In this document: one piece after another, positions 1 to 64,000 of the stretch
Position numbering within the stretch: the stretch's first letter is position 1
How the letters are laid out: each line of letters starts with the position of its first letter
Origin: Chitinophagaceae bacterium
Lineage (GTDB): Bacteria > Bacteroidota > Bacteroidia > Chitinophagales > Chitinophagaceae
Assembly: GCA_013140985.1 (NCBI GenBank)
Contig: JABFRU010000029.1
Span: 1 to 64,000, forward strand
Reading direction: 5' to 3'
Length of the DNA stretch: 64,000 nucleotides
Made by a program: the position numbers and the translations under genes
Notes under the pieces: generated by a model
Databases searched by the model: none
The model's input: the letters and a program-made list of their open reading frames with translations, nothing else
What the model was told of the DNA's origin: nothing

Positions 1-21
1 TCATCTATTAGTTATTATCTG

Positions 22-948
22 CTAATAGCTTTTTTGCTCGATCGAATCAAGTATTCCAACATAACTCACAAACCGGTCCTCAGATATTTCACCATTGACC
101 ACCGCTTCTTTGATCGCACAGCCCGGCTCATTTACATGCAAACAATTATTGAACTGACAATTATTTAATCTGTCCCTCATTTCAGGAAAATAATGGGAAA
201 GTTCCTGCTTATCGATATCCACCAAACCAAATTCCCGCATACCGGGAGTATCAATGATGCGGCCGCCGAATGGCAGGTCGTACATTTCAGCGAACGTTGT
301 TGTGTGTTGTCCCTTGCCACTCCATCCACTGATCTCACCGGTCTTTAAATTCATTTCAGGAAATATCACATTCATCAACGATGATTTTCCAACGCCGCTA
401 TGACCGCTGATCAGGGTAGTTTTATCCTTCAGCAATTCTTTTATGTCCTCTATTCCTTCATTCTCAGTTGCACTTACCAGCAAAACTTTATATCCAACGG
501 CTTCATACATACCTTTCCATTGTTCATATTTATCCAACTCTTTTCTTTTATACAGGTCGGATTTATTAAAAACAATAAAAGGTTTTACATGATACATTTC
601 AGAAGCTACCAGGAAACGGTCAATAAATCCCTGTGAGGTCCTGGGCTCTTTTAATGTAGCTACCAGCATTGACTGATCAAGATTGGCCGCTACAATATGA
701 TGCTGGTGTTTGTGCCGCGGTGATTGCCGGTTAATATAATTATTGCGGCGCTTTATTTCGCTGATGGTGGCTGTGCCTTCATTCTCACTCTCAATTTCTA
801 CCTCCACTTCGTCACCTACCGCTACCGGGTTGGTGGAAGTGATGTCATCGATCTTCAGCACACCCTTCATCCGGGCATTATGAAACCGGCCCGTACCATC
901 TTTTACAATATACCAGCTCCCGGTGGATTTATAAACAACAGCTCTCAT
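22..948 (-). CDS. rsgA: Ribosome small subunit-dependent GTPase A
   Basis: This is a circularly permuted GTPase that assists late 30S ribosomal subunit maturation in the cytoplasm. It has 308 residues, a normal length. An N-terminal OB-fold-like segment (about 1-70) precedes the G domain, in which the G4 motif NKSD (128-131) comes before the P-loop GHSGVGKSS (182-190) and DTPG (233-236); this permuted order is diagnostic. A C-terminal Cys/His cluster (C-x4-C-x-H-x6-C, about 262-276) matches the zinc knuckle of the family. It lies 44 bp downstream of batA on the same strand and may be co-transcribed. The stop codon sits within a short hairpin (CTATTAG/CTAATAG, 5-28). Identification is firm. 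Confidence 0.96.
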   Translation of the reverse strand: MRAVVYKSTGSWYIVKDGTGRFHNARMKGVLKIDDITSTNPVAVGDEVEVEIESENEGTATISEIKRRNNYINRQSPRHKHQHHIVAANLDQSMLVATLKEPRTSQGFIDRFLVASEMYHVKPFIVFNKSDLYKRKELDKYEQWKGMYEAVGYKVLLVSATENEGIEDIKELLKDKTTLISGHSGVGKSSLMNVIFPEMNLKTGEISGWSGKGQHTTTFAEMYDLPFGGRIIDTPGMREFGLVDIDKQELSHYFPEMRDRLNNCQFNNCLHVNEPGCAIKEAVVNGEISEDRFVSYVGILDSIEQKSY

Positions 949-952
949 GTGC

Positions 953-978
953 CACGAATTTCACTAATTAACACGAAT
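953..978. repeat. CACGAATT-type short intergenic tandem repeat
   Basis: The 44-bp spacer between rsgA and batA holds three degenerate copies of a roughly 9-bp unit (CACGAATTT, CACTAATTA, ACACGAAT). Similar CACGAATT strings are common in intergenic DNA of Bacteroidota. Seen directly; no function can be assigned. Confidence 0.5.
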
Positions 979-992
979 AAGCGCCAATAATA

Positions 993-2006
993 TCAGGGGA
1001 ACTTTCTGAACAAGGTGAAGCGGAGCAATACTTCTAAAAAGAGAAAGCCTAATGCTGCTAATATAAATGGCAGGTATCTTTCTTCATATCGCCTGAAAGA
1101 TGTGATCTCTACTTTCGATTTTTCCAGTTGATCGATCTGGCTGTAAATATTTTTCAACCCTTCCTTATCCGTTGCCCTGAAATAGTTGCCCCCTGTTTCA
1201 TTAGCTATGCGTTGTAATAATTCCACATCAATGAATTCTATATTGGGATTTTTTTGTCCGGGTTTGGTTCCCGTTCTTTCAACAATAGTAGATGCCACAG
1301 CCCCCATCCCGATCGCATACACTTTTACTCCTTTTGCTTTGGCAATTTCAAGGGCCGTCAACGGGTCTATCAATCTTGTTTCCGGCGGATCTTCTTTACC
1401 ATCGGTTAATAAAATAATGACCTTACTTTTTGACTGGCTTTTTGATAACCGATCAACAGCTGTGGCCAATCCTTCACCGATCACTGTTCCATATTCAAGT
1501 CTTGAATTGCTTTGAAGTGCTTCTATTTGTGCAATCAAATTATTCCTGTCTGTTGTGATAGGACATTGCGTAAAACTTTCTCCTGCAAATATCACCAACC
1601 CTATCCGATCAACGGGGCGATTACGAACAAATTCTGCCGCTACTTCCTTTGCTACTATCATCCTCGATGGTGGAATATCACCCGAACCCATACTGCCGCT
1701 TACGTCGATGCACAATACGATATCTATCCCTTCTCCTTCTGTTCGTTGCTCATCACTTCTTTTTTGTGGTCTTGCTATGGCCAGTATCAAACAACTCAAT
1801 GCAAGTAAACGAAGAACAAATGGCAAATGCCGCAACCGATTCTTCCATGATGAAACTGTAAAAGAATGTATTGAAGAAACTTTTATAGCAGCTTGCGACC
1901 TGCTGTTCCTCTTTACATACCAAAATATCAATACAGGAAGCAAGGCAAATAATGCCAGCAGCAGCGGGTAAGCAAAACTTATATTTTTAAGCCAGTTGTA
2001 GAGCAT
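993..2006 (-). CDS. batA: VWA-domain membrane protein, BatA type
   Basis: A 337-residue inner-membrane protein with a periplasmic-type von Willebrand A domain. Two membrane segments lie at about 10-30 and 60-78, the MIDAS metal site DVSGS is at 101-105, and a final membrane helix is at about 314-331. This topology (TM-TM-VWA-TM) is typical of BatA/BatB (Bacteroides aerotolerance) proteins, which act with a MoxR ATPase. The upstream genes on this strand (BatD-like, DUF58, moxR) form the usual cluster. The following gene is rsgA, so batB, batC and a full-length batD are not adjacent. BatA rather than BatB is chosen from position; the two are close paralogues. Confidence 0.85.
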   Translation of the reverse strand: MLYNWLKNISFAYPLLLALFALLPVLIFWYVKRNSRSQAAIKVSSIHSFTVSSWKNRLRHLPFVLRLLALSCLILAIARPQKRSDEQRTEGEGIDIVLCIDVSGSMGSGDIPPSRMIVAKEVAAEFVRNRPVDRIGLVIFAGESFTQCPITTDRNNLIAQIEALQSNSRLEYGTVIGEGLATAVDRLSKSQSKSKVIILLTDGKEDPPETRLIDPLTALEIAKAKGVKVYAIGMGAVASTIVERTGTKPGQKNPNIEFIDVELLQRIANETGGNYFRATDKEGLKNIYSQIDQLEKSKVEITSFRRYEERYLPFILAALGFLFLEVLLRFTLFRKFP

Positions 2007-2010
2007 AATA

Positions 2011-2043
2011 GCCTCCCCAAACCCCTCCGAAGGAGGGGCTTAA
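2011..2043. repeat. Dispersed palindromic repeat A, copy 1
   Basis: A 33-bp element whose core CCCCTCCGAAGGAGGGG is a perfect hairpin, preceded by GCCTCCCCAAA. It fills the batA/BatD-like intergenic gap and overlaps the stop codon of the upstream gene (2040-2042). The same layout recurs at 11673, 45259 and, in weaker form, at 4898, 22775, 58145 and 60626. Confidence 0.75.
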
Positions 2044-2918
2044 GAACCTGATTGTTCGATTAGTTTTATAGATTCCAAAATACTATTAAAGCAGTTCATA
2101 TCATCCTCATTTGTTGGAATGTATTTGGCAAATTTGACAAAATCACCCAGGCGTAATGCCTGCGCCAGTTTATCGAATTGCTCTTTCGAAATATCCAATC
2201 CTTTCAATTGCAAAACAAGATCATCTGTTGTTTTTTGCAGTGACAGTATTCCTTTTTTTCGATAGACATATAACCTGAAGGTGCCGGCAAGTTTTGAATG
2301 AAAAGTTTTTGGGTCTGGCTTTGATCGTTGCAATTCATCCAACTCCATCATTGCTTCTTCATAAGCATTTAAAGAAATGACTGGATTTTCCTTTTTAGTT
2401 ATTATCGCCTTTTTCTTTCTTAAAAAATAAATTAACGCCAGCAATAACAATAAAGCCCCGCCGGCTGCAAACCACCACCAGGGTGTTTTCTTTTTCGGCT
2501 TTACTTCGATGATATCTTTTATATCATGATAATCCCGGTTGGGGTCAAAATCAGAAAAAACAACATCAACGGGGATCGTATCAGTTTTTGCTCCGGGGGA
2601 AAGCGCAAATGCGGGGATGACCCAGTGACCGGAATCAAAGCTGGTGAGTTTATATATAGCCTTGATATATATTCCGTCATTCTCCTGGGAAGTATCGAAA
2701 ACCGGGTTCTCCAATAATTCAAAATGTTCTATAGAATCAATTGGCACAAATGACACTGTAGCATCCGGGAAAAAATGCATACTAATGGTTAGTTCCAACG
2801 GCTCGCCGATCAGTATCTTGTTTTTATTAACCGCTGCGTATATAGATAGGTCTTGCGCTGCTATATTATTGACAGCTACAATAAGAAACAATGAAAATAT
2901 TATTTTGGGGAAATTCAT
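2040..2918 (-). CDS. BatD-like single-pass membrane protein
   Basis: A 292-residue protein with a signal peptide (cleavage after about residue 22, ending NNIAAQ), a beta-rich extracytoplasmic domain (23-140), one membrane helix at about 147-167 followed by a basic KKK stop-transfer, and a cytoplasmic helical tail of about 120 residues. The architecture resembles the BatD N-terminal domain plus a short cytoplasmic domain, but it is about half the length of classical BatD. It sits between DUF58 and batA genes, so a part in the same MoxR-linked envelope system is inferred. Its TAA stop lies inside repeat A, so the last residues may have been reshaped by insertion of that element. Confidence 0.75.
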   Translation of the reverse strand: MNFPKIIFSLFLIVAVNNIAAQDLSIYAAVNKNKILIGEPLELTISMHFFPDATVSFVPIDSIEHFELLENPVFDTSQENDGIYIKAIYKLTSFDSGHWVIPAFALSPGAKTDTIPVDVVFSDFDPNRDYHDIKDIIEVKPKKKTPWWWFAAGGALLLLLALIYFLRKKKAIITKKENPVISLNAYEEAMMELDELQRSKPDPKTFHSKLAGTFRLYVYRKKGILSLQKTTDDLVLQLKGLDISKEQFDKLAQALRLGDFVKFAKYIPTNEDDMNCFNSILESIKLIEQSGS

Positions 2919-2940
2919 GTGGATGATCCAATGTTTGTGG

Positions 2941-3813
2941 TCAGCGGTTCCTGCTGATAAAAAATTTCTTCAGCACTCTTACATAATCTTCATCGGTGCG
3001 AATATGCAATAATTCACTGCCCGCTTTTTTAAAGATCTGCGTGGCATATTGTGTTACCCGGAAAAATTCCTGTTCATAGCTGTAACGAACAAAACTATCA
3101 CTGCTATCCACCCATTTTGTTTTATTGCTTTCCGGATCCCGCACCTGCAGCAAACCAGCATCGGGCAACTGCATGTCCATTTTATCATAGAGCTTGATAC
3201 CTGTTACATCATGCTTCTTGGCAGCGATCCGCAGGGCATCCTCATAATTGGCATCTAAAAAATCACTCAGCACAAAAGCAATACTTTTTTGTTTGGTAGA
3301 ATTATTAAAAAAACGGAGTGCCTTGCTCACTGCCGTTCCTTTTCCTTTGGGTTCTTTACTCAATAATTCCCTTACAATATATAAAGCATGTTGTCTTCCT
3401 TTTTTGGGTGGGATATATGCTTCTACCACATCGCTATAAAATATCACACCCACTTTATCCGCATTATTAACCGCAGAAAAACTTAACACCGCTGCTATTT
3501 CAGTAATAATATCTTTTTTTCTTGCATGCACAGTTCCAAATAATGAACTGTTACTGATATCAACCAGCATCATTACTGTAAGTTCTCTTTCTTCCTCAAA
3601 CAGTTTACTGTAAGGATGACCAAATCTTGCCGATACATTCCAGTCTATAAAACGGATATCATCGCCGGCGGCATACTCTCTTACTTCTTTAAATGACATT
3701 CCCCTTCCTTTAAAGGCGCTGTGATATTCACCCGTAAAGAGATCACTGGTCAGCTTCTTGCTTTTGATCTCAAGCTGGCGAACTTTTTTTAATATTTCTG
3801 AAGTAGTAAGCAT
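2941..3813 (-). CDS. DUF58 domain protein (VWA-like)
   Basis: A 290-residue soluble protein of the DUF58 family. The family hallmark region around DIRFIDWNVSARFG is at about 71-84, and a VWA-like MIDAS motif DISNS is at about 105-109. DUF58 proteins are nearly always encoded next to MoxR ATPases. Here the start codon overlaps the moxR stop by one base, indicating translational coupling. The likely role is as an adaptor of the MoxR chaperone acting on VWA partners such as BatA; the exact substrate is unknown. No membrane segment is visible. Confidence 0.9.
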   Translation of the reverse strand: MLTTSEILKKVRQLEIKSKKLTSDLFTGEYHSAFKGRGMSFKEVREYAAGDDIRFIDWNVSARFGHPYSKLFEEERELTVMMLVDISNSSLFGTVHARKKDIITEIAAVLSFSAVNNADKVGVIFYSDVVEAYIPPKKGRQHALYIVRELLSKEPKGKGTAVSKALRFFNNSTKQKSIAFVLSDFLDANYEDALRIAAKKHDVTGIKLYDKMDMQLPDAGLLQVRDPESNKTKWVDSSDSFVRYSYEQEFFRVTQYATQIFKKAGSELLHIRTDEDYVRVLKKFFISRNR

Positions 3814-4814
3814 TAAGGCACATTTATTTTCTTCAGCACATCTTCTATCACATCTTCCACATTCACACTTTCCGCTTCTGCCTCATAAGTCAGCCCGATG
3901 CGATGACGCAATACATCTTTGCAAATACTTCTTATATCTTCAGGGATCACAAACCCTCTTTTATTCAAAAATGCCTGCGCCTTTGCTGCTAACCCCAGGT
4001 TGATACTTCCTCTCGGCGATGCACCATAAGAGATCAGTGGTTTTAATTTTTCCAGTTGATATTTTTCAGGTTGACGGGTAGCAAATACAATATCAAGAAT
4101 ATATTGCTCTATTTTTTCATCCATGTATATCTCTCTTACAAGATCTCTTGCATTCAATACTTCCTGCACAGAAACAACTTGTTTTATAGAAGGGCCTTTT
4201 ATTCCCTGTACATTTTGCCGGATGATCATTTGTTCTTCTTTGATGGTTGGATAATCAACGATCACTTTCATGATGAACCGGTCCACCTGTGCTTCGGGCA
4301 AAGGATACGTTCCTTCCTGCTCTAATGGATTTTGTGTAGCCAATACCAGGAATGGTTCATCCAACGGATATGTTGTATCCCCAAGAGTAACCTGCCTTTC
4401 CTGCATTGCTTCCAATAAAGCACTTTGCACTTTTGCCGGAGCCCGGTTGATCTCATCTGCCAAAATAAAATTGGCAAAGATGGGTCCTTTACGAACTACA
4501 AATTCATTTTTTTGCTGGTTATAGATCATTGTACCGATCACATCGGCAGGCAAAAGGTCTGGTGTAAATTGTATGCGGCTGAATTTGGCATGAATGGCTT
4601 GTGCAAGCGATTTTATCGTCAGGGTTTTTGCCAAACCGGGTACTCCTTCCAATAAAACATGTCCATTGCTTAATAACCCGATCAGCAGCCGGTCAAGCAT
4701 ATTGTTTTGCCCAATGATCACATGATTGATCTCCTGTTTTAGTTTATCGGTGAATTGACCTGCATGGCTAATGCGTTCATTTAGCAGCCTGATATCTTCG
4801 GCAGTTTTCAACAT
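3813..4814 (-). CDS. moxR: MoxR-family AAA+ ATPase
   Basis: A 333-residue AAA+ ATPase of the MoxR family. Walker A GVPGLAKT is at 57-64, Walker B ILADEINRAP at 117-126, and the sensor region begins with ATQNP near 170 and continues into the family-specific PLPEAQVDRF. MoxR proteins act as chaperones that mature or remodel VWA-domain partners, three of which or their relatives follow in this operon. It is the first gene of the cluster; the preceding 237 bp hold a repeat-A-like hairpin and no clear promoter. Confidence 0.95.
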   Translation of the reverse strand: MLKTAEDIRLLNERISHAGQFTDKLKQEINHVIIGQNNMLDRLLIGLLSNGHVLLEGVPGLAKTLTIKSLAQAIHAKFSRIQFTPDLLPADVIGTMIYNQQKNEFVVRKGPIFANFILADEINRAPAKVQSALLEAMQERQVTLGDTTYPLDEPFLVLATQNPLEQEGTYPLPEAQVDRFIMKVIVDYPTIKEEQMIIRQNVQGIKGPSIKQVVSVQEVLNARDLVREIYMDEKIEQYILDIVFATRQPEKYQLEKLKPLISYGASPRGSINLGLAAKAQAFLNKRGFVIPEDIRSICKDVLRHRIGLTYEAEAESVNVEDVIEDVLKKINVP

Positions 4815-4897
4815 AGCTTATTAAATTTTATTTCTGAAGATGGGTAAACATGCAAAAGGTGATTTGTTATTACTTAGTTGAGTTATGTTATGTGGCC

Positions 4898-4938
4898 TAG
4901 CCTCCCTCTCCGGAGGAGAGGGATCGAGGGTGAGGCTA
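4898..4938. repeat. Repeat A-like palindrome, copy 2 (diverged)
   Basis: A 41-bp element with the central hairpin CCCTCTCCGGAGGAGAGGG and outer arms TAGCCTC / GAGGCTA, which pair with each other. It lies in the 237-bp divergent spacer between moxR and a lipoprotein gene. It is related to repeat A in layout (GCCTCC plus a G/C-rich hairpin) but not identical. I see no other structure in this spacer. Confidence 0.6.
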
Positions 4939-5069
4939 AAAATACGAATTGGACTAAAGCAAATCGTTTGCCGTTATTACAAGCGGCGGAAAATACCGGT
5001 CATTTTTGAGGAATTTTGCCTTTTATTCTCTGAAAAGAATGCCTATTTTGTGTGATAATCCATTTAATT

Positions 5070-5531
5070 ATGAAAAAACAACTCTACTTTCTTCTTATTG
5101 CCGTTTGTTCTTCAACTATTATTCTTTCCAGCTGCGGTAAAGATGATGATGATAATACGACTCCTGCCAAAACCAAAACGCAATTGATCATGCAGGGATC
5201 ATGGAGTTTTGATAAGGTTTTCCAGGGTGCTATTGATGTATCAGGTGTCACTAATGCTTGTTACAAAGACAATATTGTTACGTTTACTTCTTCGACAAAC
5301 GGTACAGTCAATGAAGGAGCTATTGTTTGTGCGAGTCCTGCTCCGGCAACATTTACCTGGAGTTGGCAAAATAGTGAAACTATATTGGCGTTAAATACTC
5401 CGTTCTTCCCTGGCGGTTCAACCAATTTTACCCTGGTATCATTAACGGAAACAGCATTAGTGGTTTCGCAGGTTGCGAATTTTGGAGCTCCCGGTGATCC
5501 CCAGGCTTATACATTTCATTACAAGCATTAA
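5070..5531 (+). CDS. Putative lipocalin-like lipoprotein
   Basis: A 153-residue protein starting at the ATG at 5070; an upstream in-frame codon at 5052 would put extra residues before the signal peptide. The N-terminus is a type II signal peptide with lipobox LSSC, then GKDDDD; a run of acidic residues after the lipid Cys is common in Bacteroidota lipoproteins that are surface-exported. The rest is beta-rich with spaced aromatic residues and resembles small lipocalin-like lipoproteins of this phylum. I do not recognise a specific function. Its stop codon overlaps the stop of the convergent gene. Confidence 0.7.
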   Translation: MKKQLYFLLIAVCSSTIILSSCGKDDDDNTTPAKTKTQLIMQGSWSFDKVFQGAIDVSGVTNACYKDNIVTFTSSTNGTVNEGAIVCASPAPATFTWSWQNSETILALNTPFFPGGSTNFTLVSLTETALVVSQVANFGAPGDPQAYTFHYKH

Positions 5532-5920
5532 TGATGAGTATGGGTTGAATTAATCCGTTTCTTTTCTGTCCAGTCCGTCTTGTAAACAAAGACAGAGTGG
5601 TCGTCTCTCCAATGTGTATTTTCCCGGTTGATGTGGATGCTTACACTTTGCTTTGTAAGAGTCGGGCCTATCGAATCAAGCTCAATGACAATAGGCCGGA
5701 TACCGCTCCAGTCTTTCTCGTAACTGATCTCTCTTTTATCGTCCATTAAATACACATCGATACTGGTCACTTTTTCCCTCCCTTTATAATAAAAGGTCAG
5801 TGTCCGGGTATCAACCCAGGCACTTCTTTCAACGATCAATACGCTGCTTACTGCTTCATAGATCTTGAAGCAGGATGAAAATGTAACTGCCAACGATAAA
5901 AAAATAATGATCTTTTTCAT
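5528..5920 (-). CDS. Small predicted lipoprotein, function unknown
   Basis: A 130-residue protein with a lipoprotein signal (MKKIIIFLSL, lipobox FSSC) and no further membrane segment. The mature part is short and beta-rich, and I do not recognise a family. Its ATG overlaps the nadE stop by one base (TGATG), so it is probably translated from the nadE transcript. The 3' end overlaps the convergent lipoprotein gene by three bases of stop codon. It could be a dispensable passenger of the nadE transcript. Confidence 0.65.
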   Translation of the reverse strand: MKKIIIFLSLAVTFSSCFKIYEAVSSVLIVERSAWVDTRTLTFYYKGREKVTSIDVYLMDDKREISYEKDWSGIRPIVIELDSIGPTLTKQSVSIHINRENTHWRDDHSVFVYKTDWTEKKRINSTHTHH

Positions 5921-7602
5921 CAGCTTAAATATTTGCCAACGATCGGCACTCGCCTGCCCACGCCAAACGCTTTGGGTGAAATGCGAATGATCGGGCAGAA
6001 CTGGTTGCGTTTATATTCATTCACATTTACCATTTTCAAAACCCGGTCAACCAATGCTGCGTCAAAGCCCATTGCTTTGATTTCATTGGGGCCTTGTCTT
6101 CTTTCTATGTATTGATATAGGAGTTTATCAAGCACAGCATATTCAGGCAATGAATCAGTATCTTTTTGTCCCGGTCTTAATTCTGCAGAAGGCGGTTTTG
6201 TAATGATATTATATGGAATGATCTCTTTGTTCCGGTTAATATATTCTGCCAATGCATAGATCTGCATTTTATAACAATCTCCCAATACACCCAACCCGCC
6301 GGCCATATCTCCATATAATGTTCCGTAACCGGTGGCCAGTTCACTTTTATTAGAAGTATTCAATAAAATATATCCAAACTTATTCGCAATAGCCATCAGC
6401 AGGTTTCCTCTTGTTCTTGCCTGGATGTTTTCTTCTGCCAAGCCAAAAGGTGAATCTTTATAAATAGGTTTTAGTTCCATCAAAAAGCTATCATATATAT
6501 TTTTTATCGGGACGATATCATAAGGATTATCAAGATTCTTACTCAATTGCTCTGCATCACTCACTGAATGATCAGTTGAATATTGAGAAGGCATCAATAT
6601 GGCCCTGACATTTTCTTTTCCGAGTGCGGTACATGCCAATGCGATCGTTACTGCACTGTCAATGCCGCCACTGCTGCCAACGATTGCCTTTGTAAATCCC
6701 ATTTTGGAAAAATAATCCCGGATGCCGAGTACAATAGCATTATATATCTCGGCTGTACACAGATCATACTCCAATTGAAGCGGTACAAATTCAGCATCGG
6801 GCAGGTCTTTTGCATAAGCTTTTACAGGAAGATCAAAAGTGCCGTCACCCTTTAATTCAAATACTTCCATTGCTTCTTTGAACAATGGCAGCTGGCTGAT
6901 ACAATTTGCATTTTTGTCAAAGACCAATGAACCACCGTCAAAAACAATTTCTGTCTGGCTGCCAACGCCGTTGCAATAGAACATCGGGAGTTTATATTTC
7001 TGAACGTTCAGTTTAACAACCGCTTTTCGATCTTCAACATGAGTATAATCAAATGGCGAAGCAGAAAGATTAAGCATGATATCCGGCTTCATTTTCATCA
7101 GTTCATCCATCGGGCAATTCCTGTACAAAGGATTATCACCAAGGTTCCAGATATCCTCGCAAATAGTGACCGCCAGTTTTTTTCCTTTGAATTCAATGAT
7201 GTTCCAATCATAGGCCGGTTCGAAATAGCGGTATTCATCAAAAACATCATAATTCGGAAGGCAGGTTTTATGAACCGTTGCTTTTATTTCTTTATCATAT
7301 AAAAAATAAGCCGCATTGAAGAGGTCTTTTCCTTCCCTTACCGGGTTTTTTTCAGGAGCGCCGATCAATACAGCGATCGTATCGGCATGTTGCTTTATTT
7401 CATCTATGGCCTGGTAATTTTTTTTGATGAAGTCATCGAATTCCAGAAAATCTCTTGGCGGGTAACCACAAACGCAGAGTTCCGGAAATAGCACAAGATC
7501 TGCTCCCTGTTCCTTTGCCCACTTAATTCCTTCAATGATCTTCCGGGTATTCTGCTCAAAATTGCCGACATGATAGTTCTGCTGTGCTAAAGCGATTCTC
7601 AT
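5920..7602 (-). CDS. nadE: Glutamine-dependent NAD+ synthetase
   Basis: A 560-residue two-domain enzyme for the last step of NAD biosynthesis: nicotinate adenine dinucleotide + ATP + glutamine to NAD+. The N-terminal nitrilase-like glutaminase (1-260) shows the catalytic triad E41 (FPEL), K112 and C148 (ICEDIW). The C-terminal ATP-pyrophosphatase domain carries SGGIDS at 311-316. Full length, no defect seen. nadC, another enzyme of the pathway, is 4 kb away on the same strand but not in the same operon. Confidence 0.96.
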   Translation of the reverse strand: MRIALAQQNYHVGNFEQNTRKIIEGIKWAKEQGADLVLFPELCVCGYPPRDFLEFDDFIKKNYQAIDEIKQHADTIAVLIGAPEKNPVREGKDLFNAAYFLYDKEIKATVHKTCLPNYDVFDEYRYFEPAYDWNIIEFKGKKLAVTICEDIWNLGDNPLYRNCPMDELMKMKPDIMLNLSASPFDYTHVEDRKAVVKLNVQKYKLPMFYCNGVGSQTEIVFDGGSLVFDKNANCISQLPLFKEAMEVFELKGDGTFDLPVKAYAKDLPDAEFVPLQLEYDLCTAEIYNAIVLGIRDYFSKMGFTKAIVGSSGGIDSAVTIALACTALGKENVRAILMPSQYSTDHSVSDAEQLSKNLDNPYDIVPIKNIYDSFLMELKPIYKDSPFGLAEENIQARTRGNLLMAIANKFGYILLNTSNKSELATGYGTLYGDMAGGLGVLGDCYKMQIYALAEYINRNKEIIPYNIITKPPSAELRPGQKDTDSLPEYAVLDKLLYQYIERRQGPNEIKAMGFDAALVDRVLKMVNVNEYKRNQFCPIIRISPKAFGVGRRVPIVGKYLS

Positions 7603-7701
7603 ATTGCGAATTTACGCCAATAGCCTGCGAAATAATGCTAAATTATAAACCGGTAAATTTGCGTTCGCAACAATTTTGAACCTGTTTCGTTTACAATAAC
7701 C

Positions 7702-8718
7702 ATGAAAAAAATCGCCGCCCTTTTATTCATTTCCGTTTCTTTATTTGCCTGCAAAAAAAAGAAAGGCATTCCCGATGTTTCCGGTATAAAAGTTGACATC
7801 CCCATCGAACGGTTTGACCAAAGCTATTTTAGCATTGATACGAATAACATCACGGCAGGTCTTTCGAAACTTTCACAGGAGCATCCCGGATTTTATGGCG
7901 ATTTCATGCAGGAGATCCTTGGTGTAAGCGGGGCCAATACGGATTCCAATACAATCCTGGTGACGAAAGAAATACTAAAGAGTTATACAGTTGTTTTTAA
8001 TTCCATTCAACCGGAATACAAAAAAACAGATTGGTTGAAAAAAGAATTGGAGAAGGCGTTTCAGTTTGTAAAATATTATTTCCCGGATTATAAAACAGGT
8101 AAAGCGATCTTATTTGTCGGACCTTTTGATGCACCCGGTGTTGCTATTACTGCCAATGGAATAGCCATCGGGCTTCAACTGTTTGCCGGAAAAGATTTTT
8201 CGATCTACCAGGTACCTGAAGTACTGGAGCTATTTCCTTTGTACATCTCCCGTCGTTTTTCCAAAGAATACATTACCGCTAATTGCATGAAAGGGGTGAT
8301 ACTTGAGTTATTTCCGGATAACAGCAGCGCCAAACCACTGGTAGAGCAAATGATTGAAAAAGGGAAACAATGGTGGCTGCTCGATAAGTTTTTACCAACA
8401 GCTCCTGACTCTGTTAAAACTGGTTTTACAAAAACTCAATTGGATTGGTGCAAAAGAAATGAAGGAATGATATGGAGTGAGATAATAAGAACGACCGACC
8501 TGAACTCGATCAACCAACTGGATATTCAAACTTTTATTGGCGAAGCTCCATTCACACAAGGTTTTTCTCCGGAAAATTCTCCCGGTAATTTGGGTCAATG
8601 GATCGGCTGGCAGATCGTAAAAAAATTTGTTTCTAAAAACCCAAACATGAACCCGGAAGAAGTAATGAGAATGGATGCCAGAAAAATTCTGGAAATAGCG
8701 AAGTATAAGCCGAGATAA
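7702..8718 (+). CDS. gldB: Gliding motility lipoprotein GldB
   Basis: A 338-residue lipoprotein (lipobox LFAC, followed by KKKKG) that matches GldB of Bacteroidota in length and in its central GKAILFVGPFDAPGVAIT-type segment and metal-protease-like helical fold. In Flavobacterium GldB is required for gliding; it is also conserved in non-gliding relatives. A TAnnTTTG-type box (TAAATTTG, 7654-7661) lies upstream, without a clear -33 TTG. The gldKLMN block is 15 kb away, so the motility/secretion genes are dispersed. Confidence 0.88.
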   Translation: MKKIAALLFISVSLFACKKKKGIPDVSGIKVDIPIERFDQSYFSIDTNNITAGLSKLSQEHPGFYGDFMQEILGVSGANTDSNTILVTKEILKSYTVVFNSIQPEYKKTDWLKKELEKAFQFVKYYFPDYKTGKAILFVGPFDAPGVAITANGIAIGLQLFAGKDFSIYQVPEVLELFPLYISRRFSKEYITANCMKGVILELFPDNSSAKPLVEQMIEKGKQWWLLDKFLPTAPDSVKTGFTKTQLDWCKRNEGMIWSEIIRTTDLNSINQLDIQTFIGEAPFTQGFSPENSPGNLGQWIGWQIVKKFVSKNPNMNPEEVMRMDARKILEIAKYKPR

Positions 8719-8729
8719 TATTCTCGTAA

Positions 8730-9017
8730 TTATTCGAAGATTTCGGCTACTTGTTCTTTTATTTTTTTATCCTGCATGTAGTTTTTTTCCCTTTCATTTT
8801 TATTGGCAACAACTAATCCAACCCATGATTTTTTTTCTGATACATTATCTGCGAACTCTACAGAGATAATTTGCATTAGAATATTTTCACCTTCGAATTC
8901 AAACTTCAATGTCGCTCCATTTTTTACAACCCCTTCCAATAACTGGCCTAAAACAACAAGCCCTCTTCCGGTAATTGTAAACTGATCTTGAATTTGAAAG
9001 ATCCCAATTCTTTGCAT
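8730..9017 (-). CDS. Small beta-barrel protein of unknown function
   Basis: A 95-residue protein with no signal peptide or membrane segment. The first 70 residues alternate hydrophobic strands and Gly turns (TGRGLVVLGQLLEGVVKNG), which resembles a translation-factor domain II-type (EF-Tu-like) small barrel; this is a fold impression, not a family match. The C-terminus is a charged helix rich in Lys and Glu. It lies 21 bp downstream of apaG on the same strand, so it is probably on the same transcript. Function unknown. Confidence 0.6.
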   Translation of the reverse strand: MQRIGIFQIQDQFTITGRGLVVLGQLLEGVVKNGATLKFEFEGENILMQIISVEFADNVSEKKSWVGLVVANKNEREKNYMQDKKIKEQVAEIFE

Positions 9018-9038
9018 GAAAAATCTGTATTAGCAATT

Positions 9039-9425
9039 CTAATTACCCTTAAACGGAACTTCCATCTCAAAAGAAGGGATGCCTACATCAAACATTTTTT
9101 TGCTGTGCAGATTTTCCATTTGGTAAGTGCCGTACATCCTTCCCATTTCTGAACGAAGATTGCAGCTGCTGACATATTGATAATGTTCGCCGGGTTGTAA
9201 AGTGGGCTGCACTCCTACCACACCCTCTCCTTCCACTTCACGATGGCTGCCATTGCTGTCAAAAATATACCAGTGCCGGCGATGAAGTTTGACCGGGAAT
9301 GAATTATGATTTTCAAGCGTTATGCGATATGCAAAAGTGAACTCAGACTGCAGCGGGTTGCTGTAATCGGGCTGGTAAAAGGTTTCTACGATCACCTTAA
9401 CTCCTTCTGAGATCATGCTTGTCAT
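9039..9425 (-). CDS. apaG: ApaG-family protein
   Basis: A 128-residue protein with the ApaG/DUF525 immunoglobulin-like fold. The glycine motif GEGVVG (about 80-85) followed by QPTLQPGEHYQYVSSC matches the conserved core, and the length is typical. ApaG proteins bind pyrophosphate or nucleotides; the physiological role is not settled, and Bacteroidota homologues are uncharacterised. An internal ATG at 9416 is an alternative start three codons in. Confidence 0.9.
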   Translation of the reverse strand: MTSMISEGVKVIVETFYQPDYSNPLQSEFTFAYRITLENHNSFPVKLHRRHWYIFDSNGSHREVEGEGVVGVQPTLQPGEHYQYVSSCNLRSEMGRMYGTYQMENLHSKKMFDVGIPSFEMEVPFKGN

Positions 9426-9535
9426 ACAGTAAAAGTAGGAAAATTGCCGGAAAGCATAGTTGTTTAAGGATTAATGTCTAAAGCTTAAAGTTGGATTCCC
9501 CAATATCATAATATTCTCTGGGCAGAAGAACAACC

Positions 9536-9563
9536 TTAAACATTAAACTTTAAACGTTAAACC
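9536..9563 (+). repeat. Four tandem TTAAACN heptamers upstream of icd
   Basis: TTAAACA, TTAAACT, TTAAACG and TTAAACC follow each other without gaps. They end three bases before the predicted promoter box of icd and cover its -33 region. They could be a binding array or one of the TTTAAAC-rich spacers seen in this genome (compare 35461-35494). Confidence 0.55.
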
Positions 9564-9565
9564 TG

Positions 9566-9573
9566 TAATTTTG
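9566..9573 (+). promoter_or_regulatory. Candidate -7 box (TAATTTTG) of icd
   Basis: TAATTTTG fits the Bacteroidota consensus TAnnTTTG and lies 25 bp before the icd ATG. No -33 TTG is present at the usual spacing; the tandem TTAAACN array occupies that place. Confidence 0.4.
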
Positions 9574-9598
9574 CACCTCAAATTAAAAATCTCTCTAT

Positions 9599-11050
9599 AT
9601 GAAGATAGCTGTTGCTAAAGGTGATGGAATAGGTCCTGAAATAATGGAAGCTGTGTTGAAAATTTTTACGGCAAACAAAGTTCCCCTTGAATATGATTTT
9701 GTTGAAATGGGCAAATGGGTGTTTGATAAAGGTTTTAATAATGGAATGACGCCGCAGGCACAAGAGACAATTGAAGCATTGGGTTTGCTTTTTAAAGGCC
9801 CCATGGAAACACCCAAAGGTAAAGGAGTAAAAAGTGTGAACGTTACAGCGAGAAAAACATGGAATACTTATGCCAACAAAAGAGTGTTTCAAACATTACA
9901 CGGAGTAGATACTGTTTTCTCCAAAGCCGGCATCATGATAGATATTACTGTTGTGCGGGAAAATATTGAAGATACATATGGTGGCATCGAACATATGCTG
10001 ACACATGATGTGGCGCTGAGCCGTCGTTTTATCACAAGACCCGGCAGTATGCAGGTGATCCGTTATGCATTTGAAATGGCGAGACAGAAAAAAGCCAAAC
10101 GGGTTACTTGCGGTCATAAGGCAAACATCATGAAACTGACAGATGGTTTATTCCTCGAATGCTTTTATGAAGTAGCAAAAGAATATCCTGATCTGAAATC
10201 GGATGATGTGATCGTTGATGATCTCTGCATGAAACTGGTAACAAGACCTGATACATTTGATGTAGTAGTGCTCACCAATCTGCAAGGCGATATTGTAAGC
10301 GATCTTTGTGCGGGTTTGGTTGGTGGATTAGGTTTTGCGCCTTCTGCTAATATCGGTGATCATATTTCCATCTTTGAAGCAGTGCATGGTACAGCGCCGG
10401 ATATTGCGGGAAAAAACATTGCGAATCCCACAGCTCTTTTATTAAGTGGTTTAGCAATGCTTCGTCATGTTGGATTAATGGAAAATGCCGCTGTCATTGA
10501 AAATGCTTTGCTATATACGCTGGAAAGCGGTGTTCATACCGGTGATTTTGGTGATAAAACAAAACCCTCCGTCAATACAACTCAATTCGCTGATACTATC
10601 ATTGGCAATTTTGGAAAAAAACCTGAGATCGGCGCCAAAGAAATAATCCCTAACATACCGGGAACACCTACACCTTTAAAATTGGAAATAAATTCAATGA
10701 TGATCTCCAAAGAAGCAGAAGCTGAAACAATCGTTGGTGTGGATCTTTTTATTGAAAGTGATGAGCAGCCAACTGCTATTGCAGATAAATGTAAACGTCA
10801 TGGAGGAGTAAAATTCAATTTGATCAATATCAGTAACAGGGGCACACAGGTGTGGCCGACAGGTTCTGTTTACACTAATCTCGTTAACCAATACAATGTC
10901 CGTTTTGAAAGCATCAATGATGAAGCATTGAATCAGCAGGATGTAATTGGGCTGTATGTCAGCATGAGTGGTGACTTTAAGATCTGCTCCTTTGAATTAC
11001 TGAATAAATGGGGGAATAAAAAAGCGTATAGTTTAGCACAAGGGCAATAA
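9599..11050 (+). CDS. icd: NADP-dependent isocitrate dehydrogenase
   Basis: A 483-residue TCA-cycle enzyme converting isocitrate to 2-oxoglutarate and CO2. The isopropylmalate/isocitrate dehydrogenase signature around NLQGDIVSDLCAG (about 225-237) and the substrate-binding arginines in the first third are visible. The catalytic core ends near residue 345; a C-terminal extension of about 135 residues follows, as in the Thermus-type enzymes. Cofactor preference is inferred from family type. A one-base gap separates it from the next gene, so the pair is an operon. Confidence 0.92.
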   Translation: MKIAVAKGDGIGPEIMEAVLKIFTANKVPLEYDFVEMGKWVFDKGFNNGMTPQAQETIEALGLLFKGPMETPKGKGVKSVNVTARKTWNTYANKRVFQTLHGVDTVFSKAGIMIDITVVRENIEDTYGGIEHMLTHDVALSRRFITRPGSMQVIRYAFEMARQKKAKRVTCGHKANIMKLTDGLFLECFYEVAKEYPDLKSDDVIVDDLCMKLVTRPDTFDVVVLTNLQGDIVSDLCAGLVGGLGFAPSANIGDHISIFEAVHGTAPDIAGKNIANPTALLLSGLAMLRHVGLMENAAVIENALLYTLESGVHTGDFGDKTKPSVNTTQFADTIIGNFGKKPEIGAKEIIPNIPGTPTPLKLEINSMMISKEAEAETIVGVDLFIESDEQPTAIADKCKRHGGVKFNLINISNRGTQVWPTGSVYTNLVNQYNVRFESINDEALNQQDVIGLYVSMSGDFKICSFELLNKWGNKKAYSLAQGQ

Positions 11051-11051
11051 T

Positions 11052-11306
11052 ATGTCAGTTGAAACAAAAAAATATACCAACGGCGAAGTAACGGTTGTAT
11101 GGAAACCAAAAGTTTGCACCCACTCTACCATGTGCTGGAAAGGATTGATACAGGTATTCAATCCTAAGGAAAGACCCTGGATAAAAATGGATGGCGCTAC
11201 TACTGAAAGAACAATTGAACAGGTTAAAAAATGCCCGAGCGGAGCGTTGAGCTATTATATGAATGATGAAATGAATAAAGAGAGCACAACCAGAGAACCT
11301 GTATGA
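11052..11306 (+). CDS. Small 4Fe-4S mono-cluster protein (YjdI/Fer4_19 type)
   Basis: An 84-residue protein with cysteines in the pattern KVCTHSTMC near the N-terminus and KKCPSGALSY near the C-terminus, the hallmark of the divergent single-cluster ferredoxin-like Fer4_19 family (E. coli YjdI). It follows icd by one base and is probably translated with it. A role in electron transfer or redox sensing is inferred. Its stop abuts the stop of the convergent SUI1 gene with no gap. Confidence 0.82.
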   Translation: MSVETKKYTNGEVTVVWKPKVCTHSTMCWKGLIQVFNPKERPWIKMDGATTERTIEQVKKCPSGALSYYMNDEMNKESTTREPV

Positions 11307-11648
11307 TCATATTTTCTTCGCCTGCTTATATCCATTCTTCATTAACCACTGCATCACTTTTTCCCGCTGATCGCCTTGTACTATTATTTCACCATCCTTA
11401 GCAGAGCCGCCTGTTCCGCAAAATGATTTTATTTTTTTTCCGAGGCCTTCAAGGTCTTCTTCTTTACCAATAAAGCCTTCAACAAGGGTTACCGCTTTGC
11501 CGGCCCTGTGTTTTGCATCTAATCTTACTTTTAGTTTTTGTTGGGCAGGTTGCAATGTTTCTGCACTGTTTTGATCTTCCTCAAAAGAAAAATTCGGATC
11601 GGTGCTATACACAAATCCTCTTGTATCTGGCTTATTCTTCTTACTCAT
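11307..11648 (-). CDS. SUI1/eIF1-like translation factor (YciH type)
   Basis: A 113-residue protein. The first 45 residues are low-complexity, and the C-terminal 65 residues form the SUI1 fold with the conserved stretch GTGGSAKDGEIIVQGDQ and a Lys-rich end. Bacterial YciH proteins resemble eukaryotic eIF1 and may influence initiation fidelity; the cellular role is not well established. It lies 12 bp downstream of nadC, separated only by the nadC start-distal spacer, and runs on the same strand. Confidence 0.88.
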   Translation of the reverse strand: MSKKNKPDTRGFVYSTDPNFSFEEDQNSAETLQPAQQKLKVRLDAKHRAGKAVTLVEGFIGKEEDLEGLGKKIKSFCGTGGSAKDGEIIVQGDQREKVMQWLMKNGYKQAKKI

Positions 11649-11660
11649 GACTTTAAAAAT

Positions 11661-12545
11661 TTAGGAAACTAAAGCCTCCCCTTCGGAGGGGTTTGGGGAG
11701 GCCTTAAGACTAAGATCCAAACTCCTTGCCTGGTGTATCAATGCTCCCACACTCACATAATCTACACCTGTTTTTGCATACTCTTCTATATTATCAAGAT
11801 TGATACCCCCGCTTGCTTCGGTTTCAAAATCGTTATGGATCAATTTCAATGCTTCAGAAATTTGTGACGGGCTAAAATTATCCAGCATGATGCGGAAAAC
11901 TTTCCCCTTTCCCATTGCAATTACTTTTTTTACATCATCAATGCCTCTTGTTTCTATCTCTATTTTTAGCCCAGGTTTTACAGCCTTTACATATTCAGCT
12001 GCTTTTTCAATTGCTTTTCCTATTCCACCACAATAATCAATATGATTGTCCTTCAGCATGATCATATCATACAAACCAAAGCGATGATTAACCCCGCCGC
12101 CGATCCTTACCGCTTCTTTTTCCAGCAACCGAAAATTGGGTGTTGTCTTACGGGTATCAAGCAGTTTTGTTTTATAGCCTTTTAATTTGTCTGTGTATTT
12201 TTTTGTCAGTGTAGCTATGCCGCTCATTCGTTGCATACAATTCAACACCAATCTTTCACATTGCAGGATGGTATGCACTTTTGCTTCTACTTCAAAAGCT
12301 TTTTCCCCATACTTCATCTCATCACCATCTTGTTTAAAGGGAGTAAAAACAGAAGAGGCATCTTTATAGTTGAATATTTTTTCAGCTACCCTCATTCCTG
12401 CTACTATGCCATCTTCCTTGATCTTTAATACGGCCTTACCTCTTGCATCCGGATCTATAGATGCCAACGTGGAATGATCGCCATCACCAATATCTTCTTT
12501 CCACGCCTCATCTATAAGATGATTTAATTGTTTGTCGAAACTCAT
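11661..12545 (-). CDS. nadC: Nicotinate-nucleotide pyrophosphorylase (carboxylating)
   Basis: A 294-residue quinolinate phosphoribosyltransferase, which makes nicotinate mononucleotide from quinolinate and PRPP. The core TRKTTPNFRLLEKEAVRIGG, then HRFGLYDMIMLKDNH, is diagnostic; substrate-binding Arg, Lys and His are present. The protein normally ends around DLSLK (about 281). Here a tail reading ASPNPSEGEALVS follows, encoded by the repeat A copy at 11673-11705, so the last 13 residues are repeat-derived. The repeat was tolerated in frame at the very C-terminus. Confidence 0.94.
   Translation of the reverse strand: MSFDKQLNHLIDEAWKEDIGDGDHSTLASIDPDARGKAVLKIKEDGIVAGMRVAEKIFNYKDASSVFTPFKQDGDEMKYGEKAFEVEAKVHTILQCERLVLNCMQRMSGIATLTKKYTDKLKGYKTKLLDTRKTTPNFRLLEKEAVRIGGGVNHRFGLYDMIMLKDNHIDYCGGIGKAIEKAAEYVKAVKPGLKIEIETRGIDDVKKVIAMGKGKVFRIMLDNFSPSQISEALKLIHNDFETEASGGINLDNIEEYAKTGVDYVSVGALIHQARSLDLSLKASPNPSEGEALVS
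11673..11705. repeat. Dispersed palindromic repeat A, copy 3, inside nadC 3' end
   Basis: On the minus strand this reads GCCTCCCCAAACCCCTCC then GAAGG and GGAGGC, nearly the same as the copy at 2011-2043. It is in frame and encodes residues about 281-291 of NadC. Confidence 0.75.
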
Positions 12546-12577
12546 GATTGCAAAAATAGTACTTCAATAGCTCCAAT

Positions 12578-12610
12578 AAAAAAAGCCCCAACGATTACCG
12601 TCAGGGCTTT
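12578..12610 (-). terminator. Intrinsic terminator
   Basis: On the minus strand a hairpin AAAGCCCT / GGGGCTTT with a 13-base loop is followed by a run of seven T. It ends the transcript of the DUF4783-like gene before nadC. Confidence 0.75.
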
Positions 12611-12632
12611 GCCTATATCTTATTTAAATGAA

Positions 12633-13037
12633 TTACTCTATTGCCTGGAACCTGATCTCTTTCACCAGCTCTTTTCCACTTTTTGACTTCATTAAAACAT
12701 GAGTGCGGAAGCTGCCTGCATTTGTTTGTAATGTACCAATACAGTAATGGCCATCAGGGGCATCGCCCTTGTGCTTTAACTCAAATCCTTTTACTCCATT
12801 GTTCTTAAAAAAATCTTTTACAATAAGCTGTGCTTGCGCCTTGCTGTAACTGTCGCTTTTATCGGGTAGGGTAACCTCGATGTTCTCATCAAAATATTTT
12901 GAGAGTTCCGTCGAGTTTCCTGAACGAAGGGCGCCAATTACCTCGTCAATACCGCTCTGCGTCGCAAAGGATGAGAGCAGGAGTACCGAGCCAACCAACA
13001 GAAATGTAAAAATCGTTTTCATAACAAATGTTTTCAT
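12633..13037 (-). CDS. DUF4783-type exported protein
   Basis: A 134-residue protein with a signal peptide (about 28 residues, ending SSFATQS) and a SnoaL/NTF2-like cone fold, judged from its spacing of helices and strands. It resembles the DUF4783 proteins that are widespread in Bacteroidota. A second in-frame ATG at 13022 would give a more usual signal peptide length. Monocistronic, with its own terminator. Function unknown. Confidence 0.72.
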   Translation of the reverse strand: MKTFVMKTIFTFLLVGSVLLLSSFATQSGIDEVIGALRSGNSTELSKYFDENIEVTLPDKSDSYSKAQAQLIVKDFFKNNGVKGFELKHKGDAPDGHYCIGTLQTNAGSFRTHVLMKSKSGKELVKEIRFQAIE

Positions 13038-13214
13038 AGCCTACTAATCGAAAAACATGCCACTTTATATAAGCCAATATTCAACTACAAAATAATAAAA
13101 ATCAGCTGCTTTAAATCATTTTTGCCTTTGAATAGATGAATTGAATGTAGATTTACACAGCATTGTTCCCTGAAAATGAGTGTATTTGTACTACTTATAA
13201 ATTGTTATTAACAA

Positions 13215-14747
13215 ATGGCAGGAAAACGGATCATTTTAGTCATCATGGACGGCTGGGGATTAGGCCGGGTTGCATCGGCTGATGCAATTCAAAACGCAAA
13301 CGTTCCCTTTACAAAATCATTATATCTGAAATATCCTAATACGACGTTGATCACTTGCGGTGAAGCAGTTGGCCTGCCTGAAGGCCAAATGGGAAATTCA
13401 GAAGTAGGGCATCTTAATTTGGGCGCAGGCAGAATCGTGTACCAAGAATTGCAACGAATAAATGTGGCTGTAAAAGATGGATCTCTTGCTAACAATCCTG
13501 TTCTGTTACGATCACTAAATTTTGCGAAAGAAAATAATAAATCGCTTCATCTTTTGGGATTGGTAAGCGATGGTGGTGTCCATTCTCATATCGATCATTT
13601 GAAAGCCATCATTGACACCTGTAAAGAAAAAGGATTGAAAGATGTTTTCATTCATGCTTTTACCGATGGCCGGGATTGTGATCCTAAAAGCGGTTTGGGT
13701 TTTATTACAGAATTACAGGCTCATTTAAATAAAACCGTTGGAAAGATCGCTACTGTAAGTGGCCGCTATTTTGCTATGGATAGAGACAAACGATGGGAAA
13801 GGATAAAACTGGCCTATGATGCATTAGTAAAAGGTGAAGGGGAAAAAGCAACAGATGCAGTAGCGGCGGTAGAAAATTCTTACGGCAAAAAAATTACCGA
13901 TGAATTTGTCAAACCAACTGTAATTGTTGACGAAGGCCAGCAACCATTAGCTACTATAAAAGACGGAGATGCAGCCATCTGTTTTAATTTCCGCACTGAC
14001 CGTTGCCGTGAAATAACACAAGTACTTACCCAGGTCAATATACCGGATTACAATATGTATGCTCTTTCCCTGGATTATACGACAATGACAGAATATGACC
14101 AGACATATAAAAATGTTCATGTTGTTTTTGATAATGACAATTTGAATAATACGTTAGGGGAAATATTGGAGAAAAATGGCCTGAAGCAAATTCGTATTGC
14201 GGAAACAGAAAAATACCCGCATGTTTCTTTCTTTTTTAGCGGAGGCCGGGAAGCTCCTTTTGAGGGTGAAAAAAGAATTATGATTCCCTCTCCCAAAGTA
14301 GCTACTTATGATCTGCAACCTGAAATGAGTGCCTACGAAGTAACGGAAGCTCTTTTACCAGAAATAAAAAACAAAACGGCTGATTTTATTTGTCTCAATT
14401 ACGCCAATGCAGATATGGTTGGTCATACGGGAATATGGAGTGCGGCTATCAAAGCAGTAGAAACAGTGGACAAATGTGTTGAGCAAATTGTTACGACTGG
14501 TTTAGAAAATGGCTATACGATCTTTCTTACTGCCGATCACGGCAATTCAGATTATATGATCAATGAAGATGGTTCGCCGAATACGGCACATACATTGAAC
14601 CCCGTTCCTTTATTCATTATTGATAAAAATTGGAAGGGCAATATAAAACCCGGTAAATTGGGCGATATTGCTCCTACTATTTTAACTATGATGGGTCTTC
14701 CTGTACCCAGTGAAATGACTGGAGAAATATTAATTTCGAACCAATAA
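13215..14747 (+). CDS. gpmI: 2,3-bisphosphoglycerate-independent phosphoglycerate mutase
   Basis: A 510-residue glycolytic/gluconeogenic enzyme interconverting 3- and 2-phosphoglycerate. It belongs to the alkaline phosphatase superfamily: metal ligand D12 (MDGWG) and the phosphorylated S62 (MGNSEVGHLNLGAGR) are intact, as is the C-terminal metal motif TADHGN with its following histidine. The length is standard. The next gene starts 9 bp downstream. Confidence 0.96.
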   Translation: MAGKRIILVIMDGWGLGRVASADAIQNANVPFTKSLYLKYPNTTLITCGEAVGLPEGQMGNSEVGHLNLGAGRIVYQELQRINVAVKDGSLANNPVLLRSLNFAKENNKSLHLLGLVSDGGVHSHIDHLKAIIDTCKEKGLKDVFIHAFTDGRDCDPKSGLGFITELQAHLNKTVGKIATVSGRYFAMDRDKRWERIKLAYDALVKGEGEKATDAVAAVENSYGKKITDEFVKPTVIVDEGQQPLATIKDGDAAICFNFRTDRCREITQVLTQVNIPDYNMYALSLDYTTMTEYDQTYKNVHVVFDNDNLNNTLGEILEKNGLKQIRIAETEKYPHVSFFFSGGREAPFEGEKRIMIPSPKVATYDLQPEMSAYEVTEALLPEIKNKTADFICLNYANADMVGHTGIWSAAIKAVETVDKCVEQIVTTGLENGYTIFLTADHGNSDYMINEDGSPNTAHTLNPVPLFIIDKNWKGNIKPGKLGDIAPTILTMMGLPVPSEMTGEILISNQ

Positions 14748-14755
14748 GTATATTT

Positions 14756-15247
14756 ATGAAGATATTTAAAAAACTACTGCTCGCCTTGCTGGTTGCGCTG
14801 ATCGCTATCCAGTTCTTTCACCCGAAGAAGAATAAATCAGAGGGTCCCCAACCCAACTATATCGGCAACAATTTTGCAATACCGCCTGATGTAAAGAAGA
14901 TATTAACTGTTGCGTGTAATGATTGCCACAGTAACAATACAAGGTACCCATGGTATGCAAAAATTCAACCTATACACTGGTGGCTGAACAAACACATTGT
15001 AGATGGGAAAAAGCATATTAATTATGACGAGTACACCAATCGTCCGCTTCGTTACCAATACCACAAAATGGAAGAAACTGTTGAAATGATAAAGGATGGC
15101 AAAATGCCTTTAAATTCTTACAAATGGACACATAAAGATGCCCGACTAACACAGGACGAGAAAGACAAGATCATCAACTGGGCTAATGCAGTGATGGATA
15201 CAATGAAGGCCAAATACCCGATTGACAGTCTTATCCGAAAAAAATAG
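14756..15247 (+). CDS. Haem-binding domain protein (single c-type motif)
   Basis: A 163-residue protein with an N-terminal hydrophobic signal/anchor (about 6-21) and one CxxCH motif (CNDCH, about 57-61) followed by a conserved NNTRYPWY segment. This matches the Haem_bd family of small periplasmic haem-binding proteins in Bacteroidota. It starts 9 bp after gpmI and probably shares its transcript. Redox partner and role are unknown. The downstream neighbours are a membrane-anchored unknown and a TonB receptor. Confidence 0.83.
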   Translation: MKIFKKLLLALLVALIAIQFFHPKKNKSEGPQPNYIGNNFAIPPDVKKILTVACNDCHSNNTRYPWYAKIQPIHWWLNKHIVDGKKHINYDEYTNRPLRYQYHKMEETVEMIKDGKMPLNSYKWTHKDARLTQDEKDKIINWANAVMDTMKAKYPIDSLIRKK

Positions 15248-15250
15248 CCA

Positions 15251-15258
15251 TATCTTTG
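15251..15258 (+). promoter_or_regulatory. Candidate -7 box (TATCTTTG)
   Basis: TATCTTTG matches TAnnTTTG and lies 17 bp before the TTG start proposed at 15276. The nearest upstream TTG (15222-15224) is 26 bp away, slightly too far. Moderate support only. Confidence 0.35.
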
Positions 15259-15275
15259 TTTATCTTTCTAAAGCC

Positions 15276-15773
15276 TTGAAAACCGCAACCAAAAAAATAT
15301 CCAGCCTGTTCTTCATGCTGCTTGGATTTACTCCTTTGCTGTTTACTCTTTTTGTCACCCTAAAGAAAAAAGAGATACGTCACAAGATGAAAGAAGAGTT
15401 AGAGCTACAGGAACTACACACTGTTATAATTCCCGAAAGCGAAGTGATCTGGATGGACGATCATGAAATATGGGTGAACAACAGCATGTTTGATATTCAA
15501 ACAAAAAAATTGGAGAATGGCATTTATACTTTTGTCGGCTTATATGATGAGGAAGAAACTTTGCTGGTAGAGCAAGAAAGAAAAGAAGCAGGCAAGTCCG
15601 GGGAGCAAAATAAATTTTTAGCACAGCTATTTAAATATATGCCTGTCTTTTGTGATCAGCAAGATGACAATTTCAATCCTCTCTTAAAAAATCATACTTA
15701 TAAATACTGGTTAGCTGTCAGCACTGTCAGCCAGTTCAGGAAAATATTGACTCCGCCGCCCCAGGTTGGATAA
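15276..15773 (+). CDS. Membrane-anchored protein of unknown function
   Basis: A 165-residue protein if it starts at the TTG at 15276, giving MKTATKKISS followed by a hydrophobic segment and a basic KKK stop-transfer; this is a better signal-anchor than the longer frame from 15222. An ATG at 15315 would leave the hydrophobic segment without its basic leader. The cytoplasmic or periplasmic part (about 130 residues) is acidic, and the C-terminus ends TPPPQVG. It lies 46 bp before a TonB-dependent receptor gene and may be co-expressed with it. I do not recognise the family. Confidence 0.6.
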   Translation: MKTATKKISSLFFMLLGFTPLLFTLFVTLKKKEIRHKMKEELELQELHTVIIPESEVIWMDDHEIWVNNSMFDIQTKKLENGIYTFVGLYDEEETLLVEQERKEAGKSGEQNKFLAQLFKYMPVFCDQQDDNFNPLLKNHTYKYWLAVSTVSQFRKILTPPPQVG

Positions 15774-15819
15774 TAGTCTCGTCACCGACAAACTATTATT
15801 GTAATCAAAAAAGATTTTT

Positions 15820-18042
15820 ATGAAAAAAGTGTTACTGCTTTTTGCATTGTCATATACATGCATGTATAGCAATGCACAAAATGACAGCACAACAGAAAAA
15901 ACATTAGACGAAGCGACCGTTTATTCAAACAAATTTCCGGAAAAGAAAAAAAATATCGTTCAGAAAATCGATGTGTTGACAGCTAATACCATTGCAAAAT
16001 ATAATAGCCAGAATACCGGCGACCTGCTGATTAATACCGGTAATGTATTTGTACAAAAAAGCCAGCAAGGCGGCAGCAGCCCCGTTATTCGTGGTTTTGA
16101 GGCAAGCAGGGTATTGATAGTTGTGGATGGTATCCGTCACAATACGGCTGTTTTTCGGGCAGGCCATTTGCAAAACGTTATTACAATTGATCAAAACATA
16201 ATGGAACAGGTGGAAATAATGTATGGCCCATCTTCTACTCTTTATGGTAGTGATGGGCTTGGAGGGATTGTTCATCTGCGTACCAAATCACCGAAACTTT
16301 CATTAAACAATAAAATGCTGTCAACCGGTTCCGCTTTTACCCGGCTTAGTTCGGCCAATGATGAAAAGACGGTACATGTTGATCTTAGTTTGGGAACCAA
16401 AAAATGGGCATGGTTGTCTTCATTTACTTATAGTGATATTGGAGATATGAAAATGGGGAAGAACTACCCGGATAAATATCCCACGTTCGGCCGCCGTGAT
16501 TCATTGATCGCATTCTTTGGATTTAAAGATTCCGTTATTGCGAATAAAGATCCGCAGGCACAAAAATTTTCCGGCTACAAACAATGGGATGTAGTGCAGA
16601 AACTTTTATTCAAGCAAAGTGAAAAAGTATCTCACTTGTTAAACTTCCAGTATTCCAATACGACTGATGTGCCGAGGTATGACAGGCTGCAGGATAAAAG
16701 GAATTTTGGAGGAGCTATCGGCACGACACTTCGTTATGCAGAATGGTTTTATGGTCCGCAAAAAAGGATATTGGGAGCTTATGAACTGAATGCAAAAAAT
16801 CTTGGTTTTATTAATGAGTTCAGGGCAAATATCAATTACCAGGATCTTGCAGAAAGCCGTCAGCAAAGAGAATATCGCCGTTATGATCGTTTCGATAGCC
16901 GCAGGGAAAGAATAAAAGTTTGGGGCTTTGTGATCGACGGAAGAAAGATCTTCGGCAACAATGAGCTCACAGTTGGTATTGACGGACAATTCAATGATGT
17001 AAAATCTGTAGCCGACAGAACCAATCTTAACACCGGAGCTGTTACCAAATTGGATACCCGCTATCCTGATGGAAAGAATAATATGAATTATTTCGGTTTA
17101 TATGCACAGCATATTCTAAAAATTAAAAATAGCAAATGGGTATTAAATGATGGTATCCGTTTTCAGCTAGTAAGCCTTAGCTCCAATGTGGTTGATAATT
17201 CATTCTTTAATTTGCCTGTAACTAAGTTTGAGCAAGATAATTTTGCTGTTACGGGCAATCTTGGATTGATCTACAATCCTCAAAATTCAACCCGCATATC
17301 ATTGGGTCTTTCTTCAGGCTTCAGGGCGCCGAATATTGATGACCTTGTAAAGGTTTTCGATTTTTCTATCGCTAAAAGAGTATATGTGCCTAATACTGAT
17401 GTCGATCCGGAATACACTTATAACATTGATCTTGGAGTAAGACAGCAAATAGGAAAAACGATATGGGTAGAAGTAACTGGCTTTTATACTTTCTTCCGGA
17501 ATGCTATCGTTGGGGCTCCATTTAAGTTGAACGGGCAAGATTCAATTGTTTATGGTGGTGTAACAAGTGCCGTGTATGCCAACCAGAATTTGAACAAAGG
17601 CAAGACTTACGGTTTTAATGCCAATGTAAGGATCAATTTTACCAACCGTTTATCTTTATCCAGCACAGCTACATATACAAAAGGAAGATTGGAAAAATTT
17701 GGTGCAGGTGAACTACCACAGGATCATATTCCTCCATTTTTTGGAAAGACAAGCCTGAACTATCAGCAATCAAGATTTGGCATGGAGTTATATGCCATGT
17801 ATAACGGATGGAAAAAAATAGCAGATTACAATCCAGATGGGGAAGACAACCAGCAATATGCCACCCCAGAGGGAATGCCATCATGGTTTACATTGAACTG
17901 GAGAGGTAATGTGAACATTTGTAAAAGTGTTCAGTTGCAATTGGGGGTTGAAAATATAACCGATCGCAATTACCGTTATTTCGCATCCGGTTTTTCTGCC
18001 CCGGGTCGAAATTTCATTGTAGCCCTGCGGGCAAATTGGTAG
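15820..18042 (+). CDS. TonB-dependent outer-membrane receptor
   Basis: A 740-residue receptor with a signal peptide (19 residues, ending YSNAQ), a TonB-box-like DEATVYSNK segment, a plug domain with RGFEASRVLIVVDGIRHN and YGPSSTLYGSDGLGGIVHL, and a 22-strand-type barrel ending in a C-terminal aromatic residue (W). The plug signature with DGIRHNTAVFRAGH is like haem/haemoglobin receptor families; the neighbour two genes upstream carries a haem-binding domain. Substrate specificity is an inference. It ends at a clear terminator. Confidence 0.9.
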   Translation: MKKVLLLFALSYTCMYSNAQNDSTTEKTLDEATVYSNKFPEKKKNIVQKIDVLTANTIAKYNSQNTGDLLINTGNVFVQKSQQGGSSPVIRGFEASRVLIVVDGIRHNTAVFRAGHLQNVITIDQNIMEQVEIMYGPSSTLYGSDGLGGIVHLRTKSPKLSLNNKMLSTGSAFTRLSSANDEKTVHVDLSLGTKKWAWLSSFTYSDIGDMKMGKNYPDKYPTFGRRDSLIAFFGFKDSVIANKDPQAQKFSGYKQWDVVQKLLFKQSEKVSHLLNFQYSNTTDVPRYDRLQDKRNFGGAIGTTLRYAEWFYGPQKRILGAYELNAKNLGFINEFRANINYQDLAESRQQREYRRYDRFDSRRERIKVWGFVIDGRKIFGNNELTVGIDGQFNDVKSVADRTNLNTGAVTKLDTRYPDGKNNMNYFGLYAQHILKIKNSKWVLNDGIRFQLVSLSSNVVDNSFFNLPVTKFEQDNFAVTGNLGLIYNPQNSTRISLGLSSGFRAPNIDDLVKVFDFSIAKRVYVPNTDVDPEYTYNIDLGVRQQIGKTIWVEVTGFYTFFRNAIVGAPFKLNGQDSIVYGGVTSAVYANQNLNKGKTYGFNANVRINFTNRLSLSSTATYTKGRLEKFGAGELPQDHIPPFFGKTSLNYQQSRFGMELYAMYNGWKKIADYNPDGEDNQQYATPEGMPSWFTLNWRGNVNICKSVQLQLGVENITDRNYRYFASGFSAPGRNFIVALRANW

Positions 18043-18063
18043 TATCCTACTTTTCTTTGTTTA

Positions 18064-18100
18064 GGGGGGTGAAGGCCGCTGGCTTTCACCCCTTTTATTT
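18064..18100 (+). terminator. Intrinsic terminator after TonB receptor
   Basis: GGGGTGAAGGC pairs with GCTTTCACCCC around a short loop, followed by TTTTATTTT. Position is 21 bp after the receptor stop codon. Confidence 0.8.
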
Positions 18101-18181
18101 TCCATTTACCTCAAAATTTTACAAAGATGTGCAGCATTGATACTGGAAAATTGTCTAATTTACAGGCAACCAAAGGCAGTT

Positions 18182-18760
18182 ATGACCGAGGAAGCCATAA
18201 TAAAAGGTTGTTTGAACAACGATACCACCGCACAGCGGGAGCTGTACAACAGGTACAGCCCTAAGATGCTGGCAGTGTGTTATCGTTTTGCTCATAACCG
18301 GGAGGATGCAGAGGATATGTTGCAGGAAGGATTTATTAAGGTCTTTTTACAGATGCACACTTTTGAGAACCGGGGTGCTTTTGAAGGATGGATAAGAAGG
18401 ATAGTTGTTCATACCTGTATTAATATCCTTAAGAAGAATAAGAAGTTCAATGAAAGTGTCGATATCATTCATGCTACCGGGGTACAGGTAAGGGAGGACA
18501 GTGTACCGGCTATAATCCAGGCCAAACAGGTAGTAGAATGTATAAGATTGTTGCCGATCGGGTATAGAACAGTACTGAACTTGTATGCGGTGGAAGGCTA
18601 TAGTCACAGAGAAATATCTAATATGCTGGATATTGAAGAAAGCACCAGCCGCAGCCAATACACCAGGGCAAAAGCAATGTTAGAAGATATTTTGATCCGT
18701 AAAAGAATCATACAAAAACCAAAACAACAAACAGGTTGGCTGGCTGTCGCTGGCCGCTAA
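18182..18760 (+). CDS. ECF-type RNA polymerase sigma-70 factor
   Basis: A 192-residue sigma factor starting at the ATG at 18182; an in-frame extension to 18137 lacks family similarity. Region 2 (about 10-80) includes NREDAEDMLQEGFIKVFLQM, and region 4 (about 115-165) includes GYSHREISNMLDIEESTSRSQ, a typical helix-turn-helix. A short Lys-rich tail follows. The next gene, 31 bp downstream, has a cytoplasmic N-terminus and one membrane helix like an anti-sigma factor, so the two probably form a regulatory pair. Confidence 0.92.
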   Translation: MTEEAIIKGCLNNDTTAQRELYNRYSPKMLAVCYRFAHNREDAEDMLQEGFIKVFLQMHTFENRGAFEGWIRRIVVHTCINILKKNKKFNESVDIIHATGVQVREDSVPAIIQAKQVVECIRLLPIGYRTVLNLYAVEGYSHREISNMLDIEESTSRSQYTRAKAMLEDILIRKRIIQKPKQQTGWLAVAGR

Positions 18761-18791
18761 TATTTAAACGTACCCAAATTGACAACTGGTT

Positions 18792-20225
18792 ATGGAAAAT
18801 AGGTTTAGTAATAGAGATTTTGAGCAGTTTGTAAAACAAAACGCCGACCAGTACAGGATGTATCCATCCGAACAGGTGTGGAAGAATGTTCATTATACAC
18901 TTCATACCCGAAGAAAATGGTACGGCTTCGGACTTGCATTATTATTGCTGACCACGGGTGCAGTAACATGGCTGATGATAGGAACAGGAAAGAAAGAACA
19001 AATTGCTGCCAATAAATTTCAAATACCTTCCCAGCAACCAACTATTGTTTCAAAACAAAAGCAAGAACCGAAGATCTATGTTGCATCCCGCGGAAGCAGC
19101 GGTAAAGAAAGCAGCACTCCCCTTATTTCTAATGCAGAAAACCTGAGCAACAATATTATTATTACAGACGCTTTGATGGAAGAAGACAATAACAACGATT
19201 ACCAGATTGCTGCCGTTGTTTCTCCTGTAAATGAAACGCCGGTTACTGCTTTGTCACAAGCGCCGGATCTGGCTACAAAAGCCCCTGTTGTAACAGTAAA
19301 ACGAAATGCTCACGACAAGCCAGTACTTGCTTCAAAACCATCCCAAACTAATATCAGCCCATTGGGATTCACTGAAAATAAAGTAGCTCCAAATTCTACT
19401 GTTGCCGAAAACCCAATCATAAAAGAGGATAAGAGAGATATTTATCCGCTGACGATCGAAAGTGTTGTCAATAGTTACCAACATCGTCGTTCAAAGAAAA
19501 GATTATCATGGGAAGTTTATTTCTCACCTACTATCAGTTATCGTAAGCTGATGGAGAATAAAGCATTCATTAATTCGGCCCTTGCTAATAACAATGCCTT
19601 GAATTATTATACAGCGATCTCTGACATTAACAGCCTGGTTACTCACAAGCCAGATATTGGATTACAAATGGGCTTTGCTGCCGGCTACCCTCTTACAAAA
19701 AACCTGAAAATAAAAGCAGGTATGCAGTTCAATGTAAGCAAGTATGACATCAGGGCCTATACATATAATAGTGAAGTAGCGACGATTGCACTCAATACAG
19801 GTGGCGGCGCCAATTCTGTCTCCACTATAGCTAATTATCGCAACTTTAGCGGCGACAATGCCAGCTGGCTCAGAAATCTTTATATATCCGCATCATTGCC
19901 GGTAGGCCTTGAATTGAAGCTTAACAGGGGAGGCAAAACTGACTTGGGCATTGCGGCCAATGTGCAACCCACTTATATGCTTAGCAACAGAGTGTACCTC
20001 CTATCTACTGATTATAAAAATTATGTTGAAGTACCTTCACTTACCCGCAAGTGGAATTTCAGTGGCGGTCTTGAAATATTTGCAGGCCTCAGTACCGGCA
20101 AAATACAGTGGAAAGTGGGCCCGCATGTTCGCTACCAGATGTTGTCAAGCTTTGACGATAAATATCCCGTTAAAGAACATTTATTTGACTTTGGTTTGAA
20201 AGTAGGCGTTATGCTAAGGAAATAA
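18792..20225 (+). CDS. Single-TM protein with C-terminal beta-barrel-like domain (possible anti-sigma)
   Basis: A 477-residue protein. Residues 1-34 are charged and cytoplasmic-like, residues 36-56 form a membrane helix, a low-complexity Ser/Thr/Pro/Asn-rich linker extends to about 220, and the C-terminal 250 residues look like an outer-membrane beta-barrel domain (alternating strands, aromatic girdles). The layout is odd: an inner-membrane helix together with a barrel-like end. The N-terminal part resembles the anti-sigma side of ECF pairs in Bacteroidota. It could therefore be an envelope sensor for the adjacent sigma factor. No zinc-binding anti-sigma motif (HxxxCxxC) is seen. Confidence 0.6.
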   Translation: MENRFSNRDFEQFVKQNADQYRMYPSEQVWKNVHYTLHTRRKWYGFGLALLLLTTGAVTWLMIGTGKKEQIAANKFQIPSQQPTIVSKQKQEPKIYVASRGSSGKESSTPLISNAENLSNNIIITDALMEEDNNNDYQIAAVVSPVNETPVTALSQAPDLATKAPVVTVKRNAHDKPVLASKPSQTNISPLGFTENKVAPNSTVAENPIIKEDKRDIYPLTIESVVNSYQHRRSKKRLSWEVYFSPTISYRKLMENKAFINSALANNNALNYYTAISDINSLVTHKPDIGLQMGFAAGYPLTKNLKIKAGMQFNVSKYDIRAYTYNSEVATIALNTGGGANSVSTIANYRNFSGDNASWLRNLYISASLPVGLELKLNRGGKTDLGIAANVQPTYMLSNRVYLLSTDYKNYVEVPSLTRKWNFSGGLEIFAGLSTGKIQWKVGPHVRYQMLSSFDDKYPVKEHLFDFGLKVGVMLRK

Positions 20226-20250
20226 AGTTCAATAATTTTACAATCTCTTT

Positions 20251-20290
20251 AAATATCCCGTTCGGTTTTATACCCCGGGATATTTTATTT
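20251..20290 (+). terminator. Intrinsic terminator
   Basis: AAATATCCCG (20251-20260) pairs with CGGGATATTT (20276-20285), followed by a T-rich tail. It ends the sigma/beta-barrel operon. Confidence 0.7.
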
Positions 20291-20318
20291 TAACCCCTCT
20301 TTTCAAGTAATTTTGAAT

Positions 20319-20900
20319 ATGTTTAAACATTCGTTGATCTTTCTTTTTTCTATTGTCCTGCTATTTGCCTGCAAACAGAAGAAAAAAGAACCTGAGAAAA
20401 AATATATTTCTGTTCTTTCTCTTATCAGGGGGCAGGTCGCACATGTAGATACGGCATTATATTCTATTATGCGTGTAGAATATATAGACAGCATACATAA
20501 CGATACTATTTATATCCCGAGAGAAAAATTTGGAGAAGCCGCCAAAGATTTCCTTGACATACCGGATCTTTCTGACCAAAAAATAGCCCGGCGATACAAG
20601 GAAGAGTCCCGGTACGATGCCACCATCAATAAGGTGGTGATCACCTACACACCATTATATCCCAAGGCGGAAGAAGTGCAGAAGCAGGAGTTACTGATCA
20701 CTCCCGATATCGCTGCTAATGATAATGTGAATAATATCATTATTAATAGGGTTATAAGCAACCGGGATAGTATAATACAAAAGAATATGCTCTGGCAAAT
20801 AGATAAAAGTTTCCAGGTAACCACTATCCGGCAATTATCTGGAAAACCGGAAACCATCACTACCATAAAAGTATCCTGGAATGAAGACCCTTACCAATGA
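20319..20900 (+). CDS. Predicted lipoprotein, function unknown
   Basis: A 193-residue protein beginning at the ATG at 20319 (an in-frame TTG at 20313 is less likely). The lipobox LFAC is followed by KQKKKEPEKK. The mature domain has no further membrane segments and looks alpha/beta; I do not recognise it. The last four bases overlap the uvrC start (ATGA), suggesting coupling to uvrC, a combination with no obvious functional link. Confidence 0.7.
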   Translation: MFKHSLIFLFSIVLLFACKQKKKEPEKKYISVLSLIRGQVAHVDTALYSIMRVEYIDSIHNDTIYIPREKFGEAAKDFLDIPDLSDQKIARRYKEESRYDATINKVVITYTPLYPKAEEVQKQELLITPDIAANDNVNNIIINRVISNRDSIIQKNMLWQIDKSFQVTTIRQLSGKPETITTIKVSWNEDPYQ

Positions 20901-22711
20901 CGCAGCAAGAATTTCAGCTTATTGCTTCTACTATACCTGCACAACCCGGCATCTATAAATATTTTGATGCCGGCAACGAACTACTATATGTAGGAAAAGC
21001 CAAGCACCTTCGAAAAAGGGTCAGCTCCTATTTTATCAAAACATTTAGCAGCTATAAAACACATGAACTTGTACAGCGAATTGCAAAAATCGAATTCACA
21101 ATTGTCAATTCGGAGCAGGATGCCTTTTTGCTGGAAAATTCCCTGATCAAACAATATCAGCCCCGTTATAATATCAATCTGAAAGATGATAAAAGCTATC
21201 CTTTTATTGTTATTAAGAACGAACCGTTCCCGAGAGTTTTTTTGACAAGGAAAAAGATAAATGATGGCTCGGAATATTTAGGACCCTATACTTCTGTGAA
21301 AAAAGTAAGTGAATTGCTTGCATTCACCCGGCAAACCATTCCATTGCGCACCTGTACTTTGAACCTTTCGGAAGCAAATATTAAAAAAGGAAAATTCAAG
21401 GTCTGTCTCGAATATCATCTTGGCAATTGTAAAGGGCCCTGCCAGGGATTTCAAACGGATGCGGATTACAAAAAAAATCTTTCCCAACTAAAAAACTTAT
21501 TGAGAGGGAATTTGTCTCCTGTTATCCGCCATTTCAAAGAAGAAATGAAAAATCATGCAACTACCCTTGCTTATGAAAAAGCAGAACTTGTAAAAAAGAA
21601 AATTGATTTCCTTGAAAATTACCAGTCACGGTCGGTAGTAGCCAATACAAGAACAAGTGATCTTGATGTGTTTTCAATACTAAAAGAAAAAGATATTGCT
21701 TACGTTAATTACCTGATGGTTCGGAATGGTTCCATTATTCAAACGCAAACTACGAGAGCAGAAACTCACCTGGGAGAATCACCCGAAGAAATTCTTTTGT
21801 TCTCAGTAGCACAACTGAGAGCTACTTTTAACAGTGATGCTTCAGAAATAATTCTACCTTTTCCGGTCAACTATCCTGAAGCAGGAATTACAGTAGCTGT
21901 TCCCAAAGGCGGCGACAGAAAAAAGCTATTGGAGCTTTCCCAAAAAAACACACAGCATTTTATTGATGAACTAAAAAATAAAGACAGGCTCCAGTTAAAT
22001 ACCAAAAAGCCTGAAAAAATAAAACTACTTGAACAACTGCAGGAAGACCTTACTCTGCCTTCATTGCCGGTGCATATAGAATGCTTCGATAATTCAAATT
22101 TCCAGGGAAGTTATCCCGTTTCTGCCATGGTCTGTTTTAAAAATGCGGAACCCAGCAAAAAAGACTACCGGCATTTCAATGTAAAAACAGTGGAAGGCAT
22201 CAATGATTTTGCTACGATGAAAGAAGCCGTTTTTCGTCGCTATAAAAGACTGAAGGAAGAAGGTCAGCCGTTTCCTCAACTGGTGATAATTGACGGCGGT
22301 AAAGGCCAGCTAAGCGCCGCTATAGAAGCAATAAAGGAATTGGAGCTTACGGGGCAAATGACATTCACAGGTCTTGCAAAAAATGAAGAAGAATTGTTTT
22401 TTCCCGGGGATTCAGAATCGCTGAAGCTACCTTATAATGGTACCAGCCTGAAATTCATACGCCATATACGGAATGAAGTACATCGTTTTGGCATTAGCTT
22501 TCATCGCAGCAAAAGAAGTAAGGGCACTTTTAAAAATGAATTAGAAGAAATACCCGGTATTGGGAAAACTACGGCAGATGCATTGCTTAAAGAATTCAGG
22601 TCTGTAAAAAACATCAAAGAGATCATCCGTCAGGGAAAAGGAGAAATAGAACTTGGAAAAGTGATCGGAATAGCAAAGGCAAGGATGGCAATCCGTCATT
22701 TTGCCGAATAA
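20897..22711 (+). CDS. uvrC: Excinuclease ABC subunit C
   Basis: A 604-residue nucleotide-excision-repair endonuclease that makes both incisions with UvrB. Domains in order: GIY-YIG nuclease (GIYKYF and LLYVGKA, 14-40), a Cys-containing segment (CLEYHLGNCKGPCQGF, about 165-180), UVR/UvrB-binding helix (about 215-245), RNase H-like nuclease (ECFDNSNFQG near 395 and VIIDGGKGQLSAA near 463), and a helix-hairpin-helix (EIPGIGKTTADALLKEF, about 551-567). Complete. Confidence 0.97.
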   Translation: MTQQEFQLIASTIPAQPGIYKYFDAGNELLYVGKAKHLRKRVSSYFIKTFSSYKTHELVQRIAKIEFTIVNSEQDAFLLENSLIKQYQPRYNINLKDDKSYPFIVIKNEPFPRVFLTRKKINDGSEYLGPYTSVKKVSELLAFTRQTIPLRTCTLNLSEANIKKGKFKVCLEYHLGNCKGPCQGFQTDADYKKNLSQLKNLLRGNLSPVIRHFKEEMKNHATTLAYEKAELVKKKIDFLENYQSRSVVANTRTSDLDVFSILKEKDIAYVNYLMVRNGSIIQTQTTRAETHLGESPEEILLFSVAQLRATFNSDASEIILPFPVNYPEAGITVAVPKGGDRKKLLELSQKNTQHFIDELKNKDRLQLNTKKPEKIKLLEQLQEDLTLPSLPVHIECFDNSNFQGSYPVSAMVCFKNAEPSKKDYRHFNVKTVEGINDFATMKEAVFRRYKRLKEEGQPFPQLVIIDGGKGQLSAAIEAIKELELTGQMTFTGLAKNEEELFFPGDSESLKLPYNGTSLKFIRHIRNEVHRFGISFHRSKRSKGTFKNELEEIPGIGKTTADALLKEFRSVKNIKEIIRQGKGEIELGKVIGIAKARMAIRHFAE

Positions 22712-22774
22712 CCAGTACTATCAAACAACCACTGTGCAGAAGAAAAGTTCACTAACTACTTTAAGAAAATAAGA

Positions 22775-22800
22775 ACCCTCCTTCGGAGGGCAGGGAGGCT
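22775..22800. repeat. Repeat A-like palindrome, copy 4
   Basis: CCCTCCTTCGGAGGG hairpin followed by AGGGAGGCT, just upstream of the uvrC terminator. A shorter relative of repeat A. Confidence 0.6.
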
Positions 22801-22809
22801 AAAAAAAAT

Positions 22810-22840
22810 GGGGCCCGGATAGAAATCCAGCCCCGTTTTT
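22810..22840 (+). terminator. Intrinsic terminator of uvrC
   Basis: GGGGC and GCCCC enclose an inner stem GGAT/ATCC with an AGAA loop, followed by GTTTTT. Confidence 0.7.
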
Positions 22841-22954
22841 AAAATCCAATATCCTATGAAAAACCGAAACGAAAATACGACATTTATCCAACTTTCCTAT
22901 AGGAGAATTACTATTTTGAGAAGTTTTTTTATGCATTAAGGCTCAAAGATGTAA

Positions 22955-22983
22955 GTAATAAAAAAGCCCCTGAAAAGGGGCTT
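22955..22983 (-). terminator. Intrinsic terminator of gldKLMN
   Basis: On the minus strand AAGCCCC / GGGGCTT with a six-base loop is followed by TTTTTTATT. It is 21 bp past the gldN stop. Confidence 0.82.
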
Positions 22984-23003
22984 AAAAAGATGTTTAAACA
23001 GTA

Positions 23004-24062
23004 TTAATACGACCAAAGATCCTGCTCATAATTAAAGATCTTCTCTTTAATATTATCACCCTCCAGCAAAGCAAGGATCGGGTCCTTTATATACCTCTTG
23101 ATAAACTGATTTCTTGGGTTGTCCAGCGTTGATTTTACGATATAGCTGCCAAACATGCGGCTTTCAAAAAGCTCTTCCCATGTCATCCGGCTCTGTCCCA
23201 TATTCTTGGGATTATATACTTCATATTTAGCCAGCATAGGCCTTATTTCAGGATAATAAACCCAGAACATAGGTGTCGCATCCCTTTCAGTTTTTTTATC
23301 AAGTGCATAAATTGTCTTTAAAGGAGCAATACCAATGATTCTTACAAACATCCGGCTGCTTTCCCTGTCAAAAACCCAATCCTCTTTGATCCTGAACTTA
23401 ACTATTTCATCAGGGTTGAGGGTATTACAAACAACTACATACTTAGTAATTAACGTAGGATCCTTAAGATCATACACAGCCTGCGTGTCACATTGATTGC
23501 CCCCACTCAATACTCTTTCGAAAGTTGAAGAATCCAAAGGTGTCGTAAACCGGTCATCATCTCCGCTAAATGCTAACGCTTTTCCCTTTGCAAGCGAATC
23601 CCTGATCGTTTTCACCAGCATATTGATAAAGCGTTGATCACCGTTATTATCCTCGGATTTATAACGAAAAACCTGGTTTATTTTTTCCCTGATATCAATT
23701 TCTCTCCATATTCTTTCCAGGAACAATGCATCATCCGGACGCAAATCTTCATAAGGAAGCGGGACACGGTTGGCCACCTGCTTATGGAAAGGTCCATCCA
23801 TCCTCATTGATGGTTTTATAGAATCAGTAAATCCGCCGCTTGAAGGAGCCATTTCAATAGGCACATTACCATAGGGATTAAAACTTATGGGCTGAGTGTT
23901 ATTGTTCACCTGCTGTGATGGCTTGGTAGTATCTGCGGTTGGGTTAGTGGTAGCAGGGTTAGTACCAGTCGTACGGCTTCTGCCCCTTCTCTGAGCATCC
24001 ACTGTATTTACAGTACTCAACAACAACAGCAGCAGTAACACCTTCAAATTCCTTGTTTTCAT
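23004..24062 (-). CDS. gldN: Type IX secretion/gliding protein GldN (PorN)
   Basis: A 352-residue protein starting at the ATG at 24062 with a signal peptide (ending TVDAQ). The mature region begins with a Thr/Asn/Pro-rich linker (about 30-75), then a globular domain with LRPDDALFLERIWREIDIREKINQ, which is the conserved start of the GldN/PorN fold. GldN forms the periplasmic ring of the type IX secretion system together with GldK, under the outer membrane. It follows gldM by five bp and ends at a strong terminator. Confidence 0.94.
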   Translation of the reverse strand: MKTRNLKVLLLLLLLSTVNTVDAQRRGRSRTTGTNPATTNPTADTTKPSQQVNNNTQPISFNPYGNVPIEMAPSSGGFTDSIKPSMRMDGPFHKQVANRVPLPYEDLRPDDALFLERIWREIDIREKINQVFRYKSEDNNGDQRFINMLVKTIRDSLAKGKALAFSGDDDRFTTPLDSSTFERVLSGGNQCDTQAVYDLKDPTLITKYVVVCNTLNPDEIVKFRIKEDWVFDRESSRMFVRIIGIAPLKTIYALDKKTERDATPMFWVYYPEIRPMLAKYEVYNPKNMGQSRMTWEELFESRMFGSYIVKSTLDNPRNQFIKRYIKDPILALLEGDNIKEKIFNYEQDLWSY

Positions 24063-24073
24063 ATACAAAATTT

Positions 24074-25600
24074 TTATCTCAGGTTAAAGATCATTGGAGT
24101 AAGCTTTCTTGATCTTCCGTCTGGGCCTACTGCCCGAATATCTTCAATTGTTATAAATGAACCCGACCGACACTGATTAATAATTTTTCTTGCCTCATTC
24201 CACGAAGCGCCTGTATTAATAGCCTCTATTACACCTTCATCAAAACCTTCGCCATCACCAGTAATACGGAAACCAGTTACATTAAATTGTGTTTCGTAGA
24301 AGAAATTTTCAACAATGGCCCTTACACCAGCCTGGCTTTTGAAAGCAGAAGCCTGCATGTCGCCACTTTTAACCTGTCCAACATAGGGAGTTGGATCGGG
24401 AATAGAACGAACCCTGAATGGTACCCTCGTAGATTTCCCTTCTTTTGAAGTAACTGTAATAAAGCAATCATTTGTTTCGCTGTTAACTTTTGCAAAGTAT
24501 TTACCTGGCCCATTGGGGATTAGTGAAATTCCTCCCCCGGAGCCCGACACACTCAGACTACCCAGATCTCCGCTACCCGAGATTGTTACAGGGTTATCAA
24601 CTCCTATGAACAATACATTCATTTTATCCAATTGAACCGCAGCGCTGGATTGACCAACAGTGTACTGCACATCATAAGGTTTTGATTGAGGGTTTCCATC
24701 CTGATCAGTGAAATTAACCACCACCCTTACTGTACCACTTGAATTGACTGTTGTTTTCCAAACAGCCAGACCTTTGTCATCCAGTTGTACAATAGATCCA
24801 TTAATTGAAACCTGGGGTTTTTTATCGCTATTAAAAGCTGCCAAACCTGCTTTGATTTCCAATTCCTGTCCCGGCAGCAGTACAGATGCGCTCTGACCAA
24901 CAATCGGTTCATATTGGTTGAATCTTAGCACAACTTTTCCTACCTGCTCATGGCAGTAATTCACCACCTTATTCTCAGTGGTCTTAACATCATTCTGAAA
25001 CTTGCTCAGGATAGTCAAAGCTGCTACACTGGGCACCATGTGGAAGTAAACTTCTTCCCATGATTTTTTTGCACTTGTTGGAGTTTTAGGTTTCTCAACA
25101 TCTATCTGCATCAGTTTTTCAATTTCAGCTCTGACAGAGTCTCCGCCGACTCCGCCGACTGTGGTCTTAAATTCAGTAAGTGCTTTAAGCAATTCCTCAC
25201 CCTTTTTTTGTTTAATCATCAACCGGGTTGCGACATCAAGATTATCTTCCTTGAATTTCTTATCAGGATTATTGGGATCTCCGCCTGAAGCTTTAAGAAT
25301 ATCATTCTTATATGCTTGTATAAGATCATTTACTTTTTTAGCAGCTTGAGTGACCTGTTCAGCCCTGGGGTACCATATATTGGCCTTTTGTGCTGTTCCT
25401 GGTTCGCTTCTTTTTTCACTCAACGAACTCATAATTTGGTCTGTCGAAGCGCTAACTGCTGTATTGGTCTTAACAAGGCTATTGTTCACTGTCTTAAAGG
25501 CATTAAGAATCTCAGATGATACGTTTAGTGCCAACAGTGCTGTTAACACCAGGTACATAATATTGATCATCTTCTGCCTGGGCTCTTTAGGTAAGGCCAT
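24074..25600 (-). CDS. gldM: Type IX secretion/gliding motor protein GldM (PorM)
   Basis: A 508-residue protein with a short cytoplasmic start (MALPKEPRQKMINI), one membrane helix at about 13-31, and a long periplasmic part. That part contains a helical D1 domain, then beta-rich D2-D4 domains, as in GldM. With GldL it makes the proton-driven motor that powers type IX secretion and gliding; the periplasmic part spans to the GldK/GldN ring. It lies between gldL (81 bp gap) and gldN (5 bp gap). Confidence 0.95.
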   Translation of the reverse strand: MALPKEPRQKMINIMYLVLTALLALNVSSEILNAFKTVNNSLVKTNTAVSASTDQIMSSLSEKRSEPGTAQKANIWYPRAEQVTQAAKKVNDLIQAYKNDILKASGGDPNNPDKKFKEDNLDVATRLMIKQKKGEELLKALTEFKTTVGGVGGDSVRAEIEKLMQIDVEKPKTPTSAKKSWEEVYFHMVPSVAALTILSKFQNDVKTTENKVVNYCHEQVGKVVLRFNQYEPIVGQSASVLLPGQELEIKAGLAAFNSDKKPQVSINGSIVQLDDKGLAVWKTTVNSSGTVRVVVNFTDQDGNPQSKPYDVQYTVGQSSAAVQLDKMNVLFIGVDNPVTISGSGDLGSLSVSGSGGGISLIPNGPGKYFAKVNSETNDCFITVTSKEGKSTRVPFRVRSIPDPTPYVGQVKSGDMQASAFKSQAGVRAIVENFFYETQFNVTGFRITGDGEGFDEGVIEAINTGASWNEARKIINQCRSGSFITIEDIRAVGPDGRSRKLTPMIFNLR

Positions 25601-25681
25601 AACTATTTATGGTTTTTATTTTTAGTAATAGTGACTTGTCTCAAATAAGGATACGGGATCGTTTTTCTCAATTGTTTTGTT

Positions 25682-26455
25682 TTAGTTGCGACCCTGCATT
25701 GCTGTAAGCATATTTCCATAAATATTGTTCAGGCGGCCCAGGTTTGTTGCCAGGTGACCGATCTGATCCTGCACTTTTTTAGCATCTTCTGCACTGTTAA
25801 GCATAGAAGCAGAGGTTTCAGAAAGCTTACCATAAAAAGCATTCAATGCTTTCAGGTGGTTGTTGCTTTCCTGCAGTTCCAACTCATAAATAGTATTTAA
25901 CGAAGAAAGATTTTTTGTGAGCACTTGTATCTGCTCATGAAATGCTCTTGCTCCTTCTGTAGCGGTATTGAATGCACCCACAGAACTTGCAGCAGTAGCA
26001 TAAGCATCTTTTACTTTATCCAATGTGCCGGTTACTTCTCTTGTTTTAGCAGCAAAATCTCCGGTAGCAGCAATGGTATCATTGATATTGTTCATTCCGC
26101 CAACAGTAGTATTCAATTGCTTGAATCCATCTCCCAATCTCTTCATTGTATCCGGGGTAATATCAGCATCCATCAGCATTTTATCCATTGAAGCAAATCC
26201 TTTTCTTGCTTTCTCGCCGGCTATTGAAAATTGCTCCTCATCATGCGAAGCATCTTTTATAGGGGGATAAATGGCATATAATACACCATACAACGCAAAG
26301 ATTATTGTTTCAGTAGTTAAGCCGAAGAAAAGCCAAAAGTCTGCATCGGGCTGGTGTGTGATTTTCCTGAGGGCTCCCCAGATTACTAATGCTGCTCCGA
26401 AAGAAACGCCAACATCTACCCATTTTGCTACTTTGGAAGGAATTGCTGCTGCCAT
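25682..26455 (-). CDS. gldL: Type IX secretion/gliding motor protein GldL (PorL)
   Basis: A 257-residue inner-membrane protein with two N-terminal membrane helices (about 11-29 and 39-62). The second contains a Glu (TTETIIFALYG) in the position of the proton-path residue of GldL. A long cytoplasmic coiled-coil-like tail follows. It forms the motor with GldM. The 116-bp spacer to gldK holds a hairpin that could lower read-through. Confidence 0.95.
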   Translation of the reverse strand: MAAAIPSKVAKWVDVGVSFGAALVIWGALRKITHQPDADFWLFFGLTTETIIFALYGVLYAIYPPIKDASHDEEQFSIAGEKARKGFASMDKMLMDADITPDTMKRLGDGFKQLNTTVGGMNNINDTIAATGDFAAKTREVTGTLDKVKDAYATAASSVGAFNTATEGARAFHEQIQVLTKNLSSLNTIYELELQESNNHLKALNAFYGKLSETSASMLNSAEDAKKVQDQIGHLATNLGRLNNIYGNMLTAMQGRN

Positions 26456-26511
26456 AAAATTGGATTTTTTAAATTGTTTAGAAAGTGATGAATTGTTAGT
26501 TAAGAAGGTGG

Positions 26512-26550
26512 AAAAAATGAGAGGACAAATTTTAATAATTGCCCTCTCAT
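26512..26550 (-). terminator. Terminator-like hairpin between gldK and gldL
   Basis: On the minus strand ATGAGAGG and CCTCTCAT form an 8-bp arm, extended by an inner CAA/TTG pairing across one mismatch, and are followed by TTTTTTCC. Lying inside the operon, it may act as a partial terminator or as RNA-processing/stability structure. Confidence 0.5.
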
Positions 26551-26571
26551 ATTTTTAAATGATTATTTCAA

Positions 26572-27900
26572 TTATTTTTTGCTTTTGCTACCTTTTCCTT
26601 TTGATGGCGCAGCGGGCAGGTCAATTACGCAACGGAAACCAATGTAGGATTTAGCAGAGTCCTGGTACTCATAAGTGCTGGTTCCTGTTTGCAGGTAATA
26701 GCCTACATCTTTCCAGCTTCCGCCACGAATAATTTTGCGTTTCATCAGGGGGGGATCGTCATCTTTTGCATTCCAGCGAACATCCGGGTTCATATCATGC
26801 TGGAAATTGTTTCGGCCTTCATAATAAATAGAAGATGTCCACTCAGCTACGTTACCGCTCATGCAATAAAGACCATAATCATTAGGCCAGTATCCGTCGG
26901 CCCGAACTGTATAAAAGCCACCATCTTCAGGATAGTTACCACGACCGGGCTTAAAGTTGGCCATCAAACATCCTTTCTTATTACGGAGATAATAGTTACC
27001 CCAGGGGAACATTGATTGAGAACGGCCGCCACGGGCTGCATATTCCCACTGTGCTTCAGTAGGCAGCCTGAAATCAGACTCCTGTGCTCTTTTCTTGCTT
27101 TCAAGATACGAGTTCAGGTAATGTGTTCTCCAATGACAAAATGCGGATGCTTGTTTCCAGCTAACACCTACTACAGGATAGTTGCCAAATGCGGGATGCG
27201 AAAAATATCTTTTTGTCATCGGCTCATTGTAAGAATAGGCAAAGTCCCGGATCCAGCATAATGTATCAGGTGCAATTGAAAAACTACCAAAGGCATTTTT
27301 TGTTATGAATTTTGAACGGGGTTGTCCTGCATTTTCTCTTTTAGCAGCTTCTTTCAGGTCAAATACATCACCAGCATAAATAAGCTTGGTTGCATCAATT
27401 TCTTTTTTGCCATTCAGCCTGGCTTCCGGTGTAACCAATATCTCAGACACAGCTTCGATATTCTTAGGATCGCCCCATTTGAAAGTTTGCATGAATTTCC
27501 AATCTACATACTCTTCCCCATCAGCGCCTGGTTTTACTTTTCCCATTTTGCGGGCTGCTACAGAGTCCCGTACCCAGTTTACAAACTGACGGTACTCATT
27601 GTTGGTAATTTCGGTAGCATCCATCCAGAAACCACTGATAGATACAGAACGGTTACGGGCACTAAATGCAAATGCAGGATCCTCATCGCTGGGACCCATA
27701 TGGAATGTACCCTGCGGTACGTACACCATTCCCTTTGGCCGGGGTAGTGAGTACTTGCTGGCAGGAGCAACTCCATGCACTTGTCCGTCATTTGGCAGGC
27801 TTCCGCCTTTGCCTTTTCCATTTTTCCCGCTGCTGCAACTTGCCAGCACAATCATACTGACAGCTGCAAGGAGAGTTACATAAAGGTTTTTCATTCTCAT
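26572..27900 (-). CDS. gldK: Type IX secretion/gliding lipoprotein GldK (PorK)
   Basis: A 442-residue lipoprotein (lipobox LASC after MIVLA) with a formylglycine-generating-enzyme/sulfatase-modifying fold: VPQGTFHMGPSDED at about 78-91, RLPTEAQWEYAARGG, and GNVAEWTSS. In GldK the fold is structural, not catalytic; the protein forms the outer-membrane-attached ring with GldN. The start is taken at 27900 (27894 is equally possible); an upstream in-frame extension to 27951 would precede the signal peptide. First gene of the gldKLMN operon. Confidence 0.94.
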   Translation of the reverse strand: MRMKNLYVTLLAAVSMIVLASCSSGKNGKGKGGSLPNDGQVHGVAPASKYSLPRPKGMVYVPQGTFHMGPSDEDPAFAFSARNRSVSISGFWMDATEITNNEYRQFVNWVRDSVAARKMGKVKPGADGEEYVDWKFMQTFKWGDPKNIEAVSEILVTPEARLNGKKEIDATKLIYAGDVFDLKEAAKRENAGQPRSKFITKNAFGSFSIAPDTLCWIRDFAYSYNEPMTKRYFSHPAFGNYPVVGVSWKQASAFCHWRTHYLNSYLESKKRAQESDFRLPTEAQWEYAARGGRSQSMFPWGNYYLRNKKGCLMANFKPGRGNYPEDGGFYTVRADGYWPNDYGLYCMSGNVAEWTSSIYYEGRNNFQHDMNPDVRWNAKDDDPPLMKRKIIRGGSWKDVGYYLQTGTSTYEYQDSAKSYIGFRCVIDLPAAPSKGKGSKSKK

Positions 27901-27919
27901 ACACTTAAAGGGTATTGGG

Positions 27920-27953
27920 CAAATATAATATTTTGAACTATTCTTCAGCACAA
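27920..27953 (-). promoter_or_regulatory. Candidate gldKLMN promoter
   Basis: On the minus strand TTG (27951-27953) is followed after 23 bp by TATATTTG (27920-27927), which fits TTG-N17-23-TAnnTTTG. The box is 20 bp before the gldK start codon. Confidence 0.5.
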
Positions 27954-28048
27954 GGATACTATTTATTTTTTAGCAATAAAAGCACATTTTACGGGGTAAA
28001 AGTTCTAACGGAAGGTATGTGGGGTTTATTGTATTAACTTAAAATTAA

Positions 28049-30154
28049 TTACCTCTCCGGAGGCCTGTTTATCAGGGAAATAAGCTCTTTTACAGAAAAT
28101 ACGGGAAGATGGCAGGTATAATTGCGGCAAAGCCATAAAGAAGGAGGGTTGGTAGATTGCTTTTTCTTCAAAAGCGGCCAGATTTGATTCCTCTCACCAT
28201 CTGCCGAACCAATAATGATCTTATGCGGAACATATTCTTTGAGCAATTCCGGTAACAATTGTTCAAACCCGGGACCGGTAAGAGCAATCTCATTGGTACC
28301 TGCTACCATTTCCAATAACAAACAAGCCCAGTTTCCAAATGATCCGGGATATTTTACAATAGCATTGCCCAATGAACTGATCATCCCATAAGACCGGCCC
28401 TTCCATCCACCTATTTGGGAAAGCATGCATAAATGATAAAGATTTTTGGCCATTACAGAATTGCCGGAAGGAACGGCGCCATCGTACATTTCTTTTTTCC
28501 GGACGATCACATCCTTTTGATCCTTCTCCGTGTAATAAAAAAAATCAGGCCGTTCAATCGATGACTCATTTGCATTGTTGGTCACCACCATTGATTCTTC
28601 ATCAAATTGAGCTGCAACAAAATCAGTTAACCCATTTGCCGTTTGCAACCAGGCAATATCTCCCGTTACCTCTAATAAATGGCGACATGCTTCAATGAGA
28701 AAAGCATAATCATCGAGAAAGGCGGGAAATTTTGCTTTATCATCTTTCCATGTATGAAAAAAAACGGGGTAGGATTCTCTCCTGAATTTTGATTGCAGAA
28801 ACTCCATGTTTCGAATGGCCAGTTGCCGGTATTCTTCTTTGCCGGTTGCACCGAATGCTTTGCAGCAGGCTGTATTCATTAAAGCATTCCAGCCGAGAAT
28901 GATCTTATCATCCAATAATGGCCGAACTCTTTTATCTCTTTGTTCTAATAATTTTCTTTTACATTTTTCAAGTAATTTCCTTAATTGATCAATAGAAATA
29001 TTTTTCTCATTGGCAAATAATTCAATTGGTTTTTTTATTCTTAAAATATTTGTCCCTTCCCAATTTCCCTTTTCCGTAATATCATAAAATCCACAAAAAA
29101 GACCTGCATCCTCACCCAGCAATTCTTCCACTTCCTTTAAACTCCACACATAGAATTTTCCTTCGACACCTTCACTGTCCGCATCCAATGCTGAATAAAA
29201 ACCACCTTCGGGGTGAAGCATTTCCCTTTGAACAAAATCCATTGTTTCTTCTATCACCTCTCTGTATCTCTCTTTGTTTGTAATTTGATATGCTTCACAT
29301 AAAACAGAAACAAGCAGTGCATTATCATAAAGCATTTTTTCAAAATGGGGAGCCAGCCATTCATTATCGGTGGAATAACGGGCAAAGCCACCCCCTGCCT
29401 GATCATAAATCCCTCCTTCGATCATTTTATCAAGACTCAGCAAAGCCTGCGATAATGCTTCCTCATTTTTATAAACATGAGCGTATCGTAACAAATACTG
29501 AATGGAAAATGTTTGCGGAAACTTAGGTGCCTTGCCAAATCCACCCCACTCTTTGTCTGCAGACTTCATCAGGTTGTTGAATATCTCTTTTGTTTTTTCC
29601 GGAGAAATAATTTCATCTTCTTTTGTTCTTTGAATTCCAAAAGAATTCGACTTCATTATATGATCGACAAGATTTTCTGCCTGCACATCTATTTCATGAC
29701 GTCTTTCCCTGAAAGCTTGTATAACACTGTGTAGTGTTTCTTGCCATGAAGGCCGGTTAAAAGCTCTTCCTGGTGGAAAATAGGTGCCGCCATAAAATGG
29801 TTTTGCATCTGGTGTCAAAAAAACATTTAGCGGCCAGCCGCCACTTCCGGTCATGGCCTGTACCGCATCCATATAAATATGATCAAGGTCGGGCCGTTCC
29901 TCCCTGTCTATTTTAATATTGATGAAATTCTCATTCATGATCGCAGCTGTGGCTTCATCTTCAAAACTTTCCCGTTCCATTACATGGCACCAATGGCAGG
30001 CAGCATAGCCGATACTTACAAGAATAGGTTTGTTCTCTTTCTGTGCTTTTCTTATTGCTTCACCACCCCACGGATACCAGTTCACCGGATTGTGGGCATG
30101 TTGTAAGAGATAAGGACTTGTCTCATGTATAAGATGGTTGCTGTGTTTTTGCAT
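28049..30154 (-). CDS. Thioredoxin-domain protein, YyaL/SSP411 family
   Basis: A 701-residue protein starting at the ATG at 30154 (an in-frame TTG at 30172 is less likely). The N-terminal thioredoxin-like DUF255 domain has the conserved NPVNWYPWG segment and the motif ACHWCH at about 51-56. The rest is a six-hairpin glycosidase-like alpha/alpha barrel with [15 protein letters not shown] and [10 protein letters not shown] motifs. The family is widespread from bacteria to mammals (SPATA20), but its reaction is not established. Complete; it stands alone downstream of the hemD terminator. Confidence 0.9.
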
Positions 30155-30167
30155 TCCCGGCGAAGTT

Positions 30168-30198
30168 CGCAAAAAGAAAAGGACACTATCCAGTGTCC
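30168..30198 (-). terminator. Intrinsic terminator of hemD transcript
   Basis: GGACACT / AGTGTCC with a four-base loop, followed on the minus strand by TTTTCTTTTT. Confidence 0.78.
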
Positions 30199-30225
30199 AT
30201 CTTCACTATTCTTAATTACAATAAA

Positions 30226-31026
30226 CTATTTCTTCTTCTTGTTGGCGGCTAAAAACTGTTCCAGTGCAGCTACCATACTTGGCGCCTGGGGTTGTGGTGC
30301 TTTTATTTCCAGTTTTAATCCTGCATCTTCTGCTGCTTTGGTTGTATTATTTCCAAAAGCCCCGATAACAGTTCCATTTTGTTTGAACTTTGGAACATTA
30401 TCAAACAAGCTTCTTACTCCACTGGGCGTAAAGAAACAGATAACATCATATTCTGTTTTTGTCAATACTTCTTTTACGTCGCTGCTAACACTGCGGTACA
30501 TAAAAGCAAGAGTGAATTCGCAGCTATTGGTCTTTAACCAGCTTACGATCTCATTGTCCTGCTGGTTTTCTGAACAGACATACAGGAATTTTTCATTGCC
30601 TTTATGTTTGTTGATGGCATCAAACATACTTTTATTCGTTCCATCAGCTCCATAAAATACTTTACGTTTACGGTAGAGAATAAATTTTTGCAGATAAAGT
30701 GCAACAGCCTCTGTTATGCAGAAATACTTTGTATCCTGCGAAACACTGACCTTCATTTCCTCGCAAATGCGGAAAAAATGATCAATAGCATTGCGGCTTG
30801 TGAAGATCACGCCTGTGTACTGCTGTATCTCTATTTTCTGTTTGCGAAAATCCCTGGCTGGTATGCCCTCAAGACGAATAAATGGATAGAAGTCAAGCTC
30901 TACACTGTACTTTCTTGAAAGCTCAAAGTAAGGTGACTTATCACTTTCAGGTTTAGGCTGGGTAATCAGGATCTTTTGTATGGCTTTGGCCTCCACATCG
31001 GCCTTTGTAACCCCTGGTTTAGTCAT
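30226..31026 (-). CDS. hemD: Uroporphyrinogen-III synthase
   Basis: A 266-residue protein starting at the ATG at 31026 (an in-frame TTG at 31053 would overlap the next gene's spacer). It shows the two-domain HemD fold with IDFYPFIRLEGIPARDFRKQ-like and SRNAIDHFF (first domain) and VICFFTPSGVRSLFDN then GAFGNNTTKAAEDAGL (second domain). It closes hydroxymethylbilane to uroporphyrinogen III in haem synthesis. HemD sequences are poorly conserved, yet these segments are typical. It follows a DUF4271 gene, an arrangement common in Bacteroidota. Confidence 0.88.
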   Translation of the reverse strand: MTKPGVTKADVEAKAIQKILITQPKPESDKSPYFELSRKYSVELDFYPFIRLEGIPARDFRKQKIEIQQYTGVIFTSRNAIDHFFRICEEMKVSVSQDTKYFCITEAVALYLQKFILYRKRKVFYGADGTNKSMFDAINKHKGNEKFLYVCSENQQDNEIVSWLKTNSCEFTLAFMYRSVSSDVKEVLTKTEYDVICFFTPSGVRSLFDNVPKFKQNGTVIGAFGNNTTKAAEDAGLKLEIKAPQPQAPSMVAALEQFLAANKKKK

Positions 31027-31055
31027 GTTCTGTTTGGCTAAAGTTGGCGGCAAAG

Positions 31056-32030
31056 TTAAGTAGTAATCCCGAAAAACAGCAACAAGGCTTTGTAAATCAG
31101 CAAAAGAGGAGCTATTTCGAAAGCACAGAGGTATAAAAAGAAATGAAAAGGATTGACTTTGACTTGATTACGAATCGCCGCAAAAGTTAGAATGATCCTA
31201 TAACAAAAAAGCCCACCCACCAAACAATAGGAACCTATCAGGGCAGCATCATAAACAGGTGGGGTAGCGAAGGCCAGTAAAATGAGAAAAGGTAATAAAA
31301 GTATGGCGATCATTTTATTGACAACAAAAACAATAAAAATGTAATTGTCTGCCACCTCGCTCTTGCTAAAAAGCCAGCCGGATATTTTCAAACCTATAAA
31401 CTTGATAAAATAAATCGCAGTAAGACCGAGACAACAATAAGCAAACCCCAGCCAAAATCCTCCCGGTATTTCCAAATTATAGTGTCGCAAAAGGAAGCTG
31501 ATATACAAACCCGCAGTTATAACAAAGAAACCGTTCAGCAGCATGGATGGGAGCGGCGTTTGCATCAACTGCTCTTTTATTTGCCGTTGCTTTAATGTGG
31601 TACGGAAAAAAAGCCTGAAAAGGTCAGTGAAATATTTTGGAAAAGCATTTTTCAAAAAAGCATAGCCGAGTAATATAATGACCAGGAGATAAAAAAGAAA
31701 CTCTTTACCGTTCACTTTTCTTATGTCAGAATAAAAGGTGCCCGGTGTTTCTGCAAACCCGAAATAAGGATTGCGTTTCATCTGTTGCCACTGCAGGTTT
31801 TGCATAGTGACTGGAATTGTGGCATCCCATTTCCAGGTACTATCCTTGCGAGGCACTTTTGAAATTGAATCAGGGAATGTTGCAACAGCATCAATTGTCA
31901 ATACCTGATGAGTAGTGGGTGGCGATAATACCGGGGCCGTAGTATCATTACGTACAGGGTCAGTATTATTTTGGGCAAAAACAGGCCCGTTCAACATCAA
32001 TAATAAAAACAAAAAGTAAAGCCGTGACAA
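31056..32030 (-). CDS. DUF4271 multi-pass membrane protein
   Basis: The frame opens with a TTG at 32051; a second TTG at 32030 would give MSRLYFLFLLLMLNGPVFAQ, a clean signal peptide, so I place the start there. No ATG precedes the signal sequence. After a periplasmic segment of about 85 residues there are seven hydrophobic stretches in the C-terminal two thirds, as in the DUF4271 family. Function unknown; the family is regularly next to hemD in Bacteroidota, which hints at a haem- or envelope-related role. The start codon is the uncertain part. Confidence 0.8.
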   Translation of the reverse strand: MSRLYFLFLLLMLNGPVFAQNNTDPVRNDTTAPVLSPPTTHQVLTIDAVATFPDSISKVPRKDSTWKWDATIPVTMQNLQWQQMKRNPYFGFAETPGTFYSDIRKVNGKEFLFYLLVIILLGYAFLKNAFPKYFTDLFRLFFRTTLKQRQIKEQLMQTPLPSMLLNGFFVITAGLYISFLLRHYNLEIPGGFWLGFAYCCLGLTAIYFIKFIGLKISGWLFSKSEVADNYIFIVFVVNKMIAILLLPFLILLAFATPPVYDAALIGSYCLVGGLFCYRIILTFAAIRNQVKVNPFHFFLYLCAFEIAPLLLIYKALLLFFGITT

Positions 32031-32085
32031 ATAGAAGTTATTATGCTGCAAAAATATCGAACTGAATTGCTGTTTTAGAAGAATA

Positions 32086-33888
32086 TCAGAAATAGTTTAC
32101 AAACCCCAAATGAATTTTCGATTGCCGCAGGTTGAATTGCGTATCATCCCTCTTCCCAACTGCCCAGGCAAGGTTGAAGATGCCGGCTTTGGTTTCAAAA
32201 GCAAGACCAAGACCAGTGCCAAAATATGTATGATTGATCTTTATATCCTGGCTGCTGTTCCTTCCAAGACCACCGTCAATCAAAACATAGAAATAAGAAT
32301 TTTGACCAACCAGGTAATGATACTCCATCGTAGCAATAGCAAATTGTGAGAGATATTGGCTTTCTTCATCAAAACCTCTCAGTAATTTATAACCTCCAAT
32401 TTGAAATAATTCGTTGCGAAAAACATTTCCGCTTTTGAACAACCCGGCATTGATCGCTGTTTTGATCGCATGTCTTTGTCCGCCCAATGGGAAATATTTT
32501 GCTCCCATTGCCCTGATGCGCAATTGATAAGTACTAAGTTTTACTGTATCATATAATTTATCGAAACTGAAATTGGGGTCATTCGGATCTTTCAGATCCA
32601 GTATTTGATTATTCTTTTTTACTTTCTTTTTACCTATCGTTGTTATTATCCTGAATTCATTTCCTTTTCTCGGGTTAGGGCGATAATTGGTATTATTCAA
32701 TTCATAATCCAGCCCGATATTCCAGGAGCTTACATCGCCCACATCCGGCAGGCGGCGGTTTTGTAAAAGCAAAGCTGTATTAATTCCACCTTCGCTGACT
32801 ATTGTCTGGAATTTTTGCAAGAAAAGTTTCCCCGACTGGTTATTATTCAAAACATATTGTGCTCCCAATTGAAAATTCACATTTAAAAAGCTGCTATCCT
32901 TTCTGAACATATCAAAAGAAAAATCCAGTCCGAACGGGGAATTAAAAAGATAAGGATGCTGATATAATATATTAAGCCTTGGCGATTTTACCTGTATCTG
33001 CTGCCAGTTGAGACCGATCGTTTCGCCGGCATTCAATGCGTTTTTCAAAAGAATATTTGCCTCGCCCGTTAATAATAATTTTTTAGATGATAACTGATCA
33101 TTATTTGGCAGGAACCCAACCAATGCATTGACCTGGCTACTTTTCTTTTGCTTCAGGTATAAATTTAAAACGGAACCGGTACCCAGCATAGTAATATTGA
33201 AAGGCTGCTCCTGTTCTACATAGGTCAGTTCATTCAGTTTTTTATTGATCCCGGATAATTTTCTCCTGTTATATATGCTTCCGTTGGGAATATCAAGATA
33301 ACGCTGCAGATAACTATTAGAGATCTTTGCATTTCCATACAAGCGGATACTGTCAATTTTATACAGCGGTCCTCTATTCACTTTTAATAATGCTGAAACT
33401 TTGTCGTTGTCCAGTTGAATGCTGTCAAGATAAACCCGGGCAAAAGGATAACCGGTGTTCTCCAAATGATCCAGTATTTTTTCTTCGAGGATATGAACCT
33501 GTGCAAAATCCATGGGCCTGTCAGCAAACATTCTTTCCTGCCAGCCAATAGCATCCAGCAAAGTTGTTTCAACGGTTTTTGCACTTACCTGCGCCCAGCG
33601 ATATTGTTCTCCTATATATAATGTCACCCTGGCAAACTCACCGTAATATTGAAGACTATCAATAGAGGCAGTAACATATCCTTTTGATTGAAGATAGCCG
33701 GGCAATTTATACATATATTCTTCGCAGGCGGCACGGGAATCAAATTTTGTCTGCAACCCTGCATTAGATACAATAGTCGCCGAGTCCTTATCCACTCCTT
33801 TGATGTGCAGGTTGAATTTGTTCTGCGAAAAAGCAGAAACGTTCAACAACAAAACAAGAACCGATATTTGTAGCCTGGACTTCTTCAT
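32086..33888 (-). CDS. Omp85/BamA-type outer-membrane protein with POTRA domains
   Basis: A 600-residue outer-membrane protein with a signal peptide (ending SAFSQ), POTRA-like repeats (about 70-250, with SIRLYGNAKISNSYLQRYLDIPNG), and a C-terminal 16-strand-type barrel containing GGYKLLRGFDEES, the conserved Omp85 lid-lock region (RGF). It is shorter than BamA (about 850 residues), so a TamA-like or other surface-antigen role is more likely than the essential BamA. Divergent from hemW. Confidence 0.85.
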   Translation of the reverse strand: MKKSRLQISVLVLLLNVSAFSQNKFNLHIKGVDKDSATIVSNAGLQTKFDSRAACEEYMYKLPGYLQSKGYVTASIDSLQYYGEFARVTLYIGEQYRWAQVSAKTVETTLLDAIGWQERMFADRPMDFAQVHILEEKILDHLENTGYPFARVYLDSIQLDNDKVSALLKVNRGPLYKIDSIRLYGNAKISNSYLQRYLDIPNGSIYNRRKLSGINKKLNELTYVEQEQPFNITMLGTGSVLNLYLKQKKSSQVNALVGFLPNNDQLSSKKLLLTGEANILLKNALNAGETIGLNWQQIQVKSPRLNILYQHPYLFNSPFGLDFSFDMFRKDSSFLNVNFQLGAQYVLNNNQSGKLFLQKFQTIVSEGGINTALLLQNRRLPDVGDVSSWNIGLDYELNNTNYRPNPRKGNEFRIITTIGKKKVKKNNQILDLKDPNDPNFSFDKLYDTVKLSTYQLRIRAMGAKYFPLGGQRHAIKTAINAGLFKSGNVFRNELFQIGGYKLLRGFDEESQYLSQFAIATMEYHYLVGQNSYFYVLIDGGLGRNSSQDIKINHTYFGTGLGLAFETKAGIFNLAWAVGKRDDTQFNLRQSKIHLGFVNYF

Positions 33889-33926
33889 TGGGACACCACT
33901 AAATTATTCATTAAATCTCAAACGAT

Positions 33927-35045
33927 TTGGCTGGAATCTATATTCATATACCTTTTTGTAAACAGGCATGTTATTACTGCAATTTTCATTTTGCTACTTC
34001 TCTTCGCAATAAAACTGAATTAATAAATGCATTGATCAAAGAAATCGACCTGCAAAAGAGTTATTTAAACAATGAAACAGTTGAAACGATCTATTTTGGC
34101 GGTGGCACCCCATCTTTATTAGCTGCAGAAGAGTTATCAGCTATCACAAGAAAGATCAGCTCAGTTTTTTTTGTATCGCAAGATGCAGAAATAACTCTTG
34201 AAGCAAATCCGGATGATATAACTGAAGAAAAATTGATCAGTTGGGAACAGACTGGTATCAACCGTCTTAGCATCGGCATACAAAGTTTTTTTGATGAAGA
34301 CCTGCAATGGATGAACCGGGCGCACAATGCTCAACAGGCAATAGACAATTTGCAATTGGCAAAAAAACATTTTGACAACATAACGATCGACCTGATTTAC
34401 GGTACTCCCCAATTGACCAATGAAAAATGGAAACGCAATGTTGATATGGCTATTGCATTGAATATCCCGCATCTCTCCTGTTATGCATTAACGGTTGAAC
34501 CAAAAACGCCGCTGCACAAAATGATACAGCAGCACAAAAGTGACGACATCAATCCCGATAAACAATCAGAACAATTTCTCTTGTTGATGCAATGGCTGGA
34601 AGAGGCCGGGTATGAACATTACGAAATATCCAACTTCAGTAAACCAGGTTGGCGAAGCCGGCACAATTCTTCTTACTGGAAGGGAAAAGAATATTTGGGC
34701 CTTGGTCCTTCAGCACATTCATATAATGGCGAAAGCAGGTGTTGGAATATTGCTAATAACAACCTTTATATTGAATCCATTAATAAGGGGGTTATTCCTT
34801 TTGATGAAGAAGTGCTGACAGCAACTCAGAAATTGAACGAATATATCATGACATCGCTGCGAACCATGGAGGGAATAAATTTAAAAATACTTCTTTCTCA
34901 GTTTGGGATCGGAGAAAATGAGATAATGAATAAAGCAAAAAAATTCATTGCACCCGGTCTGATTCAATCAGGAAATACTTCAATAACGCTTACCCGGGAA
35001 GGAAAGCTGTTGGCTGATGGGATTGCAGCTGAATTATTCTTTTAA
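33927..35045 (+). CDS. hemW: Radical SAM haem chaperone HemW (TTG start)
   Basis: A 372-residue radical-SAM protein related to oxygen-independent coproporphyrinogen oxidase. The translation MAGIYIHIPFCKQACYYCNF begins at a TTG and matches the family N-terminus exactly, so TTG is the true start. The CxxxCxxC cluster motif is at 11-18, then GGGTPS near 59-64 and the HemW C-terminal domain. HemW delivers haem to client proteins rather than oxidising coproporphyrinogen, going by the typical CNF rather than CxxxCxxCxC pattern. Monocistronic. Confidence 0.92.
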   Translation: MAGIYIHIPFCKQACYYCNFHFATSLRNKTELINALIKEIDLQKSYLNNETVETIYFGGGTPSLLAAEELSAITRKISSVFFVSQDAEITLEANPDDITEEKLISWEQTGINRLSIGIQSFFDEDLQWMNRAHNAQQAIDNLQLAKKHFDNITIDLIYGTPQLTNEKWKRNVDMAIALNIPHLSCYALTVEPKTPLHKMIQQHKSDDINPDKQSEQFLLLMQWLEEAGYEHYEISNFSKPGWRSRHNSSYWKGKEYLGLGPSAHSYNGESRCWNIANNNLYIESINKGVIPFDEEVLTATQKLNEYIMTSLRTMEGINLKILLSQFGIGENEIMNKAKKFIAPGLIQSGNTSITLTREGKLLADGIAAELFF

Positions 35046-35048
35046 AAA

Positions 35049-35309
35049 TTATTTATTGACAAAATAAATAATCACATTCAGTGCGCAACCTACGGAAATC
35101 ACTGAAGTAAGAATGAAACTAAACCATTTAATGGGGTGAGGTTTTGTGCTGCCTTCTTTTCTTCCTTCCTGCCACTTATTGAACTCTATAACATTAATAA
35201 CAATGAGGGTGATTGCAGCTATTAAAAACAGGGCTTGAAAAAAATTAACCATGGGGCTTTTTTTACCCATGAAGTTAAAGCTTTTGATGATTATGTTTCC
35301 AGTAATCAT
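35049..35309 (-). CDS. Small two-TM membrane protein
   Basis: An 86-residue protein from the ATG at 35309 (internal ATGs at 35270 and 35252 are alternatives). Two membrane helices are at about residues 25-40 and 65-83, joined by a charged loop (EFNKWQEGRKEGSTK). I do not recognise the family. It is convergent with hemW (three-base gap), with a 188-bp spacer to gpsA. Confidence 0.5.
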   Translation of the reverse strand: MITGNIIIKSFNFMGKKSPMVNFFQALFLIAAITLIVINVIEFNKWQEGRKEGSTKPHPIKWFSFILTSVISVGCALNVIIYFVNK

Positions 35310-35460
35310 ATACCTGTTTTCCAACGAGGCAGAGCACCATCACAAGGATGGCAGCAGGAGCAAAACCATGGTACGAGAGTGGCATAGGGTATATTTTACG
35401 TTTTAAAAGTTCAACAGTTTAATGGTCTAAGATTAAGTGTTCCCGGGTTTGTAATAACCT

Positions 35461-35494
35461 TTGAACTTTTAAACCTTTAAACTTTTGAACCTTA
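35461..35494. repeat. TTTAAAC/TTTGAAC-rich intergenic repeat
   Basis: The spacer 35310-35497 ends in four imperfect copies of TTTRAAC(C/T)T. The motif resembles the TTAAACN array before icd. Confidence 0.4.
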
Positions 35495-35497
35495 CTT

Positions 35498-36538
35498 TCA
35501 GACCAAAACCTGTTCTATCCGTTTAAATCCTTCGGAGGCTTTAACATCTTCCCAAAGTATTTTATAGACCGTTTCAGCTATGGGAATTGCTGCATCCACG
35601 GATTTATTAATTGTATAAATACACCTGGCAGCGTTGTATCCTTCAGCCACCATATTCATTTCAAGCTGAGCTGCTTTAATAGAATATCCTTTCCCGATCA
35701 TATTGCCAAAGGTCCTGTTGCGGCTGTATAAAGAATAACATGTTACTAACAGATCACCGAGATAAACCGATGCCGCATAGTTGGGAGTTTTACGATGGGT
35801 GACAGGGTCCTCTCCGGCATGATCACCTACAGTAATATGTTCAACACCAAATTTTTTGAGGAAGCCGGCCATTTCATCCGCTGCATTGGCAATGTAAACG
35901 CTTAAAAAATTATCGCCATAGTCAAGGCCATGAGCAATACCGGCACCCAATGCATAAATGTTCTTTAATACTGCCGCATATTGAACTCCCAGGATATCAT
36001 GATTGGTAATAGTGTTGATATATTCTGTGGTAAAATGAGAAGCGATCTCTGAAGCAGCAGTGATATCGGATCCCGAAAAAGTAAGGTAAGAAAGTTTTTC
36101 TGCTGCTACTTCTTCTGCATGACAAGGGCCCAGCACGGCAAAATAGTTTTCAAGCGGCACATTAAATTGTTGTTGCAAATAATAGTTCAATAAAATATTC
36201 TTCTCCGGCAACAATCCTTTAATAGCAGAAACTACTTTCTTGCCTTTCCAATCTGCCGGTTTTAATGCTGCAAGACTTTCTTCTGCATAAGCCGACGGAA
36301 CGGCAACGATCAATATATCAGAGTTTTTTACAACTTCAGTAATATTAGCAGACAAAGAAAGAAGCTTGCAATCAAATTTTACCGAGCTTAAATAATTTGG
36401 ATTATGACAATGTGTTTTTATATGATCAATTGTATCCCGGTTTCTTATCCACCAATTGATAGGATGCTTCCTGTCTGTAAGAATTTTTGCCAGCGCTGTG
36501 GCCCAACTACCGCCACCGATGATACCAAAACGAACCAT
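35498..36538 (-). CDS. gpsA: Glycerol-3-phosphate dehydrogenase [NAD(P)+]
   Basis: A 346-residue enzyme that reduces dihydroxyacetone phosphate to glycerol-3-phosphate for phospholipid synthesis. The Rossmann GIIGGGSWATALA (about 5-17) and the conserved LGPCHAEEVA and QYAAVLKNIYALGAG with catalytic Lys are present, as is the GLDYGDNFLS region. Complete. It follows the HlyD gene by about 60 bp on the same strand. Confidence 0.95.
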   Translation of the reverse strand: MVRFGIIGGGSWATALAKILTDRKHPINWWIRNRDTIDHIKTHCHNPNYLSSVKFDCKLLSLSANITEVVKNSDILIVAVPSAYAEESLAALKPADWKGKKVVSAIKGLLPEKNILLNYYLQQQFNVPLENYFAVLGPCHAEEVAAEKLSYLTFSGSDITAASEIASHFTTEYINTITNHDILGVQYAAVLKNIYALGAGIAHGLDYGDNFLSVYIANAADEMAGFLKKFGVEHITVGDHAGEDPVTHRKTPNYAASVYLGDLLVTCYSLYSRNRTFGNMIGKGYSIKAAQLEMNMVAEGYNAARCIYTINKSVDAAIPIAETVYKILWEDVKASEGFKRIEQVLV

Positions 36539-36599
36539 TGATTTCTCTGATTAAATGACAAGAATGATTAAAGGTAGTATAGCGCCAAAAATAAGCGGT

Positions 36600-37952
36600 C
36601 TATTTCCCGAAGAGTTTGTCCTTCGGCACCACTTTCACTTTCATACCCTCTTTTAATGTCTTACTAACAGCCGTATATGGATCCGTAACTACTTCGTCTC
36701 CTTCTTTCAAACCGTTAACGACCTCTATATAATTAATGTCCTGTATCCCTGACTTCACAACTGCTTTTTTTACTGTTCCATCTTTTTGCAATATAAATAC
36801 TACTTCTTCAAGTTCATCTTCACCTGCACTTTGTAACTCATTTGCCATGCCTTCTTCTTCCTTGTTTTTTTCTTCTTCCTTTTTATCCGCCATACTTTTA
36901 TCACTTCCTTTTACTCTTGCATTGACAGCGCCAATGGGAACGGCCAGTACATTATCTACCCTTCTCGTTTTTATATCGGCACTGGCATTCATACCCGGGC
37001 GGAACGGGAAAGTTTTATCAGCAAGGTCTTTATATGACTCAGGAAGTAAACGAATCCTCACTTCATACTCCGTTACATCGGTAGAAACAGCGCCAAGAGC
37101 AGAACTGCTCTTCGTACTACTACCAATCTTGGTTACCACACCTTTGAACTTGCGATTATTGTAAGCATCCACTTCTACGTCAGCTGAATCTCCGATATCA
37201 ATTTTTACAATGTCGTTCTCCCCCACATCCACTCTTACTTCCAGCACCGACATATCAGCAACCGTCATCATCTCCGTGCCAATATTAAAACTATTGCCTG
37301 CCACTCTTTCCCCCTTTTTTACTTTCAATGAAGAGATCACACCATTCATCGGCGCCGTGAGTGTGGTACGGCTGAGATCTTTATTTGCCTTGTTCAATCC
37401 AACCTGTGTACTCTGCACATTGGCCTGCAGGCTTCTTATATTTTGCTGTGCCGCTTTGTAATTAGATTGTGCCGAACGAAGTGTTGTTTCATATTGTTCC
37501 AGTTCGGCTTTGGAAATTACTTTATCATCGTATAATTTTCTATTACGGTCATAGGTTTGCTGCGCCAGGTTCACATTTGCTTCTAATGCATCCAGTGCGG
37601 CTTTTCCATTATCCACAGTTGCTGTTGATTGATTTACTCTTGATGCAGCTTCGTCTCTTTGCAATGAATAAATATCTGCATAGATACGGGCCAGCACTTC
37701 ACCGCTTTTTACTGTATCGCCTTCCTCCACATTTAATTCTGTTATTTCCCCGGATATATCAGGGCTGATCTTTACTTCTACTTCAGGATAAATTTTACCA
37801 CTGGCATTCACTGATTCAACAATAGTACGTTTGGCAGCTTTTGCTGTTGCCACTTTCTCCGTTTTCTTTCCGCCGCTCATTGCTTTGGCGCCAACATATA
37901 AAACAGCTGCAGCTCCAACAACGATAAGCGTCCATTTTAAACCTTTATTCAT
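36600..37952 (-). CDS. Periplasmic adaptor of an efflux system (HlyD/MacA-like)
   Basis: A 450-residue membrane-fusion protein. One N-terminal anchor (about 8-25) is followed by a biotinyl-lipoyl-like half motif (SGEITELNVEEGDTVKSGEV), a long coiled-coil hairpin (about 90-190), the second lipoyl half, and a beta-barrel domain. A Lys/Glu-rich insert at about 350-385 (MADKKEEEKNKEEEG) is unusual for the family. It follows the TolC gene with a 60-bp spacer, but the MacB- or RND-type pump is not encoded beside it; the next gene is gpsA. Most like MacA of tripartite systems. Confidence 0.87.
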   Translation of the reverse strand: MNKGLKWTLIVVGAAAVLYVGAKAMSGGKKTEKVATAKAAKRTIVESVNASGKIYPEVEVKISPDISGEITELNVEEGDTVKSGEVLARIYADIYSLQRDEAASRVNQSTATVDNGKAALDALEANVNLAQQTYDRNRKLYDDKVISKAELEQYETTLRSAQSNYKAAQQNIRSLQANVQSTQVGLNKANKDLSRTTLTAPMNGVISSLKVKKGERVAGNSFNIGTEMMTVADMSVLEVRVDVGENDIVKIDIGDSADVEVDAYNNRKFKGVVTKIGSSTKSSSALGAVSTDVTEYEVRIRLLPESYKDLADKTFPFRPGMNASADIKTRRVDNVLAVPIGAVNARVKGSDKSMADKKEEEKNKEEEGMANELQSAGEDELEEVVFILQKDGTVKKAVVKSGIQDINYIEVVNGLKEGDEVVTDPYTAVSKTLKEGMKVKVVPKDKLFGK

Positions 37953-37992
37953 TGTATATAGTATGTTTATCGAATCTATTTCAAATATACAA

Positions 37993-38010
37993 GTCTCCCC
38001 TTTAGAGGAG
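37993..38010. repeat. Short CTCCCC/GAGGAG hairpin in tolC-hlyD spacer
   Basis: CTCCCCTTTAGAGGAG, a weak member of the repeat A class, overlapping the region upstream of the adaptor gene. A TATATTTG box on the minus strand (37982-37989) also sits here, without a -33 partner. Confidence 0.35.
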
Positions 38011-38012
38011 TT

Positions 38013-39452
38013 TTATAGTTTCAATCCCTGTCCTTTATAGAACTCCAGCAATTTTATTTTAAACAAATAATCATATTGAGAATACAATAACTGGCTTTTG
38101 GCCTGCTGAAGATTTGTTTGTGTGGTAATAAGATCATAGGTTGACAACAAACCTACATCATATCTTTTCAGGGCATAATCGTAAGCTTTCTGTGCTGCCT
38201 CCACCGCTTTTTTATTGGCATTGAATTTCTGCAAAGACGCAACCGCATCATTGTAAGCTGTGTAAATATCTTGCTTTAATGTAAAACTGTTTTGTTCCTT
38301 TTGTAATTCTACCTGTTTTACATTCAGTTTTGAACGTTGCCATGCAGTCCTCAGCGCTCCGCCATTCATGATCGGAACACTTATACCTATTCCGATAGAT
38401 TGTCTGAAATTCTGATTCAACTGGTCGAAGTAACCGATCTTCCCGGTAGTATAACTATCAAATGGCGATATGGAAAGAACTGTATAAGGGGTACCGCTTA
38501 CAGTTACTGTACCTATAGGAAGGATTGATGATGTTCTTGATTTAATTTCTTCTGCCCTGCTGTTAAACGCACTGCCCAGGCTTCCAAACAATGAGATCGT
38601 TGGATACATAGAACCCCTTGCCACGTCAACAGATTTTTTTGCTGATTGCAAATTCAGGTCATCCACTTTTTGCTGCGGCATATTTGATATAGCTAAATTA
38701 TAAACAGTTTCGGGTTGCAAGTCGGCGAGATTCTCAACCGGTATCCTGTCGGCAGCCGGAGTAAAAACATCGAATGGCGTTGCTGCATCCAAATTCAACA
38801 ATGCTTTCATCTGCAACAATGATTGCTGTGCGGCTGTTTCAGCAGTAATAAGATTAGAACTGTCAAGAGCCAATATGGACTCAAGATTAGCAGCGCTCAA
38901 TTCCGGAAGTTTACCTGCATCCACTTGCTTGCGGGTGCTTTCTAATTGTGATATTGTTTGTGTGACCTTTGAACTTGCCAGGTTGATCTGTTCTCTCGCC
39001 AATAATATTTGCAAATAAGCTACGGCAACATTCAATGCAATATCATTCTTTGCCTTTTCCACTCCTGCTTCAGTAGCTTTTAAATTCAGGCCCCTTGCAG
39101 TGATAGTATTCTTTTTGGTAAACCAATTAAAAAGATCGACACTTGTCTGCAACGAATAGTTGTTGAAAAAATATCCTGTGGTGGTCAAACTAAAGTTGGT
39201 CGGGTCCTGGTTGCGGCCGGCACTATAACCTGCATTGGTGCTGAAATTAACGCCGGGATATTGCGCCAGCTTACTTTGTTTCAGATCGAGTTCTGCAAAA
39301 CGAATCTGCAGGTCGGCTTGTCTCACTGAAATATTATGCTCCAGTGCATATTCAACACATTTTCTCAGATCCCATTTTTCACTGGCTGGTTGCGCAAAAG
39401 AAGATTGCAAAAAAAATAATGCAATAGCCAGTTGTATATATCGCCTGATCAT
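38013..39452 (-). CDS. TolC-family outer-membrane efflux protein
   Basis: A 479-residue outer-membrane efflux protein starting at the ATG at 39452; the longer frame to 39500 adds residues before a signal peptide. The signal peptide ends SSFAQ. Two outer_membrane_efflux repeats are visible, each with the heptad-rich Leu/Ala/Gln helices, and the C-terminal motif RYDVGLLSTYDLITTQTNLQQ. It is the first gene of a two-gene export operon with the HlyD-like adaptor. Confidence 0.9.
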   Translation of the reverse strand: MIRRYIQLAIALFFLQSSFAQPASEKWDLRKCVEYALEHNISVRQADLQIRFAELDLKQSKLAQYPGVNFSTNAGYSAGRNQDPTNFSLTTTGYFFNNYSLQTSVDLFNWFTKKNTITARGLNLKATEAGVEKAKNDIALNVAVAYLQILLAREQINLASSKVTQTISQLESTRKQVDAGKLPELSAANLESILALDSSNLITAETAAQQSLLQMKALLNLDAATPFDVFTPAADRIPVENLADLQPETVYNLAISNMPQQKVDDLNLQSAKKSVDVARGSMYPTISLFGSLGSAFNSRAEEIKSRTSSILPIGTVTVSGTPYTVLSISPFDSYTTGKIGYFDQLNQNFRQSIGIGISVPIMNGGALRTAWQRSKLNVKQVELQKEQNSFTLKQDIYTAYNDAVASLQKFNANKKAVEAAQKAYDYALKRYDVGLLSTYDLITTQTNLQQAKSQLLYSQYDYLFKIKLLEFYKGQGLKL

Positions 39453-39515
39453 ACCGCAAAAATAAATGAAATGAGTTGCGCTCCAGCTGATTTCTGGCAA
39501 TTGGCCGTTAAATTG

Positions 39516-40679
39516 TCAATCTATTTTCGCAAGAGCCTGCGAGAGATCATCAATAAGGTATTTTGGATCTTCCAGCCCCACATAAATACGGACATAGCGA
39601 TGCTCTTTATTGGAAGGATCAAAATCAGCAGGTGCAATACCGGCGCATTTGGGAATGATCAAACTTTCATGCCCACCCCAGCTCACCGCCATCATAATAT
39701 GTTTGAGTGACTCACAGAATCTTACTATAGTGTCCATTCTATTTGTTTTCAAAACAGCAGTAAATAACCCGCATGCCCCTTTCATTTGCTGCCTGGCTAA
39801 TTGATACTGCGGAAAGCTTTCATCGAACGGGAATAGAACTGATTCCACTTTTGGATGCTGTTTCATAAAAGCAACTACTTCTGCTGTTGATTTTGTGATA
39901 CGTTCAAACCTTGCCGGCATTGTTCTTAACCCTCTTATCAAAAGCCATGCATTGAAAGGTTGAATACCACTGCCGATATTCAAATATTCACTGTTGAATA
40001 TTTTCTTCATCATGTCATGTGCGCCGCTCAGCACACCACCGAGAGTATCGCTATGCCCACTAATATACTTTGTTGCTGTTTGCATTGCCAGATCAATTCC
40101 CATTTCAATGGGCTTTTGATACAATGGCGAGCAATAACTGTTATCGAGTAAGGTCACAATATTCTTCGATCTTGCAAATGCAGCTACTTCTTTGATCGGT
40201 TGAATAGCAAAATCCCAGCTATTGGGTGATTCAAGATAATAACAAGTTGTATTTGACTTTGTCGCTTCTTTCCAATTTTCAATTTTCGTTCCGTCAATAT
40301 AAGTGGTTGTAATGCCGAAGCGGGGCAGAATCATATCAAACATCCGTTGCGCCCATGTATAAGGTTTGGCAACTGATACGATATGATCGCCTGTTTTTAT
40401 ATTGGCAAAAATCCCGGCGAAAATGGCCGCAGCACCATTATTAAATACCAAACAATCTTCCGCTCCATCCAGTGCGGCTAATTTTTTCCGGAGAATATCA
40501 ACGGTAGGATTCAACCCACGGCTGTAGAGATAACCTCCCATCTCATCTTCAAAAGCTTTGCGCAGGTCATCTACTTTATTAAAAACAAAATTGCTGGTCT
40601 GCATGATGGGCGGAGACACGGCATTGAAATAGTTTTCTCTGTCCTCTCCCAACTCGTTGATGATATGCGAAATGTCCAT
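39516..40679 (-). CDS. Trans-sulfuration PLP enzyme (cystathionine synthase/lyase family)
   Basis: A 387-residue Cys/Met metabolism PLP-dependent enzyme. The active-site lysine is in TKYISGHSD (about 203-211), preceded by the LLDNSYCSPLYQKPIEMGIDL segment; the N-terminal YLYSRGLNPTV and the terminal region GLEDPKYLIDDL fit. Whether it is cystathionine gamma-synthase, cystathionine lyase or methionine gamma-lyase cannot be told from sequence alone. Its ATG overlaps the permease stop by one base, suggesting that the two act together on an amino acid or its derivative. Confidence 0.85.
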   Translation of the reverse strand: MDISHIINELGEDRENYFNAVSPPIMQTSNFVFNKVDDLRKAFEDEMGGYLYSRGLNPTVDILRKKLAALDGAEDCLVFNNGAAAIFAGIFANIKTGDHIVSVAKPYTWAQRMFDMILPRFGITTTYIDGTKIENWKEATKSNTTCYYLESPNSWDFAIQPIKEVAAFARSKNIVTLLDNSYCSPLYQKPIEMGIDLAMQTATKYISGHSDTLGGVLSGAHDMMKKIFNSEYLNIGSGIQPFNAWLLIRGLRTMPARFERITKSTAEVVAFMKQHPKVESVLFPFDESFPQYQLARQQMKGACGLFTAVLKTNRMDTIVRFCESLKHIMMAVSWGGHESLIIPKCAGIAPADFDPSNKEHRYVRIYVGLEDPKYLIDDLSQALAKID

Positions 40680-42007
40680 CAGGCTGTTTTCTTATGAAGG
40701 AATAAATAATATAATGCAAGAAAGAATGCAAGTAGTCCCACTCCGATAAACGCTGCGTTCAGGTCTTTAATAACTACACCTACTGCGATCATAAAATAAC
40801 TGAAAACAAAAAAGCCGACCAGCACAGGAGTAAATTTATTCCAGGAGCCGGTTATCATCACTTCGTTTTGCTTTCTCTTTCTTAATATGAATAATGTAGC
40901 AGCAGAAGTGCTCATGCCAATGCTGTCGAGGAACATAGTGAAGTTTAAAATATTATCAACTCCTTTTCCAAAAAAAGTAATGACAATAGTTATAAGTGAA
41001 AAACTCGCCAATCCTGCTACCAATGCTTCTGTTTTTGGATGACGATAAGAAAATATTTTGGGGAAAACTTTGTCCTGGCTCATGGCAAACATCACTCTCG
41101 GATTACTCATCAATAAAATGTTCACATAAGCAAGTACTGACAAGAACATTAGTCCGTCAAAGACCTTGCCTCCTGCTTTACCAAACCATGCTTCACAAAG
41201 CAAGGCACCGATAGCAGATGCATTTTTCATTTTATCATAACCAATAACCTGTGTATAGGCAAAATTGATAAGCAGGTACAACGTAATAACAATGATGATA
41301 CCGATGATGATACCCTTGGGAATACTGCGGGTACTTTTTACTTCTCCGCCAAAATTGATGGTTTGCTGGTAACCTCCATAGGCAAAACAAACAGGTATCA
41401 ACGAAATAAGAAATAAGGTAATGGCGCTATTGTTATCCAATGTATAAAGCGGCGAACCTTTCTCGTATCCATGTGGTTCAATGACCACTCCTTTAAAAAC
41501 ACTGGCAATAAGAAGGACAACCAATGCCACTTTAATTATTATTAAAACATTTTGCGTACGGCTGCTGGTCTTCAAGCCAAACATATTCACTCCAAAAAAA
41601 ACAGCAACGGCCACAATGGCAACAGTTGTATTGAAAAAATTGCCGCTTGGCTTCCCATATAAAAGATCGCTTACATAATCTGCTCCGATCAATGCTACTA
41701 CAGCCAGCGATGCGGCATTACTGATCAAAATGATCGCATTGACAGAAAAACCAACTGACGGGTGATAACATTCCGCAAATACCTTATAATAACCACCCAT
41801 GGCCGGTAACCGCTGACCGATCTCTGCATAGGTCAACGCACCGCATAAGGCGATCAATCCACCGGCCACCCATAGTAAAAAAAAGATCGTCTCATTACCT
41901 GAAGTAGCTGCCACCGAAGCAGGATTTCTGAAAATTCCCATCCCGATCACAAGACTTACTACGATCAGGCTTATATCTGTAAGATTCAGTTTATTCTTGC
42001 TACTCAT
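40679..42007 (-). CDS. APC-family amino acid permease
   Basis: A 442-residue transporter starting at the ATG at 42007; the longer open frame to 42139 overlaps the TonB receptor gene on the other strand and is unlikely. Twelve hydrophobic segments follow. The first helix contains the unwound GMGIFRNPA, as in APC amino acid exchangers and permeases (LAT-like). Overlap with the PLP enzyme by one base suggests transport of its substrate, perhaps methionine or a cysteine compound; this is inference. Confidence 0.88.
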   Translation of the reverse strand: MSSKNKLNLTDISLIVVSLVIGMGIFRNPASVAATSGNETIFFLLWVAGGLIALCGALTYAEIGQRLPAMGGYYKVFAECYHPSVGFSVNAIILISNAASLAVVALIGADYVSDLLYGKPSGNFFNTTVAIVAVAVFFGVNMFGLKTSSRTQNVLIIIKVALVVLLIASVFKGVVIEPHGYEKGSPLYTLDNNSAITLFLISLIPVCFAYGGYQQTINFGGEVKSTRSIPKGIIIGIIIVITLYLLINFAYTQVIGYDKMKNASAIGALLCEAWFGKAGGKVFDGLMFLSVLAYVNILLMSNPRVMFAMSQDKVFPKIFSYRHPKTEALVAGLASFSLITIVITFFGKGVDNILNFTMFLDSIGMSTSAATLFILRKRKQNEVMITGSWNKFTPVLVGFFVFSYFMIAVGVVIKDLNAAFIGVGLLAFFLALYYLFLHKKTA

Positions 42008-42010
42008 GGC

Positions 42011-42039
42011 TTGAAGATAAAGAAAACAGTCTAACTTTA
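42011..42039 (+). promoter_or_regulatory. Candidate promoter of TonB receptor
   Basis: TTG (42011-42013), 18-bp spacer, TAACTTTA (42032-42039; 7 of 8 bases of TAnnTTTG with A in place of G). It lies 22 bp before the ATG in the 54-bp divergent spacer. Confidence 0.4.
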
Positions 42040-42061
42040 TATTGCCAGTTCCTATCATTCT

Positions 42062-44170
42062 ATGAAAGTCATACTTGCATTTTTTTCTTTCCTGTTTATT
42101 ACAGCTTCTTGCAGGGCACAGATAGATTCGCTCCTGCAAAAAGAAGGCATTGATTCATTGAAAATTTTGGATGAAGTAACGGTAAGATCATTTGAACAGA
42201 ACCGCCGTTTGAATGAGACCAGTATTTCTTCCGTAAAAGTGATCCAACTCAATAATGGTGACCGGTACAATAAAATTTCATTGGTCAATGGCTTTAATAC
42301 TGTTAGCGGTGTTCGGATGGAAGAAAGATCTCCGGGGAGCTATCGCATCAATATAAGAGGCAGTTCTCTTCGTTCGCCATTTGGTGTTCGTAATGTAAAA
42401 GTGTACTGGAATGATATTCCCCTCACCGATCCGGGCGGCAATACTTATTTCAACCAAATTGCTTACAATAATTTTTCTTACATAGAAATTTTCAAAGGCC
42501 CCGCAGGAAGCATGTATGGCGCCGGTACCGGGGGTTTGGTCTTGCTGAATTATTACCAATCATTCAAACCCGGAACAGATGCCGAATACATCACAGGCAG
42601 TTTTGGTTTACAAAATATTTTTGCTTCGGCCCGTTTTGGGAAGAAGGAGAATAAAACCCAGCTCACTTATGCCCACAATCAAAGCAACGGCTATCGCATG
42701 CAAACAAAAATGAGAAGGGATAATTTTTCCTGGCATTCTTCCATTAAACTTTCCGGCAAACAACAACTGACCGCTTCGCTTTTATTCACAGATATGTATT
42801 ATCAAACGCCGGGTGCATTAACGTTAGCAGAATTCATTGCCAACCCAAAACAAGCAAGACCTGCCGGCGGTGGGTTTCCTTCGGCAGAAAATGCACAGGC
42901 CGCCATCTTTCAAAAAAATATTACCGCAGGGTTTACCAATGTTTATCAAATTAATTCTTCATTTAAAAATGCTACTACTTTATATGGGGCCTTTTCACAA
43001 ATAAAGAATCCGGCTATACGGAATTATGAAAGAAGAAATGAACCATCCTTTGGTGGCAGGACCGTTTTCACTTATTATAAAAAAGTTAATGCATCAGGGT
43101 CGGGGCATAACATCTTTCAATATGTAGGCGGCAGTGAATTCCAGCAGGGGTATTTTAATACCCAGGTTGCAAAGAATAAGAATGGCAATCCTGATACATT
43201 GCAAACAAATGATGATATTAATCACACGACATATAATTTCTTTTTGCAAGCAGATATCAACTTACAGGATAAATGGTTCTTCAATGCAGGTATCAGTCTC
43301 AATAGATCCAAAGTTAGTTTTAGCCGCTTAAGCAGTTATCCTGTTATGAAACAAAACCGTAACTACCAGGGTGAGCTGGCGCCACGACTTTCTGTAAAAA
43401 CTGTCCTTACTCCTGACTTATCGGTGAAAGCAACTGTCTCAAGAGGTTTCTCTCCTCCTACCATTGCAGAATTACTTCCTTCAACCGGTGTGATCAGCAC
43501 CGGTCTCGAAGCAGAATATGGCTGGAACTATGAAATGATGCTCAGCTATGATCTCTTTAGGAGAAAATTGCGATTAGAAGCCACCGGGTTTTATTTCAAA
43601 CTAAACAATGCATTGGTGCAACGAAGGGATCTTTCCGGCGCTGATTTTTTTGTGAATGCAGGCGATATAAGACAAAAAGGGATCGAGTTGAATGCGGACT
43701 ATTCAAAAAGCTACTCTTTACAAAGTTTTGTTGACCAGTTCAGGATCGCAGTTGCTTACACCTTCAATCATTTCCGTTACGGAAGTTTTGTAAAAGGCAC
43801 AGATGATTTTTCAGGAAAAACAGTTCCCTCTGTTCCTGCGAATAGTTTTTCGCTGCTGGGCGACCTGTTGCTGAACGGTGGTCTTTATATCAACACAACT
43901 TATTATGCCGCTTCAAAGATATTTTTGAATGATGCAAACACTGTCGGGGCTAATGCCTGTCATCTCCTGGGATTAAGAGCAGGCTGGGGCAAAACGCTGC
44001 ATAAAAGATACAAATTGAATTTTTATGCCGGTGCCGACAACCTGCTGAACGGGCATTATAGTTTAGGTAATGACATCAATGCCGCTGCCGGCCGTTTTTA
44101 TAATGCAGCACCGGAAAGAAATTATTATGCGGGAATATCATTTCAATGGATCAAGGCTGCGAAAAAGTAA
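42062..44170 (+). CDS. TonB-dependent outer-membrane receptor
   Basis: A 702-residue receptor with a signal peptide (ending CRAQ), a plug with RINIRGSSLRSPFGVRNVKV and YGAGTGGLVLLNY, and a barrel with the C-terminal strand ending NYYAGISFQWIKAAKK. Plug signatures are siderophore/vitamin-type (DPGGNTYFN), but the substrate cannot be told. It is divergent from the permease, and the next gene is a convergent small porin-like protein. No adjacent transport genes or riboswitch. Confidence 0.88.
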   Translation: MKVILAFFSFLFITASCRAQIDSLLQKEGIDSLKILDEVTVRSFEQNRRLNETSISSVKVIQLNNGDRYNKISLVNGFNTVSGVRMEERSPGSYRINIRGSSLRSPFGVRNVKVYWNDIPLTDPGGNTYFNQIAYNNFSYIEIFKGPAGSMYGAGTGGLVLLNYYQSFKPGTDAEYITGSFGLQNIFASARFGKKENKTQLTYAHNQSNGYRMQTKMRRDNFSWHSSIKLSGKQQLTASLLFTDMYYQTPGALTLAEFIANPKQARPAGGGFPSAENAQAAIFQKNITAGFTNVYQINSSFKNATTLYGAFSQIKNPAIRNYERRNEPSFGGRTVFTYYKKVNASGSGHNIFQYVGGSEFQQGYFNTQVAKNKNGNPDTLQTNDDINHTTYNFFLQADINLQDKWFFNAGISLNRSKVSFSRLSSYPVMKQNRNYQGELAPRLSVKTVLTPDLSVKATVSRGFSPPTIAELLPSTGVISTGLEAEYGWNYEMMLSYDLFRRKLRLEATGFYFKLNNALVQRRDLSGADFFVNAGDIRQKGIELNADYSKSYSLQSFVDQFRIAVAYTFNHFRYGSFVKGTDDFSGKTVPSVPANSFSLLGDLLLNGGLYINTTYYAASKIFLNDANTVGANACHLLGLRAGWGKTLHKRYKLNFYAGADNLLNGHYSLGNDINAAAGRFYNAAPERNYYAGISFQWIKAAKK

Positions 44171-44175
44171 CTGTT

Positions 44176-44925
44176 TTAATATTTCATGACAGGGCATCCG
44201 AGTTTATTCTTTTTTCCGGGGCGATAGATAATACCGATCGCATAATTAAGATAATGATCTTTCAACTCCGGGTTAGCTGCCTGGCTGAATCCATCAATAT
44301 AATCGGTATAACCAAGCCGGTAAGATGCTTCTGCATTCAATCCCCATTGCGGACTAAAGAAATAACGAAGACCACCACCAACAGGAATAACAGGTATTAT
44401 CCTGGGTAAGGAATGTGCGGAGTCAATAGCCAGCCCATCGGCTAATATATGATTCTGGGCATTGAAATAATCCCTGTTCAAACGACTCCAGTCTCTTTTA
44501 ATATTTAAATAGGCCAGGCCTCCTCCTGCAAATACATAGGGAGAAAGACCTTTGTCTGCATAATTTTGCGCCGTAATATTAAATACAAGTAAACATGACA
44601 ACTCAACCACCGGGGATGTAAAATTAAAATTTCGCAAACGCCTGTATTCCGGCTGAGCATATACTGCATCGTCTCCTCTTAATGTACTTATCAATAAATT
44701 ACCCCGTATAGAAAAGGTTTGATTCAAAATACGGCTCACATGGAGACCCACCGCAAACTTCTGTGTTTTAAATGCCCCGAATTTTTCTGGTGTAAGATCT
44801 CCCTGGTAAACAGTAAAACCAAGATTGAGACCAAACTCATACTTATGATCCTGCGAATATGTTTTACTAATTGAACATATAGCTATGACAGCTATTAAAG
44901 CTTTCAGGGATGGGATGCGTTTCAT
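44176..44925 (-). CDS. Outer-membrane beta-barrel protein (porin-like)
   Basis: A 249-residue protein starting at the ATG at 44925, which gives a clean signal peptide (MKRIPSLKALIAVIAICSISKTYSQ). The mature part has alternating strands and the FAGGGLAYLNIKRDW and GGGLRYFFSPQWGLNAEASYRLG segments typical of the small beta-barrel outer-membrane proteins of Bacteroidota. The longer frame to 45018 is not supported. The ORF ends five bases after the receptor's stop, convergent. Function unknown. Confidence 0.78.
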   Translation of the reverse strand: MKRIPSLKALIAVIAICSISKTYSQDHKYEFGLNLGFTVYQGDLTPEKFGAFKTQKFAVGLHVSRILNQTFSIRGNLLISTLRGDDAVYAQPEYRRLRNFNFTSPVVELSCLLVFNITAQNYADKGLSPYVFAGGGLAYLNIKRDWSRLNRDYFNAQNHILADGLAIDSAHSLPRIIPVIPVGGGLRYFFSPQWGLNAEASYRLGYTDYIDGFSQAANPELKDHYLNYAIGIIYRPGKKNKLGCPVMKY

Positions 44926-45167
44926 CAGTTGTCTTTTTAGTTTAAAAACTCCCGGTAGAAGTGATGCGGCGAATAACAATAGCAACTTATCTGCCAAACG
45001 CAGAAAAACATAACTCATTTTACAGGATACGTTAAAAAAAAGCAGAATAAAAATATTGGTAAGAAATAAAAAGAATTGATTAAACCATTGTATCGTTGTA
45101 TTGTCACAAGCAACGTTTCTACCGAACCCTTATTAAAAACTCCTCTCTTTAGAAAAAATACTCTGCC

Positions 45168-45175
45168 TATATTTG
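45168..45175 (+). promoter_or_regulatory. Candidate -7 box (TATATTTG) of the riboswitch transcript
   Basis: TATATTTG fits TAnnTTTG and directly precedes the aptamer, so transcription would start about at the first aptamer bases. No -33 TTG is seen in the preceding 40 bp. The 235-bp stretch between the porin-like gene and this box holds nothing else I can name. Confidence 0.45.
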
Positions 45176-45179
45176 CCAC

Positions 45180-45386
45180 CGGTTTGGTTTGCTGACGATC
45201 AATGTCAGCATTAAAAGGGAAACCGGTTAAAATCCGGTGCTATCCCCGTAGCTGTAAGGCCTCACCAAACTCCTCCGAAGGAGGAGCATTGAGAGTACAA
45301 TTGTTGAAGAGTTACCACTGTATCGGCTCATCCGAAATGGGAAGGTTTCAACAAAGGCTAAGCCAGAAGACCTGCCAGGCCAGTTA
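45180..45386 (+). ncRNA. Cobalamin (AdoCbl-type) riboswitch aptamer
   Basis: The conserved elements of the B12 aptamer appear in order: GGTTTGGTTTGCTGA and TTAAAAGGGAAACCGGT, then AAAATCCGGTGCTATCCCCGTAGCTGTAAG, CCACTG, ATGGGAAGG and the B12 box AAGCCAGAAGACCTGCC (45359-45375). It lies about 100 bp before a BtuB-type receptor, as expected for B12-repressed uptake. Between the GCTGTAAG and CCACTG elements, in a peripheral stem, is a copy of repeat A (45259-45293). A following hairpin (about 45389-45422) could be part of the expression platform. Confidence 0.93.
45259..45293. repeat. Repeat A copy 5, inside the cobalamin riboswitch
   Basis: GCCTCACCAAACTCCTCC then GAAGGAGGAG: the same order as copy 1. 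One C/G pair of the core is changed to T/A on both arms, so the hairpin is kept by a compensatory change. Confidence 0.75.
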
Positions 45387-45488
45387 AACATTTATTTTGC
45401 TTTCGGGTGAAAAGCTGAAATGTAAAAGTCGGACGACATTTATATTTCTATCTATTTCCTGGAAGCAGTCACACAAAAACTCATTGTT

Positions 45489-47435
45489 ATGAGAAAAGTT
45501 TTTTTTGTGCTGGCTGCTGTTATTATCAGCAACCAGCTATCAGCGCAGGATTCAACAGCTAAAGTATTGGACGAAGCAGTCGTTACTGCCAACAAGTTTG
45601 AACAAAAGCAAAGCCAGACAGGCAAAGTACTCACTGTTATCAATCGCCGGCAATTAGAGAAAAGCCCGGCAAAAAATTTAGGTGAATTATTAAATACTGC
45701 TGTCGGTACAACTATCATTGGCAACAGCAATGTGTTGGGTACTAATCAAACGGTCAGCATCAGGGGCTCATCGGCAGGTAATGTTTTATTATTAATAGAT
45801 GGGATTCCCGTTAACGATCCATCCGTTATCACTAATTACTTTGATCTTAATTTTTTCAGTCTTGACCAGGTAGAAAGGATCGAGATAGTAAAAGGCGGCC
45901 AATCCACTTTGTATGGCTCCGATGCTGTGGCAGGAATTGTCAATATCATTTTGAAAAAAGGAGGAATTAACAAGACTTCTGTTTTTGGGAATTTTACAGC
46001 CGGAAGTTATAACACATTGAAGCAGGCTGTTGGCATTGGCAAACAACAGAACCAATCTGAGTATTCTTTGAATTATACACATACCAGCTCCGATGGTTTT
46101 TCCGCCGCTTATGATAAAAATAAAACTGGCATATTTGACAAAGATGGTTTTGATGAACATGCCGTAAATGGAAGATTTGGTTGTAAGATCGGCAAGAAGA
46201 TCAGGACGGTTTTTTCCGGTGCCTATAATTATTATAGGGGCGATCTCGATGCATCGGCATTCACAGATGAAAAAGATCATACTGTAAAGAGCAATAATAA
46301 GCAGGCTGGCGCCGGGCTTATTTATCAATTTAATAAAGGGGCTATTCGTCTTAATTATAATTTCAACAGGACAGAAAGAAATTATCTCGATGATTCTATT
46401 CACAAAAGCAGTCCTTATGTTGATTATTCAAAAAGTAATTATACTGGCCGCACCCATTTTGCAGAATTGTACGGCAACCTGAAGCTGGATAATCTGGAAT
46501 TAGTAGCCGGTATTGACTATCGTTTGAATAATACCGACCAGGATTATTTTTCTACCGGCCCCTTTGGCCCTTATGCTCCGGCCCCATTACATGCCGAAAT
46601 GAACCAATTGAGCCCTTATGCTTCAGTGATCCTTAAAACTGAAAGCGGCTTCAATGCAGAATTCGGCGGAAGATGGAATAAACATTCTGATTACGGAAGC
46701 AATATCAGTTTTACCTTAAACCCATTTTATTTTGTATATAACAAGTACAAAATCTTTGGAAATCTTTATTCGGCATTTAAAACGCCCACGCTATATCAAT
46801 TATTTGATCCGTTAGTCGGTAATGCCAAACTGGCCCCCGAAAAAGGGATCATTGCCGAAGCAGGTGCAGAAATTTTTTCTGTAAAGAATTTTTGGTTCAG
46901 GGTCACCGGCTTTTATCGCAATACAAAAGATGCGATCATTTACACATTCGATCCATCCACTTATGCAAGCCTGTATTTGAATGCCGGTAAACAAACCAAT
47001 TATGGTGCTGAGTTGGAAGCAAAATATTCTTCAGGCAAAGTAACCATGGCCGGCAACTATACTTATACCAATGGCAAAACGACTACCGCATTTGACGGTA
47101 CGGGTACACCGATCAGCAAAGACACTGCTTATTATAATCTTTACCGCATACCAAAAAGCGCCATCAACCTGAATGTTGGCGTACAGGCAACAAAAGCATT
47201 TTATTATAGTGTTGCGATACGTTCAGTAAGTAAAAGAGAAGAATTCATTTATGGGGCTGCTCCTGAAATATTAAGGGCCTATTTCACTATTGATCTTTAC
47301 GGAGAATACAAATTTGACAAAAATGCAAAATTGTTTCTTGACCTGAAAAACCTTTTCAACCAGCAGTATTTTGATATACTTGGCTACAATTCGAGGAAAT
47401 TCAATTTTACCGGCGGTGTAAGTTTTCAATTGTGA
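45489..47435 (+). CDS. btuB: TonB-dependent vitamin B12 receptor (BtuB-like)
   Basis: A 648-residue outer-membrane receptor. Signal peptide ending LSAQ, a TonB-box-like LDEAVVTANKF, a plug with SIRGSSAGNVLLLIDGIPVNDPS and IVKGGQSTLYGSDAVAGIVNI, then a barrel. Length and features fit the BtuB/cobalamin family, and the upstream AdoCbl riboswitch makes B12 or a corrinoid the most likely substrate. Inner-membrane btuCDF genes are not in the window. Confidence 0.92.
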   Translation: MRKVFFVLAAVIISNQLSAQDSTAKVLDEAVVTANKFEQKQSQTGKVLTVINRRQLEKSPAKNLGELLNTAVGTTIIGNSNVLGTNQTVSIRGSSAGNVLLLIDGIPVNDPSVITNYFDLNFFSLDQVERIEIVKGGQSTLYGSDAVAGIVNIILKKGGINKTSVFGNFTAGSYNTLKQAVGIGKQQNQSEYSLNYTHTSSDGFSAAYDKNKTGIFDKDGFDEHAVNGRFGCKIGKKIRTVFSGAYNYYRGDLDASAFTDEKDHTVKSNNKQAGAGLIYQFNKGAIRLNYNFNRTERNYLDDSIHKSSPYVDYSKSNYTGRTHFAELYGNLKLDNLELVAGIDYRLNNTDQDYFSTGPFGPYAPAPLHAEMNQLSPYASVILKTESGFNAEFGGRWNKHSDYGSNISFTLNPFYFVYNKYKIFGNLYSAFKTPTLYQLFDPLVGNAKLAPEKGIIAEAGAEIFSVKNFWFRVTGFYRNTKDAIIYTFDPSTYASLYLNAGKQTNYGAELEAKYSSGKVTMAGNYTYTNGKTTTAFDGTGTPISKDTAYYNLYRIPKSAINLNVGVQATKAFYYSVAIRSVSKREEFIYGAAPEILRAYFTIDLYGEYKFDKNAKLFLDLKNLFNQQYFDILGYNSRKFNFTGGVSFQL

Positions 47436-47440
47436 CAGGT

Positions 47441-47656
47441 ATGTGCAAACATGAAATAAAGAAATGCCCCCGCTGCGAAAAGGTTTTTGAATGCAAGCCG
47501 GGGAATATCGCACAGTGCCAGTGTTATAATGTCAGCCTGACTGTCGAACAAAGAGTTTATATTGAACAACGATATAATGACTGCCTGTGCAGTAATTGCC
47601 TGCTTTATTTATCCGGTGAATTGAATCTCTTTAAGGAGAAATATGTTTTCAGGTAA
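47441..47656 (+). CDS. Small cysteine-rich CWC-type protein
   Basis: A 71-residue protein starting at the ATG at 47441; an in-frame GTG at 47432 overlaps the btuB stop (GTGA) and could also initiate. It has nine or so cysteines with CPRCEKVFECKPGNIAQCQC and CLCSNC, matching the cysteine-rich CWC family, presumed to bind zinc or another metal. It is probably co-transcribed with the receptor and is frequently found near btuB-like genes in this phylum. Function unknown. Confidence 0.8.
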   Translation: MCKHEIKKCPRCEKVFECKPGNIAQCQCYNVSLTVEQRVYIEQRYNDCLCSNCLLYLSGELNLFKEKYVFR

Positions 47657-47679
47657 GTACATTTGCAGAAACCAATGCC

Positions 47680-48276
47680 ATGTATTTTAATTTTGAACAG
47701 TTTCTTACGCTGACCTTTACGTTATTTGCCGTCATTGATGTGGTCGGGTCTGTTCCTATGCTAATATCTATAAAGCAAAAGACGGGCAGGATCAGTGCAT
47801 GGAAAGTGACGCTTATTTCCGGGCTGCTGATGATATTGTTCTTTTTTATTGGCGAACCTTTTTTAAATTTATTGGGAGTTGATATCAAGTCATTTGCCGT
47901 GGCCGGATCCATAGTTATTTTTATTCTTGGTCTTGAAATGGTATTGGGAATTGAGTTTTTCAAATCGGAAAAAGGCGCCCCGGCGGGTACCTTGGTACCA
48001 ATCGCTTTTCCCCTGATTGCAGGCAGCGGTACGCTGACAACCATCATGTCACTGAAAGCCACATTTGAAAAGACCGATCAAAATGCGGAATACATGATCC
48101 TTGGCGCCATACTTGTAAACCTTATTATTATTTACTTAGTTTTACTCTCCTTAAACATGATTGAAAGAGTGTTAGGCAAAGCAGGTTTGCTTGCTGTAAG
48201 AAAGTTTTTTGGCGTAGTTTTGCTCGCCATTGCAGTAAAGGTATTTGCTACTAATGCAAGTGGATTGATTAAATAA
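47680..48276 (+). CDS. MarC-family membrane protein
   Basis: A 198-residue protein with six predicted membrane segments, the MarC/UPF0056 core with FAVIDVVGSVPMLI near 18-31 and PIAFPLIAGSGTLTTIMS near 106-123. MarC proteins are inner-membrane proteins of unsettled function, once linked wrongly to antibiotic resistance. It follows the CWC gene by 23 bp and is likely on the btuB transcript. Confidence 0.92.
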   Translation: MYFNFEQFLTLTFTLFAVIDVVGSVPMLISIKQKTGRISAWKVTLISGLLMILFFFIGEPFLNLLGVDIKSFAVAGSIVIFILGLEMVLGIEFFKSEKGAPAGTLVPIAFPLIAGSGTLTTIMSLKATFEKTDQNAEYMILGAILVNLIIIYLVLLSLNMIERVLGKAGLLAVRKFFGVVLLAIAVKVFATNASGLIK

Positions 48277-48280
48277 TACA

Positions 48281-48360
48281 GGATTTGAATATTTGGAGAT
48301 TTGAAGATTAAGGGATCATTCATCTTCAAATTGATACATCATCAAATTTTCAAATTTTTC
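48281..48360. repeat. TTTGAAGAT/ATCTTCAAA intergenic inverted repeat
   Basis: An AT-rich 80-bp stretch with repeated ATTTGAAGAT and its complement ATCTTCAAAT (10 of 11 bases pair), then CATCAAATTTTCAAATTTT. It separates marC from the tRNA gene, and its end abuts the tRNA. Similar ATTTGAAGAT spacers are common in Bacteroidota. Confidence 0.55.
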
Positions 48361-48361
48361 T

Positions 48362-48433
48362 GGCCTCGTAGTACAATGGATAGTATAAGAGTTTCCGAAG
48401 CTCCAGATACAGGTTCGATTCCTGTCGAGGCTA
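48362..48433 (+). tRNA. tRNA-Arg (anticodon CCG)
   Basis: A 72-base cloverleaf: acceptor GGCCTCG pairs with CGAGGCT (one G-U), D arm GTAC/GTAT, anticodon loop TTCCGAA giving anticodon CCG (reads CGG), T arm ACAGG-TTCGATT-CCTGT, discriminator A. No encoded CCA. One mismatch (A-C) closes the anticodon stem and one G-T pair is present. The identity is clear from anticodon and fold. Confidence 0.9.
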
Positions 48434-48490
48434 CACTTCTTGTTTGACCTGGTACTTTCCTTGTAAAACAAAGGCAACACACTATCCGCA

Positions 48491-49693
48491 ATGCCATCTT
48501 CTATTAAAAACATTTTCAGAAAAAAATTTGATCCTGAGCATTACAAAAATTCATTCCTGGAAAATAACACGGTGTCATTAATTCATGGCGGTAAAGAGTT
48601 TTTTACATTGCTTAAACAGATGATTGATGAAGCTTCTCATTCTATTCATCTCCAAACATATATTTTCGGCGATGACAAAACAGGACAATCTATTGCCAAT
48701 GCACTTATCGACGCCGCCAAAAGAGGAGTGGTTGTTTACCTCCTGGCTGATGGTTTTGCTTCTCAAAAGCTGTCGAAGGAATTTATTAATGATCTAAAAA
48801 AAGCCGGCATTAATTTTCGCTTTTTTGAACCTTTGATGAAAAGCAGATATTTTTATTTTGGCCGTCGCCTTCATCATAAAGTAGCAGTAGCAGATGGCAT
48901 AAAAGCGCTGGTAGGAAGTATGAATATTGCTGACCGGTACAATGACCTTCCCGGCAATAAAGCATGGTTTGATATGGCATTATATATCGAAGGTGAAGTA
49001 TGCGCCGTTTTACAATCCGTTTGCTGGAATATGTGGGAAAGAAAAAGAAATTCCCTGTTGCCACAAGAGCAGGCAACAGTATATCCCATCACTGAAAAAG
49101 ACCGGGTGCCGGCAAGGGTAAGCCGCAATGATTGGGTAAAAGGAAAACAGGAGGTCTATAGAACCTATTCAGCCTTTTTCCGGCTCGCAACTGAAAATAT
49201 TACTATTGTTTGCAGTTATTTTTTACCTGGAAAAATATTCCGGCGCCAATTAATAAGGGCCGCTGCAAGAGGAGTAGCTGTAAGAGTAGTGCTGGCCAAA
49301 ACTTCAGATATAAAAGTGGTTAAAGATGCCGAACGGTATTTATATCGCTGGTTGGTACGAAATAAAATCAACGTATATGAGTATAAACCTACCATCCTTC
49401 ATGCAAAAATGGCGGTTGTAGATAGGCATTATGTTACTTTAGGTTCTTATAACCTTAACCAGTTAAGCAATTATGCAAGCATTGAACTGAATATTGATGT
49501 AAAGGATGAAGTGTTTGCAAAAAAAGTGCACCAGGAAATTGATGCGATTATTGATAAGGATTGCGAAGCTATTGATCTTTCTATTTATAACACCCGGTTA
49601 TTTTCCCTTAAACAATTCATACAATGGAGCTCCTACCAATTTCTCCGTTTTTTAGTGATGATCTCCACTTTTTATTACCGGCAAAGAGAATGA
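48491..49693 (+). CDS. Phospholipase D/cardiolipin synthase-like protein
   Basis: A 400-residue protein with two PLD HKD motifs: HHKVAVADG (about 129-137) and HAKMAVVDR (about 304-312), each followed by GS-N. It resembles bacterial cardiolipin synthase B in size and motif spacing. It lacks the N-terminal membrane helices of ClsA. Cardiolipin or another phosphatidyl transfer is inferred; a phosphodiesterase role is an alternative. It stands between the tRNA and a BON-domain gene. Confidence 0.88.
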   Translation: MPSSIKNIFRKKFDPEHYKNSFLENNTVSLIHGGKEFFTLLKQMIDEASHSIHLQTYIFGDDKTGQSIANALIDAAKRGVVVYLLADGFASQKLSKEFINDLKKAGINFRFFEPLMKSRYFYFGRRLHHKVAVADGIKALVGSMNIADRYNDLPGNKAWFDMALYIEGEVCAVLQSVCWNMWERKRNSLLPQEQATVYPITEKDRVPARVSRNDWVKGKQEVYRTYSAFFRLATENITIVCSYFLPGKIFRRQLIRAAARGVAVRVVLAKTSDIKVVKDAERYLYRWLVRNKINVYEYKPTILHAKMAVVDRHYVTLGSYNLNQLSNYASIELNIDVKDEVFAKKVHQEIDAIIDKDCEAIDLSIYNTRLFSLKQFIQWSSYQFLRFLVMISTFYYRQRE

Positions 49694-49742
49694 TCAATTA
49701 AATAAGTAACTTTAAGGTAACAGCACCTGGTAACTATAGAAT

Positions 49743-50060
49743 ATGCCAACCGATACCAGCCATACCGGATCTTCAGAAAATAATGACACAATGATCCTGT
49801 CACGGATCAAACAATTACTGCATGATAACCCCGCAATTGACGATTCAAAAATGGAGGTGGCCGTAAATGACGGTACAGTAATACTAAAAGGAAAAGCCGA
49901 TACGGAACATGAAAAAGAGAATGCCCAACTTATTTGTGCATCTGTTGAAGGTGTCATGAAAGTAGAAAATCATCTTGTTATAGAAGCCGGTATTGCTCAT
50001 GCCCTCACTAAGATCGTTTCCCGTATTGTTGCCGATGATAAGCCGGACAAAAAGCAATAA
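49743..50060 (+). CDS. BON-domain protein
   Basis: A 105-residue protein with a single BON domain (about 15-85): the conserved KVEVAVNDGTVILKGKADTEHEKENA region and VEGVMKVENHLVI. BON domains bind phospholipid or membrane surfaces and are often periplasmic, yet no signal peptide is present here. Neighbouring genes are a PLD-like enzyme and a four-TM protein, which fits a membrane-related theme without proving it. Confidence 0.82.
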   Translation: MPTDTSHTGSSENNDTMILSRIKQLLHDNPAIDDSKMEVAVNDGTVILKGKADTEHEKENAQLICASVEGVMKVENHLVIEAGIAHALTKIVSRIVADDKPDKKQ

Positions 50061-50126
50061 GCTGTCTATAAAGTCTTTTTTTGTTTACCTGAAATATCTA
50101 TATCTTTCTTTACAAAACCACTACTT

Positions 50127-50567
50127 ATGGCTACTACACCCGGCAAACCTTCAACTTTTCTTTTATTCCCCTGGGGATTAGCATCTATTGTTCTGCTCAT
50201 CATCTTGAACCTTACATTGAACGACGCATGGTTCAATAAGAACTGGAGTTGGATCGCTTTAGTACTCATTATCCCGGCAGCGATTCTTGAAAATTTTAAA
50301 GTAGGTTACTCCACGATGAGGATCATGTTCCTCAAAGTGGTCTTTTCGCTGCTTTCCTTTCTTTTTGCAGGTATGGCATTCGGATCAGCCCTGACCAAAT
50401 ATTATAATGTCAAATTTGCTGACGAAAAAGTTGCTATCAAAGCTGTCACATTACCCTGGTATGTTATGCTTGCCCTGGTAGTATTGCTGCTGATACAAGT
50501 GGCTCAACTGTTCAGCATGCTGAAAGCAGTAAAAAGGGAATTCATGCAAATGGATCCGGATAATTAA
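50127..50567 (+). CDS. Four-TM membrane protein of unknown function
   Basis: A 146-residue protein with four predicted membrane segments (about 10-28, 40-55, 66-88, 107-128) and a charged C-terminal end. I do not recognise the family. Its stop ends one base before the crtY stop on the opposite strand, so the two genes abut tail-to-tail with no spacer and no room for an intrinsic terminator. Confidence 0.65.
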   Translation: MATTPGKPSTFLLFPWGLASIVLLIILNLTLNDAWFNKNWSWIALVLIIPAAILENFKVGYSTMRIMFLKVVFSLLSFLFAGMAFGSALTKYYNVKFADEKVAIKAVTLPWYVMLALVVLLLIQVAQLFSMLKAVKREFMQMDPDN

Positions 50568-51710
50568 TTACAATTGTTTTGCAGCGGCCTTCAGGAAAGG
50601 CCATGTGGGCAACGAAGAAATAATTTTCAGATCATCTCCTAAAGAACTTTCATTATCCAAAAACCTCAGCAATGGCCGGGGTTTATTTTTTTTGAACATA
50701 TCAGAGAACACTTTTTCTCCAGAAAGTTTTTTATGCTGAAGGATATTCAGCAGCACACTGTCGTAAAAATGGAATTTCCTTTTTGTTTGTTTAACCACCG
50801 GGCTCTTCCCTGAAATTAATTGCCGGACAATAGCCGCAGAATGTTTCTGAATAAAACGAAATGTATAACCGCTGGAAGCTTTTGTTTGTCCGCCAGCTGT
50901 TCCGATATTGATAATGTTTCCGTTATTTACCGGGAACCGGTGGTTCGTCATTGGAATGATACCAAACTCTTCTTCCTTTATTTTGTATGATCCGATCTGC
51001 AAAACAGTTTTGATATAGTCTTTCAGCCTTTCATCATACTGTTGCTGCTCTAATAATTTCTCAGAAAACAAAGTGTATTCAACCAATGCTTCCTTTTTTG
51101 AGAAAGGCATTACATAAACAAAAGTTGCTCCTTCCTCTTGCCCCACCCGAAAATCCATCAGGGTAGCCTCCCCCGGATTGAATGATGGCGTTTCAGCTTC
51201 AATCATCCATCCCTCAAAATGTTGCAACAAAAAATACTCATTCCTTTTCAACCGGGGTTTTTCAAAAAGAATGCTGTTGAAAATATACCTGGCCCCGATT
51301 TTTTCATCATCAATAATGATCGCTGGCCTTCCCTCTTCATTTTTTATTTCTTTTATCTCGCCGGGCTTTATTGTGATGTTGGATTGTTTTCCAATCAGGT
51401 CAAAACAGTAATTATAAAAATCTATTCCTCGTATTAACTTGTAATGGTAGGGTGATAGCTCAAGAAGGCGGGAAAAGTTCTGTCCATGAAACCAAACCTT
51501 TTCCCATTGTTTATATATGATAGGCTCAAATATTCCCGGCTCCTGCTCCCAGAAGCACCAGGTGCGGTCATTCTTCTTTTTATTATCCTTATCAACGATC
51601 AATATCTTTTTATCACAGAATTTTCCCGAATGGATCATGTGGACGGCAAGACTCAGTCCTGCACAACCAGCACCGGCAATAATGTAGTCGTATGTAGTTG
51701 GAGAGTTCAG
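50568..51710 (-). CDS. crtY: Lycopene cyclase (CrtY type), probable CTG start
   Basis: A FAD-dependent lycopene beta-cyclase. From the first ATG (51638) it would be 356 residues and would lack the FAD-binding motif. The open frame extends upstream to 51713 and encodes TTYDYIIAGAGCAGLSLA, the expected GxGxxG N-terminus, with no ATG, GTG or TTG. The most likely start is the CTG at 51710 (380 residues); ATT codons at 51680 and 51683 would truncate the motif. Later the protein shows the MDFR and WGFxPMxNHRFPV-type features (GIIPMTNHRFPVNNGNIINIGTAGG). It converts lycopene to beta-carotene. Last gene of the crt operon. Confidence 0.85.
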   Translation of the reverse strand: MNSPTTYDYIIAGAGCAGLSLAVHMIHSGKFCDKKILIVDKDNKKKNDRTWCFWEQEPGIFEPIIYKQWEKVWFHGQNFSRLLELSPYHYKLIRGIDFYNYCFDLIGKQSNITIKPGEIKEIKNEEGRPAIIIDDEKIGARYIFNSILFEKPRLKRNEYFLLQHFEGWMIEAETPSFNPGEATLMDFRVGQEEGATFVYVMPFSKKEALVEYTLFSEKLLEQQQYDERLKDYIKTVLQIGSYKIKEEEFGIIPMTNHRFPVNNGNIINIGTAGGQTKASSGYTFRFIQKHSAAIVRQLISGKSPVVKQTKRKFHFYDSVLLNILQHKKLSGEKVFSDMFKKNKPRPLLRFLDNESSLGDDLKIISSLPTWPFLKAAAKQL

Positions 51711-51738
51711 AAACTAAAGATAGTAAGTTGAAAGGCAG

Positions 51739-52248
51739 TTACTCTGCTTCGGGAGCATATTCCACTTTCTTTTTGCCAGCCATCAGTTTTTTATCCTGTC
51801 GGATCTTGTCCCAATATTTTTTGGCAACAAATAACATCCCGAAACTTTCTCCTTCATGACGGTCAAGATGTTTATGATGCATCTTATGCGCCCAGCGAAT
51901 GGCCCTGACATACTTGTTGTTGCTTCTCGTAAACCATTTGAACCGCTGGTGAATGATCACATCATGCACTAAAAAATAAGCAACGCCGTATGCCATAATA
52001 CCAAAACCAATAGCCTGCATCCACCAGATATGATCGAAGCTTCCGAAATAGATCAATAAAATACTAGGCACTGCAAAAATGATAAAGAAGGTATCATTCT
52101 TTTCAAAAAAACCGGGTTCCACCTGGTGGTGATCCTTGTGCAGGTACCATAAAAACCCATGCATTACAAATCTGTGAGTACACCATGTCACCCCTTCCAT
52201 CAGGATAAATGTTGCGATCAATACCAATATATAATACAGCACTCCCAC
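51739..52248 (-). CDS. crtZ: Beta-carotene hydroxylase, CrtZ type
   Basis: A 169-residue integral membrane di-iron hydroxylase with four hydrophobic segments and His clusters HRFVMHG, HKDHHQ, HDVIIH and HKMHHKHLDRH, the standard set for CrtZ. It hydroxylates beta-ionone rings to give beta-cryptoxanthin and zeaxanthin. The gene precedes crtY by 28 bp. A fatty-acid hydroxylase is the alternative, but the operon context favours carotenoids. Confidence 0.92.
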   Translation of the reverse strand: MGVLYYILVLIATFILMEGVTWCTHRFVMHGFLWYLHKDHHQVEPGFFEKNDTFFIIFAVPSILLIYFGSFDHIWWMQAIGFGIMAYGVAYFLVHDVIIHQRFKWFTRSNNKYVRAIRWAHKMHHKHLDRHEGESFGMLFVAKKYWDKIRQDKKLMAGKKKVEYAPEAE

Positions 52249-52265
52249 TTTGCAAAAATACTAAT

Positions 52266-52805
52266 TCATCCTGCTTTGTAATTATAATGTTGTTTCCACC
52301 AATCCATTGCTTTAGGAAAAGCCAAATGAAACCAAACAGAATATTTTTTGGGATGATCCTCCAATGACCTGTTTATTTCCTCCACATCTTTGTAACAACA
52401 ATCCATTACTTCATTGTTATTCAACCTAACCGGTCCGTCATATTCACCCACCAACACATGATCAAATTCATATTCTGTAAGTCCGTTATCAAATTCGGCT
52501 TTGTATATAAAATCAAATATCTTTTTTACTGATGTCTCAAATCCCATTTCTTCTTTTAAACGTTTTTGTGCCGCAGTAACCATTTCTTCTCCCGGTGCAG
52601 GATGGCTGCAACAGGTATTGCTCCATAATCCTGCACTGTGATATTTATCCAATGCCCTTTGTTGTAAAAGCATTTCCCCTTTTGAATTAAAAATAAAAAT
52701 GCTGAAAGCCCGGTGCAGCATTCCTTTTTGATGAGTCTCCAGCTTTCCGGCTACCCCAACTGAATTATCGTTTTCATCCACCAATATCACCTGGCTGTTA
52801 TTCAT
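52266..52805 (-). CDS. idi: Isopentenyl-diphosphate delta-isomerase (type I)
   Basis: A 179-residue Nudix-fold isomerase interconverting IPP and DMAPP. The N-terminal HRAFSIFIF, the catalytic-Cys segment SNTCCSHP, and the later Glu-rich YEFDHVLVGEYDG fit type I IDI. Length is normal. Its presence in the crt operon boosts precursor supply. Overlaps/near-abuts crtB (two-base gap). Confidence 0.93.
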   Translation of the reverse strand: MNNSQVILVDENDNSVGVAGKLETHQKGMLHRAFSIFIFNSKGEMLLQQRALDKYHSAGLWSNTCCSHPAPGEEMVTAAQKRLKEEMGFETSVKKIFDFIYKAEFDNGLTEYEFDHVLVGEYDGPVRLNNNEVMDCCYKDVEEINRSLEDHPKKYSVWFHLAFPKAMDWWKQHYNYKAG

Positions 52806-52807
52806 AC

Positions 52808-53644
52808 TTAAATTAATCGAAGCTGATTTTTTACACCCGCCCTGAAGATAATGAGGGCTTTGTAATAATTAGGTATCCTGACCCTTTTCTCCAGCACTTT
52901 TGCCGGCTTCATCTTTTTGATCTTATTAAAAAGAGACAGGTAGTATTTGTAAGCTACATAAACGCCAAACTTTGCTTTGAGTGGTAATTTCAGAATTCCT
53001 TTATACGCTTCATTGAAATCATTGCAAATATCTTTTTCTATCATTCTCTTGTCTTCCCCGGAGAAATTGCTGAAATCGCAGCCGGGAAAATAAATTCTCG
53101 ACAGCCCGTTGTAATCTGCTTTAATATCTCTCAAAAAATTTACCTTTTGAAAGGCTGCCCCGAGTGAACGGGCCGCCATTTTCAACTCCTCGAAAATATT
53201 TTTTTTGCCTTCACAAAAAACGGCCAGGCACATAAGCCCTACAGACTCAGCCGAACCGTAGATGTACTCTTTGTACTCCTCACGGTTATATTGCCTTTTT
53301 TCGATATCCATTTCCATGCTTTTGAAAAAAGAAGCGATCAGGCCCCTGTCAATATCATACTCATTTACTGTTCGTTGAAAACTATTTAAAATGGGATTCA
53401 AACTAATACTTCTTTCAATAGCGTCAAACGTTTCCTTTTTAAATTGTTCCAGCAAATACTTTTTGTCATGTTCATGAAAAGTATCTACGATCTCATCAGC
53501 AAAACGAACAAAGCCATAAATATTAAAAATTGGCGTCCGCAGATCTTTATGCAGCATCCTGATAGCGGAAGAGAAAGAAGTGCTGTAATTCTCTGTAACC
53601 ATCCTGCTGCAATTTTCACTCGTAGTATGAAATAAATGAACCAT
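52808..53644 (-). CDS. crtB: Phytoene synthase
   Basis: A 278-residue enzyme joining two geranylgeranyl diphosphates to phytoene, starting at the ATG at 53644. The first aspartate-rich motif DEIVD (about 55-59) and the second (RDIKAD, about 180-185) are present, with GSAESVGLMCL between. No GGPP synthase (crtE) gene lies in the window, so it must be elsewhere. Follows crtI by 19 bp. Confidence 0.94.
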   Translation of the reverse strand: MVHLFHTTSENCSRMVTENYSTSFSSAIRMLHKDLRTPIFNIYGFVRFADEIVDTFHEHDKKYLLEQFKKETFDAIERSISLNPILNSFQRTVNEYDIDRGLIASFFKSMEMDIEKRQYNREEYKEYIYGSAESVGLMCLAVFCEGKKNIFEELKMAARSLGAAFQKVNFLRDIKADYNGLSRIYFPGCDFSNFSGEDKRMIEKDICNDFNEAYKGILKLPLKAKFGVYVAYKYYLSLFNKIKKMKPAKVLEKRVRIPNYYKALIIFRAGVKNQLRLI

Positions 53645-53663
53645 CAATTGTAAATTAAGAAAA

Positions 53664-55139
53664 TTATGATGATAATTTTATCACTTGTTTTGCCACTACT
53701 TCTCCACTAATAAGACTTGGCGGAACTCCGGGGCCCGGCACCGTCATTTGTCCAGTATAAAATAAATTTTTCACTTTTTTACTTTGACAGGAAGGCCTGA
53801 AGATCGCCGTTTGCTTCAGTGTATTCGCCAATCCATAGGCATTTCCTCTAAACGAATTATAATCATGTACGAAATCACTTACCGAATAGGTTTTTTTGTA
53901 CATGATCGAATCTAAAATTGGTTCTCCTAAATGATTCTCTATTCTTTTTGCGATCACCTGGAAATATTTTTCTCTTATCTCTTCGCTGTCACCTTCCAGG
54001 CCTGCTGCGACAGGCACCAGCAAAACAAGATTTTCACATCCGGGCGGCGCCGCACTTTCATCATTCAAAGATGAAACACTCATATAGAACAAAGGTTCAG
54101 ATGGCCATTGAGGATTTTTATAAATTTCCTCCCCATGTTTCTCAAATGGGACATCGAAGAAAAGAGAATGATGAACAGGTTGTTTAAGTTTTTTATTCAG
54201 CCCTACATAATACATTAAACAGGAGGGAGCCATTACTCTCTTATTCCAATATTTTTTTGAATAACTCTGGCATTCTTCAGGTAATAATCTTGTTTCAGTG
54301 AAATGATAGTCAGCTCCGCTGATGACAGCATGTGTATCATAAATATCTTTATCAGTACTGATAGTTTTAGCAGTTGTTCCTTTGACCAGTATGCCTGTTG
54401 TCTTTTCTCCAAAATGGAATTTAACGCCAAGTTCTGTAGCAAGCTGATACATACCTTGCACCACCGAATACATACCACCCTCCGGATACCAGGTACCTCC
54501 TTTAATATCGGCATAATTCATAAGGCTGTACAAAGCAGGTGTATCCTGAGGTAACGCACCAAGGAACAAGACAGGAAATTCCATCAATTGTCTTAGCTTA
54601 GGATGAGTAAAATGTCTGGCAATATGTTTTTTAATGGAAGTAAAGACCTGCAATTTAAAAACACCGCTGATGGTTTGCCAGTCTAGAAACTCAAATAGAG
54701 AACGGCCCGGTTTGTAAACCAGTTTTTGCATTCCCACTTTATATTTGTAAGACGCCTCGAGTAAATATTTCTCCAACTTTGCGGAACTGCCGGGCTCTAA
54801 TGCATCAAATACTTTTTTTAATTCATCAAAATTGGCAGGGATATCTGTAAAATCATCATTCCAATATATCCTGTAAGAGGGATCGAGACGTTTCAATGAA
54901 TAATAATCGCTGGCCTTTTTTCCGAACTGTGCAAAATATCTTTCAAATACATCTGGCATCCAGTAAAAACTTGGCCCCATATCAAATGTAAATCCATCGG
55001 CCTTTAATTGACGGGCCCTTCCACCAGGTGTATCGTTTTTTTCGATGACCGTCACATCCCACCCTGCTTGTGCCATAAAAGATGCAGCAGACAAACCAGC
55101 AAACCCACTGCCGATGACGATCACAGTTTTTTTGGCCAC
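53664..55139 (-). CDS. crtI: Phytoene desaturase
   Basis: A 491-residue FAD-dependent desaturase. The dinucleotide-binding motif VIGSGFAGLSAA is at about 6-17, and the C-terminal GPGVPPSLISGEVVAKQ matches the CrtI signature. It converts phytoene stepwise to lycopene. It follows the ECF sigma gene by 10 bp. Complete. Confidence 0.95.
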   Translation of the reverse strand: MAKKTVIVIGSGFAGLSAASFMAQAGWDVTVIEKNDTPGGRARQLKADGFTFDMGPSFYWMPDVFERYFAQFGKKASDYYSLKRLDPSYRIYWNDDFTDIPANFDELKKVFDALEPGSSAKLEKYLLEASYKYKVGMQKLVYKPGRSLFEFLDWQTISGVFKLQVFTSIKKHIARHFTHPKLRQLMEFPVLFLGALPQDTPALYSLMNYADIKGGTWYPEGGMYSVVQGMYQLATELGVKFHFGEKTTGILVKGTTAKTISTDKDIYDTHAVISGADYHFTETRLLPEECQSYSKKYWNKRVMAPSCLMYYVGLNKKLKQPVHHSLFFDVPFEKHGEEIYKNPQWPSEPLFYMSVSSLNDESAAPPGCENLVLLVPVAAGLEGDSEEIREKYFQVIAKRIENHLGEPILDSIMYKKTYSVSDFVHDYNSFRGNAYGLANTLKQTAIFRPSCQSKKVKNLFYTGQMTVPGPGVPPSLISGEVVAKQVIKLSS

Positions 55140-55149
55140 AGAAAAATTT

Positions 55150-55650
55150 TTAGAAACGGCTGATCTGTTCTTTCAATAATTTCCTTGCAAAGTGGATCCT
55201 GCTTTTGACAGTTCCCAGTGGTTCGTGAAGCATCTCAGCTATCTCGTTATACTTATACCCATCAAAGTACAACAAAAATGGAGTTTTGAATATCTCAGGC
55301 AATTGCCGGATCGCTTTATTGATCTCTTTTAATTCCAGCGCACTTTCAGCAGCATTTTGTACAGTAGCCTGTTTCAGATTTACGAGAAAATCATTTGGCG
55401 TACTATCAAGAATGGTTTTTTGTTTGACTTTTCTGCGGTAATCATTGATAAAAATGTTCCGCATGATGGTGAATAACCAGGCTTTCAGATTGGTACCTGT
55501 ATGATATTTTTCCTGGTTGGCTAATGCCTTATATAGAGTTTCCTGGTAAAGATCATTAGCAACTTCCGTATCCCTTGTCAGATTAATGGCAAAGGGTTTC
55601 AGAAAATCTGCATTCTTGATAAGCATACTATTGAACTCGAGAGTGGACAT
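55150..55650 (-). CDS. ECF sigma factor leading the carotenoid operon
   Basis: A 166-residue sigma-70-family ECF factor: region 2 with TRDTEVANDLYQETLYKAL and NLKAWLFTIMRNIFINDYRRK, region 4 with YKYNEIAEMLHEPLGTVKSRI. It is the first gene of the crt operon. No anti-sigma gene is beside it, which is unusual and suggests control at the level of its transcription, plausibly by the neighbouring MerR/B12 regulator. A minus-strand -7 box and an inverted repeat lie just upstream. Confidence 0.93.
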   Translation of the reverse strand: MSTLEFNSMLIKNADFLKPFAINLTRDTEVANDLYQETLYKALANQEKYHTGTNLKAWLFTIMRNIFINDYRRKVKQKTILDSTPNDFLVNLKQATVQNAAESALELKEINKAIRQLPEIFKTPFLLYFDGYKYNEIAEMLHEPLGTVKSRIHFARKLLKEQISRF

Positions 55651-55656
55651 TTATTC

Positions 55657-55689
55657 TTGTTTAACAATTATTGGTCCAAAGTTAAACAA
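55657..55689. promoter_or_regulatory. Perfect 9-bp inverted repeat, putative operator
   Basis: TTGTTTAAC (55657-55665), a 15-base spacer, and GTTAAACAA (55681-55689) form a perfect 9+9 inverted repeat. It overlaps the predicted -7 box of the crt operon and starts seven bases before the sigma gene's ATG. A similar half-site CTTAAACAA is at 55762-55770 and a diverged one (GACAAACAA) lies before the regulator gene. A site for the MerR/B12 protein is inferred. Confidence 0.5.
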
Positions 55690-55709
55690 AAAAGCCGGCG
55701 ATAGACCAA
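55677..55709 (-). promoter_or_regulatory. Candidate crt operon promoter
   Basis: On the minus strand TTG (55707-55709), 22-bp spacer, TAACTTTG (55677-55684) match the Bacteroidota consensus. Start codon is 27 bp downstream. It overlaps both the terminator of the regulator gene and the inverted repeat. Confidence 0.55.
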
Positions 55710-55718
55710 TCCGGGCTT
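55688..55718 (-). terminator. Intrinsic terminator of the MerR/B12 gene
   Basis: On the minus strand AAGC(C)CGG pairs with CCGGCTT (one bulge), followed by TTTTTTG. It separates the regulator from the crt operon. Confidence 0.7.
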
Positions 55719-55774
55719 ACATTTTCTTTGTTAAGCTAAAACAACCTTTTTGCATTTATTTCTTAAACAAAAAA

Positions 55775-56653
55775 TCAGGCAAGGACTGCCAAATATTCCA
55801 TCACTTCTGCCAGGGAACGTTTCAATTGAACACAAGATGGCAGCTTTTTTTTGTAATGCTGTACAGGGTAACCTGAGATGATTGTTTCAGTAGCCAGTTG
55901 CTTTTCGATATTCTGCATGAATTTATCAAGATGAAAGTTAGGAGCGGTTCCTGTAAGATGAATGAAAACAAGATCGGGCTTTTTTATTTTAAGAATGCAT
56001 TCTACATCTTTCAGCGGAACATTTGCTCCAAGGTAAATGGTACAGATCCCCTTACTTTTTAAAATATAGTGTACGAATAAAAGGCCCATTTCATGATATT
56101 CTCCTTCGGGCAGAAAAAGCAGAACTGTTTTATTGATCCTTGTCCCGCTGCTGGCGGTTTCGATCGCTGCGATCAATTTTTGCCGGATGATATTGGCTAC
56201 CAGGTGTTCTTGTGCAGGAATGATATGACCCGTTTGCCACAGGATACCGATCTTCTCAAGGAAAGGGAATATGATCTGAGTAACTGTTCTCTCTATTCCT
56301 TTGGAAGCAACATACCTGCCCATGATCTTTTCAAATTCCTCCATATTGAGCTCTGCCATTTCCTGCACAAGCTCATTTACGACCCTTTCCTGCTGCGCTT
56401 TTATATCGCCTAAAGACAATATCTTTTCCCTGATCTCTTCGGGTTTCATTTTGTCAATGTGAGAGATCTTGAACCCATATTTATTCAGCAGGGCAATATT
56501 GAGAAGGGTCCTTAACTCATCATTACAATAGCAGCGGATATTGGTACAGGTGCGTTTGGGCTTCAAAAAATTATAGCGTTGCTCCCACATGCGGATCGTA
56601 TGGGCCTTTATCCCGGAAAGATTTTCAAGATCCTTTATGGTAAATACATTCAT
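55775..56653 (-). CDS. MerR-family regulator with B12-binding domain (CarH/LitR-like)
   Basis: A 292-residue protein. The N-terminal MerR helix-turn-helix (about 1-75, with IKAHTIRMWEQRYNFL) is followed by a helical bundle and a cobalamin-binding Rossmann domain. The signature W-x9-EH of CarH/LitR photoreceptors is present (W139, E149, H150), as is the E-x-H-x-x-G cobalt-ligand motif (E185, H187, G190). The residue after W139 is Gln where the Thermus protein has the His that caps cobalt after photolysis. The S-x-T and GG parts of the B12 fold are weaker (HLT 232-234, SG 260-261). Likely a B12-dependent repressor of the divergent-in-function, downstream crt operon. Confidence 0.88.
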   Translation of the reverse strand: MNVFTIKDLENLSGIKAHTIRMWEQRYNFLKPKRTCTNIRCYCNDELRTLLNIALLNKYGFKISHIDKMKPEEIREKILSLGDIKAQQERVVNELVQEMAELNMEEFEKIMGRYVASKGIERTVTQIIFPFLEKIGILWQTGHIIPAQEHLVANIIRQKLIAAIETASSGTRINKTVLLFLPEGEYHEMGLLFVHYILKSKGICTIYLGANVPLKDVECILKIKKPDLVFIHLTGTAPNFHLDKFMQNIEKQLATETIISGYPVQHYKKKLPSCVQLKRSLAEVMEYLAVLA

Positions 56654-56704
56654 ACTACCTTATTGACAAACAAAGTAAAAAAAAGTTCAGCCAATTACTT
56701 TTTT

Positions 56705-57445
56705 TTAAAGTTGATCGTTGGTGATCGTACAGGAATCCATCAGTTTTTGAAGATGCTGCCCCAATTCCTTGCTATGCAGGGCATCAAGGTGCCGGGCATG
56801 ATGAAGATCAGTACCGGCAAGATCATAATATTTTTTCTTAATAAGGTACTGAGCCAGCTCCTGCTGGGTGCGACCATAATGACCGGTCAATGATAGCAAG
56901 TTGACCTGGAAAAGGCAGCCGATATCTTTTAATTCGTCATAAAAATCTTTGGTCCTTTCCAGGTAAATATATCGCTCAGGATGAGCAATGATGGGCTGAT
57001 AACCCTGCATCTGCATATCAAATAAAATATCTTTTAAACTATGCGAGGGAAATGCCATAGAGAATTCAACCAACACCTTATTACCACTTATCGTTAGCAG
57101 AGGTTCATTATTTTTTATTAAACCATGAACATAGTCATCCAAAAAATATTCGGCACCTGCATTTATTTCTACATCAACCCCCTCCTCTTTTACCGCAGAA
57201 CGAAGTAGCTCCAGCTTCTCCAAAATACCCTCTCTTGTATTCTTATACATGTCCCACATGATATGAGGGGTAGTAATAAGTTTTGTGTAGCCCAACTCTC
57301 TCATTCCTTTGATCAGTTCAAGGGAGGTCTTTATATCAGGGGAACCATCATCAATTCCGGGGAGTAGATGGGAATGCATATCCGCCTTTAGTAAACTAAG
57401 TTCAGCTTTGCCGGCTGCAGGTTTTGATTTAGAAAATAGTCCCAC
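56705..57445 (-). CDS. CpsB/CapC-type tyrosine-protein phosphatase (PHP fold)
   Basis: A 246-residue protein with the PHP-type metal motif ADMHSHLLPGIDDGS (about 21-35) and later His-containing IIAHPERY and GTDLHHARH. It belongs to the CpsB/CapC phosphatases that dephosphorylate the capsule tyrosine kinase and tune polysaccharide polymerisation. It is the last gene of the polysaccharide cluster. The cognate kinase is not in the window. Confidence 0.88.
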   Translation of the reverse strand: MGLFSKSKPAAGKAELSLLKADMHSHLLPGIDDGSPDIKTSLELIKGMRELGYTKLITTPHIMWDMYKNTREGILEKLELLRSAVKEEGVDVEINAGAEYFLDDYVHGLIKNNEPLLTISGNKVLVEFSMAFPSHSLKDILFDMQMQGYQPIIAHPERYIYLERTKDFYDELKDIGCLFQVNLLSLTGHYGRTQQELAQYLIKKKYYDLAGTDLHHARHLDALHSKELGQHLQKLMDSCTITNDQL

Positions 57446-57466
57446 GGTTATTATTAAAGACTAAAA

Positions 57467-58144
57467 TTAATTATTTGCTATGTACAATTCTCTTTTAGGA
57501 AGCGAAGGGAAAATTTTATACACCAATTTACTTTTTGGGAACACTACATACCATGCCGTCAGGAACATGATCATAAAATCGGTATAAAAATTCCGGTGCT
57601 GCTGGTACCAAACTTCTACTGCGCCCTTATACGGTAATACAATATGCCTGTATGTTTCCTGCACCGGCAATTTGCTTTGGGTAATGATCAATTCCTCATC
57701 TCTGAATACAATGGAGCCGATGCCTGTAAGGCCCGGAGTTACATTATACACTTTTGCTTTCATCTCATCAGAGTACCGGTCAAATCCAACTTTCATCAAC
57801 GGTCTTGGTCCAACGAATGACATATCACCGGTCAAAATATTTATTACCTGCGGTAATTCGTTGATCTTGCTTTGTCTCAAAAATTTTCCAACTGCTGTAA
57901 TCCTCGGATCGCCTCTTTTCGTAATATCGCCATCGCCCATGTTCGGGCTATTCTTGAGCATCGTAGCAAATTTCCAGATACGGAATATCTTATTTTTATA
58001 TCCTACTCTTTCCTGCCGGAAAAAAACCTCATGTTCACCTGTCAATAGTAAAAGAAGAATAATAGGAATAAAAATGGGCAGTAGAATGATCAGCGCCACC
58101 AGGGAGAAAATGATATCAAAAAAGCGTTTGATGAAATTATACAT
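57467..58144 (-). CDS. Polyprenyl-phosphate sugar-1-phosphate transferase
   Basis: A 225-residue initiating glycosyltransferase starting at the ATG at 58144. An in-frame GTG at 58180 would add residues encoded by the repeat and is rejected. One N-terminal membrane helix (about 8-35), then FRQERVGYKNKIFRIWKF and the ITAVGKFLRQSKINELPQ and SFVGPRP motifs of the bacterial sugar transferase (WcaJ/PglC) family. It loads a sugar phosphate on undecaprenyl phosphate. Two strong hairpins abut its start codon. Confidence 0.92.
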   Translation of the reverse strand: MYNFIKRFFDIIFSLVALIILLPIFIPIILLLLLTGEHEVFFRQERVGYKNKIFRIWKFATMLKNSPNMGDGDITKRGDPRITAVGKFLRQSKINELPQVINILTGDMSFVGPRPLMKVGFDRYSDEMKAKVYNVTPGLTGIGSIVFRDEELIITQSKLPVQETYRHIVLPYKGAVEVWYQQHRNFYTDFMIMFLTAWYVVFPKSKLVYKIFPSLPKRELYIANN

Positions 58145-58196
58145 AGCCTCCTCCCGGCCTCCTCCTTCAGAGGAGGCCACCAGGGCACAGCCCTGG
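58145..58196. repeat. Repeat A-class double hairpin at the sugar transferase start
   Basis: GGCCTCCTC/GAGGAGGCC (58156-58178) and CCAGGGC/GCCCTGG (58180-58196) are adjacent perfect hairpins. The element ends directly at the ATG of the sugar transferase gene. Confidence 0.65.
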
Positions 58197-58238
58197 CTTA
58201 TTTGAAGTGAATGATTTTGTTTGCAGATTCATTAATAG

Positions 58239-59387
58239 TTATCCTATCGCTTGTTTTATTTCCTTCACTACGATCTCCAGTTGCTCATTGGTAATATTGG
58301 TTGAACAGGGAATGCTGAGACATGTATTATAAATATAATCCGCATTATCCTTTTTCTGAACATAAACACAATTCTTGTACATGGGCAATTTATTCATCGG
58401 CATCCAGAAGCGGCGGCTTAGAATTTTATTAGCATTCAAATGATCGAGCAACTGTTGTTGCTTATCTGTTTGAATAGTGAATAACCAGCCATTGGTTGTT
58501 ACATCCGGCAGCTCCTGCTGGAAGCGAATATCAGCAACACCGGTCAATTCATTTTTATAAAAGTCAACACATTCTTTTTTTCTTTTGATAAAAGAAGGAA
58601 GCAATTCCATTTGCCCAACGCCAATCGCCGCCAGCACATTTACCAATCTGTAATTATATCCTATTTCGTCATGGTAATATTCATCGGCGCTTGCTTTGGC
58701 TGTTGTGGTCAGATGTTTTGCATGTTTGGCCAAAGCTTCATCATCAGTAACGATCACACCACCGCCGCCGGTAGAAATGATTTTATTGCCATTAAAACTA
58801 AAACAAGCCAATGGGCTGAAGGTACCGGCGCTTTTTCCTTTATAAGTAGTACCCAGCGCTTCTGTTGCATCTTCCACGATCGGCAATGGATATTTTTTTA
58901 CAATAGAAAGGAAGCGATCCATATCGCACATATTTCCTAAAATATGCACCGGCATGATGGCACCGATACGACGACCATCCTGTATATAAAATAAATGGCC
59001 GTCTTTCTCATCCGTTTCATTCTCCAAAAACTCTTCCAGCAGGTCAAGATCCATTTGCCAGAGATCAGGGTCAGCATCAATTAATAACGGATCAGCTCCG
59101 AGATATTTTATTGAATTCGCCGAAGCAACGAAAGTCAGATTAGGAAGAATAACATAATCATCCTGCTTTACACCGCTTAATAATAATGCAATATGCAAAG
59201 CAGCCGTACCATTCACAGCAGCCACACCATATTTTGCACCTGCAAAATCAGCGACCATTTGTTCAAACTGGGTAACATAAGAACCGACTGAAGATATCCA
59301 GCCGGTATCCAAACAATCCTTTACATATTTCCATTCATTACCCGCAATGTTGGGTACACTCAGTGGTATCATTTTCTCATTACTCAT
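58239..59387 (-). CDS. DegT/DnrJ/EryC1 sugar aminotransferase (LegC-like)
   Basis: A 382-residue PLP aminotransferase for nucleotide-sugar modification. The PLP Lys is in SFNGNKIISTGGGGVIVTDDE (about 196-216), and the N-terminal IPLSVPNIAGNEWKYVKDCLDTGWISSVG is characteristic of the LegC/PseC-type branch. It overlaps the epimerase gene by eight bp. The product is probably a 4-amino-4-deoxy sugar; the exact donor is not deducible. Confidence 0.9.
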   Translation of the reverse strand: MSNEKMIPLSVPNIAGNEWKYVKDCLDTGWISSVGSYVTQFEQMVADFAGAKYGVAAVNGTAALHIALLLSGVKQDDYVILPNLTFVASANSIKYLGADPLLIDADPDLWQMDLDLLEEFLENETDEKDGHLFYIQDGRRIGAIMPVHILGNMCDMDRFLSIVKKYPLPIVEDATEALGTTYKGKSAGTFSPLACFSFNGNKIISTGGGGVIVTDDEALAKHAKHLTTTAKASADEYYHDEIGYNYRLVNVLAAIGVGQMELLPSFIKRKKECVDFYKNELTGVADIRFQQELPDVTTNGWLFTIQTDKQQQLLDHLNANKILSRRFWMPMNKLPMYKNCVYVQKKDNADYIYNTCLSIPCSTNITNEQLEIVVKEIKQAIG

Positions 59388-60375
59388 ACACTAATTTTCC
59401 TGATTCAAGATATTGGTTATACCATTCTACTGTTTTCTTCAATCCTTCCTTCCACATTATTTTCGGCTCAAAGCCTAATTGTGTTCTTGCTTTGGTGATA
59501 TCGGGACAGCGGCGGCTTACCGAACCGGGGTAAGTGGGTGCATTCTCAAATTGTCCTTTGAAATCCATCAGCTCACCTGCATAATGGATCAAATCACCAA
59601 TACTGATCTCATCCTGTGTGCCGATATGATAGATCTCACCATTTGTGCCCGGTTGTTCCATTGCCAATACAGTTCCAACTACCGCATCATCTATATAACA
59701 AAAAGCCCTTGTCTGATCATGCCCGTAAACTTTGAACGGGTTTTCATTTTTCCTGTACCGAACCACCAAATGCGGGATCACATGTTTGAAACCCATTCTC
59801 GGGCCATATACATTATGATAGCGAACGATCGTTGTTTCAAATCCGAGTATCCTTGCATAATTCAAAAAACCGGATTCGCCCAGCATTTTGGTAACTGCAT
59901 AAGTAAATCTTGGATGTCCGATCTCCTGAATACACAATGGAACTTCTTCTGGTGTGGGCGTTACATATCCAAATGCTTCAATGGTGCCGGCATAGCATTC
60001 ACTTGTTGAAGTGAACAATACCTTACCAATTTTAGAACGACGTATCCATTCAAGTGTATTATAAATTAAAGCCGTATTGATGCGGATGATCTCATGCGGA
60101 ATAGAATTCGCATTATCCACTCCTACTACTGATGCCAGCATATATACCTGGTCATAATTATTATCGAGTTGGTCGAATGTAACAGGATCAGTAAAATCTC
60201 CGGCCACTACTTTTACATTGTGCTTATTGACAAGTTCAGTGAAATGATCATCTTGCTTGCCTCTTGCAAAGTTGTCAGCTATCGTCAGCTCATACTCCCT
60301 GTTCTCTGCCAGGTATTTTGTGATATTAAAGCCGATAAAACCGGCGCCACCTAATAACAATACTTTTTTACTCAT
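59380..60375 (-). CDS. NAD-dependent nucleotide-sugar epimerase/dehydratase (SDR)
   Basis: A 331-residue extended SDR with the GGAGFIGFNI motif (about 8-17), catalytic YAVTK (about 163-167) and a preceding TSTSE. It acts on a nucleotide sugar, making a keto or epimerised intermediate for the aminotransferase with which its gene overlaps. Substrate (UDP-GlcNAc or GDP/dTDP sugar) not settled. Confidence 0.88.
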   Translation of the reverse strand: MSKKVLLLGGAGFIGFNITKYLAENREYELTIADNFARGKQDDHFTELVNKHNVKVVAGDFTDPVTFDQLDNNYDQVYMLASVVGVDNANSIPHEIIRINTALIYNTLEWIRRSKIGKVLFTSTSECYAGTIEAFGYVTPTPEEVPLCIQEIGHPRFTYAVTKMLGESGFLNYARILGFETTIVRYHNVYGPRMGFKHVIPHLVVRYRKNENPFKVYGHDQTRAFCYIDDAVVGTVLAMEQPGTNGEIYHIGTQDEISIGDLIHYAGELMDFKGQFENAPTYPGSVSRRCPDITKARTQLGFEPKIMWKEGLKKTVEWYNQYLESGKLVYE

Positions 60376-60477
60376 AAGCCTTTTGCGGGGCGAAGCCGAA
60401 GCAATGCCCCGATATTTTTTTATTTTATCAACTTCAGTTCCCTGATCATCGTCCTGTAATTCTATTCAACAATATTG

Positions 60478-60562
60478 AACCCCTTCGGGGTTCTGAAAAC
60501 ATTTTATTTCCTTGTTTCCCCGGATTGCATCCGGGGCTACCAACATACAGCCCCTACGGGGC
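60478..60562. repeat. Composite palindromic intergenic element (three hairpins)
   Basis: Within the 282-bp gap between the epimerase and dehydrogenase genes: ACCCCTTCGGGGTT (60478-60491), CCCCGGATTGCATCCGGGG (60519-60537) and AGCCCCTACGGGGCT (60548-60562). A first, weaker GGGGC/GCCCC pair is at about 60388-60414. The order hairpin-CTACCAACATACA-hairpin looks like a Bacteroidota REP-type element. Confidence 0.6.
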
Positions 60563-60625
60563 TTTACCTTCTTTCCACTACTCAGTTACTACTGAATGAT
60601 AAATTTTCAAAGCCACAGATTTCTA

Positions 60626-60657
60626 AAGCCCCTCCAGTGGAGGGGTTTGAGGAGGTT
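60626..60657. repeat. Repeat A-like copy in the same gap
   Basis: AAGCCCCTCCAGTGGAGGGG followed by TTTGAGGAGG. It ends at the 3' end of the dehydrogenase gene (stop at 60658). Confidence 0.6.
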
Positions 60658-62172
60658 TTACAGATCTCCCCTTCCAATTACTTTCACTGTATGTTTTTCG
60701 CTCAACGATTTTATTTCATCATTACTGAATACACCAATTGTATCATACACCCAGCAAGCCGGTAACTGTTTTATCTTTTCGATCATCGCTGTATTATTCC
60801 TGTAATCTTTATGCCCTGTTGTGATGACAATAATATCATAAGGCTGTCCTAACACTTCACTTAATTGATGATTCGGCCAAAGATCTTTTTCTTCCCAATA
60901 TTTTACATGTGGGTCATGTAGGGTGATCTCGCAACCTTCTATTTCCAGTTGATCGTAAAAACCTTCCACGGGTGTATAACGGGTATCACCCACATCATTC
61001 AAATAGCTTACACCCAGCAACAGAACTTTCTTTCCTTCCAACGATCCTTTATGCTGCGATTGCAAATACTCAAAAGCATACAAAGGCATCTTATCATTGA
61101 TATGCACTCCTTTTTCACTCTGGTGCAGTTTCTCTTCGCTGCCGAATAAATTCATTCTTGCCCAGCTGGCCAGCAATGGGTCTTTTGTCAAACAATATCC
61201 GCCAACACCCAATCCCGGCAACATAATATTCTTATGTGTGGGTCTCATCCGGATCGCATTCACCACTTCATAAATATCAACACCGGCTTCTTCGGCAAAG
61301 CGGCTCCATTCTACCATAAAGGCGATATTCATGGCCCGGAAAGAATTTTCCAGCACTTTCGCCATCTCCGTAGCATTTGTATTCCCAAGCCTTGTCAATG
61401 GATATTCATCCGTGCGAATAACTGTTCTCAAAAATTTCTCAACCGCCGCTGTACTCTTATCATCTGTTCCCGCAAATACTCTGTAAAAATTTTGGATAGA
61501 GTCAATGTACTTAGGACCAGGCATCACTCTTTCATAAGAATGACCAACTTTTAATTTATCTGTTGGCAATCCCCTTTTAGAAAGACATTCTTCCAGGATC
61601 GGCCTGACAATTTTTTGTGATGTTCCGGGTGGCACCGTTGTTTCTACCAATACCAAAACATCTTCCTTGCAATTATTGCCGATCGCTTCTATTGCTTTTT
61701 TGAAAGGAGTGAGGTCAACGCTGTAACCTTCGAGGTCATTCTTTTCGGAAGATTGCTTTTTTACATCAAGATTAATATCTACCACCACTACATCCGCCTT
61801 GCTGTATGCATGGCTATCGAATGTTGCATAATAGTTTCTCTTTTGCAGCGCATTTTGGTAATACTCATCAATTTTAGGATCGCTGGCAATAACAGGAAAT
61901 ATTCCTTCATTGATCGAACGTATTTTCCAATATGATTGTGGTGTTGGCAGGTCAATACCAATCACAGCATATTCTTCTGTTAATGCATTGGCTACTACCA
62001 AACCCATTACGGAACCGACAAAGCCCAATCCCTGCACCACCACCACTTTCTTACCCGGGTGCAGCGCCATAAAAGCATCGATACCTTTTTTATCATCGGG
62101 TGAAGAAGGTATCTCATACTCCTTTCCTGTAACAGGGCTCTTTGAAATATTTTTTAATGTATCGGTGGTCAT
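60658..62172 (-). CDS. UDP-sugar (nucleotide-sugar) 6-dehydrogenase
   Basis: A 504-residue UDP-glucose/GDP-mannose dehydrogenase family enzyme with the N-terminal VQGLGFVGSVMGL Rossmann motif (about 45-57) after a 40-residue leader, the central SHSYERVMPGPKYIDS and the KVLENSFRAMNIAF segment. The family motif GVGGYCLTKDPL contains the catalytic Cys. WecC/UDP-GlcNAc dehydrogenase-like. It oxidises a UDP-hexosamine to the uronate. It is followed by the repeat-filled gap, which may weaken coupling to the rest of the cluster. Confidence 0.9.
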   Translation of the reverse strand: MTTDTLKNISKSPVTGKEYEIPSSPDDKKGIDAFMALHPGKKVVVVQGLGFVGSVMGLVVANALTEEYAVIGIDLPTPQSYWKIRSINEGIFPVIASDPKIDEYYQNALQKRNYYATFDSHAYSKADVVVVDINLDVKKQSSEKNDLEGYSVDLTPFKKAIEAIGNNCKEDVLVLVETTVPPGTSQKIVRPILEECLSKRGLPTDKLKVGHSYERVMPGPKYIDSIQNFYRVFAGTDDKSTAAVEKFLRTVIRTDEYPLTRLGNTNATEMAKVLENSFRAMNIAFMVEWSRFAEEAGVDIYEVVNAIRMRPTHKNIMLPGLGVGGYCLTKDPLLASWARMNLFGSEEKLHQSEKGVHINDKMPLYAFEYLQSQHKGSLEGKKVLLLGVSYLNDVGDTRYTPVEGFYDQLEIEGCEITLHDPHVKYWEEKDLWPNHQLSEVLGQPYDIIVITTGHKDYRNNTAMIEKIKQLPACWVYDTIGVFSNDEIKSLSEKHTVKVIGRGDL

Positions 62173-62855
62173 TATTTATGCTCAGCTTGTAGTTTAAAAA
62201 TATGTTCCCCTATTTTGGTGAAGGCCCACGGTGTTTTATAGGTCGTAGCCCTGATCCTTTTTTGAATTTCTTCTTCGCTCATTCCAGGGTCAATGCAACA
62301 AAGTTCATCTAATTGTTTCCGTGTATAGGGTTTTCTTTTCCACTTCTCAACACTTTCAGGCAACGGTTGTCCATTCAATATGCCATTCATTATTTCATAG
62401 AACATCTCTTCAATTAACTTATAACAATGCTGTGTTACTTTATACACTGAATCATTTTCTGCGACGGGGAATCTTTTTACTGCAATTATTTTTCCCGAAT
62501 CTACTCCCCCGGCCATATGATGACAGGTAACACCATATTCCTTCTCTCCATTATATATCGCAAAATTGGTACAACCCGTTCCGGGATACTCGGGACTTCC
62601 GGGATGAAAATTAATAGCAGCAACCCCGGCATTCGACAACAGTGATTGGGGATAGATCCATGATGAAATGAAGGAGATCACCAAATCACCTTTCCAGTTC
62701 AATACTTCTTCGGAAAGTTTGTCCTTTCTTCCGCCGGTAAAGATCAATGAGTGCTGAAAATATTGACGGATAAAATCTTCGGCCCGCTGGGCATATTGAT
62801 TATCCTTTTTCCTCAAAAATAAGATCCGCAGATCCTTCGGGTCTTTTGACATCAC
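62172..62855 (-). CDS. Formyltransferase-fold sugar-modifying enzyme
   Basis: A 227-residue protein of the formyltransferase superfamily. AINFHPGSPEYPGTGCTNFAIY (about 77-98) contains the conserved Asn-His region, and ...CHHMAGGVDSGKI has the essential Asp. It lacks a C-terminal OB domain. Such enzymes N-formylate amino sugars in O-antigen and capsule pathways. An alternative start is at 62852. One-base overlap with the dehydrogenase gene. Confidence 0.85.
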   Translation of the reverse strand: MMSKDPKDLRILFLRKKDNQYAQRAEDFIRQYFQHSLIFTGGRKDKLSEEVLNWKGDLVISFISSWIYPQSLLSNAGVAAINFHPGSPEYPGTGCTNFAIYNGEKEYGVTCHHMAGGVDSGKIIAVKRFPVAENDSVYKVTQHCYKLIEEMFYEIMNGILNGQPLPESVEKWKRKPYTRKQLDELCCIDPGMSEEEIQKRIRATTYKTPWAFTKIGEHIFKLQAEHK

Positions 62856-62917
62856 TACTCGTAAATTAGCTGATATTCAGCGGTGGCGAAGTTATTAAGA
62901 AATAGCGACAGATAATA

Positions 62918-63039
62918 GATAAAAACTAATAGATAAAAGTACTTCCAAATCGAAAAAAGCTTTGATGTTTAGAGATTTAAGTATTCAAAGTAAAATCCGA
63001 TTTAGAACAACTTTTATCTTTTATCTATTAGTTTTTATC
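62918..63039. repeat. Long nested inverted repeat
   Basis: GATAAAAACTAATAGATAAAAG (62918-62939) is the exact complement of 63018-63039; 78 bases lie between. Inside it, AAATCG/CGATTT and CTTTGA/TCAAAG pair as well. Part of the sequence reappears at the left edge of the window (ATCTATTAGTTATTATCT, 3-20). It lies in the non-coding spacer before the acetyltransferase terminator. Confidence 0.75.
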
Positions 63040-63056
63040 TTCTCTTATTTTCAAAG

Positions 63057-63086
63057 AACAAAAAAACCCCGTGTGTGTTCACGGGG
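63057..63086 (-). terminator. Intrinsic terminator of the acetyltransferase gene
   Basis: CCCCGTG/CACGGGG with a six-base loop, followed on the minus strand by TTTTTT. It is 34 bp past the stop codon. Confidence 0.85.
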
Positions 63087-63120
63087 TCGGGGATTATTGG
63101 TCAAACGGTAAAAATAATTT

Positions 63121-63780
63121 TTATGCTGCCACCAGTTTGCGGGCAGGTTTCTTCGTCAACGAGCGGGCAGGGTTACCGATCACCGTCATATTATCCGGCA
63201 CATCTTTTACTACTACCGTTCCCGCACCAATGATCACATTATTGCCAATTTTTATTCCCTGGCGTACGACTGAGTTTGCGCCAATGAAAGTTCCGTTTCC
63301 TACAGTTACATTTCCGCAAAGAACTACCCCGGGTGCAATATGACTGAAGTCACCAATGATACATTCATGATCAATGCTGGTAGATGTATTACAAATAACA
63401 CCTTTACCTAATTGTACCAATGGATTCAAAGTAGCGTTCGCTGCGATCATTATTCCATCGCCCATTTTTACGGAAGCAGAAATAACGGCACTCGGATGAA
63501 TAGCGCTGATAGGATTTCCCAACACCTTGCTCATGTTCTCATGTATCTTTTGGCGGATGCCATTATGCGCCACACAAGCGAAGTAATCAAACTTCTTCAG
63601 CTTGTTGATCACATCACTTTCTTTTCCGAGATAGGTAAGGTGATAAGGGTTGAATTCTTTTTCTTCGTTGTCGCAGTAAGCAGTTACCAGTCGCCCGGCA
63701 CTAAGCAGGATGTCTATGATAACATAGGCATGACCGGAATAGCCAACAATAGCCACTGGCTTTTTAATTGTGGTTTTCAT
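63121..63780 (-). CDS. NeuD-type sugar O/N-acetyltransferase
   Basis: A 219-residue protein starting at the ATG at 63780 (the frame to 63837 adds residues before the Rossmann-like start). The N-terminal KPVAIVGYSGHAYVIIDIL is a small nucleotide-binding-like domain, and the C-terminal two thirds are left-handed beta-helix hexapeptide repeats (IxxGx, e.g. GVILCGNVTVGNGTFIGANSVV). This is the NeuD/PglD/PerB type that acetylates amino sugars in polysaccharide synthesis. Separated by its own terminator from the next cluster. Confidence 0.9.
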   Translation of the reverse strand: MKTTIKKPVAIVGYSGHAYVIIDILLSAGRLVTAYCDNEEKEFNPYHLTYLGKESDVINKLKKFDYFACVAHNGIRQKIHENMSKVLGNPISAIHPSAVISASVKMGDGIMIAANATLNPLVQLGKGVICNTSTSIDHECIIGDFSHIAPGVVLCGNVTVGNGTFIGANSVVRQGIKIGNNVIIGAGTVVVKDVPDNMTVIGNPARSLTKKPARKLVAA

Positions 63781-63935
63781 CTGTTTGGATTGATTGGATT
63801 CGGGTTTAAAAATAGAAGCCAAATACCCGGAGTGCAAGTAATTGTACCAGGAGAAACTAATAATAGGGTGCTAGTACTCTTAGCCCAAACGTAAATTTCC
63901 GACAGACCAATAGTGAAAGGCCTATTCTAAACAAA

Positions 63936-63962
63936 GCTACCCCCGACAAAGTCGGGGGTAGC
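63936..63962 (-). terminator. Perfect 12-bp hairpin, terminator of an off-window gene
   Basis: GCTACCCCCGAC (63936-63947) and GTCGGGGGTAGC (63951-63962) with a three-base loop, then TTTGTTTAG on the minus strand. Confidence 0.7.
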
Positions 63963-63969
63963 AACATAT

Positions 63970-64000
63970 TTATTTGATAATGAACTTATTTTCTGGCGAT
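63970..64000 (-). CDS. Partial reading frame ending in a type IX secretion-like C-terminus
   Basis: The minus-strand frame entering from the right edge reads SPENKFIIK and stops at 63970-63972, seven bases before the perfect hairpin. A terminal KFIIK is common in type IX secretion sorting domains of Bacteroidota, and the machinery (gldKLMN) is in this window. With only nine residues visible, frame and function are uncertain. Confidence 0.3.
   Translation of the reverse strand, partial: SPENKFIIK

Follow-up and report, generated by a model that had tools for sequence, protein, structure and literature searches.

A predicted inverted-repeat operator between a CarH-type merR gene and an ECF sigma gene at a Chitinophagaceae carotenoid locus

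Genes of the carotenoid locus and B12 supply

The stretch of DNA analysed here (64,000 nucleotides from a Chitinophagaceae bacterium, hereafter the window) carries a carotenoid locus of seven genes, all on the minus strand. As originally noted, merR is followed by sigma, crtI, crtB, idi, crtZ and crtY:

55775 to 56653, minus strand: merR, 292 aa, CarH/LitR-type MerR regulator with HTH, four-helix bundle and Rossmann B12 domain
55150 to 55650, minus strand: sigma, 166 aa, ECF sigma factor, lead gene of the predicted operon; Pfam Sigma70_r2 and r4_2
53664 to 55139, minus strand: crtI, phytoene desaturase, GTG start; NCBIfam NF058655, 733.9 bits (cut-off 640)
52808 to 53647, minus strand: crtB, phytoene synthase, TTG start; Pfam SQS_PSY, 148 bits
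52266 to 52805, minus strand: idi, type 1 isopentenyl-diphosphate isomerase; NCBIfam NF002995 and TIGR02150 above cut-off; Pfam NUDIX
51739 to 52248, minus strand: crtZ, crtZ-like beta-carotene hydroxylase, also found in relatives' clusters
about 50568 to 51710, minus strand: crtY, lycopene cyclase; Pfam Lycopene_cycl, 172 bits; true start uncertain

The sigma protein has regions 2 and 4 only, as in ECF factors, and scored above the cut-off of NCBIfam TIGR02937. The NCBIfam profile matched above cut-off by the crtI product is named 'bifunctional phytoene desaturase/3,4-desaturase'. No Pfam or NCBIfam profile matched the crtZ product at E 0.001, and we take this gene to be crtZ from its position in the operon and its histidine motifs. 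When translated from its first ATG (51638), crtY is without the FAD-binding N-terminus; the in-frame reading extends upstream and has a CTG, with no ATG, GTG or TTG ahead of the FAD motif. Only 10 bp separate the sigma stop codon from the crtI start codon; of 47 loci at which this distance was measured, 38 keep it to at most 35 bp. These short gaps suggest that crt is co-transcribed with sigma and that a single operator should govern both; sigma and the crt genes thus appear to form one operon. The prediction that sigma has no adjoining anti-sigma gene also held, as merR lies on its upstream side and crtI directly past its stop codon.

A unit related to B12 supply was observed about 8 kb away:

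45168 to 45393, plus strand: cobalamin riboswitch (RF00174, 94 bits), sole match in the genome
45489 to 47435, plus strand: BtuB-like TonB-dependent receptor for B12 uptake, behind the riboswitch; Pfam Plug and barrel

The best NCBIfam match of the receptor was TIGR01779 TonB-B12 (E 3e-63), at 214 bits below the cut-off of 599.7. The genome encodes an adenosyltransferase, and a genome search for CbiC, used as a single marker, gave no match, which suggests that B12 comes from outside. The host thus probably salvages B12.

Conservation of the MerR B12 domain

Conservation was assessed at 101 Bacteroidota loci, namely the window and 100 relatives hand-picked from search matches rather than sampled at random; since these relatives are related to each other, the counts do not represent independent events. 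The comparison set for the motif counts was rich in Thermaceae. Two Persicobacter plasmid homologues (L203 and L204), although from Bacteroidota, were kept outside the 101; neither has the EH pair or the ligand His, and in one of them the Trp is followed by His.

The best PDB sequence matches of MerR were to TtCarH (E 3e-23). TtCarH was also nearest to the AlphaFold2 model of MerR (pLDDT 91.3, pTM 0.85) by Foldseek (8.6e-16), and VIA-align gave Z 17.3 against it over 190 residues of the B12 part at 2.7 Å, and Z 16.7 against CtMerR over 213 residues at 3.9 Å. In this predicted model, the B12 domain adopts the fold of CarH and class I LitR proteins. Pfam assigned MerR_1 (47.5 bits), B12-binding_2 and B12-binding, the last at 27.3 bits and thus under its cut-off of 32.1, and the score on the CarH equivalog NF052513 of NCBIfam was 112.2 bits versus a cut-off of 400. 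The N-terminal MerR HTH carries the RxWExRY recognition helix as RMWEQRY, in which R21, W23, E24 and R26 were invariant among 24 aligned sequences. Furthermore, W139, Q140, E149, H150, E185, H187 and G190 were confirmed at the positions originally claimed. The Wx9EH motif is present in the four-helix bundle (W139, E149 and H150 are kept in 100, 99 and 98 of the 101 Bacteroidota), and the Rossmann B12 domain contains the lower-ligand motif D/ExHx2G/P formed by E185, H187 and G190 (His in 97/101); W, EH and the lower-ligand His were kept jointly in 94/101. The equivalents of TtCarH Trp131 and Glu141, for which the available part of PMC10442372 reports contacts to the adenosyl group, are conserved in 100/101 and 99/101 Bacteroidota. 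Taken together, the sequence matches and the predicted fold bear out the assignment of MerR as a CarH-type, putatively B12-binding protein.

Other parts of the domain differ. The B12 motif is altered in its tail half: SxT/V followed by GG reads HxT and SG in the window, with Ser replaced by His232 and Gly-Gly by Ser260-Gly261. At these positions His occurs in 62/101 and Ser in 66/101 Bacteroidota, compared to Ser in 54/64 and Gly in 61/64 of the others; this count covers 64 of the 70 comparison proteins, with L139, L154, L167, L168, L203 and L204 left out as broken, partial, off-family or Bacteroidota. Arg or Lys paired with Asp or Glu at the Arg176-Asp201 positions was found in 0/101 Bacteroidota, with the charges reversed in one. 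In addition, the His after the Trp, which belongs to the bis-His light state and occurs in many, though not all, CarH and class I LitR members, is Gln140 in the window. This His was found in 2/101 Bacteroidota, 30/34 proteins of a Deinococcota-rich set, 17/30 Chloroflexota proteins and 0/4 betaproteobacterial plasmid proteins. Gln140 had been put forward as a special feature of this protein, a view that is not supported, with His absent from 99/101 Bacteroidota relatives, 13/30 Chloroflexota and 4/4 betaproteobacterial plasmid proteins. As far as the accessible parts of the two papers go, CtMerR, with Arg at the His position, still changes from a dark tetramer to a light monomer (PMC11796333), while TtCarH H132A mostly remains a tetramer under light (PMC10442372). 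The light state absorbs near 352 nm when it is hydroxylated Co(III) and at 359 nm in the bis-His form (PMC10442372).

These observations bear on whether MerR would respond to light at all. It may bind cobalamin and sense B12 supply or redox instead, repressing when AdoCbl is bound and allowing carotenoid synthesis when unbound, and the missing upper-ligand His, the missing CbiC match and the nearby riboswitch-BtuB unit would all suit such a sensor; however, the adenosyl contacts of TtCarH are kept almost throughout and CtMerR is light-responsive without the His, and we consider this alternative improbable. Free AdoCbl is light-sensitive by itself.

The inverted repeat ahead of sigma and its distribution

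Three features were assigned to the region between merR and sigma:

55658 to 55688, no strand: predicted operator, TGTTTAA-N17-TTAAACA, a perfect inverted repeat 38 to 8 bp upstream of the sigma start codon
55714 to 55743, no strand: second operator-like site, degenerate (10/14) and weak by itself
55677 to 55684, minus strand: candidate -7 box TAACTTTG, which overlaps the operator's left arm

The operator was absent from the original account of the locus. It is the sole perfect match (spacer 16-17) in the 3.86-Mb genome, and a reversed-pattern control gave 0. With spacer 17, the genome holds 0 matches with 1 mismatch and 36 with 2. A wider direct regulon via weak operators was considered and rejected: the 37 places with spacer 17 and at most 2 mismatches are fewer than the 59 of the reversed control and give no sign of broader direct regulation.

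At 56 of the 101 chosen loci, the window included, merR is followed by a same-strand sigma gene (at least 38% identity), and judging from this recurrence the arrangement is not due to chance. The operator was found at 13/14 or better in 53 of the 56 MerR-sigma gaps examined, and a proximal operator at 12/14 or better in 54; L128, which has a sigma gene, is missing from this gap set. In total, the 56 gaps contain 96 inverted-repeat sites (spacer 16 or 17, at least 12/14) versus about 2.5 in dinucleotide shuffles. The degenerate site of the window is in register with an upper site kept at 12/14 in 38/56 gaps. Ahead of merR, a site at 13/14 was found at 21/101 loci, all of them relatives; the best candidate there in the window reached 8/14 and was rejected. 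The operator arms contain TnnACA, the CarH core, but inverted: inverted TnnACA pairs 24-25 bp apart numbered 83 against 0.8 expected, and 11-bp direct pairs 5 against 0.9, so that the predicted layout appears to differ from the tandem 11-bp direct-repeat operator of TtCarH, CarHBm and CarHCfu.

In a paralogue clade (L081-L090), at whose loci a search for crt genes found none, the site was present in 0/10 at 13/14 and in 2/10 at 12/14. At L081, L083 and L085, the adjacent genes that were scanned encode a signal peptidase, a cytidine deaminase, a response regulator, an S-adenosylhomocysteine hydrolase and a DUF protein. At L102, merR adjoins a DNA photolyase gene. Elsewhere in 1.47 Mb of sequence, matches numbered 59 at 12/14 and 7 at 13/14; two of the latter precede a divergent sigma gene. 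The CarH operators described elsewhere are tandem 11-bp direct repeats, as far as the available text of PMC9304148 and PMC8156234 goes, which would fit a repeat that belongs to another regulator, with MerR binding elsewhere or idle. We regard this as very unlikely, since the repeat tracks merR (upstream of it, or in the gap that separates it from sigma or from crt), is missing at the paralogues at 13/14 and carries the CarH core in its arms. Its association with merR suggests MerR as the binder, and MerR probably controls the sigma gene via this conserved repeat directly ahead of it.

The repeat also occurs where sigma does not. At merR-crt loci without in-line sigma, a site before merR or in the merR-crt gap was found in 17/17 at 12/14 and in 10/17 at 13/14, and the gap itself held a site at 13/14 in 8/17; L111, L112, L113 and L122, where a distant ECF-like gene (27-30% identity) lies beside merR on the opposite strand, were counted here. 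Among five crt clusters adjoining neither merR nor sigma, three have the site shortly upstream of crtI, and in the other two the operator was sought and not found. Judging from this distribution, crt is probably a direct target of the repressor, in parallel to sigma. Other gene contents vary: crtY is present at 34/101 loci, and no crtB match was found in two genomes with merR-sigma-idi, G074 (90% complete) and G096 (99%), indicating that sigma can persist without crtB.

A two-tier cascade had been predicted, in which MerR controls the sigma factor and the sigma factor then drives crt. Its first tier gains support from the repeat before sigma, whereas the serial route to crt is weakened by the short sigma-crtI gaps, with the co-transcription that they lead one to expect, and by the operators at merR-crt loci without in-line sigma and at three detached clusters. 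That MerR would act on the sigma gene only is thus unlikely, although the operator does lie at the sigma gene, which heads the operon, and two detached clusters have no operator. In addition, at 47/48 loci the sigma protein resembles its counterpart in the window more closely than MerR does, a sigma promoter could lie inside or ahead of crt, and a serial LitR-LitS-crtE route has a precedent in Streptomyces (PMC12705666, seen in part).

The search for promoters gave less. The -7 consensus in Bacteroidota is TAnnTTTG. A TTTG 18-22 bp upstream of the candidate -7 box was found in 21/54 relatives and was not evident in the window; with the -33 TTTG limited to 21/54, the promoter assignment is weak. 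The sequence ATGGTAACACCAT...TTTAGCAAyTTTGT before idi (L062, L235, L236) was not accepted as a sigma promoter, since these three share a genus code and the searched sequences contain a further 17 occurrences of GGTAACACC by itself. Comparison of the stretches upstream of detached crtI and idi genes likewise revealed no sigma promoter or regulon. A quick tree for the origin of the sigma gene needed 8 label changes.

Proposed switch and comparison with known systems

The reading that we favour, and consider probable, is a CarH-type dark repressor on the inverted repeat; control would branch more than run in series, with crt regulated directly and other genes by way of sigma. MerR would carry adenosylcobalamin derived from salvaged B12, and its oligomer would occupy the 55658-55688 repeat, covering the promoter of sigma-crtI-crtB-idi-crtZ-crtY. 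Green or blue light would cleave the Co-C bond and release MerR, so that sigma and the carotenoid enzymes would be made together. Sigma may then relay the signal to genes elsewhere, out of reach of a repressor with one perfect site. Several observations count against this reading: the altered tail half of the B12 motif, the low Pfam B12-binding and NF052513 scores, the missing upper-ligand His together with the mostly tetrameric TtCarH H132A, the degenerate upper site of the window and its lack of a site ahead of merR, and the two detached crt clusters where no operator was found.

Among photoreceptors, CarH serves both as a model and in optogenetics. Explanations of how it signals light centre on a His missing from almost every sampled member of the Bacteroidota branch, and explanations of how it binds DNA centre on an arrangement of repeats seemingly not used there. 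We raise, tentatively, the possibility that Bacteroidota hold a separate branch of B12 photoreceptors, signalling light without bis-His cobalt ligation, with another grip on the cobalamin tail and with inverted half-sites, on which the oligomer would be built unlike TtCarH; in this genome the photoreceptor would have a single target, and a light regulon at unlinked sites would be reached only via the co-transcribed sigma. Because the predicted operator is short, conserved and unique in its perfect form, a single defined fragment would allow tests of light, B12 and DNA binding alike. If sigma has its own regulon, it would reveal the significance of light, apart from pigmentation, for Bacteroidota that are not phototrophic. 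Chryseobacterium lacus is light-induced, although no car or lit genes were found in it by its authors (PMC7064467).

The whole is made of known parts, while the DNA site and the light chemistry seem unlike the textbook CarH switch. With TtCarH (class I LitR/CarH), the protein shares domain order, fold, Wx9EH, ExHx2G, the link to crt and the TnnACA half-site core. It differs from TtCarH in having Gln for His132, Tyr186/Asn211 for the Arg176-Asp201 pair and HxT...SG for SxT/V...GG, in its inverted instead of tandem direct operator, and in the sigma gene within the operon. CtMerR of Chloracidobacterium likewise has a B12 domain that resembles CarH and has Arg in place of the upper His, but its DNA-binding domain is of another type according to its authors, and the available part of their account contains no mention of a carotenoid operon that we could find (PMC11796333). 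In the Myxococcus CarQ/CarR/CarS and CarA system, light-induced carotenogenesis likewise involves an ECF sigma factor along with a CarH/CarA repressor; there, as given in the accessible text of PMC9304148, CarQ is held by the anti-sigma factor CarR and answers singlet oxygen, whereas here no partner adjoins sigma. A MerR/B12 to ECF cascade had been put forward as not well described in Bacteroidota. As such it is not new, since the route from LitR via LitS to crtE is already established for Streptomyces (PMC12705666, available part); for Bacteroidota, a literature search mostly short of full text found no account. As in the LitR-LitS system, the genes for a B12-type MerR and an ECF sigma factor lie here side by side, ahead of carotenoid synthesis. 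However, LitS drives crtE (PMC12705666), while in the window sigma and crt appear to belong to a single operon, and the operator is also present at crt loci that have no sigma.

The carotenoid locus and its MerR regulator

Gene calls, Pfam and NCBIfam bore out the predicted gene content and order on the minus strand of this genome (3.86 Mb, 83 contigs; probably Bacteroidota, judging from its genes), namely merR, the ECF sigma factor gene, crtI, crtB, idi, crtZ and crtY, and the motif residues claimed for MerR were confirmed in the translated protein and its alignment. For crtI (53664-55139, minus strand), the NCBIfam model of bifunctional phytoene desaturase/3,4-desaturases matched above its threshold, a hint of a 3,4-desaturated carotenoid product. 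crtY (50568-51716, minus strand) has no ATG, GTG or TTG ahead of its FAD-binding motif, and its reading frame starts past a stop codon with TTT-CTG-AAC; a CTG start is possible, or else an assembly or frame error.

Thermus thermophilus CarH (TtCarH)/LitR entries were the best solved relatives of MerR over most of its length (E ~3e-23). An AlphaFold2 model built on a 24-sequence alignment that included the window's protein (mean pLDDT 91.3, pTM 0.85) gave a predicted fold closest to TtCarH (Foldseek E 8.6e-16), followed by CtMerR and photocobilins. The B12 part superimposed with a VIA-align Z of 17.3 (190 residues, 2.7 A), and the full-length rmsd was 9.5-12.7 A because the DNA-binding domain is turned. 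We compared 101 Bacteroidota MerR proteins: the window's own and 100 that we chose from genome search matches in its family (244 genomes, 156 matching) and phylum (392 genomes, 79 matching). The Trp, the Glu-His and the lower-ligand His were jointly kept in 94/101. In another Bacteroidota genome (L102:5616-7870), a MerR of the same type lies downstream of a gene for DNA photolyase, both on one strand.

At the position of TtCarH His132, just 2/101 proteins have His, and the others have Gln (37), Leu (26), Met (11), Val, Ile and other residues. Elsewhere, this His occurs in 30/34 loci of a Deinococcota-rich set, 17/30 from Chloroflexota and 0/4 betaproteobacterial plasmid proteins. Two Persicobacter plasmid homologues, not among the 101, lack the EH and the ligand His, and one of them has the post-Trp His. 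Thus Gln140, which the original prediction had singled out as a possible cause of different photochemistry, is a real feature but no peculiarity, as non-His is the rule in the sampled Bacteroidota (99/101). The available text of published work describes a TtCarH H132A variant that stays mostly tetrameric in light (PMC10442372), CtMerR with Arg at this position, a tetramer that becomes monomeric on illumination, and a Gln in SasPcob (PMC11796333). Since CtMerR with Arg switches, a light response without His could possibly proceed via another route.

A predicted operator upstream of the sigma factor gene

Across the 56 compared gaps that separate merR from a sigma gene on its own strand, the inverted repeat TGTTTAA-N16/17-TTAAACA occurred at 96 sites with at least 12/14 arm bases matching, compared to ~2.5 in dinucleotide-preserving shuffles. 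Such a site was present in 53/56 gaps at 13/14 and in 44/56 at 14/14. The proximal copy, with both arms nearly invariant, begins 33-62 bp upstream of the sigma start in 54/56 gaps, and a second, more upstream copy was found in 38/56 at 12/14, usually 55-57 bp distant. The window has a perfect proximal copy (55658-55688) and a decayed upper one (10/14). The former is the only perfect match with a spacer of 16-17 in the 3.86-Mb genome (reversed control, 0); at spacer 17, the genome has no one-mismatch sites and 36 two-mismatch sites, and the reversed control has 59 with at most two mismatches. TAACTTTG, which overlaps the left arm of this site, agrees with the -7 box of Bacteroidota promoters, and the -33 box is weak (present in 21/54 relatives). 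A protein on the predicted operator should block this candidate promoter.

Genomes of the family frequently encode another MerR paralogue that is only distantly related (33-42% identity; L081-L090 in relatives); 9/10 of these proteins have an ExHxxP motif. Neither crt genes nor an operator at 13/14 were found beside them.

Predicted control of crt genes with and without the sigma factor

The original prediction placed MerR, sigma and crt in series. The predicted operator before sigma fits this order, but crt loci without sigma carry it too. In each of the 17 relatives in which merR adjoins crt without an in-line sigma gene, a site scoring 12/14 or better lies either ahead of merR or in the gap separating it from crt; at 13/14 such a site was present in 10/17, and within the merR-crt gap itself in 8/17. 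Stray sites at 12/14 numbered 59 in 1.47 Mb. Four merR-crt loci without an in-line sigma gene (L111, L112, L113 and L122) carry an opposite-strand gene next to merR, on its upstream side, that is distantly ECF-like (27-30% identity).

In 20 genomes chosen for crt placement, crtB was found in 17, at 20 places, of which we examined 8 picked for having merR-sigma located elsewhere. Neither merR nor sigma adjoins crtI-crtB at 5/8. Three of these detached clusters (L226, L227 and L230) have a site that starts 32, 48 and 74 bp upstream of the first matched crtI residue, scoring 13, 12 and 12 of 14, and none was found before crtI at the other two (L229 and L231); six further 12/14 sites lie away from these gene starts across 11 stretches (169 kb). 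In addition, L228 has two sites at sigma-crt with merR located elsewhere (L233), and two genomes that share a genus code have another merR type, which leads crtI-crtB-crtZ with its own sites (L232 and L234), while the first type leads sigma-idi (L062 and L235). Control of crt by merR thus probably does not require sigma.

The merR-operator-sigma arrangement also occurs without crt alongside at L033, L037, L060, L062 and L065 (at least 13/14) and L070 (12/14), and crtB was not found in two genomes with such loci (G074 and G096). The sigma protein is closer than MerR to the window's copy in 47/48 loci. Most simply, sigma can be read as an output parallel to direct crt control; it would be co-transcribed with crt in the window's genome and would serve genes out of reach of a repressor with one perfect genomic site.

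After sigma and before idi, a palindrome-like element, ATGGTAACACCAT, with TTTAGCAAyTTTGT, is conserved in one genus code (L062:6023-6031, L235:7847 and L236:7835). It may be a sigma-dependent promoter or another regulator's site.

Cobalamin supply and comparison with known systems

The genome has one PduO-type adenosyltransferase and two B12-binding_2 matches, one to the locus MerR and one to a 905-residue frame from a different contig, perhaps MetH. CbiC, the single B12-synthesis marker searched, had no match in it. The window also contains:
45168-45393, plus strand, cobalamin riboswitch, the only match in the genome
45489-47435, plus strand, BtuB-like TonB receptor downstream of the riboswitch; the two (45168-47435) lie ~8 kb from the B12-type MerR
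The host thus probably imports B12 and is able to make AdoCbl. A lack of B12 would then be expected to derepress the crt operon as well.

No prior description of this operator or locus surfaced in a literature search of mainly open-access papers. Nor did this search yield an account in Bacteroidota of a two-tier MerR/B12 to ECF scheme, for which the original prediction suggested novelty; such a scheme is established in Streptomyces as LitR-LitS-crtE, according to the available text (PMC12705666). For a Bacteroidota species with light-induced crt, the accessible part of the report states that its authors detected no car or lit genes (PMC7064467).

The window's MerR also departs from CarH in other respects. 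The cobalamin-tail half of the B12 motif, described for CarH as SxT/V...GG (PMC9304148, available text), is HxT...SG here, with His in 62/101 and Ser in 66/101 Bacteroidota proteins, whereas 64 other CarH-type proteins have Ser in 54/64 and Gly in 61/64. The TtCarH dimer pair Arg176-Asp201 is replaced by Tyr186/Asn211; Arg/Lys with Asp/Glu occurs at these positions in 0/101 Bacteroidota (charges are reversed in one), and the pair is kept in 3/30 Chloroflexota. These changes may alter corrinoid choice and oligomer geometry. Furthermore, CarH operators are described in the available texts as tandem 11-bp direct repeats with a TnnACA core (PMC9304148, PMC8156234), whereas here the same core (TAAACA in the arms) forms inverted pairs 24-25 bp apart. 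Such inverted pairs numbered 83 (0.8 expected) and 11-bp direct pairs 5 (0.9 expected). If MerR binds the inverted repeat, this layout would be new relative to the CarH operators in those two papers.
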